Virus record (IMG/VR): IMGVR_UViG_3300028883_000036 | Coordinates: 1 to 64,000 of that record | Strand: one strand, 5' to 3' | Source: a virus | DNA length: 64,000 nucleotides | In this document: piece after piece, positions 1-64,000 of the stretch | Position numbering within the stretch: position 1 is the stretch's first letter | Layout of the letters: each line of letters opens with the position of its first letter | Made by a program: the position numbers and the translations under genes | Notes under the pieces: model-generated | What the model was told of the DNA's origin: nothing | Databases searched by the model: none | The model's input: only the letters and a program-made list of their open reading frames with translations

Positions 1-6238: not shown

Positions 6239-7362
6239 ATAATATCTTTATATTCATCTGATTTAGATATATATACATATTCTTTAGGAATACATAGTAT
6301 ATTAGAAATTTTATTTATAAATTCATTTTCATCTAAACAGTGAACTATTTCTCCTTTATATGTAAATCTATATTCATTTTCAATATGGTCTAAACATGTA
6401 ATAACTAATCTTATTGAACTATATTTATTTTTTTTAAAACATAATCCCATATCTTTCCAAATAGCATAAGTAAGTAAATCTGCATCTAGTAATGTTCTTC
6501 TAAATTTTCCTTGATAATTCTTTTTATTAGTTTCATTCGGATTCTTTATTATATTATGTCTTATATCCTCATTTAACATAGGTCCATTACCATGCCTTGT
6601 TTGATATGCTCTTGTTATGTAGAATATTTCATCAAGATCATCGTTAATAATATTAGCCCCTAAATTAGCTCTTGTTACATGAGGAAAAAAACCAATATTT
6701 TTATCTAACAATAGTCCTTGTGAACCTTCATATATGATATCATTATATTGACCACAATCATGTAATTTTACTTCTTCTATACTATTAACAATGAATATTT
6801 TATCTATTACTTCTTTACAATCTTTAAGAAAAAATTCATATTCTGCCAAACAATCTATGTCTTCATCTTGATTATAGTAATCCATTATCATTTTTAATTT
6901 GATTTCTGTTATAGAAGGAAAAAGCAAATCTTCTACTAATAAAGAATAATGTTTTTCTTCTCTTTCAAGTGTAGCACCAAAACCTACACCGCAACTTCCA
7001 TGTTGATTTTTTCCTTCTATTTTTTTGTTATATAATACATCAAAAAAAGTAGTTACAGGACATTTTCCATTAACAAATATTTTAGGTTCAATTCCTTTTT
7101 GTTCTAATACATTTAATTCATTTAAAAAAGCAACAGGATAAAAGGTACAATTTTCAGACCAATAAGTAGGAACATTTTGTAATGTACCACTACCAAATGA
7201 TGAAAATACATGTCTTATTCCATTATGAACTACAGTATGACCTGCTTGATGCCCACCTGAAAATCTAACTACAATTGGATTATTGGAGATAGAACATAAA
7301 TAAGCAGTAAACATGCCTTTGCCACTATCTCCAAAACCTAAATCAATAACAGTTTTTTTCAT
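6229..7362 (-). CDS. purA: Adenylosuccinate synthetase-family enzyme (PurA/PurZ-like)
   Basis: A 377-residue protein with the family's GTP-binding start GDSGKG (about 11-16), VRFSGGHQAGHTVV (about 32-45), YEGSQG...DKNIGFFPHVT, RAYQTRHGNGP and GKFRRTLLDA. PurA joins IMP and Asp; the phage PurZ relatives use dGMP on the way to 2-aminoadenine DNA. The catalytic Asp of GDxGKG is kept here (D12), as in PurA; classical PurZ replaces it with Ser. However, the Asn of GGHNAGHT is Gln (Q39). No other Z-genome gene is seen in the window. The ATG at 7362 has GAGG upstream. The TAG stop lies inside tRNA-Ile. Confidence 0.85.
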   Translation of the reverse strand: MKKTVIDLGFGDSGKGMFTAYLCSISNNPIVVRFSGGHQAGHTVVHNGIRHVFSSFGSGTLQNVPTYWSENCTFYPVAFLNELNVLEQKGIEPKIFVNGKCPVTTFFDVLYNKKIEGKNQHGSCGVGFGATLEREEKHYSLLVEDLLFPSITEIKLKMIMDYYNQDEDIDCLAEYEFFLKDCKEVIDKIFIVNSIEEVKLHDCGQYNDIIYEGSQGLLLDKNIGFFPHVTRANLGANIINDDLDEIFYITRAYQTRHGNGPMLNEDIRHNIIKNPNETNKKNYQGKFRRTLLDADLLTYAIWKDMGLCFKKNKYSSIRLVITCLDHIENEYRFTYKGEIVHCLDENEFINKISNILCIPKEYVYISKSDEYKDIIAP

Positions 7363-7370
7363 TACAATCC

Positions 7371-8261
7371 TCAATCAATTAATGGCATAGTAGGAGTATT
7401 CCCCATCAATGGAACATCATCATCTATCATTTCAAACTCATCATTTTTGATGAATACATCACCTTTATAATTTTTCGTTACAATTTCAGCAATTTTTGTA
7501 CTTACTTCTTCTTTTCTTTTAATGATAATCAAATTATCACCCATAAGTTGCTTCCATCCATCCATAACATGACTACTTTTACCATTTGATCCTTGCATAA
7601 GATGAAAATGATATACATTATATTTTTCTTTTGCTTTATCTAGAAGTTCTACATTTGAAAAACTATTATATTGTCCTTGACCCATGATATTCTTTAAATC
7701 AATATGTCCAATATCTTTCAATACAGGTTCATCCCCAATCGTAAATAAAAATCCTTTTTGATTTCTTTTTTCTAAACAATCAATTGAAGTATGAAATCCA
7801 GCAAAATACCATGCTAGATGATAACTTTCACCTAAATTTCCACCACCACCACCTTCTAGAAAAACATTTGTTAACCATTTATCAAGTAACTCATCATTTG
7901 ATTCAAATTGACCTACTTGTAATGGAGCATTATCACATTCATGATCTCCAATCCCTAGAAAAAGCAATTGTGGATCTTTAATACCTTTATCAATAATAGA
8001 TTGAATAATATTAGGCAATCCATCTTTAACTAAATAATGAGGAATGCTTCCCATAGACCCTGTTACATCCAAACCTAAAATAATAGCTAAAGATTCAGGA
8101 TGATCATCAGAATCTCTTGATTCTCTGATTTTCACACCATTGGGATTCATTTCATTGTTTATTGATCTTTGTCTAAATATTTCTCTTGCAGATTTAGTAT
8201 GATATCCAAAAGAAGCTGCTCTTGTTGATCTTGCTGTTGATGAATATGTTCCATGTCCCAT
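7371..8261 (-). CDS. von Willebrand A domain protein, 296 aa
   Basis: A metal-ion adhesion site D65-x-T67-G-S69 (ILGLDVTGSMG) opens a vWA domain of about 200 residues. A Gly-rich turn (GGGGGNLGESYH, near 135-147) and IGDEPVL (near 175) occupy places typical of the rest of the site. The N-terminal 60 residues are basic and Ser-rich. This is the second vWA protein in this block, after the TROVE/vWA protein; vWA proteins often act as metal-dependent scaffolds. GAAGGAG precedes the chosen ATG. The TGA stop lies within the ribosome-binding region of the PurA-like gene. Confidence 0.8.
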   Translation of the reverse strand: MGHGTYSSTARSTRAASFGYHTKSAREIFRQRSINNEMNPNGVKIRESRDSDDHPESLAIILGLDVTGSMGSIPHYLVKDGLPNIIQSIIDKGIKDPQLLFLGIGDHECDNAPLQVGQFESNDELLDKWLTNVFLEGGGGGNLGESYHLAWYFAGFHTSIDCLEKRNQKGFLFTIGDEPVLKDIGHIDLKNIMGQGQYNSFSNVELLDKAKEKYNVYHFHLMQGSNGKSSHVMDGWKQLMGDNLIIIKRKEEVSTKIAEIVTKNYKGDVFIKNDEFEMIDDDVPLMGNTPTMPLID

Positions 8262-8289
8262 GATTTTCTCCTTCACATTTTAAATTGAT

Positions 8290-8457
8290 TTAATTTTTTT
8301 GTCCTTGTCTTAATCGTCTTGCTAATTTTGATCCTTGACCCCTTCTAATTCTTCTACCTTGTCCTTGTCCTGAACCATCTTTCTTTGGTGTTGGTGTTCC
8401 TTGATTTACTTTTTTTGGTCCACTTCCATCTGGTCCTGTAGTATCTTTTCCTGGCAT
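8290..8457 (-). CDS. Small Gly/Lys/Arg-rich protein, 55 aa (DUF5320-like start)
   Basis: The first residues, MPGKDTTGPDGSGPKK, resemble the start of DUF5320-type peptides (MPxxDxTGPxGxGP). The C-terminal part is Gln/Gly/Arg-rich (GQGRRIRRGQGSK) and should bind nucleic acid. AAGGAG precedes the ATG. It lies between the vWA and YqeY-like genes. Function unknown; the low-complexity composition makes the homology tentative. Confidence 0.65.
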   Translation of the reverse strand: MPGKDTTGPDGSGPKKVNQGTPTPKKDGSGQGQGRRIRRGQGSKLARRLRQGQKN

Positions 8458-8469
8458 AATTTATTCTCC

Positions 8470-8889
8470 TTATTTTTTTATTTTCTTCTCTATTTCAAGA
8501 AGAATATTTCTTACCATATTACCATTAGCTCTGCCTTTTAACTCTTTCATGATATATCCCATTGCTTTTATTGTTGGATTATATTCATCAAGAGTAACAT
8601 GCATAGCAATCCATCCTCTAATTTCATTTTCATTCATCATTTTAGGTAGATATGGTTTTAAATTCTCAATAAATGGTGAAGTTTCTTGCCCACTATATTC
8701 AATAACAATTATTTCAGATTTAATAAGACTATTGATAATTTTTTCAATCTGTTTATCAGTAGGTTTTTCTCCTGCTTTTAGATTAAGTCTTGGTACTTCT
8801 CCTTTAACCATTCTAAGAGCATTTTTCTTTTCTTCATCTCTATTCAATATAGCTTGTTTTAGATCTTTTTCTATTTGTTCAAGTAACAT
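8470..8889 (-). CDS. GatB/YqeY domain protein
   Basis: A 139-residue protein matching the YqeY pattern: an N-terminal helical part beginning LEQIEKDLKQAILNRDEEKKNALRMV, a middle DKQIEKIINSLIKS, YLPKMMNENEIRGWI and a C-terminal GRANGNMV loop where the family has GxADG. The domain is also the tail of the GatB subunit of tRNA amidotransferase and binds tRNA there. Stand-alone YqeY is of uncertain role. Its place among tRNA genes fits a tRNA-related job. Confidence 0.85.
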   Translation of the reverse strand: MLLEQIEKDLKQAILNRDEEKKNALRMVKGEVPRLNLKAGEKPTDKQIEKIINSLIKSEIIVIEYSGQETSPFIENLKPYLPKMMNENEIRGWIAMHVTLDEYNPTIKAMGYIMKELKGRANGNMVRNILLEIEKKIKK

Positions 8890-8917
8890 ATTATTTTCCT
8901 TTTTTGTGTTTATAAAT

Positions 8918-9030
8918 TGGCGGCACTTGGTCTTTCGACTTTGCTTTCATCTTGTGCTTTTGTTTTTGAATAGGCAACTAGTTTACCTAACTACTAACAC
9001 TCAATCTACTTACAAACGGCCACAAGTGCC
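8918..9030 (-). ncRNA. tRNA-like structured RNA, 113 nt, candidate Y-like RNA
   Basis: The minus-strand ends form a perfect 8-bp stem, GGCACTTG (9030-9023) with CAAGTGCC (8929-8922), followed by G and CCA exactly as in a mature tRNA. It begins five bases after the CCA of tRNA-Asn, in tandem. Inside there is a GTC-GAAA-GAC hairpin (GNRA tetraloop) next to the 3' arm, but no canonical D or T loop and no anticodon arm. An internal CTTGTG could alternatively pair with CACAAG. It is either a degenerate tRNA or a tRNA mimic. With a TROVE/vWA protein nearby, a Y-RNA-like partner is an attractive guess. Confidence 0.6.
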
Positions 9031-9035
9031 ATAAT

Positions 9036-9111
9036 TGGCTCCAAAAACAGGATTCGAACCTGTATCCCCCGACTTAACAGGACGGTGCTTTGCCAGTTAA
9101 GCTATTTTGGA
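9036..9111 (-). tRNA. tRNA-Asn (GTT)
   Basis: Acceptor TCCAAAA/TTTTGGA, G73 and CCA encoded, anticodon loop CTGTTAA, T loop TTCGAAT. The anticodon stem has one T-T mismatch (30-40). The last 38 bases of an upstream gene (9074-9274) run into it. Confidence 0.92.
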
Positions 9112-9274
9112 ATATTACTTTTTTCTTACCATACTCAAAACATGTATATGTGCATCCTGTTCTTTGACAGTCTCTTGCTATGTTATACATACCCCATTCA
9201 TATGCAGGACCAAAATTATGATACCCTATTTTACATGCTTTTTTCTTAAACCATTGAATTAATTTATATATCAT
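9074..9274 (-). CDS. Hypothetical Cys-containing protein, 66 aa, running into tRNA-Asn
   Basis: The start overlaps the end of the HAD-like gene by 11 bases. The first 53 residues include a basic N-terminus and a pattern CQRTGCTYTC (near 35-45). The last 12 or so residues are encoded by tRNA-Asn itself, and the stop is inside the tRNA. This is a striking overlap but may be a gene whose true end matters little. Function unknown. Confidence 0.55.
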   Translation of the reverse strand: MIYKLIQWFKKKACKIGYHNFGPAYEWGMYNIARDCQRTGCTYTCFEYGKKKVIFQNSLTGKAPSC

Positions 9275-9722
9275 CTTTAGCCTTTACTATTTCTCCTGTA
9301 TTTGGTATTACCTGAATGCATCTATCATCTCTTAAAGATACCATACCATAATCTTTTTCATTTGTCACTATTAAAATTTTACCAATATGTTTAAGACACC
9401 ATTCATTAATAGATTTTATTACATCATTTTTAGTTACTTTAGGAAAAAGAGACAATGTTACTTTTCCTATTCTTGCTGTAAATATTCTTACTTCTTTTCC
9501 TTCATCTATCATTTTTTTAACATAATCAACAGTTTTAGGAATTGGTTTCCCCATAAAAGTAAGTCCTCTTTCTTCTCCATGATATTCAACTAAAGTACCA
9601 TCCAAATCTACACCATACCATTCATATTTTTTTTCTGATTCATTTAAATTATTATAATATAATGGATCAAAATCCAATATTTCAGTTACTTCTTCATTTA
9701 CTTTCCATTCTTTAGGTGGCAT
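9264..9722 (-). CDS. HAD-like hydrolase/phosphatase, 152 aa
   Basis: Residues about 35-45 read WYGVDLDGTLVEY, the HAD motif I (DxDGT), with the nucleophile Asp and the second Asp. Motif II is IFTAR (about 79-83), and RDDR near 128 fits the acidic motif. The length fits a capless or minimal-cap HAD phosphatase. T4-like phages use HAD domains as 3' phosphatases in RNA repair, but no kinase fusion is present here and the substrate is unknown. Confidence 0.8.
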   Translation of the reverse strand: MPPKEWKVNEEVTEILDFDPLYYNNLNESEKKYEWYGVDLDGTLVEYHGEERGLTFMGKPIPKTVDYVKKMIDEGKEVRIFTARIGKVTLSLFPKVTKNDVIKSINEWCLKHIGKILIVTNEKDYGMVSLRDDRCIQVIPNTGEIVKAKDDI

Positions 9723-9740
9723 TTTATTTCCTTTTAATTA

Positions 9741-9817
9741 TGGTGGGATGTATAGGATTCGAACCTATGGCCTATCGCTTAAAAGGCGATTATTCTACCT
9801 GACTGAATTAACATCCC
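9741..9817 (-). tRNA. tRNA-Lys (TTT)
   Basis: Acceptor GGGATGT/ACATCCC, D arm ATTC..GAAT, anticodon stem ATCGC/GCGAT with loop CTTTTAA, T loop TTCGAAT, A73 and CCA encoded. Confidence 0.94.
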
Positions 9818-9826
9818 ATTTAATAC

Positions 9827-9907
9827 TTAATATATTTCATTATTAATTTCAAAATTAGTACATCCTATTAACATAATAATAATAAAAAGTAAACATATTT
9901 TTTTCAT
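9827..9907 (-). CDS. Very small lipoprotein, 26 aa
   Basis: The 26-residue product (MKKICLLFIIIMLIGC then TNFEINNEIY) is a lipoprotein signal peptide with lipobox L-I-G-C and a ten-residue tail. Its ATG overlaps the TGA of the upstream gene (ATGA). Tiny phage lipoproteins include spanin subunits and superinfection-exclusion peptides; no evidence decides between these. Confidence 0.6.
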   Translation of the reverse strand: MKKICLLFIIIMLIGCTNFEINNEIY

Positions 9908-10098
9908 TTTTTCCACCATATGTTAAAATTATATTTTTTATTTATTCTATATGACCACATTGCAAATGGACAACTATAGCCAATTATTTCAATAAACCAT
10001 TCATGTAATTCTTCATCTTTTTTATCAGGTAATCTATGTGTTAAATCACATAATCTAACAAGAAAAATACATAATATTTTCATGAAAAATATTTTCAT
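9904..10098 (-). CDS. Hypothetical protein, 64 aa, hydrophobic N-terminus
   Basis: A hydrophobic N-terminal stretch (about residues 3-17) may be a membrane anchor or signal. The rest is rich in Trp, Tyr and charged residues. It overlaps the genes on both sides by four bases (ATGA), forming a coupled trio with the Cys-rich protein and the small lipoprotein. Not recognised. Confidence 0.6.
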   Translation of the reverse strand: MKIFFMKILCIFLVRLCDLTHRLPDKKDEELHEWFIEIIGYSCPFAMWSYRINKKYNFNIWWKK

Positions 10099-10517
10099 TT
10101 GAGTATTCCAGTAACTCTAAATTTATTAGTGTCTATAGCTTTTTCCATTTTTCTTTCATCTTTATTTTTAATTTTTGGTCTTATTTTATTCCTAAAATCT
10201 ACTGCCACATAACATTCTCCCATTCCTTGACATTCACCATGACAGGTATTTGGATTGCATATAGGAATACCATGTTCTTCATATCCACATTTTTTAAGTT
10301 CAGCTTTAAATTCTTCATCTGAAAGATCTTTCATTTCTTCTAATGTTTTTTCAACAGCATCTTTCATTTTAAGAAAATAATCATCATTTTTTAATTCACA
10401 GCATTTTTCACATTTTTCACATTTGCTTAAATCAAATTTTTTATCAGAAAATTCTGTTATTATTTCCTTTCTATTTTTCTTTTTGCCAAATATTTTTTCT
10501 TTTAACCATTCAATCAT
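10095..10517 (-). CDS. Cysteine-rich metal-binding protein, 140 aa
   Basis: Two Cys clusters are visible: CEKCEKCC near residues 34-41 and CNPNTCHGECQGMGEC near 87-102. The spacing suggests two metal sites, zinc or an iron-sulfur cluster. The flanking regions are charged and helical. No family match was recognised. Confidence 0.65.
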   Translation of the reverse strand: MIEWLKEKIFGKKKNRKEIITEFSDKKFDLSKCEKCEKCCELKNDDYFLKMKDAVEKTLEEMKDLSDEEFKAELKKCGYEEHGIPICNPNTCHGECQGMGECYVAVDFRNKIRPKIKNKDERKMEKAIDTNKFRVTGILK

Positions 10518-10536
10518 TAGTTAATTCCTTTTTTAA

Positions 10537-10610
10537 TGGTAGTCCTATCAAGATTCGAACTTGAATCACGGCCTTATAAGGACCACGCTCTACCATTGAG
10601 CTATAGGACT
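10537..10610 (-). tRNA. tRNA-Ile (TAT)
   Basis: Acceptor AGTCCTA/TAGGACT, D arm GCTC..GAGC, anticodon loop CTTATAA (TAT, reads AUA), T loop TTCGAAT, CCA encoded. Most bacteria read AUA with a lysidine-modified CAT tRNA, so a direct TAT tRNA is notable and suits an AT-rich phage. Confidence 0.92.
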
Positions 10611-10652
10611 ATTTATCATTTATTTCAAATATATTTTTCTTAATACTCCTTT

Positions 10653-10730
10653 TGGTGTTCCTGATGGGGATCGAACCCATGCGTCAAGATTGAAAGTCTT
10701 GTATCCATTGCCAATTAGGACTACAGGAAC
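10653..10730 (-). tRNA. tRNA-Glu (TTC)
   Basis: Acceptor GTTCCTG/CAGGAAC, anticodon stem CAAGA/TCTTG with loop CTTTCAA, T loop TTCGATC, CCA encoded. Its first base is the last base of the TAG stop of the kinase gene upstream. Confidence 0.94.
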
Positions 10731-11152
10731 TAAATTCTGTCTGGATGTAAATAAAGATAATCATATACTTCAAATTTTTTCTCATTATCCATTTCTTCAA
10801 TAATTGGAATAAGATATTCTTTATCATCATGAATAGCTCTTTGAATACATTCAGCTTTTGAAACACTAAAAACTTTAAATTTCACATCCCATTCTTTGTT
10901 TTGCCATCTTTCGATATATTTCATATTTAGATGGGTAGCATCTACAATAATCGTTTCATGTCCTGCCAAAAATAGAGATTTAACCATATAGTCTTCAATA
11001 GCTGTTACCATACTTTCAGCTTCAAGAATAAATGGTTGTCCATGTAATGCTAATCTAATAGCATCTCTATTGACAATTGGTAATCCAATTCTTTTTGCCC
11101 AAGTACTTTTTCCGCTTCTAGGTAATCCGACTGTTAAAATTAAAGTATTCAT
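10730..11152 (-). CDS. P-loop kinase, polynucleotide-kinase-like (AAA_33)
   Basis: A 140-residue protein. The Walker A loop GLPRSGKSTWA (about residues 9-19) and the lid-side motif IVDATHLNMKYIERW (about 77-91) match the 5' polynucleotide kinase/zeta-like group, in which a D-x-T/N-x-L/N motif precedes a helix. The family phosphorylates 5'-OH ends of nucleic acid or small substrates. With RNA ligases elsewhere in the genome, a 5'-OH RNA kinase is a reasonable guess but not proven. AAGGAG precedes the ATG, and hairpin element A fills its leader. The stop codon touches tRNA-Glu. Confidence 0.8.
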   Translation of the reverse strand: MNTLILTVGLPRSGKSTWAKRIGLPIVNRDAIRLALHGQPFILEAESMVTAIEDYMVKSLFLAGHETIIVDATHLNMKYIERWQNKEWDVKFKVFSVSKAECIQRAIHDDKEYLIPIIEEMDNEKKFEVYDYLYLHPDRI

Positions 11153-11165
11153 ATATATCTCCTTA

Positions 11166-11226
11166 CAGGTTGATATCACCTTTTTTAGATTAAATGTCTA
11201 GTGGTTTTATTTGCTGTAATCAACCT
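11166..11226 (-). ncRNA. Leader hairpin element A
   Basis: Identical over 61 bases to element B (677-737): AGGTTGAT/ATCAACCT stem with TACAGCAA after the 5' arm, an inner TAGA/TCTA hairpin with a 7-base loop, and a trailing G. It lies between tRNA-Arg (17 bases away) and the ribosome-binding site of the P-loop kinase gene. Confidence 0.75.
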
Positions 11227-11243
11227 TTTAAAAATTTTAAAAA

Positions 11244-11320
11244 TGGAAGGGGTAGAGGGATTCGAACCCCCGACACCAAGGGTAGAAACCTTGTGCTCTA
11301 ATCCACTGAGCTATACCCCC
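11244..11320 (-). tRNA. tRNA-Arg (TCT)
   Basis: Acceptor GGGGGTA/TACCCCT (one G-U), D arm GCTC..GAGC, anticodon stem CAAGG/CCTTG with loop TTTCTAC, T loop TTCGAAT, CCA encoded. Confidence 0.94.
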
Positions 11321-11351
11321 ATTAAATTATTTGTTCCTTAATTTTTCCATA

Positions 11352-11582
11352 TTAATCATCTTCTTTATTATCTAATATTTTTTGAACTTCTTCTTGAATT
11401 TTTTCCCTGTTATTCATAAACCATGATATTTTTTGATCATAATCCTCTTGAATAGAATCATCTATAATTTGCATTGCTTCTTCTATATTATCACAATTTT
11501 CTATATCAGACTCATCCACTTCAGTTTTTTGTGGCCTACTTTTACCAACATATCCATCGTCTACATACCAATCTATTTTCAT
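11352..11582 (-). CDS. Acidic hypothetical protein, 76 aa (DUF7167-like)
   Basis: The start MKIDWYVDDGYVGKSRP resembles a small family found widely in phages (DUF7167 type: an initial strand, a GYVG turn and a helical acidic tail). The rest is Asp/Glu-rich. It is the first gene after the strong leftward promoter and has a long structured leader. Function unknown. Confidence 0.7.
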   Translation of the reverse strand: MKIDWYVDDGYVGKSRPQKTEVDESDIENCDNIEEAMQIIDDSIQEDYDQKISWFMNNREKIQEEVQKILDNKEDD

Positions 11583-11607
11583 ATTTATTCCTTTAAGTTT
11601 TGAGTTT

Positions 11608-11734
11608 TTAGGCTACTCTATCATGGCATAAATAAGAACCACCAAATTCTGTTTCAGTCAATTTCACCCTTGGGAACTTCACCCTTCAATGGTCAATATC
11701 CAAGCTAAAAACCAAATAAACTTTCAATGAAACG
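11608..11734 (-). promoter_or_regulatory. Long structured leader of the leftward operon
   Basis: Between the predicted start (about 11734) and the first gene, GTTTTTAG (about 11712-11705) pairs with CTAAAAAC (about 11615-11608), enclosing about 90 bases. Inside are two AAGGGTGAA direct repeats around a GTTCCC that can pair with GGG. No known riboswitch class was recognised. Confidence 0.45.
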
Positions 11735-11842
11735 AAATATACTATATATGGTTTCTTTTGTTATGTCAACAATTAAAATCATTATATCAATAAAAATATC
11801 AATTATTGGTGATAAAAATATATCTACGATTGCTTTTATCAT
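11705..11842 (-). CDS. Possible 45-aa hydrophobic protein overlapping the leftward promoter
   Basis: An open frame with AGAAGG upstream encodes an alternating hydrophobic/acidic peptide (MIKAIVDIFLSPIIDIF...). It contains the strong promoter at 11741-11769 within its coding sequence, so it could only be made from an upstream start. It may be a chance frame in AT-rich DNA. Confidence 0.3.
   Translation of the reverse strand: MIKAIVDIFLSPIIDIFIDIMILIVDITKETIYSIFRFIESLFGF
11741..11769 (-). promoter_or_regulatory. Strong sigma70-type promoter, leftward early operon
   Basis: On the minus strand, TTGACA (11769-11764), a 17-base spacer and TATAGT (11746-11741). The -35 is perfect and the -10 has one mismatch. 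A 13-base sequence covering the -10 (tactatatatggt) recurs at 12024-12036 before the rightward genes. Confidence 0.8.
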
Positions 11843-11881
11843 AATAATTACCTTCTATCATTTTCTTTTTAATTTGTAAAG

Positions 11882-11914
11882 GACAAAAATTGTCAGTGAT
11901 TGACAAAAATTGTC
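11882..11914 (+). repeat. Two GACAAAAATTGTC palindromes in the divergent control region
   Basis: Copies at 11882-11894 and 11902-11914 are spaced 20 bases, or two helical turns, apart. Each is GACAA-N3-TTGTC followed by AGT. The same palindrome occurs at 23545-23557. The region 11843-12069 holds no other supported gene. It probably contains the rightward promoter and could be an operator or replication-initiator site. Confidence 0.65.
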
Positions 11915-12069
11915 AGTAATTCTATTTATATTTTTAAGTTTAAAAAATCATGATATTGTAAATGTCTGTTTTGTTTACTAAAAAAAATTAATAAATTATA
12001 TATTTTTTGGTATGATGATTGCTTACTATATATGGTATGACAACACAAACAACCATAAAGGAAAATAAA

Positions 12070-12216
12070 ATGAAAAAATGGTATTTCATGGATAATGCAG
12101 GAAGAATAATCGTTGAACTGACAAGTGATGATGAAGAAGATACACTGATTCGTGCGAAACATGGCAAATTTCATTTATCAATAGATAATAATGAAGGAGC
12201 AAGAAAAAATGGCTAA
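12070..12216 (+). CDS. Hypothetical protein, 48 aa, first rightward gene
   Basis: A small acidic protein starting MKKWYFMDNAGRIIVELTSDDEED. AAAGGA is 8-9 bases upstream of the ATG. It overlaps the next gene's start by eight bases. Not recognised. Being first in the rightward block, it is probably expressed early. Confidence 0.6.
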   Translation: MKKWYFMDNAGRIIVELTSDDEEDTLIRAKHGKFHLSIDNNEGARKNG

Positions 12217-12556
12217 ATTTCATATATCAGATGTGATGGTGATTGAAGGTGATATTTACGATATAATGGGAGAAGATGAAATGCTTTATGTATATGATCT
12301 TCAATTGCAAGCCATTGTTGATGGTGATATTTATATTCATCATCATGTCTTTAAAGGTCATTGTCAAGATGATGATGGGTTTGATCATCCCAATAGAAAT
12401 GCTAAATCTGATGCTGAAGATCTTTGTGCTAAAGTAGCTGATAGGGGTATCATTGATACTGCTCATTGGGATTGTATTGGTAATGTTTCTGAACTTCCTG
12501 ATCCTTTAGAAGCTCTTAAAACAGCTTTTGCTGATAATTCTGATTATTATGAATAA
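12209..12556 (+). CDS. Hypothetical acidic protein, 115 aa
   Basis: A soluble protein rich in Asp and His; residues around 47-60 read IYIHHHVFKGHCQDDDGF, a possible metal-binding stretch. AAGGAG precedes the ATG. No domain recognised. Confidence 0.65.
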   Translation: MAKFHISDVMVIEGDIYDIMGEDEMLYVYDLQLQAIVDGDIYIHHHVFKGHCQDDDGFDHPNRNAKSDAEDLCAKVADRGIIDTAHWDCIGNVSELPDPLEALKTAFADNSDYYE

Positions 12557-12571
12557 TAGGAGACTTATATA

Positions 12572-12838
12572 ATGAAAGAAGAAATGGATTACGTTATGGT
12601 TCAAACAACTCCCTACAACACTGTTAGGATGTTTATGTTAAAAACTATTTTTGAACAGGAAAATCAAGATCATTTGATTTTGCTATTGGATTCTCTTTCC
12701 ATTTGGGGGGGATCTGATTGGAAAAATGATACCCATGTAGCATGGGAATTTGAAAAGGAAATGGCATCTAAATTGAAAAAGTTTGCAATAAATCATAATA
12801 TGAAATTTCAGAAAGGTAATTGTGCTTTTGATATTTAA
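12572..12838 (+). CDS. Hypothetical protein, 88 aa
   Basis: A soluble protein, probably alpha/beta, with GGSDWKNDTHVAWEFEKEM in the middle. TAGGAG precedes the ATG. Not recognised; part of the run of small early-type genes. Confidence 0.6.
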   Translation: MKEEMDYVMVQTTPYNTVRMFMLKTIFEQENQDHLILLLDSLSIWGGSDWKNDTHVAWEFEKEMASKLKKFAINHNMKFQKGNCAFDI

Positions 12839-12880
12839 TAACTGATGATAGTTGTATTTCACCAAAGAAAGGATAAAATC

Positions 12881-13087
12881 ATGACTGAAAACATTGTAAG
12901 AATTGACCGTTACACGAATAATCCAAACAGATCTGATCAAGTAATTGTTTTCGTGAATGGATATGCCCTAATTGAAAGATCTTTCAATGCAGCAAACAAT
13001 GTTGCCAAGGCAATTGGTCAAAAAGAAATCAAGGTCACTGTATATGGATATTCAAAACCTTATGATGTGAATGTCAAGGTTTATTAA
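12881..13087 (+). CDS. Hypothetical protein, 68 aa
   Basis: A small basic protein starting MTENIVRIDRY, with predicted strands; not recognised. AAAGGA precedes the ATG. A GC-rich hairpin (13101-13120) follows its stop. Confidence 0.6.
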   Translation: MTENIVRIDRYTNNPNRSDQVIVFVNGYALIERSFNAANNVAKAIGQKEIKVTVYGYSKPYDVNVKVY

Positions 13088-13100
13088 TCACTGATGAATT

Positions 13101-13120
13101 GGGGGTGTGAAAGCATCCCC
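13101..13120 (+). other. Intergenic GC-rich hairpin
   Basis: GGGGGTG pairs with CATCCCC around a 6-base loop. No T tract follows, so it is more likely an mRNA stability or processing hairpin than a terminator. A similar one occurs at 25007-25029. Confidence 0.5.
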
Positions 13121-13137
13121 ATAAAAGGTAATTGAAA

Positions 13138-13374
13138 ATGAAACCATTATTGTTATTATTTTTTATTGTTTTTGTTCTCAACATACTGAAAATAAAATAT
13201 GTTTCCATGCCTACATTAATAATTTGGTGTGAAACAAATGTTTTTGGTCAAACATTTTTACCTGAACTTTTTTGTTTGATTATGTTGATATCATATATTA
13301 TTTGGAAAATAACATGGCCGAACCCTAAAAAAATAACATCTATAAAAATAGTTGACAATCATAATCTTTTTTAG
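13138..13374 (+). CDS. Small membrane protein, 78 aa
   Basis: Two hydrophobic helices are visible, at about residues 3-20 (LLLLFFIVFVLNIL) and about 40-60 (LPELFCLIMLISYIIWKI), with a short loop between. AAAAGG precedes the ATG. Not recognised. The promoter at 13352-13380 lies within its last codons. Confidence 0.6.
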   Translation: MKPLLLLFFIVFVLNILKIKYVSMPTLIIWCETNVFGQTFLPELFCLIMLISYIIWKITWPNPKKITSIKIVDNHNLF

Positions 13375-13380
13375 TATAAT
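13352..13380 (+). promoter_or_regulatory. Consensus sigma70 promoter
   Basis: TTGACA (13352-13357), a 17-base spacer and TATAAT (13375-13380): a perfect match to both hexamers. It drives the gene at 13409. Confidence 0.85.
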
Positions 13381-13408
13381 TATTAAAAATTAACAGGGAG
13401 ATAATAAT

Positions 13409-13606
13409 ATGGTAAAAAGCATATTTCTGAGCATGGGAGAAGAACTTAAAATATTGCATGATCGTATTATGAAGGAAAGAATGAAAGAAAAATTATATAA
13501 CTGGTTTTCCTTGAATGTCAGTGGATTTAAGATGCTTTCAATGGATGAAAGAGGAAAATTGATAACTGATGTTATCGAAACTTTTAAAAAATATGATATT
13601 CTTTAG
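13409..13606 (+). CDS. Hypothetical protein, 65 aa
   Basis: A mostly helical, basic, soluble protein; not recognised. AGGGAG precedes the ATG, just after the consensus promoter. It ends with TAG, and the next gene's ATG (13622) is in the same frame with no other stop between, so suppression of the amber codon would fuse the two. Confidence 0.6.
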   Translation: MVKSIFLSMGEELKILHDRIMKERMKEKLYNWFSLNVSGFKMLSMDERGKLITDVIETFKKYDIL

Positions 13607-13621
13607 AAAAAGGAAGAAAAA

Positions 13622-14131
13622 ATGAAAATTAAAATTATGAATGGTATAATGTTTATTTTATGTTTGATTATATCAATTATATTTTTAATTGAATCAAAAG
13701 AATTATGGGCTAGATTATTTATGGTTTTGTGGATTATTGCTCAATGGTGGGTATTTGATATGAGCAAATTGTTTAAAAAGTTGCTCAACAAACCAACAGT
13801 AAAAATACTAGATGATTTTGTTGAAATAAAACAAAAAATAGATAAAGATTTGACACTTGAGGCAAGAATATCAATGCCTGATTTTAGTAAAAAACCAACT
13901 GATGAGCAAGTGAATTTATATTATAAAATGTATTTAAAAAAGAGAGAGTGTGATGATGAATGGACTACACATGAACCTATAATTCTTAATGAATTTAAAT
14001 TATTAAAGCATGAAATAATGTATGCTATGTCATGTGATGCTTTTATGGGGGGATTTAATAGTCCACCAACTATGATAAGATTTAATAATTATGAATCTAT
14101 GGTAAAAAAGGAAGAAAAAAATGAAAATTAA
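13622..14131 (+). CDS. Membrane-anchored hypothetical protein, 169 aa
   Basis: Two hydrophobic segments (about residues 5-23 and 29-47) form a hairpin anchor. The remaining 115 residues are a charged, helical cytoplasmic domain. AAGGAAG precedes the ATG. Its last bases overlap the next gene. Not recognised. Confidence 0.6.
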   Translation: MKIKIMNGIMFILCLIISIIFLIESKELWARLFMVLWIIAQWWVFDMSKLFKKLLNKPTVKILDDFVEIKQKIDKDLTLEARISMPDFSKKPTDEQVNLYYKMYLKKRECDDEWTTHEPIILNEFKLLKHEIMYAMSCDAFMGGFNSPPTMIRFNNYESMVKKEEKNEN

Positions 14132-14291
14132 AGTCAATACATTTATTAATGAAATTCCTATAGAATATAGAGAAAAATTCATTAAATTGATGAAAGAATG
14201 GGATGGATCTAATTCTGTTGGATATGCATTTTATGATCTTGATGTTCTTAAAATGAAATACGAAGAAGCAAAGGGAATAAACAATGGGTAG
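14121..14291 (+). CDS. Hypothetical protein, 56 aa
   Basis: A short soluble protein starting MKIKVNTFINEIP. AAGGAAG lies before its ATG inside the previous gene. It overlaps both neighbours (11 bases upstream, 8 bases downstream), so it is part of a coupled chain leading into the DUF262 gene. Not recognised. Confidence 0.6.
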   Translation: MKIKVNTFINEIPIEYREKFIKLMKEWDGSNSVGYAFYDLDVLKMKYEEAKGINNG

Positions 14292-15162
14292 ACGTAAAAT
14301 GACAGATAAAGAAAAAATTGCTGCTAAAAATAAAAAAATATGGAAAGATGCTGTTTCTTCATACAAAAGACAAATGAATTCAGACTATGAAGAATGCATG
14401 AATGCCATTAATCGTGGAGCAGTTAGTACTCCCACATATACATATGATGTAGGAGATAGAGTTATATTTGGTGCTTTTGATTATACAACTATTCTTGAAA
14501 AATTTGATAATGGAAAATATTATAAAACATTTGAAATAACAAAGAATATTGCATATGGTAAATATATGGGGGAAAAATATCGTTTTGGTTATCGACTATG
14601 GACAGAATTAAGACCATATAGCACCAATGATGATAATATTCCTAAATTGAGAGAAAATGAAGATATTAAATTTAATTATGGTCAAAGAGATATACAATCT
14701 TTGATATATCAGTACTATGGTGGTAAAGCATCTGGTATTGACATGGAACCTGATTACCAAAGAGAATTAGTATGGAATGAATCTCAAAAAGTAGCTCTTA
14801 TTGATTCAATTTATAAAAATATTGATATTGGAAAATTTACTTTTATTAAAAGAAAATATGATCCGAATGATCATTTTCATCTTGAAGTATTAGATGGTAA
14901 ACAAAGGATTAAAGCTATATTGGATTTCTATGAATGTAGAATTAAATATAAAGGTTTTACATTTAATGAAATGAATTGGAGAGATCAATATCATTTCAGA
15001 GGATACCATATAAATTGGGCTGAAACTGATCATTTGACTGATGAACAAAAATATAGGTATTTTTTGAAACTGAATACAGGTGGTGTTCCAATACCTGAAG
15101 ATCATATTAAAAAGGTAAGGGAACTATGGTTAAATTCTAAACTACAAGGATTTGAAAAATGA
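14284..15162 (+). CDS. DUF262 (ParB/GmrS-like) domain protein, 292 aa
   Basis: The C-terminal two thirds match DUF262: DYQRELVWNESQKVALIDSI (about 158-177), a strand FTFIKRKY and the catalytic-type motif LEVLDGKQRIKAI (about 201-213, with DGxQR). In GmrSD-like type IV restriction systems DUF262 hydrolyses NTPs and drives a nuclease; here the nuclease half is absent. The N-terminal 100 residues are basic and unrecognised. It is coupled to the RNA ligase gene by a four-base overlap. A phage copy could serve as a decoy or inhibitor, or have an unrelated role. Confidence 0.8.
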   Translation: MGRRKMTDKEKIAAKNKKIWKDAVSSYKRQMNSDYEECMNAINRGAVSTPTYTYDVGDRVIFGAFDYTTILEKFDNGKYYKTFEITKNIAYGKYMGEKYRFGYRLWTELRPYSTNDDNIPKLRENEDIKFNYGQRDIQSLIYQYYGGKASGIDMEPDYQRELVWNESQKVALIDSIYKNIDIGKFTFIKRKYDPNDHFHLEVLDGKQRIKAILDFYECRIKYKGFTFNEMNWRDQYHFRGYHINWAETDHLTDEQKYRYFLKLNTGGVPIPEDHIKKVRELWLNSKLQGFEK

Positions 15163-16442
15163 AATTTAAAAAACCAAAAAATGAAAATTATGCTGCTACT
15201 ATAGTAGTAATTAAAAATGTAATTGAACTTGAAGGATGTGATAATATTCAAGGAACTATTATCTTTGGAAATCATGTTATAATTGGTAAAGATGTTTCTG
15301 TAGGAAACAAAGGAGTTTTCTTTCCTGCGGAAACTCAATTGAGTCATGAATATGCTTATGAAAATAATCTTTATAGACATGCTGAACTTAATAAAGATAA
15401 AGAAAAAAAAGGTTATATAGAAGATAATAGAAGAATCAGAACTATGAAACTAAGAGGTAATAAATCTTGTGGTTTATTTATGCCTCTTTCTTCTCTTGCA
15501 ACATTTCTTGATAAATATCAACTTATTGAAGAAGGGGATACTTTTGATGAAATCAATACTATTCCTATTTGTAACAAATATATTGTGAAGAAAAAGAATA
15601 GCCAAGGACAAAATAAAAAGAAAAAAGCAAAAAAGATTTCCAAATTGCTTGATAATCAATTTAGATTTCATCAAGATACTTCTAATTTAGGAAAAAATGC
15701 TCATAAATTTAAATCTGATGATTTAATAAGCATTACCTATAAAATACATGGTACATCTACTATTTCTTCTAAAATTCTATGTAAAAAGAAAATCAATTGG
15801 TTTTATAAACTTCTTAGATTTTTTAAAGTAAAAATAGTAGATTTTGAATATGATAATATCTATTCTTCTAGAAAAGTTATTAAAAATGATGATATGAATG
15901 AAGGGAAGAATAGTTTTTATAATGTAGATATTTGGGGATTAGCAAATAAAGTATTGAATGAATATCTACTTGATGGTATGACTATCTATGCAGAAATTGT
16001 TGGATATCTACCTACTGGTGCTTATATTCAAAAACCATTTGATTATGGATGTAAAGATAATACTTTTGAAGTATATATATATCGTATTACCTATACAAAT
16101 TCTTCTGGAAATGTATTTGAATTTTCTTGGAAGCAATTAAAAGATTGGTGCAATGATCGTGGGCTAAAACATGTTCCTGAATTATTTTATGGTCCAGTAA
16201 GAGATGTTCTTAGATATGGAGATAAATTTGAATCTCTTGCTGATGATTTAATTGAATCTTTGAGAGATGAATATCTTGAACAAGATTGCTGGATGTGTAA
16301 AAATAAAGTACCAGCAGAAGGAATTGTAATAAGAAAAGAATGCAATGATTTTGAAGCATATAAATTCAAAAGTTTTAAATTTCTTGAATTTGAAACTAAA
16401 AAACTTGACAAAGGTGAAAGTGATATAGAAGAAGAAAATTAA
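15159..16442 (+). CDS. ATP-dependent RNA ligase, DRB0094/Rnl5 type
   Basis: A 427-residue protein. Residues 1-110 match the N-terminal OB-fold part of the DRB0094 (Deinococcus RNA ligase) family. The nucleotidyl-transferase domain follows, with motif I KIHGT (K195 would carry AMP), a glutamate motif EIVG near residue 280, motif IV EGIVIR near 387-392 and motif V YKFKS near 402-406. The family seals 3'-OH/5'-phosphate ends in nicked RNA. A Lys-rich insert lies near 146-165. With the kinase at 10730-11152 and RtcB, the phage can in principle join both major kinds of RNA breaks. Confidence 0.88.
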   Translation: MKFKKPKNENYAATIVVIKNVIELEGCDNIQGTIIFGNHVIIGKDVSVGNKGVFFPAETQLSHEYAYENNLYRHAELNKDKEKKGYIEDNRRIRTMKLRGNKSCGLFMPLSSLATFLDKYQLIEEGDTFDEINTIPICNKYIVKKKNSQGQNKKKKAKKISKLLDNQFRFHQDTSNLGKNAHKFKSDDLISITYKIHGTSTISSKILCKKKINWFYKLLRFFKVKIVDFEYDNIYSSRKVIKNDDMNEGKNSFYNVDIWGLANKVLNEYLLDGMTIYAEIVGYLPTGAYIQKPFDYGCKDNTFEVYIYRITYTNSSGNVFEFSWKQLKDWCNDRGLKHVPELFYGPVRDVLRYGDKFESLADDLIESLRDEYLEQDCWMCKNKVPAEGIVIRKECNDFEAYKFKSFKFLEFETKKLDKGESDIEEEN

Positions 16443-16459
16443 GGAAAGGAAAAGATATT

Positions 16460-16693
16460 ATGCAGAAAAGAATATTTGTTAGATTAAATAATACTTCACT
16501 TGGAACAATACTTCATGAAATTCATAAAGCTGATTGTACATGCTCATATTGTCGTGGAATGGTGCATTACGGTCTAAACATTCCAAGCAATATCAGTTTT
16601 AATTCATGGTTTGTTTTGAAATATGGCAAAGGTAAATATATCAGAATGACATTTAATTTCTTGAAGCGTTTCAAAAGATGTTCACTTCTCTGA
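16460..16693 (+). CDS. Hypothetical protein, 77 aa
   Basis: A small basic protein with a CTCSYC cluster near residues 25-30 that might bind metal. GGAAAGG precedes the ATG. Not recognised. Confidence 0.55.
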   Translation: MQKRIFVRLNNTSLGTILHEIHKADCTCSYCRGMVHYGLNIPSNISFNSWFVLKYGKGKYIRMTFNFLKRFKRCSLL

Positions 16694-16735
16694 TATAGAA
16701 AAAGTATATAAAGGATATATAGAAAGGAAATAATA

Positions 16736-17077
16736 ATGGGATTAATTCAAGATGGAGATTTTACAATATCTTACAATGAATGGAATGATGCAACAGTATA
16801 TCATATTCCCACAAAAACAACTTTTGTTGGATGTGGAACAAATGATAGAGCTAAAAATTTATCTGTTGCTTTGGATGCTATGGAAAGAATTATTTATCAA
16901 AAAAATAAATGTAAAACTCCACATGAAAGATGGATTGAATTAAAAAAGAATTTCATTGATGATATTGTAAAAAAAATATATGAAATAGATGAAGATCATA
17001 ATTCAAATCTTGATTTTGAACCTGATTGGTGGGTTGAGATGATTAACTTTTGCACTAAATTAAGGAGAATGAAATAA
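16736..17077 (+). CDS. Hypothetical protein, 113 aa
   Basis: A soluble protein that begins with predicted strands (FTISYNEWNDATVYHIPTK) followed by helices. GAAAGGA precedes the ATG. Its TAA overlaps the start of the next gene. Not recognised. Confidence 0.6.
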   Translation: MGLIQDGDFTISYNEWNDATVYHIPTKTTFVGCGTNDRAKNLSVALDAMERIIYQKNKCKTPHERWIELKKNFIDDIVKKIYEIDEDHNSNLDFEPDWWVEMINFCTKLRRMK

Positions 17078-17292
17078 TGAAATTGACTCTTGATAAAATA
17101 ATTAAAAAATTAAAAACAATAGAGACAAATTTCAATAATACCGATGATCCAACTAAAAGATATGCATTACTTCAGGCATTAAATCATATAGGTGAAAAGG
17201 AAATTCCGTTTCATGGATATTGGGAAGATGCATATCTAAAATCAATGTTAAAGGAACATGGTGCTGATCCTGAAGTTAAAAAATATGAATAG
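17077..17292 (+). CDS. Hypothetical helical protein, 71 aa
   Basis: A Lys/Glu-rich helical protein. It ends in TAG, and nine bases later, in the same frame, starts the DUF3307 membrane protein. An amber-suppressing tRNA (the phage has one) would make a fusion of the two. The downstream gene has its own weak ribosome-binding site (AGGAA), so ordinary termination and restart is equally possible. Confidence 0.6.
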   Translation: MKLTLDKIIKKLKTIETNFNNTDDPTKRYALLQALNHIGEKEIPFHGYWEDAYLKSMLKEHGADPEVKKYE

Positions 17293-17301
17293 GAAATAAA
17301 A

Positions 17302-17625
17302 ATGAATATAATATTAATATTTTGGTTACATTTTATAGCTGATTTTTTCTTACAATCAGAATATATGGCTATAAATAAAAATAAAAATAATATGGCACTT
17401 TCTTATCATTGTGCTGTATATTGTATTCCTTTTTTATTATTAGGATTTAAATATTCTATTCTTGCTGGTCTATTACATTTTCCTGTTGATTATATTACTT
17501 CAAAAATAACTCATACATTATATGATAATAAAGAATATCATTGGTTTTTTGTTGTAATTGGATTTGATCAAGCTATTCATATGACAGTTTTAGTATTAAT
17601 GGCAAAAATATTAGGAATACTTTAA
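17302..17625 (+). CDS. DUF3307 family membrane protein, 107 aa
   Basis: A polytopic membrane protein with the family's signatures: [15 protein letters not shown] near the N-terminus (about 9-23), a conserved His/Asp pair in [10 protein letters not shown] (about 59-68) and FDQAIHM near 92-98. DUF3307 proteins occur in bacteria and phages with unknown function. Three to four membrane segments are visible. Confidence 0.8.
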
Positions 17626-17636
17626 GAGAGAGAAAA

Positions 17637-18626
17637 ATGGGATTGATAACTGATTTAGGAAAAAAAAGAATAAAATTAATTGAATCTATTGAATATATAC
17701 ATGGTATAAAAGCAGAACAATTAATGATTTTATCTGAAGCTGGTTCAAATATGTATGGAACTGCAACAGAAAATTCTGATATAGATTATATTGGTGTATA
17801 TTTACCTACTAAAGAACAAATATTGTTAAATGATTTTCCAAAACAAGTAAGCATAAAAGAAAATGAAATTGATCTTCAAATATGGTCAATATATTATTTT
17901 TTGAAGCTTGCTTGTCAAGGAGAAACTTTATCTATTGATTTACTTCATTCACCATATCATTGTTGGTTAGTATTTAATGATAATTGGTTATATATCAAAG
18001 ATAGAAAATATAAATTTTATACTAAAAAAATGAAAGCTTTTGTAGGTTATGCAAGAAAACAAGCTGCAAAATATGGTATAAAAGGTGAAAGGATAAATGA
18101 TCTAAAAAAAGTAATTGATTATTTAAAAACTATAGATCCAAAAACTAAACTTAAAGACATTTGGCATAATTTACCTACAGGAGAACATATACATTTTCTT
18201 GATGATGAAAAACCTTGGAAAATGTATCAAGTATCTGGTAGAAAATATCAAGAAACTGTTACAGTTAAATATACAATTACAGGTCTGTCAAATCTATTGA
18301 CAGATTATGGAAAACGTGCTATAATAGCTTCTGAAAATAAAGGAATAGATTGGAAAGCTATATCTCATGCTTTAAGAGCAGGATATCAACTTTTTGATAT
18401 TTTAACTAAAAATGGATATGAATATCCATTAACTAATGCCAAATTTGTAAAAAATGTTAAATTAGGTAAACATGATTTTAAATATGTTCAGCATGAACTT
18501 GATAAAATCATAAATGCTGTTGAAGAAAAAATGGAAAAATCTATTTTACCTGAAAAAGTAAATAAAGAATATTGGAATGAATGGTTACTTAAAATAATAG
18601 AAAGGCATGTAAATGATTGGTCATGA
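17637..18626 (+). CDS. RlaP-type (Pol-beta superfamily) nucleotidyltransferase, 329 aa
   Basis: Residues about 33-57 (LSEAGSNMYGTATENSDIDYIGVYL) are the nucleotidyltransferase start: a GS-x3-G loop with two catalytic acids D48 and D50 in the DxD position. The rest is helical with further conserved-looking basic patches. The pattern fits the RlaP/YcgL group, which comparative genomics has linked to RNA repair operons with RtcB. Here RtcB lies 1.1 kb downstream in the same operon. Predicted role: adding nucleotides to RNA ends before ligation. The third catalytic acid may be in ENEIDLQIW near 80-88. Confidence 0.8.
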   Translation: MGLITDLGKKRIKLIESIEYIHGIKAEQLMILSEAGSNMYGTATENSDIDYIGVYLPTKEQILLNDFPKQVSIKENEIDLQIWSIYYFLKLACQGETLSIDLLHSPYHCWLVFNDNWLYIKDRKYKFYTKKMKAFVGYARKQAAKYGIKGERINDLKKVIDYLKTIDPKTKLKDIWHNLPTGEHIHFLDDEKPWKMYQVSGRKYQETVTVKYTITGLSNLLTDYGKRAIIASENKGIDWKAISHALRAGYQLFDILTKNGYEYPLTNAKFVKNVKLGKHDFKYVQHELDKIINAVEEKMEKSILPEKVNKEYWNEWLLKIIERHVNDWS

Positions 18627-19380
18627 AAAATATTCAGATAATGATAACTTAGTTAAAGAAAAAGAAAAAAAAGTATATTTTTATTTAACTGTAGGAATTC
18701 TTACAATAGCAATATTTACTATTTTCTTTTTGAATGATTTAAAGATAGTAAAATATCTCATACCTGATGCATTTTATAAAGAAGTAAGAGTTGAAGTTCC
18801 TGTTGAAAAAGAAATTATAAAATATGTAGAAAAGACAGGAATGAAAACAAGTGAATTTGTAACAATTTTAAATCCAAAAGTTGATCCAATTATAGCAGAA
18901 CAAATTGGAATGTCAGTTGATAAACATGCAAAAAATTATCAGTTACCAAGAAAGCTTGTATTAGGTATTATAAATAAAGAATCTGCATTTAATCCATTTG
19001 CTAAATCCAATGTAGCTATAGGATTGATGCAAATATATCCAAAATATCATCAAGATAAAATTGATGATCTAAAGATAAAAGATAAAAGAAAACTTTTTCA
19101 TATTGATATAAATATTGAAATTGGTTGTAAAATATTTAGAGAATATTTTGATCAAACTGATGGAGATTTAGATGAAACATTTCATAAATATCTATCTAAA
19201 AATGCTACCAAAGAACAAAAAGATAAATATAAAAATAATGTTTTGACTACATATGCAATGTTAGATTTTATAGAATTTCAGCATAAAAATACTATTATAA
19301 AAGAAGAAGATGTTGAAGAAGAAATAAAACTATTAGAAAAGGAAAATACAGAAAATGAAAAAAGGATTCACATTGATTGA
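18613..19380 (+). CDS. Membrane-anchored SLT lytic transglycosylase, 255 aa
   Basis: One N-terminal membrane helix (about 23-41), a linker, then an SLT domain with the catalytic glutamate in NKESAFNP (E123) and GLMQIYP (about 137-143). It would cut peptidoglycan in the periplasm. The 14-base overlap with the RlaP-like gene suggests coupling. Placement among early-type genes, rather than with tail genes, makes a role in lysis or envelope remodelling possible. The tail beyond residue 215 is charged. Confidence 0.85.
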   Translation: MIGHEKYSDNDNLVKEKEKKVYFYLTVGILTIAIFTIFFLNDLKIVKYLIPDAFYKEVRVEVPVEKEIIKYVEKTGMKTSEFVTILNPKVDPIIAEQIGMSVDKHAKNYQLPRKLVLGIINKESAFNPFAKSNVAIGLMQIYPKYHQDKIDDLKIKDKRKLFHIDINIEIGCKIFREYFDQTDGDLDETFHKYLSKNATKEQKDKYKNNVLTTYAMLDFIEFQHKNTIIKEEDVEEEIKLLEKENTENEKRIHID

Positions 19381-19519
19381 ACTTATGATTGTTATTCTTA
19401 TTTTAGGATTATGTATTGGTATAATTGGTCCTGTAATGTGTGATTTTGAAGTTAAAAATGAAGTTATTGTTGAAAAATATGATACACAAGAGAAAGGAAA
19501 ATTTCAAGGAGATTATTGA
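19355..19519 (+). CDS. Prepilin-like small membrane protein, 54 aa
   Basis: The product begins MKKGFTLIELMIVILILG, an exact type IV prepilin-like leader: a short basic segment, Gly at the cleavage point, Phe as +1, Glu at +5 and a long hydrophobic helix. The mature part would be only about 50 residues, much shorter than a normal pilin. The frame overlaps the end of the SLT gene and the start region of the next gene, with AGAAAAGGAAA upstream. It would be processed by a host prepilin peptidase if one exists. Rare for a phage; a pilus or secretion-system decoy is possible. Confidence 0.65.
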   Translation: MKKGFTLIELMIVILILGLCIGIIGPVMCDFEVKNEVIVEKYDTQEKGKFQGDY

Positions 19520-19521
19520 AA

Positions 19522-19746
19522 ATGCCTATAGTTATATGTAAAGGATGTGGAAAAAAAACTAATACAGCATGTAGTAAATTTAATAGAGGAAAACCACCTA
19601 ATGAATGTTATGCTGCATATGATGATAAAAATAAAAAATGGATAAAAGGTTGTGGATTTGAAAATGCTAGTAATTTTGAGAAAGCATTTGCAATGCATCT
19701 TATTACAAAAAAATCAATTTCTTATTTTTTAAGAGGATCTGGATAA
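19522..19746 (+). CDS. Small zinc-binding protein, 74 aa
   Basis: CKGCGKK near residues 6-12, C18, C29 and C43 suggest a zinc ribbon-like fold. CAAGGAG precedes the ATG. It ends one base into the RtcB gene (TAATG), so the two are translationally coupled. It may be an accessory to RtcB, but no family was recognised. Confidence 0.65.
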   Translation: MPIVICKGCGKKTNTACSKFNRGKPPNECYAAYDDKNKKWIKGCGFENASNFEKAFAMHLITKKSISYFLRGSG

Positions 19747-20945
19747 TGAAATTTAATAAAAACTTTAATGTATTTAGTCATGCTTATTTTGGTAATGGGC
19801 AAAAGTTAAATGTACCTATTAAATTGTTTCTATCTGAAGTAGAAGATGGGGCAATGTTCCAAATGGATCATTTAGCTCAATTACCTTTTGTATTTCATCA
19901 TGTAGCAGGAATGCCTGATATGCATCAAGGATATGGTATGCCTATTGGTGGTGTAATGGCTACTAAAGAATATATAGTGCCTAATGCTGTAGGTATGGAT
20001 ATTGGATGTGGTATGTGTAGTATTCAAACTTCTTTCACTGAAATTGATAAACCTATTTTAAAGAAGATAATGGGGGATATTAGAAAACTTATTCCTGTTG
20101 GTTTTAAACATAATGAACATTCTCAAAAAGGTATGCCTATAAATTATAATCTTTCTTTACCAATTATAGATGAAAATTATTCTTCTGCTCAAAAACAATT
20201 GGGAACTCTTGGTGGTGGAAATCATTTCATTGAAATTCAAAAAGGAGATGATGGATTTATTTATATAATGATTCATTCTGGAAGTAGAAACTTAGGAGCA
20301 AAAGTAGCTACTCATTATAATAAAGTAGCTGTTGATTTAAATGAAAAATGGCATAGTAAAGTTCCTAAAAATTGGCAATTAGCATATCTACCTTTTCATG
20401 ATACTGAAGGACAATCTTATTTTGAAGAAATGAAATACTGTTGTGATTTTGCATTAGCAAATAGAAAACTAATGATGGATAGAGTTAAAGAAGCAATGAC
20501 TAACCATCTTGATATTGATTTTTGGGAAGATACTTTTATAAACATTCATCATAACTATGCTGCTATAGAAAATCATTTTGGAAAAAATGTTTTAGTACAT
20601 AGAAAAGGTGCTACTAGAGCATATAAAGGAGAACTTGGTATTATTCCAGGGAGTCAAGGAACATATAGCTATATTGTAGAAGGTAAAGGATATGAAGATA
20701 GTTTCAAATCATGTAGTCATGGTGCTGGAAGATTAATGAGTAGAAGTAGAGCTAAAAAAGAACTTAATCTTGCACTTGAAATCAAAAAACTTGATGATCA
20801 AGGTATTGTTCACGGTATTAGACATATCAGTGATTTGGATGAAGCTAGTGGTGCATATAAAGATATTGATGATGTTATGCTTAATCAAATCAAACTTGTT
20901 ATGATAAAAAAAGAACTAAAACCTATTGCAGTAGTAAAAGGATAG
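19746..20945 (+). CDS. rtcB: RtcB RNA ligase
   Basis: A 399-residue RtcB, slightly shorter than most bacterial forms. Conserved signatures are present: GMDIGCGM with the metal-binding C88 (about 83-90), LGGGNHFIEI, MIHSGSRNLG, NIHHNYAA, VHRKGATRA, GSQGTYSY and SCSHGAGR with the guanylated histidine H325. RtcB joins 2',3'-cyclic-phosphate (or 3'-phosphate) ends to 5'-OH ends using GTP and Mn2+, as in tRNA splicing and repair. It lies in an operon with a RlaP-like protein. The phage's permuted tRNA would need such a ligase. Confidence 0.95.
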   Translation: MKFNKNFNVFSHAYFGNGQKLNVPIKLFLSEVEDGAMFQMDHLAQLPFVFHHVAGMPDMHQGYGMPIGGVMATKEYIVPNAVGMDIGCGMCSIQTSFTEIDKPILKKIMGDIRKLIPVGFKHNEHSQKGMPINYNLSLPIIDENYSSAQKQLGTLGGGNHFIEIQKGDDGFIYIMIHSGSRNLGAKVATHYNKVAVDLNEKWHSKVPKNWQLAYLPFHDTEGQSYFEEMKYCCDFALANRKLMMDRVKEAMTNHLDIDFWEDTFINIHHNYAAIENHFGKNVLVHRKGATRAYKGELGIIPGSQGTYSYIVEGKGYEDSFKSCSHGAGRLMSRSRAKKELNLALEIKKLDDQGIVHGIRHISDLDEASGAYKDIDDVMLNQIKLVMIKKELKPIAVVKG

Positions 20946-20958
20946 AAAGGAGAAAAAA

Positions 20959-21324
20959 ATGTTTGATGATATTTTAGGAGAAAAACCAGAAAAGAAAAAT
21001 GAAATAAAACCCCCAAAATTAGTTAAAATGAAAGCAAGTCAAATTACTGCACTTCAAGAAGGAGATGATAAGGAATATTGGGTCAAACTTTTCCATCTTG
21101 ATACAACAGGAGTAACAAAACCAAAATTGATTTGGAAGGGAAAATGTAAACTTTATATTCAAAGAGATAAACATGATAGATTATCTATTATTACTCCTGA
21201 AGCTGGTTCAATTCCAATACCTAATCAGACCGATTGGGCAGAATATTCATATAGAGATATTGAACCTAATGGTACTTGTATAGCAGAAGATTATGGCATG
21301 GAAATATATAAGGAGATAAAATGA
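20959..21324 (+). CDS. Hypothetical protein, 121 aa
   Basis: A soluble protein with predicted beta-strands, ending GTCIAEDYGMEIYKEIK. AAAGGAG precedes its ATG just after RtcB. Not recognised. Confidence 0.6.
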   Translation: MFDDILGEKPEKKNEIKPPKLVKMKASQITALQEGDDKEYWVKLFHLDTTGVTKPKLIWKGKCKLYIQRDKHDRLSIITPEAGSIPIPNQTDWAEYSYRDIEPNGTCIAEDYGMEIYKEIK

Positions 21325-21470
21325 AATTTTTAAAACTTTGGCTCTTTTTTTTATTCATTACATTATTCATTACTGGATTTAATTTTTTAGTCTGTAATCA
21401 TGCATGTGCTAATGATGATAAATATGATAATTCAGATGGATGTTTCATAGGAATAGTATATGGAAATTAA
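21321..21470 (+). CDS. Secreted small Cys-containing protein, 49 aa
   Basis: The first 23 residues (MKFLKLWLFFLFITLFITGF then NFL) form a signal peptide or anchor. The remaining 26 residues have three Cys. TAAGGAG precedes the ATG, which overlaps the previous stop (ATGA). Not recognised. Confidence 0.55.
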   Translation: MKFLKLWLFFLFITLFITGFNFLVCNHACANDDKYDNSDGCFIGIVYGN

Positions 21471-21672
21471 ATTAAATAAAGCAATAGAAGAAAGAGATAA
21501 ATTTTTAGAAGCAAATTCACATTTAAGAATACATCAGAAAAAAATTGATGATATATTAAATAAATGTAAAGAAGAAGATAGATTAGATGTTATTCAAATG
21601 ATGATGTATGAAAGTTTATCAAATCTTGTAATGGCTTTAAATAAATTGAAAGAGAAATTTAATAATGGCTGA
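21460..21672 (+). CDS. Hypothetical coiled-coil protein, 70 aa
   Basis: Almost entirely helical with heptad-like spacing of Leu and Ile. It overlaps both neighbours. The start lies inside the previous gene with no clear ribosome-binding site. Not recognised. Confidence 0.5.
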   Translation: MEIKLNKAIEERDKFLEANSHLRIHQKKIDDILNKCKEEDRLDVIQMMMYESLSNLVMALNKLKEKFNNG

Positions 21673-22003
21673 AATTGAAACTCATATAAAAGACTGTGAA
21701 AAAATCCTTGGTAATGGTTTTGAAGAAGTTCATAAATGGCTTGACCAGTATGCAAAAAAATATAATCCTTTTTTGATGCTTGAATATCATAGACAATTTC
21801 TTCATCATGCCAAGGGAGTAGAAAAAGTAAAAGAAAAATGGGGATTTTATGCTGAACAAGCTGCAAAACTTCATATAATAAGAGACTGTAGTGTTTATAT
21901 TTATTTTAATATTGATAAAATAAGAGAAGATGATATAGAACCATTATATCAAAAAGCATTAAAATTTTGTCATGATCCAAAGGATGTTCCAGATGATATA
22001 TAA
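21665..22003 (+). CDS. Hypothetical helical protein, 112 aa
   Basis: A soluble, predominantly helical protein with several His/Cys residues. It overlaps the previous gene by eight bases. Not recognised. Confidence 0.6.
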   Translation: MAEIETHIKDCEKILGNGFEEVHKWLDQYAKKYNPFLMLEYHRQFLHHAKGVEKVKEKWGFYAEQAAKLHIIRDCSVYIYFNIDKIREDDIEPLYQKALKFCHDPKDVPDDI

Positions 22004-22048
22004 ATAACCAATAGTGGACTAAAATAAAATGGAAGTAAATAAATAAAT

Positions 22049-22264
22049 ATGATATTATTTAGAAAGAACAAATTAAAAGAAGTAGTAAAAAGGAATAAAA
22101 AATTAAAAGAATCTGAAGCATATAAAGAACTTAAAAAAATAGAAAAAACATTAGAAGAAATATTTACAAAAGAGTCATTTAGATGTAAATTTTTTAAAGA
22201 AAATAAATGTAATCATAAAAAAAACAATATGAGTATTTGTAATATTGATAAATGTCCAAAATAA
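22049..22264 (+). CDS. Hypothetical basic protein with Cys motif, 71 aa
   Basis: The N-terminal half is a Lys/Glu-rich helix; the C-terminal half has Cys and His at CKFFKENKCNHKK and CNIDKC, a possible small zinc site. The ribosome-binding site is weak. Not recognised. Confidence 0.5.
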   Translation: MILFRKNKLKEVVKRNKKLKESEAYKELKKIEKTLEEIFTKESFRCKFFKENKCNHKKNNMSICNIDKCPK

Positions 22265-22279
22265 AAAAGGAAATTTAAA

Positions 22280-22642
22280 ATGTGGGTAAAATTTAAATTT
22301 AGATTTGCATATGGTGAAGATAAAAAATGGTCTTATAAAGAAATTCCCGATGATTGGAAAACTTATGGTTATGATGAAAAAGAATGGGAAAATGATGAAG
22401 ATGAAGCATTATGTGACTATCTTGCCAATGAAGAACGTCTTCATTCACTATATGATTATTCAGAATTATATAGAGGATTTAAGGCTGAAAAAATTGAAGG
22501 ATATCCACCTGTAGATGAAATCATAAAAAGATTAAAAAAATGTGAAAGAAATGCAGAATATTATACTGAAGAATCTAAAAGATTCAGAGAAATGTTAGAT
22601 GTAGCTGGTCATATAACAAAAAAAGATTCAGATATTACTTGA
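22280..22642 (+). CDS. Hypothetical acidic protein, 120 aa
   Basis: A soluble Glu/Asp/Tyr-rich protein with WSYKEIPDDW in the N-terminal third. AAAGGA precedes the ATG. It is the last gene before the promoter at 22639. Not recognised. Confidence 0.6.
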   Translation: MWVKFKFRFAYGEDKKWSYKEIPDDWKTYGYDEKEWENDEDEALCDYLANEERLHSLYDYSELYRGFKAEKIEGYPPVDEIIKRLKKCERNAEYYTEESKRFREMLDVAGHITKKDSDIT

Positions 22643-22666
22643 CATTATATTATAAATACATATAGT
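22639..22666 (+). promoter_or_regulatory. Sigma70-type promoter before the amber-containing leader ORF
   Basis: TTGACA (22639-22644), a 16-base spacer and TATAGT (22661-22666). It overlaps the stop of the previous gene and precedes a short translated leader frame at 22699. Confidence 0.75.
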
Positions 22667-22698
22667 AAGATAGTAAATAAACGAAAGGAGAAAATATC

Positions 22699-22776
22699 AT
22701 GATGCCATTTCAATAGATAGTAAGAGGACCACCTTTTTTTATTGTACACACAACTACAATTTATAATAAAATATAA
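22699..22776 (+). other. Short leader frame with in-frame TAG at codon 6
   Basis: A strong AAAGGAG lies eight bases before ATG-ATG. The frame reads MMPFQ, then TAG (22714-22716), then continues through 19 sense codons to TAA at 22774. Without suppression it makes a five-residue peptide; with the phage amber suppressor tRNA (23421-23496) it would make a 25-residue one. It follows a good promoter and precedes the gene at 22796. Candidate leader peptide that senses suppression. Confidence 0.45.
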
Positions 22777-22795
22777 TAAAAAAAGGAGACAAAAA

Positions 22796-23098
22796 ATGAA
22801 ATTCAAAGAATTTAAAAATCAAATCAAAGAAGAACAAAAGCAATTAGCAAATCAAATTAAAAATTTTAAAAAAGAACGAAAAAAAACATCTACAGGCTAT
22901 ATATCAGGTTTAGATCAAAAAAGATCTACTTATAGACATAAACATATTGTTTACTGTCAATTATTTAATAACACTCCCTATAAACAAATAGAAAGAAGTT
23001 GTCATGAATGCCCAAATCAATATATACTTGACAGATATACAAAAGAATGGTATAAAGTATTTGAACAATTTGAACATGAAGAAAGGATTGCTGTATGA
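22796..23098 (+). CDS. Hypothetical basic protein, 100 aa
   Basis: A Lys-rich helical N-terminal half (about 1-32), then a region with His and Cys (HKHIVYCQ, SCHECPNQ) that may bind zinc. AAAAGGAG precedes the ATG. Its TGA overlaps the ATG of the next frame (23095). Not recognised. Confidence 0.6.
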   Translation: MKFKEFKNQIKEEQKQLANQIKNFKKERKKTSTGYISGLDQKRSTYRHKHIVYCQLFNNTPYKQIERSCHECPNQYILDRYTKEWYKVFEQFEHEERIAV

Positions 23099-23142
23099 AA
23101 AATAAAAATTGGGGTCAAAAAAATGGCTCAACATAGACTAAA
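23095..23142 (+). other. Amber-interrupted 5' extension of the Pth2-like gene
   Basis: An ATG at 23095, with AAAGGA eight bases upstream, opens 13 codons (MKNKNWGQKNGST) ending in TAG (23134-23136). Three codons later, in the same frame, is the ATG of the Pth2-like protein, which has no ribosome-binding site of its own. Suppression by the nearby tRNA would give one longer protein; alternatively ribosomes stop at TAG and restart nine bases downstream. Confidence 0.55.
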
Positions 23143-23427
23143 ATGTATGTTATAATCAGAAAAGATATACCTAAAATTCATCAAGCTGTTCAAGGTGGAC
23201 ATGCTTTAGCGGAATATCTTTTAAATGAATCAACATCTTGGACTAACGGAACTTTAATCTATTTGGGTATTAAAGGACTAAATCAGATTGAGAATTTAAA
23301 ATATAAATTTGATTCAGAAGGGATACCTTATAGAGAGTTTAGAGAACCTGATCTTGATAATCAAATAACGTCAATAGCAACAGATACAAAAAATAAGTAT
23401 ATAAAAAAACTAAACTTATTGGCTTGA
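23143..23427 (+). CDS. Peptidyl-tRNA hydrolase 2 (Pth2)-like protein, 94 aa
   Basis: A start MYVIIRKDIPKIHQAVQGGHALAEYL (the Pth2 pattern of a strand, a basic residue and a helix with QxGHA) and a C-terminal EPDLDNQITSIATD that matches the family's catalytic Asp/Thr segment. Pth2 cleaves stalled peptidyl-tRNA. It lacks its own ribosome-binding site and is probably made through the upstream frame at 23095. The TGA stop lies within the first seven bases of the suppressor tRNA. Confidence 0.75.
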   Translation: MYVIIRKDIPKIHQAVQGGHALAEYLLNESTSWTNGTLIYLGIKGLNQIENLKYKFDSEGIPYREFREPDLDNQITSIATDTKNKYIKKLNLLA

Positions 23428-23496
23428 TAGCTCAACGGCAGAGCAGGGAACTCTAAATTCCTGTTAGTGTAGGTTCAAATCCTATTCAAGCCACCA
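23421..23496 (+). tRNA. Amber suppressor tRNA (CTA)
   Basis: A complete cloverleaf: acceptor GGCTTGA/TCAAGCC, A73, CCA encoded, D arm GCTC..GAGC, anticodon stem GGGAA/TTCCT with loop CTCTAAA, T loop TTCAAAT. The CTA anticodon reads UAG. Its amino acid cannot be told from sequence alone. TAG is still used as a normal stop in many genes here, so this is suppression rather than full recoding, at least in this block. Confidence 0.93.
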
Positions 23497-23508
23497 AATC
23501 AAAAAAGG

Positions 23509-23569
23509 TATGGGAAAATATTGTGACAATTTTTGACAAACTTTGACAATTTTTGTCACAATTCCCATA
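23509..23569 (+). promoter_or_regulatory. Large inverted repeat with GACAATTTTTGTC palindrome
   Basis: Arms TATGGGAA and TTCCCATA flank inner arms TTGTGACAA and TTGTCACAA, with three TTTGACAA-like repeats in the middle. The palindrome at 23545-23557 is the same 13-base sequence found twice at 11882-11914. It lies upstream of the promoter at 23631 and is a likely operator, or a replication-protein site. Confidence 0.65.
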
Positions 23570-23630
23570 ACCTCAAAAATACTAAAATCTATAAACCCCT
23601 AAAATCATTCAAATAATTTTTTTTGGTACT

Positions 23631-23658
23631 TTGGCATAAGACTTGTATATATTATAGA
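23631..23658 (+). promoter_or_regulatory. Sigma70-like promoter
   Basis: TTGGCA (23631-23636), a 16-base spacer and TATAGA (23653-23658). It precedes the gene at 23690 with a short leader carrying AGGGGG. Confidence 0.6.
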
Positions 23659-23689
23659 CATGAATAACGAAAACAACATAGGGGGAAAC

Positions 23690-25000
23690 ATGACTGACTC
23701 AATCATTATCGAAAAAATTGATATCCCTGTTGCCAAAAAAAATTACCTTCAGACCAAAATTGACAAGATCAATCGTAAAGCCAAAAAAATGGGTTGTGAA
23801 CCCTTGGTTTTGGTTTTTGATAATGAACATGTTTACACATATAATGTTGATCATTATACAGGTGCGAAATTGGCATTCCCACGACACATTGATATGTGTA
23901 CTGCTAATTTAATCTATCAAATTCCTATCATTGAAGGATATGAGTTGATTGCAAGATTGGATATCTATCCTACTGTTGATGGTGGAAATGAAGTCATGGT
24001 TTCTGCTGTTCCTGAAAAGAAAGTTCCTGCCAAATATATGAACAAAACCGAAATTCACTGTGATCATTGTGGATGGAAACGTAATCGGAACCATTCCATT
24101 TTGCTGCAACATACGGAAACTGGTGAATATAAAGAAGTTGGTTCGACTTGTGTTAAAGATTTTTTTGGAATTGATCCCAAAGGTTTCATGCTCATGGCAA
24201 GTATCAAGTTTGATGAACTTATCAATGGCATTGATACTGATGATAGATATCAGAATGAAATGAAAAATTCTGGTGGGTATGATATAATTGAAGTTTTTGC
24301 TGTATCTGCTGCTGCTATTGCCAAATGGGGATGGTTGAGTAAAGGTAAAGCTTGGGAACTGAATAAAGAATATGATGCATCTTATATATCTACTGCATCC
24401 CATGTTATTGATAATCTTGATAGAGAGTCTGCTTATTATGCCAAAATGGATGATTCTCTGAAAGTTCACATTGAAAATGAAGACATTGAACTTGCAAAAA
24501 AAGTTTATGAATATTTTACTAATCTTGATCCTAAAAATAATGATTATTTAATCAATTGCTGTAAAATTATTCGAATTGGTTATGTACCTTATAATCATAT
24601 TGGTATTACCTGTTCAATGGTTTCTGCATACAATCGTGAAATTGCTAAAATTGAAAAAATTGAAGCTGATAAAAAATCTGGTGAAGTTGTTTCTGAATGG
24701 CAAGGTGCTGTAGGTCAACGTCTTAAAGACATCACAGTTGAATGCACCTATACCAGAACTTTTCAAAATGATTTTGGTGAACAAACTCTCTATGCTTTTA
24801 AAGATGCAAATGGAAATGTATATAAGACTTTTTACAGTGGATATAAATGGTCTTGTGAAGTTGGTGATATTGTCATGATTACGGGAACTGTTAAAAAACA
24901 TAACGAATTTCAGGGAAAAAAAGAAACCATGATGAATCGTGTAGTTACCAAAGATGCTCCTTCAGAGGCATTTGCTGCCAATGAATTTGTAATTGCATAA
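23690..25000 (+). CDS. Zinc-ribbon/OB-like hypothetical protein, 436 aa
   Basis: A large soluble protein with a zinc-finger-like CDHCGWKRNRN near residues 124-134 and a later Cys near 152, and a C-terminal beta-rich region (about 335-425: TYTRTFQNDFGEQTLYAF and GDIVMITGTVKKH) like an OB fold. Base composition is slightly less AT-rich than that of its neighbours. It has its own promoter with a regulated-looking operator. It may bind single-stranded DNA or RNA, but no named family was recognised. AGGGGG selects the ATG at 23690 over an in-frame one at 23660. Confidence 0.7.
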   Translation: MTDSIIIEKIDIPVAKKNYLQTKIDKINRKAKKMGCEPLVLVFDNEHVYTYNVDHYTGAKLAFPRHIDMCTANLIYQIPIIEGYELIARLDIYPTVDGGNEVMVSAVPEKKVPAKYMNKTEIHCDHCGWKRNRNHSILLQHTETGEYKEVGSTCVKDFFGIDPKGFMLMASIKFDELINGIDTDDRYQNEMKNSGGYDIIEVFAVSAAAIAKWGWLSKGKAWELNKEYDASYISTASHVIDNLDRESAYYAKMDDSLKVHIENEDIELAKKVYEYFTNLDPKNNDYLINCCKIIRIGYVPYNHIGITCSMVSAYNREIAKIEKIEADKKSGEVVSEWQGAVGQRLKDITVECTYTRTFQNDFGEQTLYAFKDANGNVYKTFYSGYKWSCEVGDIVMITGTVKKHNEFQGKKETMMNRVVTKDAPSEAFAANEFVIA

Positions 25001-25006
25001 TCAAAC

Positions 25007-25029
25007 ATGGGGGGAATAAAACCCCCCAT
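25007..25029 (+). other. Intergenic GC hairpin
   Basis: ATGGGGGG pairs with CCCCCCAT around a 7-base loop. No T tract. It follows the 436-residue gene and resembles the hairpin at 13101-13120; probably mRNA 3' end protection or a weak terminator. Confidence 0.5.
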
Positions 25030-25042
25030 AAAAAGGCTTAGA

Positions 25043-25291
25043 ATGAATATAAATATATATACCACAATCAAGAAGTGTGATAAAAAATATGGCATGTGGT
25101 GTGGATATCTAAGGCCAGATGAAGTAGTGGAATTGGTTAACAGAAATTTAATTGAAATACATACCAGCTATAAACTGGAATGGGCCAAAGAGGATGTTAA
25201 AAAAGGAAAATGTAATCCAACATGGACTTACTTTACACCCAAAGGTAGATTTGAGGAATACCATAGAGGAATGAAAAGGATTGACAAATGA
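25043..25291 (+). CDS. Hypothetical protein, 82 aa
   Basis: A soluble basic protein with several aromatic residues (YGMWCGYLRP, CNPTWTYFTP). AAAAAGG precedes the ATG. It overlaps the next gene by four bases. Not recognised. Confidence 0.6.
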   Translation: MNINIYTTIKKCDKKYGMWCGYLRPDEVVELVNRNLIEIHTSYKLEWAKEDVKKGKCNPTWTYFTPKGRFEEYHRGMKRIDK

Positions 25292-25479
25292 AACCAGAAA
25301 TGCTAAAAGACTGTCTTAGATGTGAATCTATTTTTTATGATGGTGATTCAGACTCCTTTTGGGCCTTTTTTCGTGTAATAGAAAATGGAAATGAATCAGA
25401 TATTGCATTTAAGATGCCCGTAAATGAGGATGATTTTATAGTTGGGCATAACTATAGAATTGAATGGAGAAAAGTATGA
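25288..25479 (+). CDS. Hypothetical protein, 63 aa
   Basis: A small acidic protein whose strands suggest a compact beta fold. The start overlaps the previous TGA (ATGA). Not recognised. Confidence 0.6.
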   Translation: MKPEMLKDCLRCESIFYDGDSDSFWAFFRVIENGNESDIAFKMPVNEDDFIVGHNYRIEWRKV

Positions 25480-25655
25480 AGAAAAAATATAAATATGAAA
25501 GAGTTATAAGAGTGCATTGTAAAAAATGTCTTGAATGGATTGATGAAAAAGATACTAAATTTGTTGATATTGAAGAAGATTTTCAAGGTGCTGATGTATT
25601 GACATTTATTTGTCCTAAATGTGGAACTCAACAAAAATCAAGGAGATTAGGATGA
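25476..25655 (+). CDS. Zinc-ribbon protein, 59 aa
   Basis: CKKC near residues 15-18 and CPKC near 47-50 form a clear four-Cys zinc ribbon. GGAG precedes the ATG, which lies within the last codons of the previous gene. Likely nucleic-acid binding; not assigned. Confidence 0.65.
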   Translation: MKKKYKYERVIRVHCKKCLEWIDEKDTKFVDIEEDFQGADVLTFICPKCGTQQKSRRLG

Positions 25656-25930
25656 TTAACACTAAATACATTGTAGTAGCCGATGATCATGGCGATTACG
25701 AAAAAATGATTATTTTTCCTGCATCTATAAAACATGATACAATGTCAAGAGCAATGTCAAGAGCACGATATCCAAAGATTGTATCTGCTGGATTCATTGA
25801 TGAATTCATGAAATGTTATGGTTCTTCTATGACTCTTAATATTGAATCAAGAAAAGAAATTGATACAATTATGTTACATACGATGCTTGAAATTGATGAT
25901 AAAAAACTCATATTTAAGGATGATGAATGA
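25652..25930 (+). CDS. Hypothetical protein, 92 aa
   Basis: A soluble alpha/beta protein (start MINTKYIVVADDHGDYEKMI). AAGGAG precedes the ATG. It overlaps the previous gene by four bases and the next by four. Not recognised. Confidence 0.6.
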   Translation: MINTKYIVVADDHGDYEKMIIFPASIKHDTMSRAMSRARYPKIVSAGFIDEFMKCYGSSMTLNIESRKEIDTIMLHTMLEIDDKKLIFKDDE

Positions 25931-26061
25931 TGGATGATTTAGATAGAGAAGCATTGTTGGAGTCTGATTATCAAGGTATTGATGATTTAGATAGGGAAGC
26001 ATTGTTGGAGTCTGATTATCAAGGTATTGACGATTTAGATAGAGAAGCATTGGGGGAATAA
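25927..26061 (+). CDS. Tandem-repeat acidic peptide, 44 aa
   Basis: The product is nearly three copies of a 16-residue unit (DDLDREALLESDYQGI), encoded by a 48-base direct repeat with very few differences. This means recent expansion or strong selection on the protein. ATGA overlap upstream and TAATG overlap downstream couple it to its neighbours. Short acidic repeats of this kind often bind a partner protein; none is known here. Confidence 0.6.
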   Translation: MMDDLDREALLESDYQGIDDLDREALLESDYQGIDDLDREALGE

Positions 26062-26339
26062 TGGAAGAATATATAACAGGAACAGGACAAAAAATACTCG
26101 TTCATGATAAAAAAGATTGCAAAGGTCAATATTGTGTGATACATAATCCATCAAATCATCATATGAAGAACTGGCCTACCCATTATCGTTACGATAGAGG
26201 ATTGATGGAAAGAATATGTAAACATGGTGTAGGGCATCCTGATCCTGATGATTTAGCCTACAAAGAAAGTATTGGAATAAATATTGCTGTAGAAAGTGTA
26301 CATGGATGTGATGGTTGTTGCATTCCACCAAAAAAATAA
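26061..26339 (+). CDS. Conserved phage protein, 92 aa
   Basis: A protein with the layout VHDKKDCKGQYCVIHNPSNH, THYRYDRGLMERICKHGVGHPDPDD and a CDGCC end; similar sequences are widespread in phages as hypothetical proteins. The His/Cys pattern suggests metal binding. Function unknown. Confidence 0.7.
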   Translation: MEEYITGTGQKILVHDKKDCKGQYCVIHNPSNHHMKNWPTHYRYDRGLMERICKHGVGHPDPDDLAYKESIGINIAVESVHGCDGCCIPPKK

Positions 26340-26349
26340 ATTTTAATGT

Positions 26350-26440
26350 AGATCGGTGCCTGAATTGGTTGAAAGGACCAGACTGTAAATCTGGTGCCAT
26401 TGGCTAAACACTGTAGGTTCAAATCCTACCCGATCTACCA
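26350..26440 (+). tRNA. tRNA-Tyr (GTA), class II
   Basis: Acceptor AGATCGG/CCGATCT, anticodon stem CCAGA/TCTGG with loop CTGTAAA, a long variable arm with a GCC/GGC stem, T loop TTCAAAT, A73 and CCA encoded. The long variable arm is typical of bacterial tRNA-Tyr. Confidence 0.93.
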
Positions 26441-26465
26441 ATTTTTTAAAGAAAGGATTATCATC

Positions 26466-26723
26466 ATGGAACTTTTTTTAGTAGTTTTGATATGTATGTT
26501 AGTAGCATTTTTTTATTTTAACAGAAATTGGATTAAATACATGTGGAAGGAACATTTTTGTGATGAATTTCCTGTTGATCTTCCACCATTTTGCATGGAT
26601 TGTAAAGAACCATCTTGCGAAAATTGTAAAGCCAAATCATTATGGAAAAAAGATCCAAATAAAGCTTTGGAAATTTTCTTTGAAATGAATAAAAAATATG
26701 AAAAACCACTTGACAATAAATAA
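26466..26723 (+). CDS. Membrane-anchored Cys protein, 85 aa
   Basis: One N-terminal helix (about 2-18), then a region with CMDCKEPSCENCK (near residues 43-55) that may bind metal. GAAAGGA precedes the ATG. Not recognised. Confidence 0.6.
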   Translation: MELFLVVLICMLVAFFYFNRNWIKYMWKEHFCDEFPVDLPPFCMDCKEPSCENCKAKSLWKKDPNKALEIFFEMNKKYEKPLDNK

Positions 26724-26738
26724 CAAATAAAGTATAAA
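26710..26738 (+). promoter_or_regulatory. Sigma70-type promoter before element C
   Basis: TTGACA (26710-26715), a 17-base spacer and TATAAA (26733-26738). Transcription would start near 26745, about 14 bases before hairpin element C: the same arrangement as element D at 2214-2323. Confidence 0.75.
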
Positions 26739-26758
26739 TATTTTAGAATTTATTATTA

Positions 26759-26815
26759 AGGTTGATTACAGCAATCATAAATAGACTATAAATCTAACAT
26801 TAAAATATCAACCTG
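26759..26815 (+). ncRNA. Leader hairpin element C (plus strand)
   Basis: AGGTTGAT pairs with ATCAACCT, followed by G. TACAGCAA follows the 5' arm, and an inner TAGA/TCTA hairpin has a 7-base loop (CTATAAA). It is the only copy on the plus strand and sits between a promoter and the gene at 26842. Confidence 0.75.
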
Positions 26816-26841
26816 TTTTATAATCTAAAAATGGGGGAATA

Positions 26842-27165
26842 ATGAGAATCAAAACTTATAAAATTGATGCTGTTCATCCTGTTGCAAAACGAGTCATTAA
26901 ATCTAATTTAAATGAAGGAGAAGCTAATAAACTTTTCAAAGAACTTAGAAATGCAGGATATGAAGATGAAAATATAGAAGTTATTTTCACTGAGGTTCCT
27001 CTTATAGAAACACCTGATGATATTCTTGATGATGAAGAAAAAGTTATTAAATATTTTATGTTAGAAAATGATATGTCTGAAAAAAATACTATGATATATC
27101 TGAAACCAGTTTTAGATGCAATGAAAAAGGCAGAATGTATATTTCATCAACCACATATTTATTAA
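26842..27165 (+). CDS. Hypothetical protein, 107 aa
   Basis: A soluble acidic protein (start MRIKTYKIDAVHPVAKR), helical after residue 25. GGGGGA precedes the ATG. Its leader carries element C. Not recognised. Confidence 0.6.
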   Translation: MRIKTYKIDAVHPVAKRVIKSNLNEGEANKLFKELRNAGYEDENIEVIFTEVPLIETPDDILDDEEKVIKYFMLENDMSEKNTMIYLKPVLDAMKKAECIFHQPHIY

Positions 27166-27181
27166 ATAGTTAGGAGAAATA

Positions 27182-27418
27182 ATGAAAGAATTTAATGTAA
27201 GGTATGGAGTAGTAAATGTCAAAAATCGTGTTCAATATGAAAAAACTTTTCAGATTGGATATGGGTATGAATTCACTTCTTTTAATGAATTCGATGCAAT
27301 CAAATACTGCAAAAAACAAAAAGATCCCAATGTAATTGTAGAAAGGATTTTTAATACACCCAAAGCAGTAAATAACAAAAAAGAAATCTTCAGGGGTGGA
27401 GATTTCAAGGAAGGATAA
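27182..27418 (+). CDS. Hypothetical protein, 78 aa
   Basis: A soluble protein with beta-strands near its start and a basic end. TTAGGAG precedes the ATG. The next gene starts at its stop. Not recognised. Confidence 0.6.
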   Translation: MKEFNVRYGVVNVKNRVQYEKTFQIGYGYEFTSFNEFDAIKYCKKQKDPNVIVERIFNTPKAVNNKKEIFRGGDFKEG

Positions 27419-27655
27419 ATGCGTAAAACAATAGATCTAAATAAAGAAGAAATAGAAATAGTAGAAAAATACAAGGATGAAAATAAACTAAAAAGTTTTT
27501 CAGATGCAGTAAGAAATATCATTAGAAAAGATATTGAAGAAGATGTTTCTGATAGTAACTTTGCTTTGATTGCTGATGCTTTGATTAGTATAGATGAAAA
27601 AGTAAGTCTTTTGACTGTTCATCTTGCACCAAAGGGAGCAGGAGAAGTTAAATAA
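27419..27655 (+). CDS. Possible ribbon-helix-helix protein, 78 aa
   Basis: The first 45 residues (RKTIDLNKEEIEIVEKYKDE then SFSDAVRNIIRKDI) have the strand-helix-helix pattern of small Arc/CopG-type DNA-binding proteins. The C-terminal part is a second helical region. It could be a regulator of the GACAA-N3-TTGTC sites, but this is a guess. Confidence 0.55.
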   Translation: MRKTIDLNKEEIEIVEKYKDENKLKSFSDAVRNIIRKDIEEDVSDSNFALIADALISIDEKVSLLTVHLAPKGAGEVK

Positions 27656-27664
27656 AAGAGGAAA

Positions 27665-28045
27665 ATGTTATCAAATGTAAGAGATATATCAAAAAAATTC
27701 TGTAAAGATTTTGATATTCCATATTGTCAAATTTATTATGTAGATGTAATAGAAAAAGTAGCGGGGTATGGGGATTTATACGGTGTGTATATTCCCCTTG
27801 CTCCCTATCACATGCTTGTATTGAATGAAACTAATCATATAGTAATAGTAATTCATGAGCTAACTCATCATTTAGAAGAAATATATTATAATAATGAAAA
27901 TGATTCTTTTCATGGATATTCATTCCAATTAGCTAAAAAAAGAGTAAAAAAATGGTGTATAAAGAATTTAAGTTCAAAAGCTGATTGGAAAATACCATTA
28001 TCTGCATCATTTACAGAAAAAGAAATGATGAATTTTAGACTTTAA
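27665..28045 (+). CDS. SprT-like zinc metallopeptidase, 126 aa
   Basis: The motif HELTHHLE (about residues 60-67) gives HExxH with zinc-binding His and catalytic Glu; a downstream HGYSF (near 79-83) is a plausible third ligand region, as in SprT/SprT-like proteins. Small, single-domain. The substrate is unknown. Confidence 0.75.
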   Translation: MLSNVRDISKKFCKDFDIPYCQIYYVDVIEKVAGYGDLYGVYIPLAPYHMLVLNETNHIVIVIHELTHHLEEIYYNNENDSFHGYSFQLAKKRVKKWCIKNLSSKADWKIPLSASFTEKEMMNFRL

Positions 28046-28062
28046 AAATATAAATAATTATA

Positions 28063-28157
28063 GGCTTGAATCACACTTCAATATAGACTAACATGAAAGT
28101 TGATTGTTATCAACAAAGGCATGATCCAAAGATTAAAGTAGATTCAAGCCATTTTTT
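28063..28157 (+). terminator. Multi-stem structured RNA with tRNA-like closing stem and T tract
   Basis: GGCTTGAATC (28063-28072) pairs with GATTCAAGCC (28141-28150), followed by A and seven T, so it can end transcription. Inside are ACTTCA/TGAAAGT and GTTGAT/ATCAAC hairpins. The first seven pairs and the following A equal the acceptor and discriminator of the amber-suppressor tRNA. This is larger than an ordinary terminator (88 bases). It may be a pseudo-tRNA or a tRNA mimic as well as a terminator. Confidence 0.6.
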
Positions 28158-28170
28158 TACCAAAAAATCC

Positions 28171-28199
28171 TTGACATTATAGATATAATAAAATATAAT
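28171..28199 (+). promoter_or_regulatory. Consensus sigma70 promoter for the helicase operon
   Basis: TTGACA (28171-28176), a 17-base spacer and TATAAT (28194-28199), both perfect. It lies just after the terminator-like structure. Confidence 0.85.
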
Positions 28200-28249
28200 A
28201 TAATAAGATATATAATTAAAGAATATCTAAAAATAGAAAGGATTGTGTT

Positions 28250-30118
28250 GTGACTGAAATTACTAATAGTTTTTATGGTATAGATGGTATTGATAGATTA
28301 ACTTCAGGTGATCCTGATACCTCTAATGGTAGTAAAAAAAATCCTTGGAAAGCTAGACATTACCAAAACGAAATTTATAAAATTCTAAATAAACACTCCA
28401 AAATCACTTGTGTTACTGGTGGTGGTAAGTCCTTTATGATTTTGGGTAAAGCATATCTTGAAGCTAAACAATTCCAAAAACAAATAATTTGTATCCCTAA
28501 AAAAATCATTGGAAATGGTTTTGTAATTAATCAATGGGTAAAATTTTCAAGAAATAAAATCAATTTTAATATCAAACATGATTTATGTGTTGATGATAGT
28601 GCTGCTGAGTTAAATAGTAAGGCAAATGAACTGATATCTTTCATCAAAAAAAGTCCTAAGAAAATTGGGCCTGTTTTTAATGAATACATTTATTTGGTTA
28701 CTCATGCAACATTTGCAAGATCCTTTAACAAACTTAAAAAAGATAAAAAATTAAACTATTATTTCAAAAATATTACTGTTCATATAGATGAAGCACATAG
28801 AGTTCATTTAGAAGATGATGAAAAAGATAATGAAAAAATCTGTAATCAATTGGGTAAAGCTATTAAATATATCATCAAAAATTCAGAAAGAAAGAAAATT
28901 TACTTCAATCTTGTAACTGCTACATTTTATAGAAACAAAAGAGAAAATATTGTTCCTATTGATTTTAAATGGACAAAACAAAATACCATCAATGTTAATA
29001 CAATAACCTTTTTGGAACACTGTAAATATCTAACAGGTTTCAATTATAGCTTGAGACTTGAAGAAGGAGAATATACAGAAGGTATAAAAAAGATTTTTGA
29101 TAATGATCCATCAAAACCAACTCTTATCTTCATGCCTACAGATGGAAGCAAAGATTCAATTTGGGGAATGACCAAACTCAAAGCTGTTGAAGAAATAAAA
29201 AGAGTTATAGGTGGTAATCTCAAAATCAAAAGTCTTGTGGATGAACGTCAACGAAAAAGAGTAATGGAAGAAATAAGGGAAGAAAATGATATTGATGTTA
29301 TCATAAACATTAGGGTTGCTTCTGAAGGTTTTGATTGGCCTGAATGCAAAAGAGTTATTATTTGTGGGAAAAGAAATTCCTTAATTGAGATTCCACAAAA
29401 CATCGGTAGAGTAATGAGAGATCATGAAAGTAAAAAACATGAAGCACCTGAAGTAATCCACATTTTACCAAAAGTTGATCCTGAAGCTGATGATGATGGT
29501 ACATTAAAAGGTATATTCAATAACGTGATGAAGTTAATTGGTGGACAACTTCTTCTTATATCTGATTTATATAGTAAAGAAGCAAACAAACTCAATAAAA
29601 TAGCAGGTAAAAAACAAACTATCAATGAATACCTTGGAGAAAATTTAACAGTAGATGAAAGAGAGAATTTTGATCAAACAATAAGAAATAGAATGATAGA
29701 TTTACTGCAAATAAAAGGTCAAGATAATGTTAGTGATGATGATGTAAAAGAAATTATTAGAGAAGAATTAAATGAACGAAATTTGGATGATAGTAGTGTT
29801 ATGGTTAATTTCCTATTAAGACAAAAAAAGATGGAAACCATACATAGTATTGATAAAGATGATTCCCAACATAACAATTTTAAAAAAATAGAGAAACATT
29901 ACAATAGACTTTTAAATGAAAACAATGTTGATAATGCTGAAATTGATCTTCTCTTAGATGAAGTTGATTCCTTTGGATGGATCAAAAACTATACTACAAA
30001 AATTTTCAATGTTCAAACATTTAGAGAATTAGAAGAAAGATTAGATAATACAATAATTGAGAAAATTATAGCTATTCGTGATTATGAACTGAAAAAATTA
30101 GAGGAAGAAAATGATTAA
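28250..30118 (+). CDS. Superfamily 2 DEAH helicase, 622 aa
   Basis: Walker A TGGGKS (56-61), motif II DEAH (about 179-182), motif III TAT, then a second RecA lobe with ASEGFDWPEC (motif V) and QNIGRVMR (motif VI, near residue 383). A C-terminal region (about 430-622) is helical and not recognised. Similar phage helicases act in replication, recombination or repair (UvsW-like), but the exact role is open. GTG is the likely start, with AAAGGA upstream. The end overlaps the next gene by eight bases. Confidence 0.88.
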   Translation: MTEITNSFYGIDGIDRLTSGDPDTSNGSKKNPWKARHYQNEIYKILNKHSKITCVTGGGKSFMILGKAYLEAKQFQKQIICIPKKIIGNGFVINQWVKFSRNKINFNIKHDLCVDDSAAELNSKANELISFIKKSPKKIGPVFNEYIYLVTHATFARSFNKLKKDKKLNYYFKNITVHIDEAHRVHLEDDEKDNEKICNQLGKAIKYIIKNSERKKIYFNLVTATFYRNKRENIVPIDFKWTKQNTINVNTITFLEHCKYLTGFNYSLRLEEGEYTEGIKKIFDNDPSKPTLIFMPTDGSKDSIWGMTKLKAVEEIKRVIGGNLKIKSLVDERQRKRVMEEIREENDIDVIINIRVASEGFDWPECKRVIICGKRNSLIEIPQNIGRVMRDHESKKHEAPEVIHILPKVDPEADDDGTLKGIFNNVMKLIGGQLLLISDLYSKEANKLNKIAGKKQTINEYLGENLTVDERENFDQTIRNRMIDLLQIKGQDNVSDDDVKEIIREELNERNLDDSSVMVNFLLRQKKMETIHSIDKDDSQHNNFKKIEKHYNRLLNENNVDNAEIDLLLDEVDSFGWIKNYTTKIFNVQTFRELEERLDNTIIEKIIAIRDYELKKLEEEND

Positions 30119-30758
30119 TCCAGAATTAGGTTTTGATAAAGATTCATTTTTAAGTATATTAAGAAAAAAATATAAAAATGGTACTCTATCCAAACATATT
30201 ATTGAATTGACTGAATCTATTCCTAATTTTAAATGGAGTTTTGATTGGTGTACTAAAAAGCAATTCATTCAATTTTGTAAAGACAATGGAATAGAAAACC
30301 AAACTTCATTTAGAAAATGGTGCAAGAAAAATAAACGTCCTTATAATATATCATCTATACCAGATAGAATATATAAAAATTTTTCATGGGGTGATATATC
30401 AGGACAATATATGAATGTAGATTGGTGTACTAAAAAGCAATTCATTCAATTTTGTAAAGATCATGAAATAAAAAACCAAACTTCATTTAGAAAATGGTGT
30501 AAAGAAAATAAACGTCCTTATAATATATCATCTATACCACATAAAATATATGAAAATTGGTCATGGGGTGATATATCAGGACAATATCATAATGTAGATT
30601 GGTGTACTAAAAAACAATTTATTCAATTTTGTAAAGATCATGAAATAGAAAGCAGAACTCAATTTTATAAATGGTGCAAGAAAAATAAACGTCCTGATAA
30701 TATATCATCTGCCCCAGATAAAACATATAAAAATTGGTCATGGAAACTTATAAAATGA
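30111..30758 (+). CDS. Repeat protein with integrase-repeat-like units, copy 1 (215 aa)
   Basis: After a 45-residue N-terminal domain the protein has three near-identical units of about 58 residues, each of the form VDWCTKKQFIQFCKD..., then KWCKKNKRPYNISS and IYKNWSWGDISG. They resemble the phage-integrase repeat unit (INT_rpt; P-x-x-IY-x-x-W-x-WGD), but no integrase domain is present. The repeats are probably DNA- or RNA-binding helical modules. It overlaps the helicase gene and is followed by a paralogue. Confidence 0.75.
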   Translation: MINPELGFDKDSFLSILRKKYKNGTLSKHIIELTESIPNFKWSFDWCTKKQFIQFCKDNGIENQTSFRKWCKKNKRPYNISSIPDRIYKNFSWGDISGQYMNVDWCTKKQFIQFCKDHEIKNQTSFRKWCKENKRPYNISSIPHKIYENWSWGDISGQYHNVDWCTKKQFIQFCKDHEIESRTQFYKWCKKNKRPDNISSAPDKTYKNWSWKLIK

Positions 30759-31579
30759 TTAATCCAGAATTAGGTTTTAATAAAGACTCATTTCTCTGTA
30801 TATTAAGAATAAAATATAAAAATGGTACTCTAGCCAAACATATTATTGAATTGACTGAATCTATTCCTAATTTTAAATGGGGTTTTGATTGGTGTACTAA
30901 AAAACAATTTATTCAATTTTGTAAAGATCATGAAATAGAAAGCAGAACTCAATTTTATAAATGGTGCAAGAAAAATAAACGTCCTGATAATATACCATCT
31001 ACTCCAAATAGAATATATAAAAATTTTTCATGGGGTGATATATCAGGAATATATAAAAATGTAGATTGGTGTACTAAAGAAGAATTCATACAATTTTGTA
31101 AAGATCATGAAATAAAAAGCAGAACTCAATTTAGAAAATGGTGTAAAGAAAATAAACGTCCTTATAATATATCATCTGAACCAAATATAATATATAAAAA
31201 TTGGTCATGGGGTGATATATCAGGAAAATATATGAATGTAGATTGGTGTACTAAAGAAGAATTCATTCAATGGTGTAAAGACAATGGAATAAAGAATAAT
31301 CTTCAATTTATAAAATGGTGTAAAGAAAATAAACGTCCTTATAATATATCATCTGATCCAAATAAAACATATAAAAATTTTTCATGGGGTGATATATCAG
31401 GAAGATATAGAAATGTAAATTGGTGTACTAAAAAACAATTTATACAATTCTGTAAAGATCATGAAATAAAAACAAAAACTCAATTTAGAAAATGGTGCAA
31501 GAAAAATAAACGTCCTTATAATATACCATATAATCCAAATACGATATATGAAAATTGGTCATGGAAACTTATAAAATAA
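30755..31579 (+). CDS. Repeat protein with integrase-repeat-like units, copy 2 (274 aa)
   Basis: A paralogue of the preceding gene: the first 45 residues (MINPELGFNKDSFLCILRIK onward) are nearly identical, and there are four units instead of three. ATGA overlap with the previous stop. The near-identical DNA of the repeats indicates recent tandem duplication and unit gain by recombination. Confidence 0.75.
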   Translation: MINPELGFNKDSFLCILRIKYKNGTLAKHIIELTESIPNFKWGFDWCTKKQFIQFCKDHEIESRTQFYKWCKKNKRPDNIPSTPNRIYKNFSWGDISGIYKNVDWCTKEEFIQFCKDHEIKSRTQFRKWCKENKRPYNISSEPNIIYKNWSWGDISGKYMNVDWCTKEEFIQWCKDNGIKNNLQFIKWCKENKRPYNISSDPNKTYKNFSWGDISGRYRNVNWCTKKQFIQFCKDHEIKTKTQFRKWCKKNKRPYNIPYNPNTIYENWSWKLIK

Positions 31580-31593
31580 AATTTAATTTTCCC

Positions 31594-31623
31594 TTGACAA
31601 ACAGATATATAATATAGTATAGA
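31594..31623 (+). promoter_or_regulatory. Probable sigma70 promoter
   Basis: TTGACA (31594-31599), an 18-base spacer and TATAGA (31618-31623), before the gene at 31659. Confidence 0.6.
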
Positions 31624-31658
31624 TAATTAAAAACCATAAGGATATATAATATAATATA

Positions 31659-32315
31659 ATGTTACCTGAATTCTATAAATGCCATAAAAAGAAACTATCA
31701 AGACAAGATACTATTATTGATGCATATAGGAACATTTTTAATACCCATTCTATCCCCTTAGACCGTCAATATTGGACTTTATGTAATTATCAAGCCGATA
31801 ATATGGGAAACATAACTGAAGCATCAGAAATAGGTCAAATGGTCAATAGTGAACTTATAAAAATAAATCAATTCTATGGAGTTGATATTCTACCTGAAGT
31901 AATAAAACATAACAAAAAATATATTACAAATGCTAATTGGTTTACAGGAAGTCTCTATGATATTATAATAGACAATTTAGATTATTTTAATCCATCTATT
32001 ATAAATATTGATTTAAATTGTATGATGAATAAATCAATACATATAATAACCCGAATATTAGAATTAATTAATGCTCTAAAAACTAAAAATATCATGATAG
32101 TATTGAATGTCATGATAACAAATCCAAGACAAAAAACAACTTCACAATTAATAGAAATAAATAAATCCTTTATTTCAAAATTTTTAAAAAATAAAAGCTT
32201 TTTGAATAATGCTGTAGATTGGAATATATATAAAAATAAAATATATTCATATCATGGTACAGGAAAGAAGGGAAAGACAATAATGAGTACATTAATCTTA
32301 TGGAAGGGGGGGTGA
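31659..32315 (+). CDS. Hypothetical protein, 218 aa (possible methyltransferase-like fold)
   Basis: A soluble alpha/beta protein. Segments such as YGVDILPEVIKHNKKYI (near 74-90), a short acidic strand IINIDLNCM and a helix-strand IMIVLNVMI recall a Rossmann-type layout, but no clear cofactor loop was found. It may be a degenerate methyltransferase. Not assigned. Confidence 0.6.
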   Translation: MLPEFYKCHKKKLSRQDTIIDAYRNIFNTHSIPLDRQYWTLCNYQADNMGNITEASEIGQMVNSELIKINQFYGVDILPEVIKHNKKYITNANWFTGSLYDIIIDNLDYFNPSIINIDLNCMMNKSIHIITRILELINALKTKNIMIVLNVMITNPRQKTTSQLIEINKSFISKFLKNKSFLNNAVDWNIYKNKIYSYHGTGKKGKTIMSTLILWKGG

Positions 32316-32321
32316 AAGTAG

Positions 32322-32462
32322 ATGAGTGAACAACAGAAAAAATTATTTATAAAATGTCTAAAAGCTTTTCCTGAAGATGCAACTGAACTTGCTAAAGCAT
32401 TTAATGTTTCCAAAAGATCACTTGCAGCTTTCAAAGCTAATATGACAATGGGTAGATACTAA
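32322..32462 (+). CDS. Small helix-turn-helix-like protein, 46 aa
   Basis: Residues 16-40 (PEDATELAKAFNVSKRSLAAF) fit a helix-turn-helix. A GGGGGGTGA run precedes the ATG. It is the last plus-strand gene before the terminator. Possible DNA-binding regulator; unassigned. Confidence 0.55.
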   Translation: MSEQQKKLFIKCLKAFPEDATELAKAFNVSKRSLAAFKANMTMGRY

Positions 32463-32466
32463 TTGT

Positions 32467-32498
32467 AAGAAGGAAAACATTTCTTTGTTTTCCTTCTT
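32467..32498. terminator. Symmetric terminator between convergent blocks
   Basis: A perfect 13-bp stem AAGAAGGAAAACA/TGTTTTCCTTCTT with a 6-base loop, between the plus-strand block ending at 32462 and the minus-strand block ending at 32547. The T-rich flank on the plus side supports rightward termination; it may work in both directions. Confidence 0.7.
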
Positions 32499-32546
32499 GC
32501 TTTCTATTAGTTTTATATATCTACTTTTGGAAATGATTGATGTAAA

Positions 32547-33083
32547 TTAAAAAAATACTCCTAATTCTTCTTTACTTAATCCATCATCTTTTCTTTCAAT
32601 TACTGCTATCGTATCATGAATTGCCCCACCATGAGACATTAAAAGAATATGTTCCTGTTTATATCCTCTTGTCTTACCCATCGTATTCGAATGGTATCCA
32701 AAAGATATTGATATATGATTGGGTTTCATTATTTTACCCAATTCATTCTTGATCTGATTGAATGAACTGCTAACAGCCCCATCATACATTTCCATTGATT
32801 TTCGATAAGCATATGGTGGGTCTAAAATTATAGTATTAAATTTATCTAATCCCCATAATTCAAGTTTATTACTCCAATGTCTAATAAACTCAAGAGCATC
32901 CATATGGTAATCACATGGCATATTTTCTCTTATATCATTTCTTATTTCATTACAATTGAGTTTATATTTTCCTGCAAATAAATTTAAAACTTTACCTTCT
33001 ACATTTTGTTCTACCCATTCTCTTACCCTTTTATTCTTAAAAGTATATCTGTAAAGGGGAGTTTTCATGTATGTAATTTTCAT
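32547..33083 (-). CDS. DNA adenine methyltransferase-like protein, 178 aa
   Basis: The catalytic motif DPPY occurs near residue 88 (IILDPPYAYR) and a SAM-binding-type loop LNLFAGK near 33-39. Size and order fit a small amino-methylase acting on DNA, probably on N6 of adenine. The target-recognition part is short. It could protect phage DNA from host restriction. GAGG lies in the end of the upstream gene. Confidence 0.8.
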   Translation of the reverse strand: MKITYMKTPLYRYTFKNKRVREWVEQNVEGKVLNLFAGKYKLNCNEIRNDIRENMPCDYHMDALEFIRHWSNKLELWGLDKFNTIILDPPYAYRKSMEMYDGAVSSSFNQIKNELGKIMKPNHISISFGYHSNTMGKTRGYKQEHILLMSHGGAIHDTIAVIERKDDGLSKEELGVFF

Positions 33084-33085
33084 TA

Positions 33086-33283
33086 TTAATCCTCTACATA
33101 AACAATTTCAATTTCATATATAGAAGTATATGGAATAACGTATGTCTTTATAGTTTCATCATCTTTTGTAACTCTAATTCCATATTCCTTCCATTGAATA
33201 TCATCAAATAAAATTTCTTCAGTATATTCAAATAAATTTTTAGTAGAATATGATTTCCATTTAACTTTATATTTTGTTTTCAT
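33086..33283 (-). CDS. Hypothetical protein, 65 aa
   Basis: A small beta-rich protein, not recognised; its first base is the last base of the thymidylate synthase stop. Between thymidylate synthase and the methylase, it may belong to DNA metabolism. Confidence 0.6.
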   Translation of the reverse strand: MKTKYKVKWKSYSTKNLFEYTEEILFDDIQWKEYGIRVTKDDETIKTYVIPYTSIYEIEIVYVED

Positions 33284-34101
33284 TAAAATCCTTTACAATT
33301 ATCTCCATCTACAAACATACATCTTGCTTTAGCAAAATCAACTGAATAATCATATAAATGAAGCCCCTTTGAAGCACAAATCATTTCTCCTTGTTTTACA
33401 CCAATTTCATATGCCATATGCTCTTGTAACATACTAATTCCAGCAACATTAGCAGGAAATCCACTCCATAAATCCCAACTTCTAAAATAAGGATAGAAAT
33501 GAAGTTTTCCATCTTGAACTCTTGTATCAATATGTCTTAAACAGGGTGGATCTAAAAGAAGCATATCAGTAGGTTTAGCTACTTGTAAAACCATTTGGTT
33601 AGTTCTTGGATGTTCTCTATATACTTCTATAGCCAAATCTACTTGAGATAGAAATTTATCTTTATCATATACAATATCTTCAAGAACTTTACTACCTGAA
33701 AATTTTCTATATATTTTATTTTTTACTACCATATTATCTGAAATTTCTTTTGATACAGGTTCTTTATTTATTCTTTGTCCATATGTATATGATTCATCTT
33801 CACTTACATCAGCACCTAAAATATACCCTGCATAATTATTTAAATAATCATCTGAAACAGGAGCAGGAATATTCATATGTTCAGGAATTTTAGGTATTCT
33901 TGGAAGTCCTGTAACTTCATCTCTTATCCAAGGCATAGTAATTTGAGCCACTATAAAGTCAAATTCTTTTCTTACACTACCTGCAAATGATCCTTGATCA
34001 ATTTTGAAATCTCTACCATTTTCAATAATATTATATACCAATTGGAACCAACAATCATCCAAGGTTGTAGCTTTTATATTAACAATTTTTTGTTTATTCA
34101 T
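33283..34101 (-). CDS. Thymidylate synthase-family enzyme (archaeal-type layout)
   Basis: A 272-residue protein. The nucleophile Cys lies in DPPCLRHID (near 185-193), followed by YFRSWDLWSGFPANVAG (near 206-222). This is the family's RSxD...GxPxN segment. The Asn of PANVAG is kept; dCMP hydroxymethylases have Asp there, so a dUMP substrate is favoured. It would supply dTMP together with the dUTPase at 55523. Confidence 0.85.
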   Translation of the reverse strand: MNKQKIVNIKATTLDDCWFQLVYNIIENGRDFKIDQGSFAGSVRKEFDFIVAQITMPWIRDEVTGLPRIPKIPEHMNIPAPVSDDYLNNYAGYILGADVSEDESYTYGQRINKEPVSKEISDNMVVKNKIYRKFSGSKVLEDIVYDKDKFLSQVDLAIEVYREHPRTNQMVLQVAKPTDMLLLDPPCLRHIDTRVQDGKLHFYPYFRSWDLWSGFPANVAGISMLQEHMAYEIGVKQGEMICASKGLHLYDYSVDFAKARCMFVDGDNCKGF

Positions 34102-34102
34102 A

Positions 34103-34936
34103 TTAATCTCCTTGATTTAACATTTCTTTTATATAATCATTTAATTTTCTTTCAGCTTTAAAATCTATTCTATTTTCTGCTATACTTATATCAGCTACAG
34201 AACTATCTGTACCAATTATTCTACTATCTACAAATTTATAATGATCATTAAATTTTCTTTTTGGAAACATAGCTAATAAATCCATAATAGATGTTCCTAT
34301 GCCTGTTCCTATATCCATAGGTGATTTATCTTTTGGCTGAATCTCTATTATTTTCATAATAGCTTTACATACATCCCAAACATGAACAAAATCTCTTATT
34401 TGTTTACCATCTCCATGAATCAATAATGGTTCATCTTGTCTAAATTTAGTAATAAATTGTTTTACACAAGTTTGTTTTTTAGACAAATATTGATCACCAC
34501 CATAAACATTTGCTAGCCTTATAACATAATTCGAACCAAATTCTTGATTATAAGATTCTGCCATTTTCTCAACAGTCCATTTTATAGAGGCATATAGACT
34601 TGATTTAGGGTCTTTAGCAGCTTGAGAGGATGTAAATACAACTGGAATTTTATATTGGGTACATAGCTTGAAAATGTTTTGAGCACTCAATATATTGTCT
34701 CTTACGGCTTTTACAGGGTCATTTTCACATGCCGCTAACCCACTTAATGCAGCTAAATGAACAACAGCATTATATTTACTGACATTTTTTATATCTTGAG
34801 CTAATGGCCCAATACCACATTTAGATGAATTACTGTAATCACAAATATCAAAAATTACATCATTTCTATATCTGTTTACATAATTATATAAATTTGTTCC
34901 AATATAGCCAAATCCACCAGTTATCAATATTTTCAT
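34103..34936 (-). CDS. NAD-dependent sugar epimerase/dehydratase (extended SDR)
   Basis: A 277-residue protein with the Rossmann start GGFGYIGTNLY (near 7-17), VVHLAALSG, and the active-site pair YASIKW (Y-x3-K, near 115-120). It would act on nucleotide sugars, feeding the glycan island that follows. The exact sugar is not known. Confidence 0.85.
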   Translation of the reverse strand: MKILITGGFGYIGTNLYNYVNRYRNDVIFDICDYSNSSKCGIGPLAQDIKNVSKYNAVVHLAALSGLAACENDPVKAVRDNILSAQNIFKLCTQYKIPVVFTSSQAAKDPKSSLYASIKWTVEKMAESYNQEFGSNYVIRLANVYGGDQYLSKKQTCVKQFITKFRQDEPLLIHGDGKQIRDFVHVWDVCKAIMKIIEIQPKDKSPMDIGTGIGTSIMDLLAMFPKRKFNDHYKFVDSRIIGTDSSVADISIAENRIDFKAERKLNDYIKEMLNQGD

Positions 34937-35271
34937 TAATTTTTCTCCTTATCAGACCATTTAGGTTCATTCCATAAATGAATATGTTCCCTACCTACTG
35001 TTTTATTTTCTTTTGCATCAGGAACTTTATTCCAATCAATTTCTTCAATATCTTCATCTGCTGCTTCAGGATTATGTAAAAATATATATGCTTTATCATG
35101 TCTAATAAAATCATAATGTTCATCTTTAATCCAAATTCCTATTAGTCCTCTTATTAAAGTTTGAGAAGCACCAATATAAACAGGCAGAAGTTTATTATGT
35201 TTGTCTATTATATGAGTAGGATACCATGTTGATTGATAATCTACTTCATCATTTAAAATTAACCATGCCAT
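34936..35271 (-). CDS. Hypothetical protein, 111 aa
   Basis: A soluble protein rich in Trp and Asp, not recognised. It shares a base with the epimerase start. It lies within the glycan island. Confidence 0.6.
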   Translation of the reverse strand: MAWLILNDEVDYQSTWYPTHIIDKHNKLLPVYIGASQTLIRGLIGIWIKDEHYDFIRHDKAYIFLHNPEAADEDIEEIDWNKVPDAKENKTVGREHIHLWNEPKWSDKEKN

Positions 35272-36003
35272 TTAACATCTCCCACAACCACCCATAGTAT
35301 AACCTTTCAACCAAGGATAAGATGAAATTATATCATTTACTACTTTTACTTGATTCTGATTCCATCTAATTTTTGCTCTTGTTATTCTTGGTTTTTTCCA
35401 TACTGTTTCTCTAACATAATCTCTCCATTGAGGATCAAATGAAATTTCTAAAAAGTTAGATATTTCTTCAAGAGTATTATGCATTTTAGTAATAACATCT
35501 TCATGTTTTACTGTCAATATGTCTTCTGATTTTTTAAGTTTATCTATGGTTTGATTTAATTTTTTATATTTCTCTATTACAATATTTAATTCTTTTTTTA
35601 TAGTATTTTTTTCATTATTTTTATTCTGATAATTTAATCTTGCCCAAGTAGCAAGATTATCAAATGGATTTCTTACAACTAGTATCCATTTTAGGGGAAC
35701 TCCTACTTGAGATTTAATTATACCCAATCTTTGAGGATTATTACTTAATATTTCTGTAGTTCGATGCCCTGTTTTATCTCCAATTATAGTAATTTCTTGT
35801 TTTGGAACATGTTTTATTTGAGTAGTACTTTTCCAAGTATGAGGTTTTAAACTATATGATTTTATATAATCTAACGATATTTTTTTTTGAGAAAAAATAT
35901 TTAGTTGATTAGATACCATACAATTTGGATTTGCATTTAAAATAGCAGCAACTAAAGTATGTCCTGATCTTGGAAATCCACAAAAACAAAGAAAATATTT
36001 CAT
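35272..36003 (-). CDS. Sulfotransferase 1, 243 aa
   Basis: The 5'-phosphosulfate loop is GFPRSGHT (about 8-15) and the 3'-phosphate-binding segment is VVRNPFDNLATW (about 108-119), the two family hallmarks of PAPS-dependent sulfotransferases. The middle is a helical, Lys-rich insert. It would transfer sulfate to a carbohydrate. The C-terminus ends GGCGRC. Confidence 0.85.
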   Translation of the reverse strand: MKYFLCFCGFPRSGHTLVAAILNANPNCMVSNQLNIFSQKKISLDYIKSYSLKPHTWKSTTQIKHVPKQEITIIGDKTGHRTTEILSNNPQRLGIIKSQVGVPLKWILVVRNPFDNLATWARLNYQNKNNEKNTIKKELNIVIEKYKKLNQTIDKLKKSEDILTVKHEDVITKMHNTLEEISNFLEISFDPQWRDYVRETVWKKPRITRAKIRWNQNQVKVVNDIISSYPWLKGYTMGGCGRC

Positions 36004-36296
36004 AACACCTCATCTTTATGATATTGTCTGGACATTGGTTTAAGCATCTCCCACATATATCTTTTTCTTCTATCTAAAATAAATGCTTTTTCTATTCCAT
36101 GATGTATATTAACACCCTGATTTTTTTTATATTTAGCACTTCTTCTAGTCCTAAGAATATAATATTTATGTAATAACCATTCCTTTTTAGCTTTATAATA
36201 CATTGATTTAAAATCTTTTCTTTTATCTAATAAATTAAATAATTTATTTGAAATAAAATCAAATATAAATATGATATCATATTTATCCATAATCAA
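36000..36296 (-). CDS. Hypothetical basic protein, 98 aa
   Basis: A Lys/Arg-rich helical protein, not recognised; ATGA overlap with the sulfotransferase downstream. It may be an accessory of the island. Confidence 0.55.
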   Translation of the reverse strand: MIMDKYDIIFIFDFISNKLFNLLDKRKDFKSMYYKAKKEWLLHKYYILRTRRSAKYKKNQGVNIHHGIEKAFILDRRKRYMWEMLKPMSRQYHKDEVL

Positions 36297-36301
36297 TTCT
36301 C

Positions 36302-36409
36302 CTATTTTTTAATATCTCTTATTTTTTCAATAATTATCATATATGAAACAAAAACAGCTATAAATAATCCAAACAAAGTTCCCCCAATAAATACAAGAAA
36401 CCAAAACAT
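36302..36409 (-). CDS. Very small membrane protein, 35 aa
   Basis: One hydrophobic helix (residues 2-26) and a charged tail (EKIRDIKK). AAGGAAA lies just before the ATG. Not recognised. Confidence 0.55.
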   Translation of the reverse strand: MFWFLVFIGGTLFGLFIAVFVSYMIIIEKIRDIKK

Positions 36410-36411
36410 TT

Positions 36412-36843
36412 TTACATTTTTCCTTCTTTGTTTCTTTTACTAGTTTCAGCAATAGATAAAACTTTATATATATTTTGGCTTGCATATGGCAAGAAAAGTT
36501 TAATATATTTATTCATATAAATTAAATAAACATCTTTTCCTGCTTTCAATCCTTCTTCAAGTTCTTCATGGACTCCTGCTCCAATAACACCATCTGTATA
36601 TGTAACACCAACAATAATATCACATGATCTTGCTATTTCTCTGAAGATTTCAAATGGATTTTTATCTCCTGCTTTTTTTCTTTCCATATATAAATCACTT
36701 AACCATTTCTGATTAGGATTCATAATTTCAATATCTTCATCTGCATCTATCATTATACCAATTATAACAATACAATCCATCTCAATATCTTCATTATAAT
36801 GAACCTTGGGATGTGAAAAATATATAGTTTTTATATCATCCAT
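36412..36843 (-). CDS. Nucleoside 2-deoxyribosyltransferase-like fold protein, 143 aa
   Basis: The start KTIYFSHPKVHY, the central IIVGVTYTDGVIGAGVHEELEEGL (near 76-99) and DVYLIYM fit the DUF4406/nucleoside deoxyribosyltransferase-like fold often found in phages. The catalytic Glu may be in HEELEEG. Function is only predicted at fold level. Confidence 0.65.
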   Translation of the reverse strand: MDDIKTIYFSHPKVHYNEDIEMDCIVIIGIMIDADEDIEIMNPNQKWLSDLYMERKKAGDKNPFEIFREIARSCDIIVGVTYTDGVIGAGVHEELEEGLKAGKDVYLIYMNKYIKLFLPYASQNIYKVLSIAETSKRNKEGKM

Positions 36844-37535
36844 TGAAATTTAGTCTCCTTAAATTCTTTTTTAATTTTCTCTATATTTGGAAGATAAACA
36901 GAAATATCATCCTTATTCTTCTTTTTTGTTTTAGCATACATTTTTATCTGTTTTACTTTAAAAAAATCACATACAGCTATATTTGCATTATTAGACAAAT
37001 ATGTTTTTTCTCCATCTACTTCACCTATAATATCTTCATAAAATAAAGTTAATTTTATATTTCCTTTTAGTTCTTTTTTCCAGTATTCATTAAATCTATG
37101 AGCTTCTTTTACCATATTAAATAATCGTTTTGGTTCTATAATAACAGGATTATGTTTAGTAGTTGCAGCAGTTAATCCTGAAATAATTTGTTTAACAAGA
37201 TTTTTTCTCATCAAATGAATCATTGGAATACTTTTACCTTTTATATATTCCATAAGTCCTTGATGATATGTTATTTGATTGTACATAATCTTAAAAATAG
37301 TATTTTTATTAGGATATGTCTTGTAAATAACATTCTCTATGTATTCTTTTGGTGTATTAAGATCACTTCTAAGATATGGAACAAAACCTGATTTTCTCAT
37401 TCCTGGTTTTCTTGCCATATTAACAAATACTTCATCTATCCCCATTATATCAGGATGAGAATTAATTGCATTTTGTAAAAATGTAGATCCTACTCTTTTA
37501 TTGGATAGCTGGATAGCTCTTATATATTTTTCCAT
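36831..37535 (-). CDS. Sulfotransferase 2, 234 aa
   Basis: The phosphosulfate loop is a variant SNKRVGSTFLQNAI (about 11-24) and the 3'-phosphate segment is LMRKNLVKQIISGL (near 107-120). It resembles Stf0-like and carbohydrate sulfotransferases. AAGGAG precedes the chosen ATG, seven codons inside the longest frame. The end overlaps the next gene. Confidence 0.8.
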   Translation of the reverse strand: MEKYIRAIQLSNKRVGSTFLQNAINSHPDIMGIDEVFVNMARKPGMRKSGFVPYLRSDLNTPKEYIENVIYKTYPNKNTIFKIMYNQITYHQGLMEYIKGKSIPMIHLMRKNLVKQIISGLTAATTKHNPVIIEPKRLFNMVKEAHRFNEYWKKELKGNIKLTLFYEDIIGEVDGEKTYLSNNANIAVCDFFKVKQIKMYAKTKKKNKDDISVYLPNIEKIKKEFKETKFQWMI

Positions 37536-37556
37536 GTTTCTCCTTATTTTTTTCAT

Positions 37557-38120
37557 TCATATATCAACTTCCTCAACTTTATATATATTATGTAACCAAT
37601 TTACAATCTTTTCCCATGATATGAAATGCTCTTTATGACATAAATAAGAAGGATCAATTATTTTTCTAACATTATCTTTTTGATTTTCATTAATAATCCA
37701 ATTATCAAATGATTTTCTGCTTACTCCTATTATTTTTTTAGTTTTTTGAGATATCAAAAGTACAACATGGGGTTTTTCTTCTCTTATTTTCCACGAACTA
37801 ACAGTAGATACTATTGCAGTATCAAATGGATAATCAGAAGGACAAGTGAAATTAAGATTTCTTGATTTTACCTCAAATAATATTGGTTTTTTATTAAAAA
37901 TTCCAACCAATAAATCTTTTTGATCTTTGAATTTATGTCTATCATTTATATTTCTTCTTTTTATTGAATCCCTTTTAGGACTACATTTAACTGCAAATCC
38001 TTCATTCATTAATAAAAGACCTATATATAATTCATACTGCCTACCTTTATGTAGTTCATTGAAAAATAGTTCATCATTTTCAAACCAATTAACATCTATT
38101 TCTAAGTTGGGTTTCTTCAT
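37557..38120 (-). CDS. PD-(D/E)xK nuclease-like protein, 187 aa
   Basis: GRQYELYIGLLLMNEGF (near 26-42), KDLLVGIF (near 67-74) and ILFEVKSRN (near 80-88) fit the E...D...ExK order of restriction-like nucleases. It could cut host DNA or act in recombination. Not assigned to a named family. Confidence 0.65.
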   Translation of the reverse strand: MKKPNLEIDVNWFENDELFFNELHKGRQYELYIGLLLMNEGFAVKCSPKRDSIKRRNINDRHKFKDQKDLLVGIFNKKPILFEVKSRNLNFTCPSDYPFDTAIVSTVSSWKIREEKPHVVLLISQKTKKIIGVSRKSFDNWIINENQKDNVRKIIDPSYLCHKEHFISWEKIVNWLHNIYKVEEVDI

Positions 38121-38123
38121 TAA

Positions 38124-38879
38124 TTAGAATTTCCTAAACAATATATCTTTTTTCTTCTTGAACTCTATATCTGTTTCTTCACTTTCAATTTCTTCTGTAT
38201 TTTTTTCTTCATCAGTTTTCTTTAAAAATAATACCCACTCGTTTTTATATCCAGTATCTAAATAGTCATTATAAATTACTTCAAAAGGACCAACTGTATG
38301 TTGAGCATAATCAACAAAGTTATGGAAAAGTTGTGGTGAATCAATATAACTAAAATGCTTTCTTTTATTACCTGGAACTTGATTCAAACAAATCATATAT
38401 TTACTTGTTACTCTTACCATTTCTTCTAACCCTTTTGCATAATCAGGTAAAAGACCATGTAAATGATGAGAAAATACAAAATCAAATGAATTATCATCAA
38501 ATTCCATATCACAAGCATTTCCATATCTTACTGGTCTTCCTTTTTCAATAGCATATTTCACATAAGGTTCAGAATATTCTAATCCAACAGACATAATATT
38601 ACGCATTCTTAGCCATTCAGGAAACTGAGCATCTTTAGTACCTACGTCAAGAATTGCCCAATCAAACAAATCTTTTTCATCTATAAAAGCAGTTTCTATT
38701 GCCCAATTCCATAACCATTTACATCTATCAATACTAGGCCAATCCTGTAAAGGATCACAATCTAAAAATTCTTTTCTATATGTTGTATCATATTCAAGTT
38801 TTTTCTTTATCTGAACACCTATTTTTTCTGTTGGTGCATCATAAAGAGATTTATCTGTTTTCCATCTTTGTTGTGCCAT
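38124..38879 (-). CDS. SAM-dependent methyltransferase, 251 aa
   Basis: A class I fold: ILDVGTKDAQFPEWL (motif I region, near 75-89), GLEYSEPYVKYA, GNACDMEFDDNSFDFVFSHHLHGLL (near 119-143). It probably methylates a sugar or lipid within the island. The C-terminal tail is charged. Confidence 0.82.
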   Translation of the reverse strand: MAQQRWKTDKSLYDAPTEKIGVQIKKKLEYDTTYRKEFLDCDPLQDWPSIDRCKWLWNWAIETAFIDEKDLFDWAILDVGTKDAQFPEWLRMRNIMSVGLEYSEPYVKYAIEKGRPVRYGNACDMEFDDNSFDFVFSHHLHGLLPDYAKGLEEMVRVTSKYMICLNQVPGNKRKHFSYIDSPQLFHNFVDYAQHTVGPFEVIYNDYLDTGYKNEWVLFLKKTDEEKNTEEIESEETDIEFKKKKDILFRKF

Positions 38880-38882
38880 AAT

Positions 38883-39179
38883 TTAAACTCCTTCTAATTT
38901 TTTAATAGAATTACTTACAACTTCATCTATTTCATCTAAATTAATTTCTTGTAAGTATTTTCCATATCCCATACCTTTAACTGCTCCCATAGTTTTTATA
39001 TCAGAATCTAATTGTCTATGATATAATCCATCTACAATGATATCCAATTCATTATGTATTTCTTTAATTTTATCTATATCTATATCTTTTATAGTAATTG
39101 TTAGAAATGGGCCTACTGATGAGAAATCACCAGTATTGAAAGTGAATTTTTTTCCTAATGTTATATCACATTTTAACAT
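38883..39179 (-). CDS. Hypothetical protein, 98 aa
   Basis: A soluble alpha/beta protein, not recognised; Gly- and Met-rich KTMGAVKGMGYGKYL near its centre. The start is just after the stop of the gene at 39189. Confidence 0.55.
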   Translation of the reverse strand: MLKCDITLGKKFTFNTGDFSSVGPFLTITIKDIDIDKIKEIHNELDIIVDGLYHRQLDSDIKTMGAVKGMGYGKYLQEINLDEIDEVVSNSIKKLEGV

Positions 39180-39188
39180 ATTATCTCC

Positions 39189-39650
39189 TTATATATTCAT
39201 TTCTCTTTTTGAAATGAAACCTTCTCTAATAGGAACATTTATTTCTTCTTTGTCTTTTTTTTCAAGACTCCAACCACAATCATTATTTATTCTTGATTCT
39301 GCTTTTCTATCTACTAAATCAAAATCAAAATCATCTCTACTAATTTTACTAAATACTGCTTTAGCTTGATTCAATTGTGATTCTAATATTTTTATTTGAG
39401 TTCTTTTTCTTGCTATAAAGTTTCTTCTAGCTGCTTCTTTAGATGTGTATGCAAATGAATTAAATGAATGTTTTTTTACCCATTTTTTAGTTCTCTCTTT
39501 ATATTCTATTGGATTAAATGCAAATAAATAATCCCAAATTCTAGATATCCAATATCCCTTTGGGGTTTCTCTTAAAACCTCATATTTTTCAAGATCTATA
39601 TGAACTTGACCACCATGATAATAAGTATCTCTATATCTATAAAGTTCCAT
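39189..39650 (-). CDS. Hypothetical protein, about 153 aa
   Basis: A basic, helical protein starting MELYRYRDTYYHGGQ; a TTG start at 39680 is an alternative. No ribosome-binding site is obvious. An extended -10-like TGT-TATAGT lies about 20 bases upstream, so a nearly leaderless message is possible. Not recognised. Confidence 0.5.
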   Translation of the reverse strand: MELYRYRDTYYHGGQVHIDLEKYEVLRETPKGYWISRIWDYLFAFNPIEYKERTKKWVKKHSFNSFAYTSKEAARRNFIARKRTQIKILESQLNQAKAVFSKISRDDFDFDLVDRKAESRINNDCGWSLEKKDKEEINVPIREGFISKREMNI

Positions 39651-39699
39651 AATAAAAAACACTATAACATATTCAGTCAAAAATGTAATTGATTTTTTT

Positions 39700-40425
39700 T
39701 TATTTTTTTAAATTTTTTACTCTATCTTTTATTTCAGATGGTCCATATTTTTTTGTATATGATTTTATTTTATCGGGTATATTCAAAAAATTGCTTATAT
39801 TTTTAGTATTTATTATTTCAGCATTTACATCATTTGTCATATCTTCATATGATAATTTTATAGAATTAGAAAATAATGATTCAATCTCTTTATCTTTATT
39901 CTTATTATTTATTATTTTTTGATCTATCTGCTTTATTTGATTTTCTCCTAATTCCATCTTTTTCTTACCATCATGTTTATGCATAAATTGATTAGTATAA
40001 GCTGATATGATTTGCTTTTCTCTATCTTCTCTATATAAATGAACAACTTTTATTTTTCTGTCATTTATATAATTAACTACTTGTGGTAATCGTTTAATAT
40101 GAGGATGTAACAATTTAAATCCTACTATACCATCTTCTTCATAAATACCATCAAGATATTCATATATATCTTTTTTGGTTATATTTTTTAAAGGATATTC
40201 TGTTCCTGTAAAGTTATATTTTTTTGAAAGAAAATTATATAAATTTTTAGGTCTATTCTTTTGTCGAAAATCTTCTATTGATTTCTGTGGATGAGTTTTT
40301 ATAATCATATGATTCATTTTATTTGTTAAAATTTCACCATAAACATTAAATCCATCCAAATTATTTAATGCTATACATAACATTGTAGTTCCTGTTCTAG
40401 GTAAACTTACTATTACAAAATTCAT
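39700..40425 (-). CDS. Sulfotransferase 3, 241 aa
   Basis: The phosphosulfate loop is SLPRTGTTML (about 7-16), and VVHLYREDREKQIISAY (near 127-143) contains the conserved Arg and a downstream Ser. It overlaps the UDP-sulfoquinovose synthase-like gene by four bases, which suggests a functional link. Confidence 0.82.
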   Translation of the reverse strand: MNFVIVSLPRTGTTMLCIALNNLDGFNVYGEILTNKMNHMIIKTHPQKSIEDFRQKNRPKNLYNFLSKKYNFTGTEYPLKNITKKDIYEYLDGIYEEDGIVGFKLLHPHIKRLPQVVNYINDRKIKVVHLYREDREKQIISAYTNQFMHKHDGKKKMELGENQIKQIDQKIINNKNKDKEIESLFSNSIKLSYEDMTNDVNAEIINTKNISNFLNIPDKIKSYTKKYGPSEIKDRVKNLKK

Positions 40426-41615
40426 ATTTTAATTTTCCCCTTATAATCTACTTGCTTATTCTGATTCCATACAGAAGTACATATGATTTTAGACATAATA
40501 ACATTTTTTCTGTATTTATAAGCTACTTCTATAACTTCATCCATTAATCTATCATCTAAATATATAGGTGTAAGACCTAAATTGATTAAACTATCATTAT
40601 GAAATTTAAGATCATTCTTAGAGTCTTCATTTCTTGGATTTTCATAATACCTAATTTCTGCTTTTGTTATTTTATTAATCTTTTTAGCAAGATCATTAAT
40701 ATTTAAACATTCTGTAGTTTGATTAAATATTCTTACTCTATCACCACTTTCAGGTGGATTATCAACAGCTAAATTAATACATTCTACACTATTCTGAATA
40801 TGAATAAATGCCCTTGTTTGTCCACCTGATCCATATACTGTTAATGGATGCCCTACCTGACTCTGCATAAGTAGCCTATTCAATACTGTACCATAATCAC
40901 CATCATAATCAAATCTATTAATAAGCATATCATCAAGTTTAGTTTCATATGTTTGTGTACCCCATACAATACCTTGATGTAAATCAGTAATTCTTACATT
41001 ATCATTCTTATTAAAATATAAAAAAGATATAGCATCAGTACATTTTGTCATATGATAAATCGAACCAGGATTAGGTGGATACATAATTTCAATTTCTTTT
41101 TCTTCTCCATCAACATCTACTTTAACAGGTAAATAACCTTCAGGAATTTTCATACCAACATCACTGTATCCATAATAACCAGTAGTGCCTAAATGAACCA
41201 AGTGTATGTCTATTCCAGATTCTACTATAGCACATAAAACATTATTAGTTGCCATTGTATTATTTTGAATTGTATATCTTTTATGATAAGAAGATTTCAT
41301 AGAAAAAGGTGCTGCTCTTTGTTCAGCTAAATGAATAATCGTATGTGGTTTATATTCTTTAATTAATGTAAGAAGTCTATGATAATTATCTGATATATCG
41401 AAATTAAAATAAAGTATTTTTTTACCACTAATGTCTTCCCATGCTTTAATTCTTTTGCCTATAGGTTGTATTGGTGTAAGTGAACCACATTCAAGTTCAA
41501 TATCAGTATTTCTTCTCGCTAAATTATCTACTATAGCTACATCATGTCCATATCCTGACAGTCTCAAAACAGTCGGCCATCCAATAAAACCATCTCCACC
41601 TAATACTAGTATCAT
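40422..41615 (-). CDS. sqd1: UDP-sulfoquinovose synthase-like enzyme (SQD1 family)
   Basis: A 397-residue protein matching plant/cyanobacterial SQD1 along its length: GGDGFIGWPTVLRLS, VDNLARR, SLTPI, HLAEQRAAPFSM, HLGTTGYYGY with the Thr, YHMTK (Y-x3-K), TDLHQGIVWGTQT, NRFDYDGDYGTVLNR and GHPLTVYGSGGQTRAFI. SQD1 makes UDP-sulfoquinovose from UDP-glucose and sulfite, the sulfonic acid sugar donor for sulfolipids and some archaeal N-glycans. This is highly unusual in a phage. Sulfotransferases flank it. The enzyme may have been acquired from a bacterium. Confidence 0.88.
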   Translation of the reverse strand: MILVLGGDGFIGWPTVLRLSGYGHDVAIVDNLARRNTDIELECGSLTPIQPIGKRIKAWEDISGKKILYFNFDISDNYHRLLTLIKEYKPHTIIHLAEQRAAPFSMKSSYHKRYTIQNNTMATNNVLCAIVESGIDIHLVHLGTTGYYGYSDVGMKIPEGYLPVKVDVDGEEKEIEIMYPPNPGSIYHMTKCTDAISFLYFNKNDNVRITDLHQGIVWGTQTYETKLDDMLINRFDYDGDYGTVLNRLLMQSQVGHPLTVYGSGGQTRAFIHIQNSVECINLAVDNPPESGDRVRIFNQTTECLNINDLAKKINKITKAEIRYYENPRNEDSKNDLKFHNDSLINLGLTPIYLDDRLMDEVIEVAYKYRKNVIMSKIICTSVWNQNKQVDYKGKIKI

Positions 41616-41642
41616 TATTTCACCTTTTTCAAAGTTTTCTCT

Positions 41643-42182
41643 CTAATTACCATGTTTTTTTATAAATTCATCTATTTTATCACTACTTAACAATAAAACA
41701 TTATCTCTTATTTTATTCTCACTCCAATTCCACCATTTTATTTGCAATAAAGATTTTATTTGATTATCATTGAATCTCTTTTTAATAATTTTTGCTGGAT
41801 TCCCACCAACAATCGTATACGGTAAAACATCTTTTGAAATTAAAGATTTTGCTCCTATAACAGCACCATCATGTATAGTAACACCAGATAATATCATAAC
41901 ATCTCTACCTATCCATACATCATTTCCAATTATAACATCACCTTTAGTTTTCGGATGCCCTTTTATTTTTTTACATTCATTCCATCCTTTAGATTTATTT
42001 TTGAATTTTCTAAATGGAAATGTTGATACCCAATTTACGTTATGTTCTCCATTTAAAATAATCTTACATCCTCTTGCTATAGAACTATAATTACCTACTA
42101 TAACTTTTTTATCAGTATATGACCATGTTAATATTTCAGGATTACCATAACTATTTATACCTTTTTTTATATATTCATCCAT
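41643..42182 (-). CDS. Hexapeptide-repeat O-acetyltransferase 1, 179 aa
   Basis: A left-handed beta-helix acetyltransferase: VIIGNDVWIGRDVMILSGVT, IHDGAVIGAKSLISKDV and YTIVGGNPAKIIKKRF. It belongs to the Vat/NodL-like group that acetylates sugars. A second, similar copy lies at 48434. GGAG precedes the chosen ATG. Confidence 0.85.
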   Translation of the reverse strand: MDEYIKKGINSYGNPEILTWSYTDKKVIVGNYSSIARGCKIILNGEHNVNWVSTFPFRKFKNKSKGWNECKKIKGHPKTKGDVIIGNDVWIGRDVMILSGVTIHDGAVIGAKSLISKDVLPYTIVGGNPAKIIKKRFNDNQIKSLLQIKWWNWSENKIRDNVLLLSSDKIDEFIKKHGN

Positions 42183-42703
42183 ATATACCAAACTCCATTA
42201 TACCCTTTTTTTACATTTGGTATTAATTCATCTACCGCTTTTGTTACTTCAATATCTGAATATTTATTTCTACCATAATCATGACCAGATAAAAGACCAC
42301 CTTTTTTAACTTTAGGACTCCAATTTATTATATCTTGCTTTGCATACTCATATGAATGATTAGCATCAATAAAAATAAAATCAAGATATCTATCAGGAAT
42401 AATCTTTAATGCTTCCTCACTCATACTTCTAATAATAGTAATTCTATCTTCAAATTTTTTCATTCTTTTTTTGAAATTTTTGAATATATTTTCATAATCT
42501 GCTTTAATGAAATTATTACTTTGTAAAGATTTTTTATAATCATCATACATAATCCAAGGATCTACACAATATAGCATTTCAATTGAAGGTAAAAGTTCAA
42601 ATATATTATATGTGAAATCACCTTTCCAAACACCTATTTCAGCCCCAATCTTATGATTATTATCTTTCAATAATTCAGCTAAACAATCCCATCTTTTCTT
42701 CAT
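42167..42703 (-). CDS. Class I methyltransferase, 178 aa
   Basis: GAEIGVWKGDFTYNIF (motif I, near 20-35), YCVDPW, FIFIDANHSYEYAKQDI (near 106-122) and GGLLSGHDYG fit the Methyltransf_24 type common in sugar-modification clusters. It overlaps both neighbours. Confidence 0.82.
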   Translation of the reverse strand: MKKRWDCLAELLKDNNHKIGAEIGVWKGDFTYNIFELLPSIEMLYCVDPWIMYDDYKKSLQSNNFIKADYENIFKNFKKRMKKFEDRITIIRSMSEEALKIIPDRYLDFIFIDANHSYEYAKQDIINWSPKVKKGGLLSGHDYGRNKYSDIEVTKAVDELIPNVKKGYNGVWYIWMNI

Positions 42704-43482
42704 TTATTAAAATCCTTTTCAAAAAGTTCTATTGTCTTTGTTTTCCCTCTACTATGATTTCCAGACCATATCAAAAGATCATCTTTTAAATGTGAACTTA
42801 CATATTTTTCTTTTATCTCTCCCCATTTTATATTTTGATCTTTTAGTTCATTATATGCATAATAACAAGATGATTGTCCATATCCTCTTGGTTTATTTTT
42901 CAATGGTATTCTATCAATTACTTCTTTCCATTTGTTCATAAACATTTTACTCTTGGAATTTATTGCATATCCTGATAATGTACCAAATATTTTCTTTACA
43001 TCTTTTTTTCTATACAATCTAAATATCAATGATACATCATTATTCTCTATAATATCAAACAACGGATATAAAGGTTTTCTAATATAACTATCAGCATCAA
43101 TATGCATCATATGTTTTTCTCCATGATTATACTCCATTGCTTCCATTATAGAATTTCTATATCTATCTTCAACAGATATAAATTGCTTCCATAAAACATT
43201 TTCTTTAGCACCATGAACTTTATAAAATTCTATTTCTTTCTTTAATTTTTTTAATTTACCAACAGAAAAGCCAGATTTTTTACTCAAATTTGACATATCT
43301 ATATTTTTATTTAACACTATAAGATTTTTATATATTTTTTCTAAATTAGATATATTCCTATCATTTAAATCTCTAGTTGTAGCTATAATTGTATCTTTCT
43401 CTCCATGTATTTTCTTAAAAGATTCAATAAAAAGTTTACCAAATCCATAAAAACCATCTGTAAAATATGTATGAATTAACAT
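42700..43482 (-). CDS. Glycosyltransferase-like protein, 260 aa
   Basis: The segment MMHIDADSYIRKPL (near 125-138) has a DxD motif with context like GT-A enzymes. The overall length and the strand/helix order agree. The donor and acceptor sugars are unknown. ATGA overlap with the methyltransferase gene. Confidence 0.7.
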   Translation of the reverse strand: MLIHTYFTDGFYGFGKLFIESFKKIHGEKDTIIATTRDLNDRNISNLEKIYKNLIVLNKNIDMSNLSKKSGFSVGKLKKLKKEIEFYKVHGAKENVLWKQFISVEDRYRNSIMEAMEYNHGEKHMMHIDADSYIRKPLYPLFDIIENNDVSLIFRLYRKKDVKKIFGTLSGYAINSKSKMFMNKWKEVIDRIPLKNKPRGYGQSSCYYAYNELKDQNIKWGEIKEKYVSSHLKDDLLIWSGNHSRGKTKTIELFEKDFNK

Positions 43483-44099
43483 GCAAACCTACTTGGATAT
43501 TTTTCAATCATTTTATTACAAAATTTAATATCATTATCACTCATATGATTTTTATAGTCTCCTATAATTCCCTTTCGTTTTTTATCATTTCTCATTTTTT
43601 CAAACGAATTTTTACTTATTGCTTCTTTTATGATATCATAATCAATTAAAAAACTTATATTTTCACATATATTTTTTATTGATCCAAAAGTATCTTTAAG
43701 TAATTCTTCATAACTGATTATTTGAACATTATTATTATCTATATATTCTTCCCACACTTGATAATATTTCAAAAGATATTCTATACCATATATGCTTTTT
43801 ATAAATGTAGAAATATTTTTTGTAGTAGAATAATCAATTTTACTTTTATTACATTTATCTCTAACTTGATAATAAAAACTAATCATTACATCTTTTGGTT
43901 CTCTATATAAAAAAAGTTTATTTAACTTTCTTCTATTTTTAAAAAATTCTTCTGGTAATAAAATTTCATTATCAAATTTTCTTCTTATAGCAGCAGATCC
44001 AACATGTGACATTCTAACATCATCAATACCAATATCTGTAAAAATATTTTTTAACCAATTTCTGCCACATTTAGGATGCTCTATTATTAAAATATTCAT
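43476..44099 (-). CDS. Sulfotransferase 4, 207 aa
   Basis: The phosphosulfate loop is HPKCGRNWLKNI (about 8-19) and the 3'-phosphate segment is LFLYREPKDVMISFYYQ (near 62-78), the best match of the four to classical sulfotransferases. A Lys-rich region precedes the end. It overlaps the genes on both sides. Confidence 0.85.
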   Translation of the reverse strand: MNILIIEHPKCGRNWLKNIFTDIGIDDVRMSHVGSAAIRRKFDNEILLPEEFFKNRRKLNKLFLYREPKDVMISFYYQVRDKCNKSKIDYSTTKNISTFIKSIYGIEYLLKYYQVWEEYIDNNNVQIISYEELLKDTFGSIKNICENISFLIDYDIIKEAISKNSFEKMRNDKKRKGIIGDYKNHMSDNDIKFCNKMIEKYPSRFAC

Positions 44100-44751
44100 A
44101 AAGTTTATTCTCTCTTATTTTCATTCCATATTTAAATTTATCTCTTATACTCTCAAGATTGCTTCTTTCACTTGGATTAGGCTTTAATATATTATTATTG
44201 ATTTTATCAGTTTCTATTTTCATCAAAAAACCTAAATAAATTCCATATTCACAATGTTCTAAAATTCTATTAAAAATTTTATCATCTATATCAATCAATT
44301 TAAGAAGATTTAAAATTTCTTTATAATAAGGTCTTATATCATATTCATTAAATTCCAATGGTTTTTTGGATAATATATATTCTTCAGTCTTATTCATACA
44401 TTCATCTTTTTCTTCTATAGATATTTCTTCAAAATAATCTGGAAAAATAGATTTATCACTATTTCTGTTTTTCTTTATTGCTCTTATTATATTTTGATTA
44501 ACAAATAAAATATCATCCAATAATATATTAGATGCTATATCTAATTTTTTAATATCTTCTTTTTTAATATCATATATAAATCTACATATATAAATTCTAA
44601 GAATAAGAATTCTCAAAACTGGACAAATATGAAGTGCTGTTGTATCACTCCCATAATTTTTCTTCTTTTTAATTAAATCTCTCTCATGAGTTTTAAGAAA
44701 ATGTTCCAACCATTCATCATCAAATTTACTTTTTATTTTTTTTTCATCCAT
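44071..44751 (-). CDS. Hypothetical helical protein, 226 aa
   Basis: Predominantly helical and charged; no domain recognised. It sits between a sulfotransferase and the paired glycosyltransferases, overlapping both, so it is probably part of the same pathway. Confidence 0.6.
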   Translation of the reverse strand: MDEKKIKSKFDDEWLEHFLKTHERDLIKKKKNYGSDTTALHICPVLRILILRIYICRFIYDIKKEDIKKLDIASNILLDDILFVNQNIIRAIKKNRNSDKSIFPDYFEEISIEEKDECMNKTEEYILSKKPLEFNEYDIRPYYKEILNLLKLIDIDDKIFNRILEHCEYGIYLGFLMKIETDKINNNILKPNPSERSNLESIRDKFKYGMKIRENKLYEYFNNRAS

Positions 44752-45652
44752 ATGTCTTATTAGCCCTTTTCTTTTTTCTTCTTTTTATTTCATTTTCAAT
44801 TATAAGTTTTGAATTTCTACCTTCAATTTTTGGTACATGTTCAAATGGTATCCAAGGTGCAAGATGCATAATATTAGTTTCTTGACATATCCCTTCTTTT
44901 CCTGGTTTTCCATTTTCTATTCTCCATTCTTCCATTCTTGCATTTTCTCCAATATGTCTTACCCACCTATATTCACCATGCCCCCCATAAAAATATGCCC
45001 CCATATTTTTTCTTAAATATTCAACATCCTTTTTTTTATCAGGAGTTCTTATAGTATTTGTCATTCTTGCAGGAGCAGTTCTTTTATTTTTATTTTTCAT
45101 TGCTTTTAAACAAATAGGTATTGAAAAACTTGATCTCCAAATAGCAGGTATAAAAGACCATGTTGAATACTGACTTAAAGTTATTCCAGAATCTATTTCA
45201 GGAAATTTAAATTCAGTTAATTTTATATTTGATTTATATTTAGGAATTCTATGTTTAGCAAAAACTATAAGATTTATATCATCTACATTTTCCATTAATC
45301 TTAAAATTCTATCTATTTCAATAGGTCTTTCAAAAATCCAATCATCTTGTAAATTAAAAAAGAAAGGTGTTTTTACCAAATTTAAAGTATAACTTGTTGT
45401 TCCTATTAAACCTAGTGGTGGATTATGATAGTGTATATTTTCTGGTTTAAATATATCTTTTTGATTTTCAGCCCATTTTATTACTTTTTCACTTTCTTTA
45501 GGAATTACAAAATCCTCATGTAATATAAATCTATAATCTCCATAAAAATGAGCAAATTTTAAAAAATGGTCTATTGTATATTTTAATTGTTCCAATCTAC
45601 TTGAAGCAATAACCAAAATATCCATTTTTCTTTTTTCTAATGTATATTCCAT
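44744..45652 (-). CDS. Glycosyltransferase paralogue A, 302 aa
   Basis: ASSRLEQLKYTIDHFL near the start, RFILHEDFVIPKESEK and FFFNLQDDWIFERPIEID (DDW as the DxD-type metal site, near 103-105), then WRSSFSIP and GENARMEEWR. It shares long stretches with the next gene and is a tandem duplicate with diverged specificity. An inverting GT-A type fold is likely. Confidence 0.78.
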   Translation of the reverse strand: MEYTLEKRKMDILVIASSRLEQLKYTIDHFLKFAHFYGDYRFILHEDFVIPKESEKVIKWAENQKDIFKPENIHYHNPPLGLIGTTSYTLNLVKTPFFFNLQDDWIFERPIEIDRILRLMENVDDINLIVFAKHRIPKYKSNIKLTEFKFPEIDSGITLSQYSTWSFIPAIWRSSFSIPICLKAMKNKNKRTAPARMTNTIRTPDKKKDVEYLRKNMGAYFYGGHGEYRWVRHIGENARMEEWRIENGKPGKEGICQETNIMHLAPWIPFEHVPKIEGRNSKLIIENEIKRRKKKRANKTYG

Positions 45653-45658
45653 ATTTCA

Positions 45659-46645
45659 TTATTTACCCTTTTTCTTATTTTTTCTTTCTATAATGTCTTG
45701 CATTATTTTGATAGAATTTCTTCCTTTAATTTTTGGAATATGTTCAAATGGTATCCATCTTGCCATATTACTTATAGCAGGATTTTCTTGAGGATTATTT
45801 TCAGTTCCAGGTTTACCGTTATTCATTCTCCAATTTTCCATTCTTGCATTTTCTCCAATATGTCTACAATATCTTGGTTCTCCCCATTGACCCCAAAAGA
45901 AAACACCCATATTTTGATATAAAAAATCCATATCATCTTTTTTATCAGCATTTCTTAAATTGAATGTTATTTTAGCAGGAGCAGTTTTTTTCATACAAGT
46001 TCTTTGATTATTTGCTCTCATTGCATCTATAATAACAGGTTTAATAAAATTTGTTCTCCATAATCCAGGCATTAATTCCCATGTATTATTTAATGTCAAA
46101 TATTGAGGAAATTGAGGAAAATAATATTCTCTAAAAAAAACAGTTTTCCTTGCATGTGGAATAGATAATTTATAAAATAATATATTATTTACTTTTGAAA
46201 CATGTTCCATTATATACATAGCTTTATCTAATTCAATTGGTCTTTCAAATACCCAATCATCCTGCATATATAAAACAAAAGGAGATTTTGCACGTTTCAT
46301 TAAATTGACTAATGCTTGTTCCAAACCTACTGGTGGATTGTTGCAAATTATATCTTCTTTTTTAAAATACCCACTATTTTCAGCCCACTTAACTAATTTT
46401 TCACTTTCTTTAGGAATTACAAAATCCTCATGTAATATAAATCTAAAATTTCCATGAAAACAAAGATATGTTTCTAAATAATGCATAGTCAATTTTAATA
46501 GTTCTGGTCTAGAAGATGAAGTAATAATTACATCACAATCTCTTATAGTATTCCAATCAGTAAGTTTTAAATTATCCATTGTTTTTCTATTTGCAGGTTT
46601 TCCTGAAATATTTTTTCTTCTTTCTCTAGGCATCCAATCTTTCAT
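45659..46645 (-). CDS. Glycosyltransferase paralogue B, 328 aa
   Basis: The sister of paralogue A: RFILHEDFVIPKESEK, FVLYMQDDWVFERPIELD, GENARMENWR and WIPFEHIPKI are shared almost unchanged, while acceptor-side segments differ. GGGGGG bases precede the chosen ATG. Together the pair probably adds two related sugars or acts on two acceptors. Confidence 0.78.
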   Translation of the reverse strand: MKDWMPRERRKNISGKPANRKTMDNLKLTDWNTIRDCDVIITSSSRPELLKLTMHYLETYLCFHGNFRFILHEDFVIPKESEKLVKWAENSGYFKKEDIICNNPPVGLEQALVNLMKRAKSPFVLYMQDDWVFERPIELDKAMYIMEHVSKVNNILFYKLSIPHARKTVFFREYYFPQFPQYLTLNNTWELMPGLWRTNFIKPVIIDAMRANNQRTCMKKTAPAKITFNLRNADKKDDMDFLYQNMGVFFWGQWGEPRYCRHIGENARMENWRMNNGKPGTENNPQENPAISNMARWIPFEHIPKIKGRNSIKIMQDIIERKNKKKGK

Positions 46646-47247
46646 TTTACCCCCCATATTTCTCTTATTATTTGAAAAGTTTCTGCATATTCATTTCCTA
46701 TTTGTTGACCTCTAAAACAATTTAATTTTAAAGAAGTTTCTATATCTTGTTTTTTTAAATAAGGAACATATCTATTCAAACATTCTACTTTTTCTTCTAT
46801 ATCATCAAATACAATATATCTATTAGGATTAAAATCTGTAATAAGATATGATATATTAAATGGATGTTCAGCTATTAATATAGAAGATTCATTATTTCTT
46901 CTTAATGCAGAAATACAAGCCTTATTTGCTATATAATGATCTTGATGAAAAGATAAGGATGGTATTATTATTTCATCATATCCATTTATTTTATCATCAT
47001 AATAAGAAACTATATCTTTCATTTTAAGAGTATCCATTATAGAATCATATCCCATAAAAGCTATATCATAAGTAAATTTCATTTCCTTTGATAAATCATT
47101 TACTAAATACATTCTATCATCATTATCATTTATTGCTTGATATATTATATGAAGTGATATTTTTTGTTTTTTGGAAAGTAGAAGATATGTCCAAGATGAT
47201 AATATTTCATCATCAGCATGTGGGGATACAATTAAAACTTTTTTCAT
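46642..47247 (-). CDS. PIG-L/LmbE-type N-deacetylase, 201 aa
   Basis: SPHADDEILSS (about 8-18) is the zinc-binding AHPDDE-type motif, and SFHQDHYIANKA (near 95-106) carries the later His ligands. It removes acetyl groups from GlcNAc-like sugars, giving an amine for further modification. ATGA coupling with the next gene. Confidence 0.85.
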   Translation of the reverse strand: MKKVLIVSPHADDEILSSWTYLLLSKKQKISLHIIYQAINDNDDRMYLVNDLSKEMKFTYDIAFMGYDSIMDTLKMKDIVSYYDDKINGYDEIIIPSLSFHQDHYIANKACISALRRNNESSILIAEHPFNISYLITDFNPNRYIVFDDIEEKVECLNRYVPYLKKQDIETSLKLNCFRGQQIGNEYAETFQIIREIWGVK

Positions 47248-47840
47248 AACAAAATTTTATCTATAACAGATAATGGTTCAGGTTCACTATATTTTTGAAA
47301 AATTACTTTAAATGGATATTTATCTAAATCCATGTAATTTTTTCCACCAGCACCAGCAATATAGATTTCTCCTTTCAATTTTTTTACTATTTCTATAATT
47401 CTATCATCTGGATTTTCAGCATTAATATCTATTTCAGACGCTTTAACAAAAATAGAATTAAATCCTAAAATATTAGCTATAATTTTTGATAATTCACAAT
47501 TTAATTCTAATAATTTTTTATGTTCCTTTTCTAGTACTTTTTTTATACGTTTCCAGTTACTATTATTTTTACATTTATAGTTCTGTTCTATAGTATTTAT
47601 ATGTTTTTTTACCCATTTATTACCATTAATCTCTATATCTAAAATTTTTTGTCCTAATTTATGTCTTACTGGAACAGTCAACCATTTTATTCCTTGATTT
47701 GTTCTTATCTTATTTCTATTCTGCCATCCATTTTTTTCATACTGAACATTATCAAGAAACACAAATATATCAGATTTGTCTATCTTATCGAAATATCCAC
47801 CCCAAGGAAGATATTGTGGTTGATGTATTGAAATTATCAT
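47244..47840 (-). CDS. WbqC-family protein, 198 aa
   Basis: The start MIISIHQPQYLPWGGYFDKI, VQYEKNGWQNRNKIRT and LTVPV are WbqC signatures. WbqC-like proteins occur in O-antigen and capsule clusters, probably as transferases acting on amino sugars. This matches the deacetylase next door. Confidence 0.85.
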   Translation of the reverse strand: MIISIHQPQYLPWGGYFDKIDKSDIFVFLDNVQYEKNGWQNRNKIRTNQGIKWLTVPVRHKLGQKILDIEINGNKWVKKHINTIEQNYKCKNNSNWKRIKKVLEKEHKKLLELNCELSKIIANILGFNSIFVKASEIDINAENPDDRIIEIVKKLKGEIYIAGAGGKNYMDLDKYPFKVIFQKYSEPEPLSVIDKILL

Positions 47841-48388
47841 TTTTCTAAAATCGTAAGTCCATTGTTGTTTTTATAATGTTTTTTTATTTTCCATTCAGTA
47901 GAAGAAACAAATTCATTAACTGCTTGCATAAGTCCTGGTTCAGATTTGTCTTCTCCAATATTACCATATGTTTCCGTATCATGTAAAATAATATATTTTT
48001 TTACTTTATTATTAAATAATTCTAATTCTTTTTTTAATTGCTTATATACATGAAAAGTATCAATAAATAAAATATCAGTTTCATCTATATCAATAGTTAA
48101 AACATCAGCTTGTATAAATTTAAAATCAATATTATTTTTATCTGCCCATTCTTTAAAAATAGGTAAATAAATTTTAAGTCTAGGCAAAATTTTTATATCA
48201 TAACAAGTAAATTTCTTAGGACAACTCAATAACCATGCAGTAGTTGATTCACCCCATCTAACACCAAATTCTGTAACAGTTAATCCCTTACCATATTTTA
48301 TAAGAGTAGGTAAATGTTCTCTTATATCTGAATTATTCTTTCCTAAAAATTGATTATATAATTTTTTAATATTCATATCCATACCCAT
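47837..48388 (-). CDS. Methyltransferase-like protein, 183 aa
   Basis: VTEFGVRWGESTTAWLL (motif I, near 37-53), FTCYDIKILPRL, ILFIDTFHVYKQLKKEL and YIILHDTETYG form a class I layout. The start could be one of three nearby ATGs. It likely modifies a sugar. Confidence 0.75.
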   Translation of the reverse strand: MGMDMNIKKLYNQFLGKNNSDIREHLPTLIKYGKGLTVTEFGVRWGESTTAWLLSCPKKFTCYDIKILPRLKIYLPIFKEWADKNNIDFKFIQADVLTIDIDETDILFIDTFHVYKQLKKELELFNNKVKKYIILHDTETYGNIGEDKSEPGLMQAVNEFVSSTEWKIKKHYKNNNGLTILEK

Positions 48389-48433
48389 ATCCTCTAAAAA
48401 TTTTAGAATTTTTAATTATTCTATTTACTCTAT

Positions 48434-48982
48434 CTATACAACTGTTTTCCCATTTAATTTGATATCTTCTTTCTGGCTTACATGTTTTTTTATAAACCCC
48501 TTCATATTCTTACTACATAAAAGTTCTATATTTTTTTCAATTTTATTCTTGCTCCAATTCCACCATTTTATTTTTAACAATTTATCTATTATATCTTCAT
48601 CAAATCGTTTTTTTATTAATTTTGCTGGATTCCCACCTACTATGGAATATGGTTCAATATCTTTTGTTACTACCGTTTTTGCAGCTATTACAGAACCATC
48701 ACTTATCTTAACTCCACCCATTATTGTTACACCATGCCCTATCCATACATCATTTCCAATTATAACATCACCCATACTTTTAGGATGCCCTTTAGGAAAA
48801 TTATTACAATTCTTCCAAGATTTTTTAAATTCAGAAAATGGGTAAGTAGTTATCCAATTATAATTATGGCCTATATTTACAACTTGTATATCAGCTATTG
48901 AACAAAATTTTCCAATTATTATTTTTCCTGCACCATCTTCATTTATTTTTACAGCATATGAATATTCACCCATTTTAATCAT
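48434..48982 (-). CDS. Hexapeptide-repeat O-acetyltransferase 2, 182 aa
   Basis: A paralogue of the enzyme at 41643: GDVIIGNDVWIGHGVTIMGG, VVTKDIEPYSIVGGNPAKLI and WWNWSKNKIE. The two copies lie 6 kb apart and have diverged in their N-terminal parts. GGAG precedes the ATG. Confidence 0.85.
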   Translation of the reverse strand: MIKMGEYSYAVKINEDGAGKIIIGKFCSIADIQVVNIGHNYNWITTYPFSEFKKSWKNCNNFPKGHPKSMGDVIIGNDVWIGHGVTIMGGVKISDGSVIAAKTVVTKDIEPYSIVGGNPAKLIKKRFDEDIIDKLLKIKWWNWSKNKIEKNIELLCSKNMKGFIKKHVSQKEDIKLNGKTVV

Positions 48983-49737
48983 AATATTCTCCTTTTTACT
49001 AATTCATTTAGAAATATTTCTTTAAATGTAGTCTTCATAATAGATTCTTTAATATACATTCCAAATTCTTTTCTTTTTTTGTTATCTCTCCATTCATCTA
49101 TAACATCTAAAAAATTGTCTTGTGTATATTCTATTATATAAGGAGAATGAAATCCATATCCAATAGTTTTTTCTTGAAACATAACCTTACCCTTACAAAA
49201 AATTAATGCCCCCCTTAAAGGTGTATATTTCCATGAATTACTATTTAGTATATTAATATTAAATTTAGTTCTTTTAATTATTTTGTCTCTTTCTTCACCA
49301 AAAATCTTAAAATTATCAATGTTATATTTTTTTAATATATTCTTCCTTCTATTTTTAACATCAGTAACTCCACCACAAAAAAAGAAATTAATATCTTCTT
49401 CTAATTCATCACCAAAATAATCAAAATATTTAGAATATCCTATAGGTAAATATATATTATTATTTTCGAAAAAATCTAAAACTAAATCATATGAATCAGA
49501 CCATACACTTGGTTGTTCTGTTTGAACAAGAATATTATATCCTCTTGATAATTTATCATATGCAAATCTTCCATGAACAATAATATTAATATTATTAGAT
49601 AATGGTAATCTCTTTGTTTTTAATGCTACCCAATGTGTTTCATATTCACATATTTCTGCTATACTATCTTCTATTGATTTTACTAATTCAATAAAAGTTT
49701 TTCTTCCTCCTGTGCATATTATGTTTACTTTTTTCAT
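48979..49737 (-). CDS. Glycosyltransferase-like protein (CgeB-type), 252 aa
   Basis: A GT-B-like pattern: an N-terminal strand-helix pattern ending VQTEQPSVWSDSYDLVLDFF, then FFFCGGVTDVKNRRKNIL, RTKFNINIL and a C-terminal helix region. Not certain, but consistent with CgeB-like transferases. It overlaps the acetyltransferase gene by four bases. Confidence 0.6.
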   Translation of the reverse strand: MKKVNIICTGGRKTFIELVKSIEDSIAEICEYETHWVALKTKRLPLSNNINIIVHGRFAYDKLSRGYNILVQTEQPSVWSDSYDLVLDFFENNNIYLPIGYSKYFDYFGDELEEDINFFFCGGVTDVKNRRKNILKKYNIDNFKIFGEERDKIIKRTKFNINILNSNSWKYTPLRGALIFCKGKVMFQEKTIGYGFHSPYIIEYTQDNFLDVIDEWRDNKKRKEFGMYIKESIMKTTFKEIFLNELVKRRIL

Positions 49738-49738
49738 A

Positions 49739-50323
49739 TTAATGATTTTTCTTAAATATTTCTACTGCTTCAATTATTTTATTCATTTTTTTATCTTTTT
49801 CCCATTTACCATGATCCCCTTCAAATGGATATTTTTTCTTATATTCATCTAATTTTTTACATATTCTAAACGCCATATGATAAGCATTTTTTAGTTTACT
49901 CATAAAAGGCTCTAATTCCTCACATTCAAAATATTTTGCTATTTTATATACTTCAGCATAATATTTTACTAATTCATATCTTTTATAATTATTATCTGGT
50001 TCTTTAAAAAAATTATCTTCAATTATAGGTTCATATTTATATTCAGGTAATTTCTTTACTTCTTCTAAAAATTCTTCGATATAATCTTTATCATTTTCAA
50101 AAAATTCTTTCTGATTATTGTATGTAGGATCATCAAGTTTCTTAAAATCTTCAAGTTTACTAGTAGCATATTTTCCAAGAGGATTACATAACTGTAAATT
50201 CAAATATATATTTTTTATAAGTTTTTTTTCATAGTCTGAAAATGTTCTTTTTTCTTCCCATTTTTTAAATTCTTTATATGTATAAACTAATGCAAGACAT
50301 ATATTATTATTTCTATTGTACAT
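49739..50323 (-). CDS. Hypothetical helical protein, 194 aa
   Basis: A Lys/Glu/Tyr-rich helical protein with no recognised domain. GAGG precedes the ATG. It overlaps the following gene. Confidence 0.55.
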   Translation of the reverse strand: MYNRNNNICLALVYTYKEFKKWEEKRTFSDYEKKLIKNIYLNLQLCNPLGKYATSKLEDFKKLDDPTYNNQKEFFENDKDYIEEFLEEVKKLPEYKYEPIIEDNFFKEPDNNYKRYELVKYYAEVYKIAKYFECEELEPFMSKLKNAYHMAFRICKKLDEYKKKYPFEGDHGKWEKDKKMNKIIEAVEIFKKNH

Positions 50324-51362
50324 TTAGAACCTCTTTGAATATTTTTCTTTCGCTTTCAGTTACCTTCTTCCAAGTCCAATTTTCTAATATGGTTTTTCTA
50401 GCATTCATACCCATTTCAAAACATTTTTGTTTATCATTTTTAAAATTCTGTATAAAATTTACAAATTTATTTATTTTAGTACCATTATCCTTATGTATAA
50501 TAAATCCATTGTAATTATTTTTTATAAATTCAGGCATATTACCTATATGATTTGATATAATTGGTTTTCCACATGCAGCAGCTTCTAGAGCAGGATTTGG
50601 TGTTCCATCAATTGTAGAAGCAACAATATAAAAATCAGCTTGATTATAAAATTCTCTCATTTTATTAGGAGAAAGAGCATTTGTATAATTTCTATCATTT
50701 ATAATAAGTTTCACACCTGCTTCTCTACATGCTGGTATAATAATATCCTTTAATCCCTTTTCTTTTATAGGTTTACCAACATATGCGGCAACCAATTGTT
50801 CATTATCTCTTTTTGGTTTGCTTGACATTGGATAAAATATATTTTCATCTACTCCTCTAGTAGCACAAAAAGTTTTTCCATTATAGTGTTTTTTTAAATC
50901 TTCTAATGATAATAAATTATTTGCCCCTATTGCTTCACATCCTTTTGAAAATTTATGAAAATTTGTTTTATTTTGAAATATAGGTTTTACAGTAGGAAAT
51001 CCAGTAACAATAGTTATTATTTTCACATTACCCATCAATCTTTTTACATTCTTTTTAACTAACATAGTATGAAAAAGAAGATATATAAGATCATATTTTT
51101 TTATATTCTGTTTTTGAGAATTAACATAGTTTCTAAATTTATTAAAAAGAAAAACTTCCTTATCATTGTTTATTTGTGTAAATTTTTTAACATCATTTAC
51201 TGTAAAAACATCACTTAGTTTTCTTTCAATCATATCAAATCCTTCATTATCTACTAAATCAAAATCAAATTCATTAGATAAATATTTTTTGATATATTGT
51301 CCACGGACCCATCCCCCCCATCCTTTAACATCTGAAACCAATAAAATCTTTTTTTTATTCAT
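50313..51362 (-). CDS. Family 4 glycosyltransferase, 349 aa
   Basis: A GT-B enzyme: VAAYVGKPIKEKGL, then STIDGTPNPALEAAACGKPIISNHIGNMPEF (near 253-283), the E-x7-E donor site of GT4. The N-terminal lobe starts ILLVSDVKGWGGW. A paralogue lies at 52792. Confidence 0.88.
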   Translation of the reverse strand: MNKKKILLVSDVKGWGGWVRGQYIKKYLSNEFDFDLVDNEGFDMIERKLSDVFTVNDVKKFTQINNDKEVFLFNKFRNYVNSQKQNIKKYDLIYLLFHTMLVKKNVKRLMGNVKIITIVTGFPTVKPIFQNKTNFHKFSKGCEAIGANNLLSLEDLKKHYNGKTFCATRGVDENIFYPMSSKPKRDNEQLVAAYVGKPIKEKGLKDIIIPACREAGVKLIINDRNYTNALSPNKMREFYNQADFYIVASTIDGTPNPALEAAACGKPIISNHIGNMPEFIKNNYNGFIIHKDNGTKINKFVNFIQNFKNDKQKCFEMGMNARKTILENWTWKKVTESERKIFKEVLNVQ

Positions 51363-51624
51363 TAATATCCCTATATTTTACCCCGCCATTTACCATAGCT
51401 CTAACTAAAATAGTAGCCATTTTTCTTAAATCATGTAAACAAATTTCAGGAACATCAATATCTTTTTCATTATCATTTTCTTGATAATTTTTTCTAAATT
51501 TATTTAAATATTCTTCTAATAAAATTATTTCTCCCGTAACTGACAATTTTTTTGAATTAGGCCATTTTTTATCTTGATATTCTCTTTCTTCTGCTATTGC
51601 TTCTAATGCATGTTGTATATCCAT
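51355..51624 (-). CDS. Small conserved phage protein, MazG-like layout, 89 aa
   Basis: EAIAEEREYQDKKW near the start and HDLRKMATILVRAM near the end resemble a small all-alpha phage family related in layout to NTP pyrophosphatases. No catalytic set can be confirmed. Confidence 0.55.
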   Translation of the reverse strand: MDIQHALEAIAEEREYQDKKWPNSKKLSVTGEIILLEEYLNKFRKNYQENDNEKDIDVPEICLHDLRKMATILVRAMVNGGVKYRDINE

Positions 51625-51638
51625 TATATCTCCTTTTT

Positions 51639-52571
51639 TTACATTTGATTTAAAATTGTTAAAACATTTTTAATTCTAATTTTACTTGAATGCATTTGTT
51701 GTATATAATTAAATGCATTTTCTCTCATTTTAGAAGTATCTTTATTCTTCCATTCATTCCATAATTTTTTAACTTGATTTGGATTATTATAACTATTGAA
51801 AGGAACATATAAATCATCTGGAATAAAATCATCCATTCCATTGAACTTCCTCATAATCATAAATGCTCCTGTTCCAAGATATTGAAAAGGTCTAACATCC
51901 ATATAACCAGGAATTTCATAACCAACACATAAACCTAAAATACATTTAGCTGAAACACTTAATTCTGGTGTTCTTTTTCTTAAATCTTGTCCTGATTGAG
52001 TCTTAAATATTTTTATAGGCATTATTTTTTGAAGGGATTCTATGAATTCTGCTCTATTATCTGCCCATCCTTGTCTATGAGCACCAGGACTACCAGTAAA
52101 TACAGGTATATTAAAGGCCAAATCAGAAGCAGGAGCAGACATTTTATCATAAGTAATAGATGAGTATGGACAAAAGAAAACAGGTATTTTAAAAGCACTC
52201 TGACAGTTTTTAACCATTGGATATGATCCTACCAAAGCAAGATCAAATACCCCTCTTAAATCTCCCATATATCTATCATGGGTTCTAGCATCTGAGCATG
52301 TATGGATAATTTTTGTATCAATATTATTTTTTATATCTTTAAAAAATTGCAATACTGTATTTACTGGATGAATATGAGAATGAAAACTCAAATGAGTAAA
52401 TATAAAATCAGGATTATAATCTAATATTCTTTTTTTAATGATATTTAATGTATTTGATTTATAATCAATCTCAAGAACATCAACATTATTCAATTTTAAT
52501 CCTTGTTTAAATGTTAAAACAAACCAACTATATCCTAATTTGGTATTACCTAATATAACTGCTTTTTTCAT
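51639..52571 (-). CDS. Glycosyltransferase-like protein, 310 aa
   Basis: A GT-B type: VILGNTKLGYSWFV, FTHLSFHSHIHPVNTVL, then HRQGWADNRAEF and RPFQYLGTGAFMIMRKFN (near 220-237), a CgeB-like C-terminal domain. It probably acts in the same pathway as its neighbours. Confidence 0.7.
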   Translation of the reverse strand: MKKAVILGNTKLGYSWFVLTFKQGLKLNNVDVLEIDYKSNTLNIIKKRILDYNPDFIFTHLSFHSHIHPVNTVLQFFKDIKNNIDTKIIHTCSDARTHDRYMGDLRGVFDLALVGSYPMVKNCQSAFKIPVFFCPYSSITYDKMSAPASDLAFNIPVFTGSPGAHRQGWADNRAEFIESLQKIMPIKIFKTQSGQDLRKRTPELSVSAKCILGLCVGYEIPGYMDVRPFQYLGTGAFMIMRKFNGMDDFIPDDLYVPFNSYNNPNQVKKLWNEWKNKDTSKMRENAFNYIQQMHSSKIRIKNVLTILNQM

Positions 52572-52580
52572 ATTATTCTC

Positions 52581-52781
52581 CTAATCATTATACATATACA
52601 AAGAACAATCATCATTATCTCTTGGATCATATTCTTCCCAATCATTTGCATTTATCCATTCTTTAGGAACTCTACTAATAATTGATTCTGTATGATTTTT
52701 CCAAAATTTTACTTTTGGATAAGATGTTCTTCTTACAGCAGATCTAACATGACACCATTCAATAGCTTCATTTAATTTCAT
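52581..52781 (-). CDS. Hypothetical protein, 66 aa
   Basis: A small Trp-rich protein (AVRRTSYPKVKFW, EWINANDWEEYDP) resembling the many small phage proteins with a W-x-x-x-DWE end. Not assigned. Confidence 0.55.
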   Translation of the reverse strand: MKLNEAIEWCHVRSAVRRTSYPKVKFWKNHTESIISRVPKEWINANDWEEYDPRDNDDCSLYMYND

Positions 52782-52791
52782 AAAATTTTCC

Positions 52792-54036
52792 TTATTTATT
52801 CATTCCAAATATAGATCTAAACATTTTTCTATAATTTTCAGATTGAATTTTCCAAGTCCATCCTTCTTCTATAGTTTTTCTTGCATTATTTCCCATTCTA
52901 ATTAATTCATTTCTATTCTGTTGAAAATATCTTATTTTATCAACATATGCTCCAATTTTTCTTGGAACAAGAAATCCATTATAACCATCTATAATAAATT
53001 CAGGCATATTACCTATATGATTTGATATAATCGGCCTACCACATGCAGCAGCTTCTAGAGCAGGATTTGGTGTTCCATCTTCAATTGATGCAACTACAAA
53101 ACAGTCCATTTGATTATATATTTGAGGCATTTGATCATGAGGTAATCTATCTTTCCAAGTTCTTAAATTGGTAATACTTTGAACATTAGCAGTTTTAATA
53201 GCAGGTATTATAAATTCTTTTTGTCCTTTTACTGGACATTCTTTTCCAACATGACCAACTACTAATTTACCATCTTCTTTAATAGGAGTAATGGGTTTAA
53301 AAAGTTCTTCATTTACTCCATTTGGTATATAATGAGCTTTTTCAAATCCCATATCTTGTAGCTCTTTTAATAACATTATACTATTTGCATGGTGATGCCC
53401 TGCCATTTTCATTTTTGGAAAAATTACATTTCTTCTTCTATGTGCTGTTATTCCTGTTATTTTTTTTCTTTTAGGAACTCTTGATAAAAAATTAATATAA
53501 GAAAATCCATATGTAAAATAAAGATCATATTTTTTTTGATTAATTTGACTAGTTTTTACACATCCTTCACCTAATACGCATGTTATATCAATATCAAATT
53601 CATCAGATAAATATTTTTTTAAATATTGAGATTTTATCCACCATGCCCATCCTTTAACATCTGAAATAAATAATATTTTAGGTTTTCTATTAGAGTCAAC
53701 TTTTATTGATTCTATTTTATTAAGTTCAGCTTTTTGTTGTTTATTAGGTTTAGCTTTTTGTTGTTTATTACCAACTCCTTTTCCTAATATTTTCTTATCT
53801 TTTAATTTTGGATTAACTTTAAATATTTCATCTAGTTTTTTCTTTATAAGATTTTTTTGATGCATTGCTTTATTAGTTGTTGCTTTTGCCTCTTGATTTT
53901 TTATTTTATTTATTTCTCTTTTTAAAGAACTTAATTTCACCTCATTCATTTTATGGATATTTTTTATATCTTCATCACTATATTTAAAATATTTCTGAAC
54001 ATCTTCTATCAATTGTCTAAGTTCTATATTATTCAT
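52792..54036 (-). CDS. Family 4 glycosyltransferase with N-terminal extension, 414 aa
   Basis: The C-terminal 300 residues are a paralogue of the gene at 50313: SDVKGWAWWIKSQYLKKYLS, VGHVGKECPVKGQ and SIEDGTPNPALEAAACGRPI. The first 120 residues are a Lys-rich helical extension with a short repeat KPNKQQKAELNK, absent from the other copy. AAGAGAG precedes the ATG. Confidence 0.85.
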   Translation of the reverse strand: MNNIELRQLIEDVQKYFKYSDEDIKNIHKMNEVKLSSLKREINKIKNQEAKATTNKAMHQKNLIKKKLDEIFKVNPKLKDKKILGKGVGNKQQKAKPNKQQKAELNKIESIKVDSNRKPKILFISDVKGWAWWIKSQYLKKYLSDEFDIDITCVLGEGCVKTSQINQKKYDLYFTYGFSYINFLSRVPKRKKITGITAHRRRNVIFPKMKMAGHHHANSIMLLKELQDMGFEKAHYIPNGVNEELFKPITPIKEDGKLVVGHVGKECPVKGQKEFIIPAIKTANVQSITNLRTWKDRLPHDQMPQIYNQMDCFVVASIEDGTPNPALEAAACGRPIISNHIGNMPEFIIDGYNGFLVPRKIGAYVDKIRYFQQNRNELIRMGNNARKTIEEGWTWKIQSENYRKMFRSIFGMNK

Positions 54037-54902
54037 AAGCACTCTCTTATAATATTAATTGCATAATCTATTGTAAATTCAGGCCATTCTTTTTCTATTT
54101 TATCAAATATTTCTTCTATAACAACATTTTTAACTTTTGACATAGTTGATACAAAATAATCTAATTCTTTTATATCTTTAATTAATAATCCATTAAACAT
54201 AGAATGAAAATATTTATGTTCTATAGGAAGTAAAGGTAAACATCCCATATTCATAGCATATAAATATTCTGGATTCAAGTAACCAATTTTATATGCTTTG
54301 TCTGTATCAAAAGCAACAGTAGTATTACCTTTATCATATATAGGATATCTATTATTTAAAAAAATAAGATTATCTTTTCTATATTCTTCTTTCTTAAAAT
54401 CAGATATAAACATTGTATCATATGCCACTTTTTTATCATGAAATACTCTTGAATAATTTTGTATCCATTTTTCAAATCCTTTGATTTGATATTCTAATTT
54501 ATAATAGGAGTATACTAAATCAAATTTTCTATGTTCATGATCAACTATAATTTTAGTATCATCTATCCATTCAGGAAGATATTTAAATCCAAATCTTTCT
54601 GAATTAATAGCAGGTTCAAATAAAAAAGTATTAAATTTACTACACCAATTTACTTCTTTTTCTGTCAATGAAAATGATCTATCAAATATAACAATAGGTA
54701 TATCTGATTTTATATAAGTCTGTAATAAGGATGCTTGCTTTAACCAAGCACCCTCATGTTCAGATATTTTAGAAACCCAATCAATAAATAAACCATCAAT
54801 ATCTATTGGATTTTTTGGATCAAAATCATCAATTAAAATAAAAGGTAAACCTAACTTTTGTTTAAATTTTGTAGTTAATTTATTTGATAAAATTCCTATC
54901 AT
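54033..54902 (-). CDS. Hypothetical protein, 289 aa (possible glycosyltransferase)
   Basis: A soluble alpha/beta protein. Segments such as PIVIFDRSFSLTEKEV, the central KIIVDHEHRKFDLVYSYYKLE and a C-terminal NPEYLYAMNMGCLPLLP (near 219-235) resemble the donor lobe of GT-B enzymes. Not certain. Confidence 0.55.
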   Translation of the reverse strand: MIGILSNKLTTKFKQKLGLPFILIDDFDPKNPIDIDGLFIDWVSKISEHEGAWLKQASLLQTYIKSDIPIVIFDRSFSLTEKEVNWCSKFNTFLFEPAINSERFGFKYLPEWIDDTKIIVDHEHRKFDLVYSYYKLEYQIKGFEKWIQNYSRVFHDKKVAYDTMFISDFKKEEYRKDNLIFLNNRYPIYDKGNTTVAFDTDKAYKIGYLNPEYLYAMNMGCLPLLPIEHKYFHSMFNGLLIKDIKELDYFVSTMSKVKNVVIEEIFDKIEKEWPEFTIDYAINIIRECL

Positions 54903-54904
54903 AA

Positions 54905-55294
54905 CTAATCCTCTTTTGGTGGAATTATACTTTTCTTTGCTCCTGTTTTTTTAGATTTTACTTTTTTCAGCATTTCTTCATGATCATCTTTGCTAATTAC
55001 AGTTCCTTCTAACATTGCTGTTTTAAGAATTACTGCTTTAACTGGATCACTTAATGCATGACACCCACCATCAAATGATACCTCATCAATTTTAAGTCCT
55101 TTAAATCCTTTAACTTTATTTTTTGCAAATTTAACCAAAGTATTTATAGCTTCTTCACTAGTATAAGCAATAATACCAGCAGTATATGCTTGATCTTTAC
55201 TGCTTCCTTTTACATCCATTTCATATCTGATCTTATAAAGACCAATTCCCTTTTCTGTTTTAAAATTATCATTTCTTTCTACATTTTCAATCAT
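54905..55294 (-). CDS. Hypothetical protein, 129 aa
   Basis: A soluble protein with a beta-rich N-terminal part (IGLYKIRYEMDVKGSSKDQ) and a Lys-rich tail. At the boundary between the glycan island and the replication genes. Not recognised. Confidence 0.55.
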   Translation of the reverse strand: MIENVERNDNFKTEKGIGLYKIRYEMDVKGSSKDQAYTAGIIAYTSEEAINTLVKFAKNKVKGFKGLKIDEVSFDGGCHALSDPVKAVILKTAMLEGTVISKDDHEEMLKKVKSKKTGAKKSIIPPKED

Positions 55295-55296
55295 TT

Positions 55297-55521
55297 TTAT
55301 TCTCCTTTATCTTCTTCCATATAATCATATATGGGAATATATTCAACACTTCCATAAGATTTACTAATTATCTCATAGTAAGTTATTGGTTGTCCTATTT
55401 CTTTATTTTGCTTCTGACCAATTAGATTTTTTCCATAAAGAAAATAATCACCTATTTCTAAATTATTCATATCAATTTCTTTATCAATTTCTTTTAATCT
55501 AATAAATATTGTTTTTCTCAT
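55297..55521 (-). CDS. Hypothetical protein, 74 aa
   Basis: A beta-rich small protein; GDYFLYGKNLIGQKQNKEIG in the middle looks like an SH3-like or OB-like barrel. GGAG precedes the ATG. Not recognised. Confidence 0.55.
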   Translation of the reverse strand: MRKTIFIRLKEIDKEIDMNNLEIGDYFLYGKNLIGQKQNKEIGQPITYYEIISKSYGSVEYIPIYDYMEEDKGE

Positions 55522-55522
55522 A

Positions 55523-56566
55523 TCAAACTCCTGTGCTACCAAATCCACATTCAGATCTATTTGTATTTTCATTAAAACTATCTACTTCTATTATTTTTAC
55601 ATGAACTACTTGTCTAGGAATAGCTTGTAACATTCTAACTGGTAATTCTGGTTCTGGTTTTGATTTATCTATTTTTATCATTGGAGCTAATATTTCACCA
55701 GAATATCCTCTATCTATAATACCAATACTATTAGATAACATATATCCATATTTTGATATAGAACTTCTAGGAACAATATCAACATACCATCCATATGCAG
55801 GTTTTATTTTTATTCCTGTTCCGAACCAATGAATATCACCATCTTCTTTTATTTTTCTATTAAAAGTTAAATCATATCCACAATCGGATGCTCTTTTTTT
55901 GAATGGAATAACAGCATTTTTATGAGTTTTTACTACTCTAAATTCTATAAATTTTTTATTATTTCCTATACCTTTTAATCCAGGCAAATAAGATGCCCAA
56001 TCCAAATATCTATAAAATTTTCTATCCAAATAAATAGAAGCATTATCATATAATAATGACAAGAAATCTAAAGCATTAATACCATAAAATAGTAACTTAT
56101 CATTTATTTTATGTGATTCAATATTTATTTTACTTTGAATACCATATAATAATTTATCAGATTTATTTGTAATTCCACATTCGGGACTATCTCTACCATC
56201 TGTGGTTCTAATATAACCATCTCCATCCATAACCCCTCTAATAAAATGTATTATAAAATCATCTTCAATTTCTGGAAAATCAACTATTTCTGATTTTTTA
56301 CCACAATTTATTTTTAAATGTCTACATACATCCTTAATCATTTCTTTTGATGAAAGAGATATTCCTACTAAATTATTATCTTTTTTATTAATTGGTAATG
56401 AATCACAAATAATATTTCTTATTTTCTCAATTAATGATATATCTTTTTTATTAATATAAATTTGGATAATAGATTCACATATACTTCCATCTGCTGCTAT
56501 AAATCCTAATATATATGCTTTTTCTTCTGAATCTATATTTTTGAAAAAATTTCTATTAGTTATCAT
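55523..56566 (-). CDS. LAGLIDADG endonuclease-dUTPase fusion, about 347 aa
   Basis: Residues 1 to about 200 form a LAGLIDADG homing endonuclease with two motifs, AYILGFIAADGS (near 18) and FIRGVMDGDGYI (near 107). Residues from about 205 form a complete dUTPase: DCGYDLTF, VPRSSISKYG, GIIDRGYSGEI, PRQVVHV and RSECGFGSTGV (the five motifs). dUTPase breaks dUTP to dUMP and pyrophosphate, feeding thymidylate synthase. The endonuclease is not in the usual intein position because no N-terminal dUTPase part precedes it. An alternative TTG start lies at 56575. Confidence 0.88.
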   Translation of the reverse strand: MITNRNFFKNIDSEEKAYILGFIAADGSICESIIQIYINKKDISLIEKIRNIICDSLPINKKDNNLVGISLSSKEMIKDVCRHLKINCGKKSEIVDFPEIEDDFIIHFIRGVMDGDGYIRTTDGRDSPECGITNKSDKLLYGIQSKINIESHKINDKLLFYGINALDFLSLLYDNASIYLDRKFYRYLDWASYLPGLKGIGNNKKFIEFRVVKTHKNAVIPFKKRASDCGYDLTFNRKIKEDGDIHWFGTGIKIKPAYGWYVDIVPRSSISKYGYMLSNSIGIIDRGYSGEILAPMIKIDKSKPEPELPVRMLQAIPRQVVHVKIIEVDSFNENTNRSECGFGSTGV

Positions 56567-56571
56567 TTTTT

Positions 56572-64000: not shown

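What the first reader, a model, noticed from the sequence alone, without database searches (positions are those of the whole stretch)
23095..23496. Amber suppressor tRNA next to a Pth2-like gene whose only good start is separated by an in-frame TAG
Seen: ATG 23095 has AAAGGA upstream; 13 codons later TAG (23134) is in frame with ATG 23143 of the Pth2-like protein, which lacks a ribosome-binding site. The tRNA with anticodon CTA begins inside the Pth2 stop codon. Inference: the suppressor controls synthesis of an N-terminally extended Pth2, a feedback loop in tRNA metabolism. Termination-reinitiation is an alternative.
Basis: partly seen in the sequence, partly recalled or inferred. Interest (0 to 1): 0.72.

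Follow-up and report, generated by a model that had tools for sequence, protein, structure and literature searches.

The report
Phage suppressor tRNA gates partner gene
Many unrelated phages that use the normal genetic code carry a tRNA that reads the stop codon UAG next to a small gene (Pth2, a tRNA-recycling enzyme) which is itself interrupted by a UAG near its start, so the tRNA probably switches its own partner gene on; this gives a testable answer to what these 'idle' phage suppressor tRNAs are for.

Summary
In a 107,655-base phage record, ATG 23095 (good ribosome-binding site, overlapping the upstream gene's stop) runs 13 codons into TAG 23134. After TAG ACT AAA comes ATG 23143 of a PTH2-fold protein, whose 3' end overlaps a well-formed tRNA-CUA. 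Alone this could be chance. Comparison shows it is not. Among 173 non-redundant relatives (<80% identity), nearly all in standard-code phages, 101 have a TAG in the pth2 reading frame (91 N-terminal, usually codon 3; 10 internal). An amber with an ATG just before it and no ATG/GTG after it occurs 84 times, against 3 for TAA+TGA. The base after the TAG is a purine in 82/84. A tRNA-CUA lies within 5 kb on the same strand in 136/173 and on the opposite strand in 1; it is absent from 80 control RtcB loci. Isolated phages (Serratia BF, Cronobacter GAP32, Acinetobacter ME3, Tenacibaculum pT24, several mycobacteriophages) have it. Best reading: a dedicated phage suppressor tRNA gates synthesis of its own partner, a peptidyl-tRNA hydrolase. 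Published phage papers cannot explain such 'non-functioning' suppressor tRNAs. In the window itself, reinitiation at ATG 23143 remains possible. No experiment shows readthrough yet.

The parts
22796..23098 (+). upX: conserved ~100-aa protein of unknown function (YRHxHIAYCxxxxxxxxxIE motif), first gene of the conserved upX-pth2-tRNA order
   Evidence: homologues within 600 nt upstream of pth2 in 57 of 173 loci, 78 loci in all; no Pfam match
23082..23087 (+). AAAGGA ribosome-binding site for ATG 23095
   Evidence: sequence; SD energy -5.4, equal to the median of real ORFs
23095..23427 (+). pth2 reading frame through the TAG (110 codons plus TGA): MKNKNWGQKNGST*TKMYVIIRKD...
   Evidence: AlphaFold of the read-through form pLDDT 92.5, residues 1-15 disordered
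23134..23136 (+). in-frame TAG, codon 14, followed by A (ACT)
   Evidence: in-frame TAG conserved in 101 of 173 relatives; same place in L030
23143..23427 (+). Pth2-like core (94 aa) with its own possible start ATG 23143, no ribosome-binding site
   Evidence: PTH2 fold: Foldseek 2zv3 1.2e-6, 3erj 3.2e-5, 1xty, 1q7s; profile against PDB E 1.5e-7
23421..23496 (+). amber suppressor tRNA, anticodon CUA (loop CTCTAAA), class I, CCA encoded; its first 7 nt overlap the end of pth2 including the stop codon
   Evidence: ARAGORN, Rfam, sequence
23506..23570 (+). imperfect hairpin after the tRNA; probable end of the transcription unit or an operator (role unknown)
   Evidence: fold -26 kcal/mol of 23497-23600; part repeated at 11882-11917 minus; no terminator call

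Best explanation
This is a suppressor-tRNA-gated gene. The phage encodes an amber suppressor tRNA (CUA) and, in the same transcription unit, a PTH2-type peptidyl-tRNA hydrolase whose reading frame is broken by UAG soon after the start. Ribosomes that start at ATG 23095 reach UAG; release factor 1 ends translation unless the charged suppressor tRNA reads it. So Pth2 is made in proportion to active suppressor tRNA relative to RF1. Pth2 then frees tRNA from peptidyl-tRNA that drops off the ribosome, a by-product expected when stop codons are suppressed and in early elongation, which matches the dose of the enzyme to the tRNA that creates the need. Shown: the anatomy, the TAG-specific conservation, the linkage, the standard code, the PTH2 fold. 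Inferred: the readthrough itself, the Pth2 activity, and the purpose (dose matching, or delaying Pth2 until the tRNA has accumulated). The TAG seems to serve control, not a special residue: its position varies, internal ones lie at variable columns, and the tRNAs share no amino-acid identity. In the window the tRNA also overlaps the pth2 stop codon, so 5' tRNA processing should remove the stop from that transcript.
For: Linkage: tRNA-CTA within 5 kb on the same strand in 136 of 173 non-redundant pth2 loci, opposite strand 1; in 37 loci CTA is the only tRNA; the first tRNA within 1.5 kb downstream is CTA in 76 of 96. In 80 phage RtcB loci (0.93 Mb, 27 with tRNAs): 0 CTA. In-frame TAG in 101/173; nearest stop preceded by a close ATG and followed by no ATG/GTG: TAG 84, TGA 2, TAA 1. 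TAG is codon 3 in 47 of 94, codon 2-5 in 85. Base after TAG: A 61, G 21, C 2, T 0, while +4U is the readthrough-reducing base (PMC5289835 abstract). Ribosome-binding signal lies before the ATG upstream of the TAG (lower quartile -6.4, against -1.9 after the TAG). Standard code: reading TAG gains no more ORF length than reading TGA except in L101/L102. Of 44 TAG-interrupted conserved sites in the loci 34 are in pth2; the other 10 equal the TGA/TAA background. Isolated phages carry it. L030 requires readthrough at the window's TAG position. PTH2 fold.
Against: No expression data. In the window an ATG follows the TAG by two codons, so readthrough is not strictly required there, and TAG at codon 14 is far from the usual codon 2-5. 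72 of 173 relatives have no TAG in pth2, though most of these have the tRNA, often abutting the gene, so the TAG is not needed for whatever the pair does. 15 TAG-bearing loci showed no same-strand CTA in the fetched stretch; one of these (L187) has it on the opposite strand and three more elsewhere on the contig; the rest remain without one, including two contigs of about 350 kb. The window protein is below Pfam's PTH2 cut-off and its activity is unknown. The count of 173 includes moderately related sequences, so it is not 173 independent events (26 changes of state on a quick tree).
Confidence: 0.78

Rival explanations
1. Termination and reinitiation: ATG...TAG is a short upstream ORF coupled to the upstream gene; ribosomes stop at TAG and restart at ATG 23143 (or at a rare start such as ATT in relatives). 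The tRNA-CUA is a neighbour with another role.
For: In the window ATG 23143 lies 6 nt after the TAG, and the predicted fold needs nothing before residue 16. Mycobacteriophages are annotated from a GTG right after the TAG. ATT follows the TAG in 33 of 84 relatives.
Against: 84 relatives have no ATG/GTG after the TAG; internal TAGs exist; the codon after the TAG also is GTT, GTA, AAC, ACT; L030, the window's close TAG-bearing relative, has no start after the TAG; it does not explain why the stop is TAG and not TAA/TGA, nor the tRNA-CUA linkage.
Confidence: 0.15
2. General TAG recoding (code 15): these phages read TAG as glutamine throughout and pth2 is one of many genes.
For: Suppressor tRNA-CUA and TAG-to-Gln recoding are known in crAss-like, Lak and other phages (PMC10879173, PMC9523058); L101, L102 and Lak relatives of pth2 exist.
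Against: Reading TAG does not lengthen ORFs in these contigs, except L101/L102; only pth2 is interrupted above background; the recoded L101/L102 and Lak-A1 are the ones whose pth2 lacks TAG.
Confidence: 0.03
3. The suppressor tRNA serves another purpose (weakening the host by stop-codon readthrough, or as a decoy for anticodon nucleases); Pth2 is only a helper that clears the peptidyl-tRNA produced, and the TAG in pth2 merely makes the helper depend on the tRNA.
For: 16 of 173 loci also carry a tmRNA gene, against 0 of 80 controls; pairs without a TAG exist; host effects are proposed by PMC12386605.
Against: Does not contradict gating; it differs only in which partner is primary. No direct evidence for host readthrough.
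Confidence: 0.3

Closest known systems
prfB (release factor 2) autoregulation by an in-frame stop near the start
   Same: A translation factor gene carries a premature stop near its 5' end that makes its own synthesis depend on the state of termination (PMC12421855, abstract).
   Different: prfB uses UGA and a +1 frameshift sensed by RF2; here the stop is UAG, read in frame, with a dedicated suppressor tRNA beside the gene, in phages.
TAG-recoded phages with suppressor tRNAs (code 15; crAss-like, Lak, phAss-1)
   Same: Phage-encoded tRNA-CUA reading in-frame TAG.
   Different: Here the genomes use the standard code, and the conserved interrupted gene is essentially pth2 alone.
'Idle' CUA suppressor tRNAs in standard-code phages (XacN1, zeta crAss-like clade 8, RsoM2USA)
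   Same: Same kind of tRNA in the same kind of genome; authors report no target gene (XacN1) or ask why it is kept (zeta crAss-like).
   Different: Here a specific target, pth2, is proposed. XacN1's own pth2 relative (ORF364) has no TAG.
PTH2 peptidyl-tRNA hydrolases of archaea and eukaryotes (PF01981; 2zv3, 3erj, 1xty, 1q7s)
   Same: Fold, and the R.D, Q..HA and C-terminal T motifs by alignment.
   Different: Shorter; loop before the Q..HA motif shortened; EPD in place of the DAG region; phage-borne; sometimes fused to an HD-like domain (pT24, RAS14, XacN1).

Membership tests
PTH2 peptidyl-tRNA hydrolase (PF01981) | sequence score above the family cut-off | tested here: inconclusive
   Window 15.7 bits against a cut-off of 23; relatives pass: Myrna 34.4, pT24 31.2, L079 25.2; 9 of 13 members of A1 match at E<=0.01
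PTH2 peptidyl-tRNA hydrolase (PF01981) | PTH2 fold | tested here: met
   AlphaFold pLDDT 92.5; the Foldseek hits with E<=0.001 are PTH2, Bit1 and structural-genomics relatives of that fold
PTH2 peptidyl-tRNA hydrolase (PF01981) | catalytic residues and hydrolysis of peptidyl-tRNA | not testable with these tools
   R, D, Q, H and T are near-invariant among phage members, but the Lys-rich loop is shortened; an enzyme assay is needed
programmed UAG readthrough by a phage suppressor tRNA | in-frame UAG with coding on both sides and no alternative start | tested here: inconclusive
   met in 84 relatives and in L030; in the window an ATG follows the UAG
programmed UAG readthrough by a phage suppressor tRNA | intact tRNA-CUA in the same genome | tested here: met
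   23421-23496
programmed UAG readthrough by a phage suppressor tRNA | full-length product observed | not testable with these tools
   needs mass spectrometry or ribosome profiling
TAG-recoded (code 15) phage | many genes with internal TAG, higher coding density when TAG is read | tested here: not met
   window mean ORF 213 to 218 aa, TGA control 228; TAG used as a stop
pyrrolysine system | pylS and a tRNA-Pyl of unusual shape | not tested
   'tRNA-Pyl' is only ARAGORN's label for the CTA anticodon; the tRNA is an ordinary cloverleaf; pylS was not searched for

The most novel reading that the evidence does not exclude
A widespread natural circuit in standard-code phages in which a dedicated nonsense-suppressor tRNA exists to switch on a single partner gene, a peptidyl-tRNA hydrolase carrying a programmed UAG at codon 2-5. 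This is tRNA-gated gene expression and self-dosing of translation quality control, found from Bacteroidota phages to jumbo enterobacterial phages and mycobacteriophages.
Probability: 0.68. Interest if true: 0.88.

Novelty: new variant of a known kind. Interest (0 to 1): 0.82.

Why it matters
Suppressor tRNAs turn up in phages that do not recode their genomes, and the authors of such genomes report that they cannot find what the tRNA acts on (PMC5852040) or why 'non-functioning' suppressor tRNAs are kept (PMC12386605). A conserved, TAG-interrupted partner gene beside the tRNA turns that open question into a simple experiment. It would be a natural gene switch made of a tRNA and one codon, it corrects gene annotation in isolated phages (the gene is missed or starts too late), and it points to peptidyl-tRNA recycling as a need created by suppression.

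Tried and rejected
Genome-wide TAG recoding: rejected. Other TAG-linked ORF pairs in the window: 41643/40422 match different PHROGs, so two adjacent genes rather than one; the pairs at 3554-4459, 13409-14131, 17077-17625 and 51639-52781 gave no sign of single interrupted genes. Other conserved genes with TAG near pth2: background level, except the HD-like gene after pth2 in BF/GAP32. A single amino-acid identity for the tRNAs: not found (median pairwise identity 0.64; base 73 is A 68, T 37, G 29, C 11). Amino acid inferred from internal TAG columns: variable columns, no clear residue. DNA search against named phages found only RtcB-gene matches. Searching the literature library (10 searches) found no description of the link; the key recoding paper (Borges 2022) is not held, so prior mention there cannot be excluded.

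Full report
OBSERVATION. The window is bases 1-64000 of a 107,655-base virus record with 27% GC. The ATG at 23095 has AAAGGA seven bases upstream and overlaps the upstream gene's TGA (ATGA). The TAG at 23134 is codon 14. ATG 23143 is in frame and lacks a ribosome-binding site. The tRNA at 23421-23496 has anticodon CUA, a full cloverleaf and an encoded CCA, and its first seven bases cover the end of the pth2 gene including the stop codon.

WHAT THE PROTEIN IS. The core is 94 aa. By sequence the window protein alone only hints at Pfam PTH2 (E 0.018), but its relatives match it clearly, a profile of them matches solved PTH2 chains (E 1.5e-7), and the AlphaFold model (pLDDT 92.5) has PTH2-family structures as its best Foldseek hits. 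The residues encoded before and around the TAG (1-15) are predicted disordered, and the first strand begins at residue 16.

COMPARISON. A search with the window protein gave 17 relatives in viral contigs; 16 of them have a tRNA-CTA in the fetched stretch. Reading upstream of the conserved core showed in-frame TAGs right after the start in many of them. Profile searches brought the set to 271 loci, reduced to 173 at 80% identity. Of these, 101 have a TAG in the pth2 frame, 91 N-terminal (the window included) and 10 internal. In the N-terminal class the TAG is codon 3 in 47 of 94 scored and codon 2-5 in 85. Examples are MK*INK, MTH*NDKTW (Serratia phage BF), MAQ*NEKTW (Cronobacter GAP32), MT*IHENKKHT (Acinetobacter ME3) and MK*ITKNSN (Tenacibaculum pT24).

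CONTROL ON THE STOP CODON. The same configuration (nearest in-frame stop within 20 codons of the core, an ATG at most seven codons before it, no ATG/GTG after it) was counted for all three stops: TAG 84, TGA 2, TAA 1. An all-against-all comparison of conserved genes in the loci, reading each stop in turn, found 34 of 44 TAG-interrupted sites in pth2; the 10 others equal the background seen for TGA (8) and TAA (20) outside pth2. The genomes are standard-code: reading TAG lengthens ORFs no more than reading TGA, except in L101 and L102. Those two, and Lak-A1, have no TAG in pth2.

CONTROL ON THE LINKAGE. A tRNA-CTA lies within 5 kb on the same strand in 136 of 173 loci, on the opposite strand in one; in 37 loci it is the only tRNA. 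Eighty phage loci around relatives of this phage's RtcB gene, 27 of them with tRNAs, have none. Fifteen TAG-bearing loci had no same-strand CTA in the fetched stretch: one has it on the opposite strand, and a search of the contigs with ARAGORN follow-up found it elsewhere in three more. Several of the remaining contigs are short, but two are about 350 kb, so some exceptions are real or use a tRNA that was not recognised.

SIGNS THAT THE TAG IS READ. The base after the TAG is A or G in 82 of 84 and never T; +4U is known to reduce readthrough in bacteria (PMC5289835, abstract). Strong ribosome-binding signals occur before the ATG upstream of the TAG but not just after the TAG. TAG position varies, internal TAGs fall in variable columns, and the tRNAs share neither body sequence nor discriminator base. 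This argues that the codon controls how much protein is made rather than supplying a special residue (inference).

THE WINDOW CASE. The usual family start is ATG-AAR-(L/M)-(Y/F)-V. In the window the ATG position is ACT and a TAG precedes it; in L030 (about 50% identical) it is GAC with a TAG in the same place, and no start follows. This favours readthrough in the window, but ATG 23143 itself could serve as a reinitiation start. I put window-specific readthrough at about 0.6 and family-level gating at about 0.85.

SURROUNDINGS. A conserved ~100-aa protein of unknown function (upX, 22796-23098) directly precedes pth2 in 57 of 173 loci and lies near it in others. In many phages the tRNA begins 0-17 bases after the pth2 stop; in the window it overlaps the stop, so 5' processing of the tRNA would leave a pth2 message without a stop (inference). 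Sixteen loci also hold a tmRNA, against none of 80 controls. In BF and GAP32 the gene after pth2, an HD-like protein with similarity to the CCA-enzyme HD region, also has a conserved in-frame TAG; relatives of it are fused to Pth2 in pT24, RAS14 and XacN1. These neighbours fit a theme of handling failed translation.

MECHANISM. Shown: anatomy, conservation, code, linkage, fold. Inferred: charged suppressor tRNA competes with RF1 at the UAG and sets Pth2 synthesis; Pth2 recycles peptidyl-tRNA. Dissociation of peptidyl-tRNA is frequent in early elongation (PMC10192219), which may be why codon 3 is favoured (speculation). Whether the purpose is dose matching or timing cannot be decided here.

KNOWN OR NEW. 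The nearest precedents are prfB autoregulation and TAG-recoded phages. Literature searches found no report of a Pth2 / UAG / suppressor tRNA link, while two papers state the puzzle it would solve. Borges et al. 2022 is not in the library. I therefore call it a new variant of a known kind: known parts, apparently undescribed circuit.

Noticed in passing
window 22702-22779 (+): Short ORF with a strong ribosome-binding site (AAAGGAG) and an in-frame TAG soon after the start, followed by A (MMPFQ*IVRGPPFFIVHTTTIYNKI), in the same operon; no convincing homologue in the fetched loci.
   Followed up: partly
window 22796-23098 (+): upX, a conserved family without a Pfam match (Y/F-R-H-x-H-I-A-Y-C motif), found next to pth2 in many phages.
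   Followed up: partly
L107 4309-4872 and L108 4309-4872: In Serratia phage BF and Cronobacter GAP32 the gene after pth2 (HD-like, CCA-enzyme-like) has a conserved in-frame TAG (SELDTG*GDP); GenBank annotates only the first 46 codons, and PHROG 26054 is that fragment.
   Followed up: partly
PHROG 34073 and L107 4001-4303: The BF-type pth2 is unannotated in the BF record, and PHROG 34073 covers only residues 27-101 of the core, apparently because of the TAG.
   Followed up: no
window 23506-23570 and 11882-11917 (-): Imperfect inverted repeat with GTGACAATTTTTGACAA / TTTGACAATTTTTGTCAC, partly repeated near 11.9 kb; possible operator or transcript end.
   Followed up: no
16 of 173 pth2 loci, e.g. 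L023 12048-12398, L266 4393-4767: tmRNA genes in the same loci as pth2 and tRNA-CUA; none in 80 control loci.
   Followed up: partly
window 15159-16442, 19746-20945: RNA ligase and RtcB (tRNA-splicing ligase) genes in a phage with at least 13 tRNA genes: a tRNA-repair set.
   Followed up: no
L113 (Prevotella phage Lak-A1), about 1 kb upstream of pth2: ARAGORN reports a tRNA with anticodon TTA (stop-reading) near a pth2 without TAG in this recoded phage.
   Followed up: no
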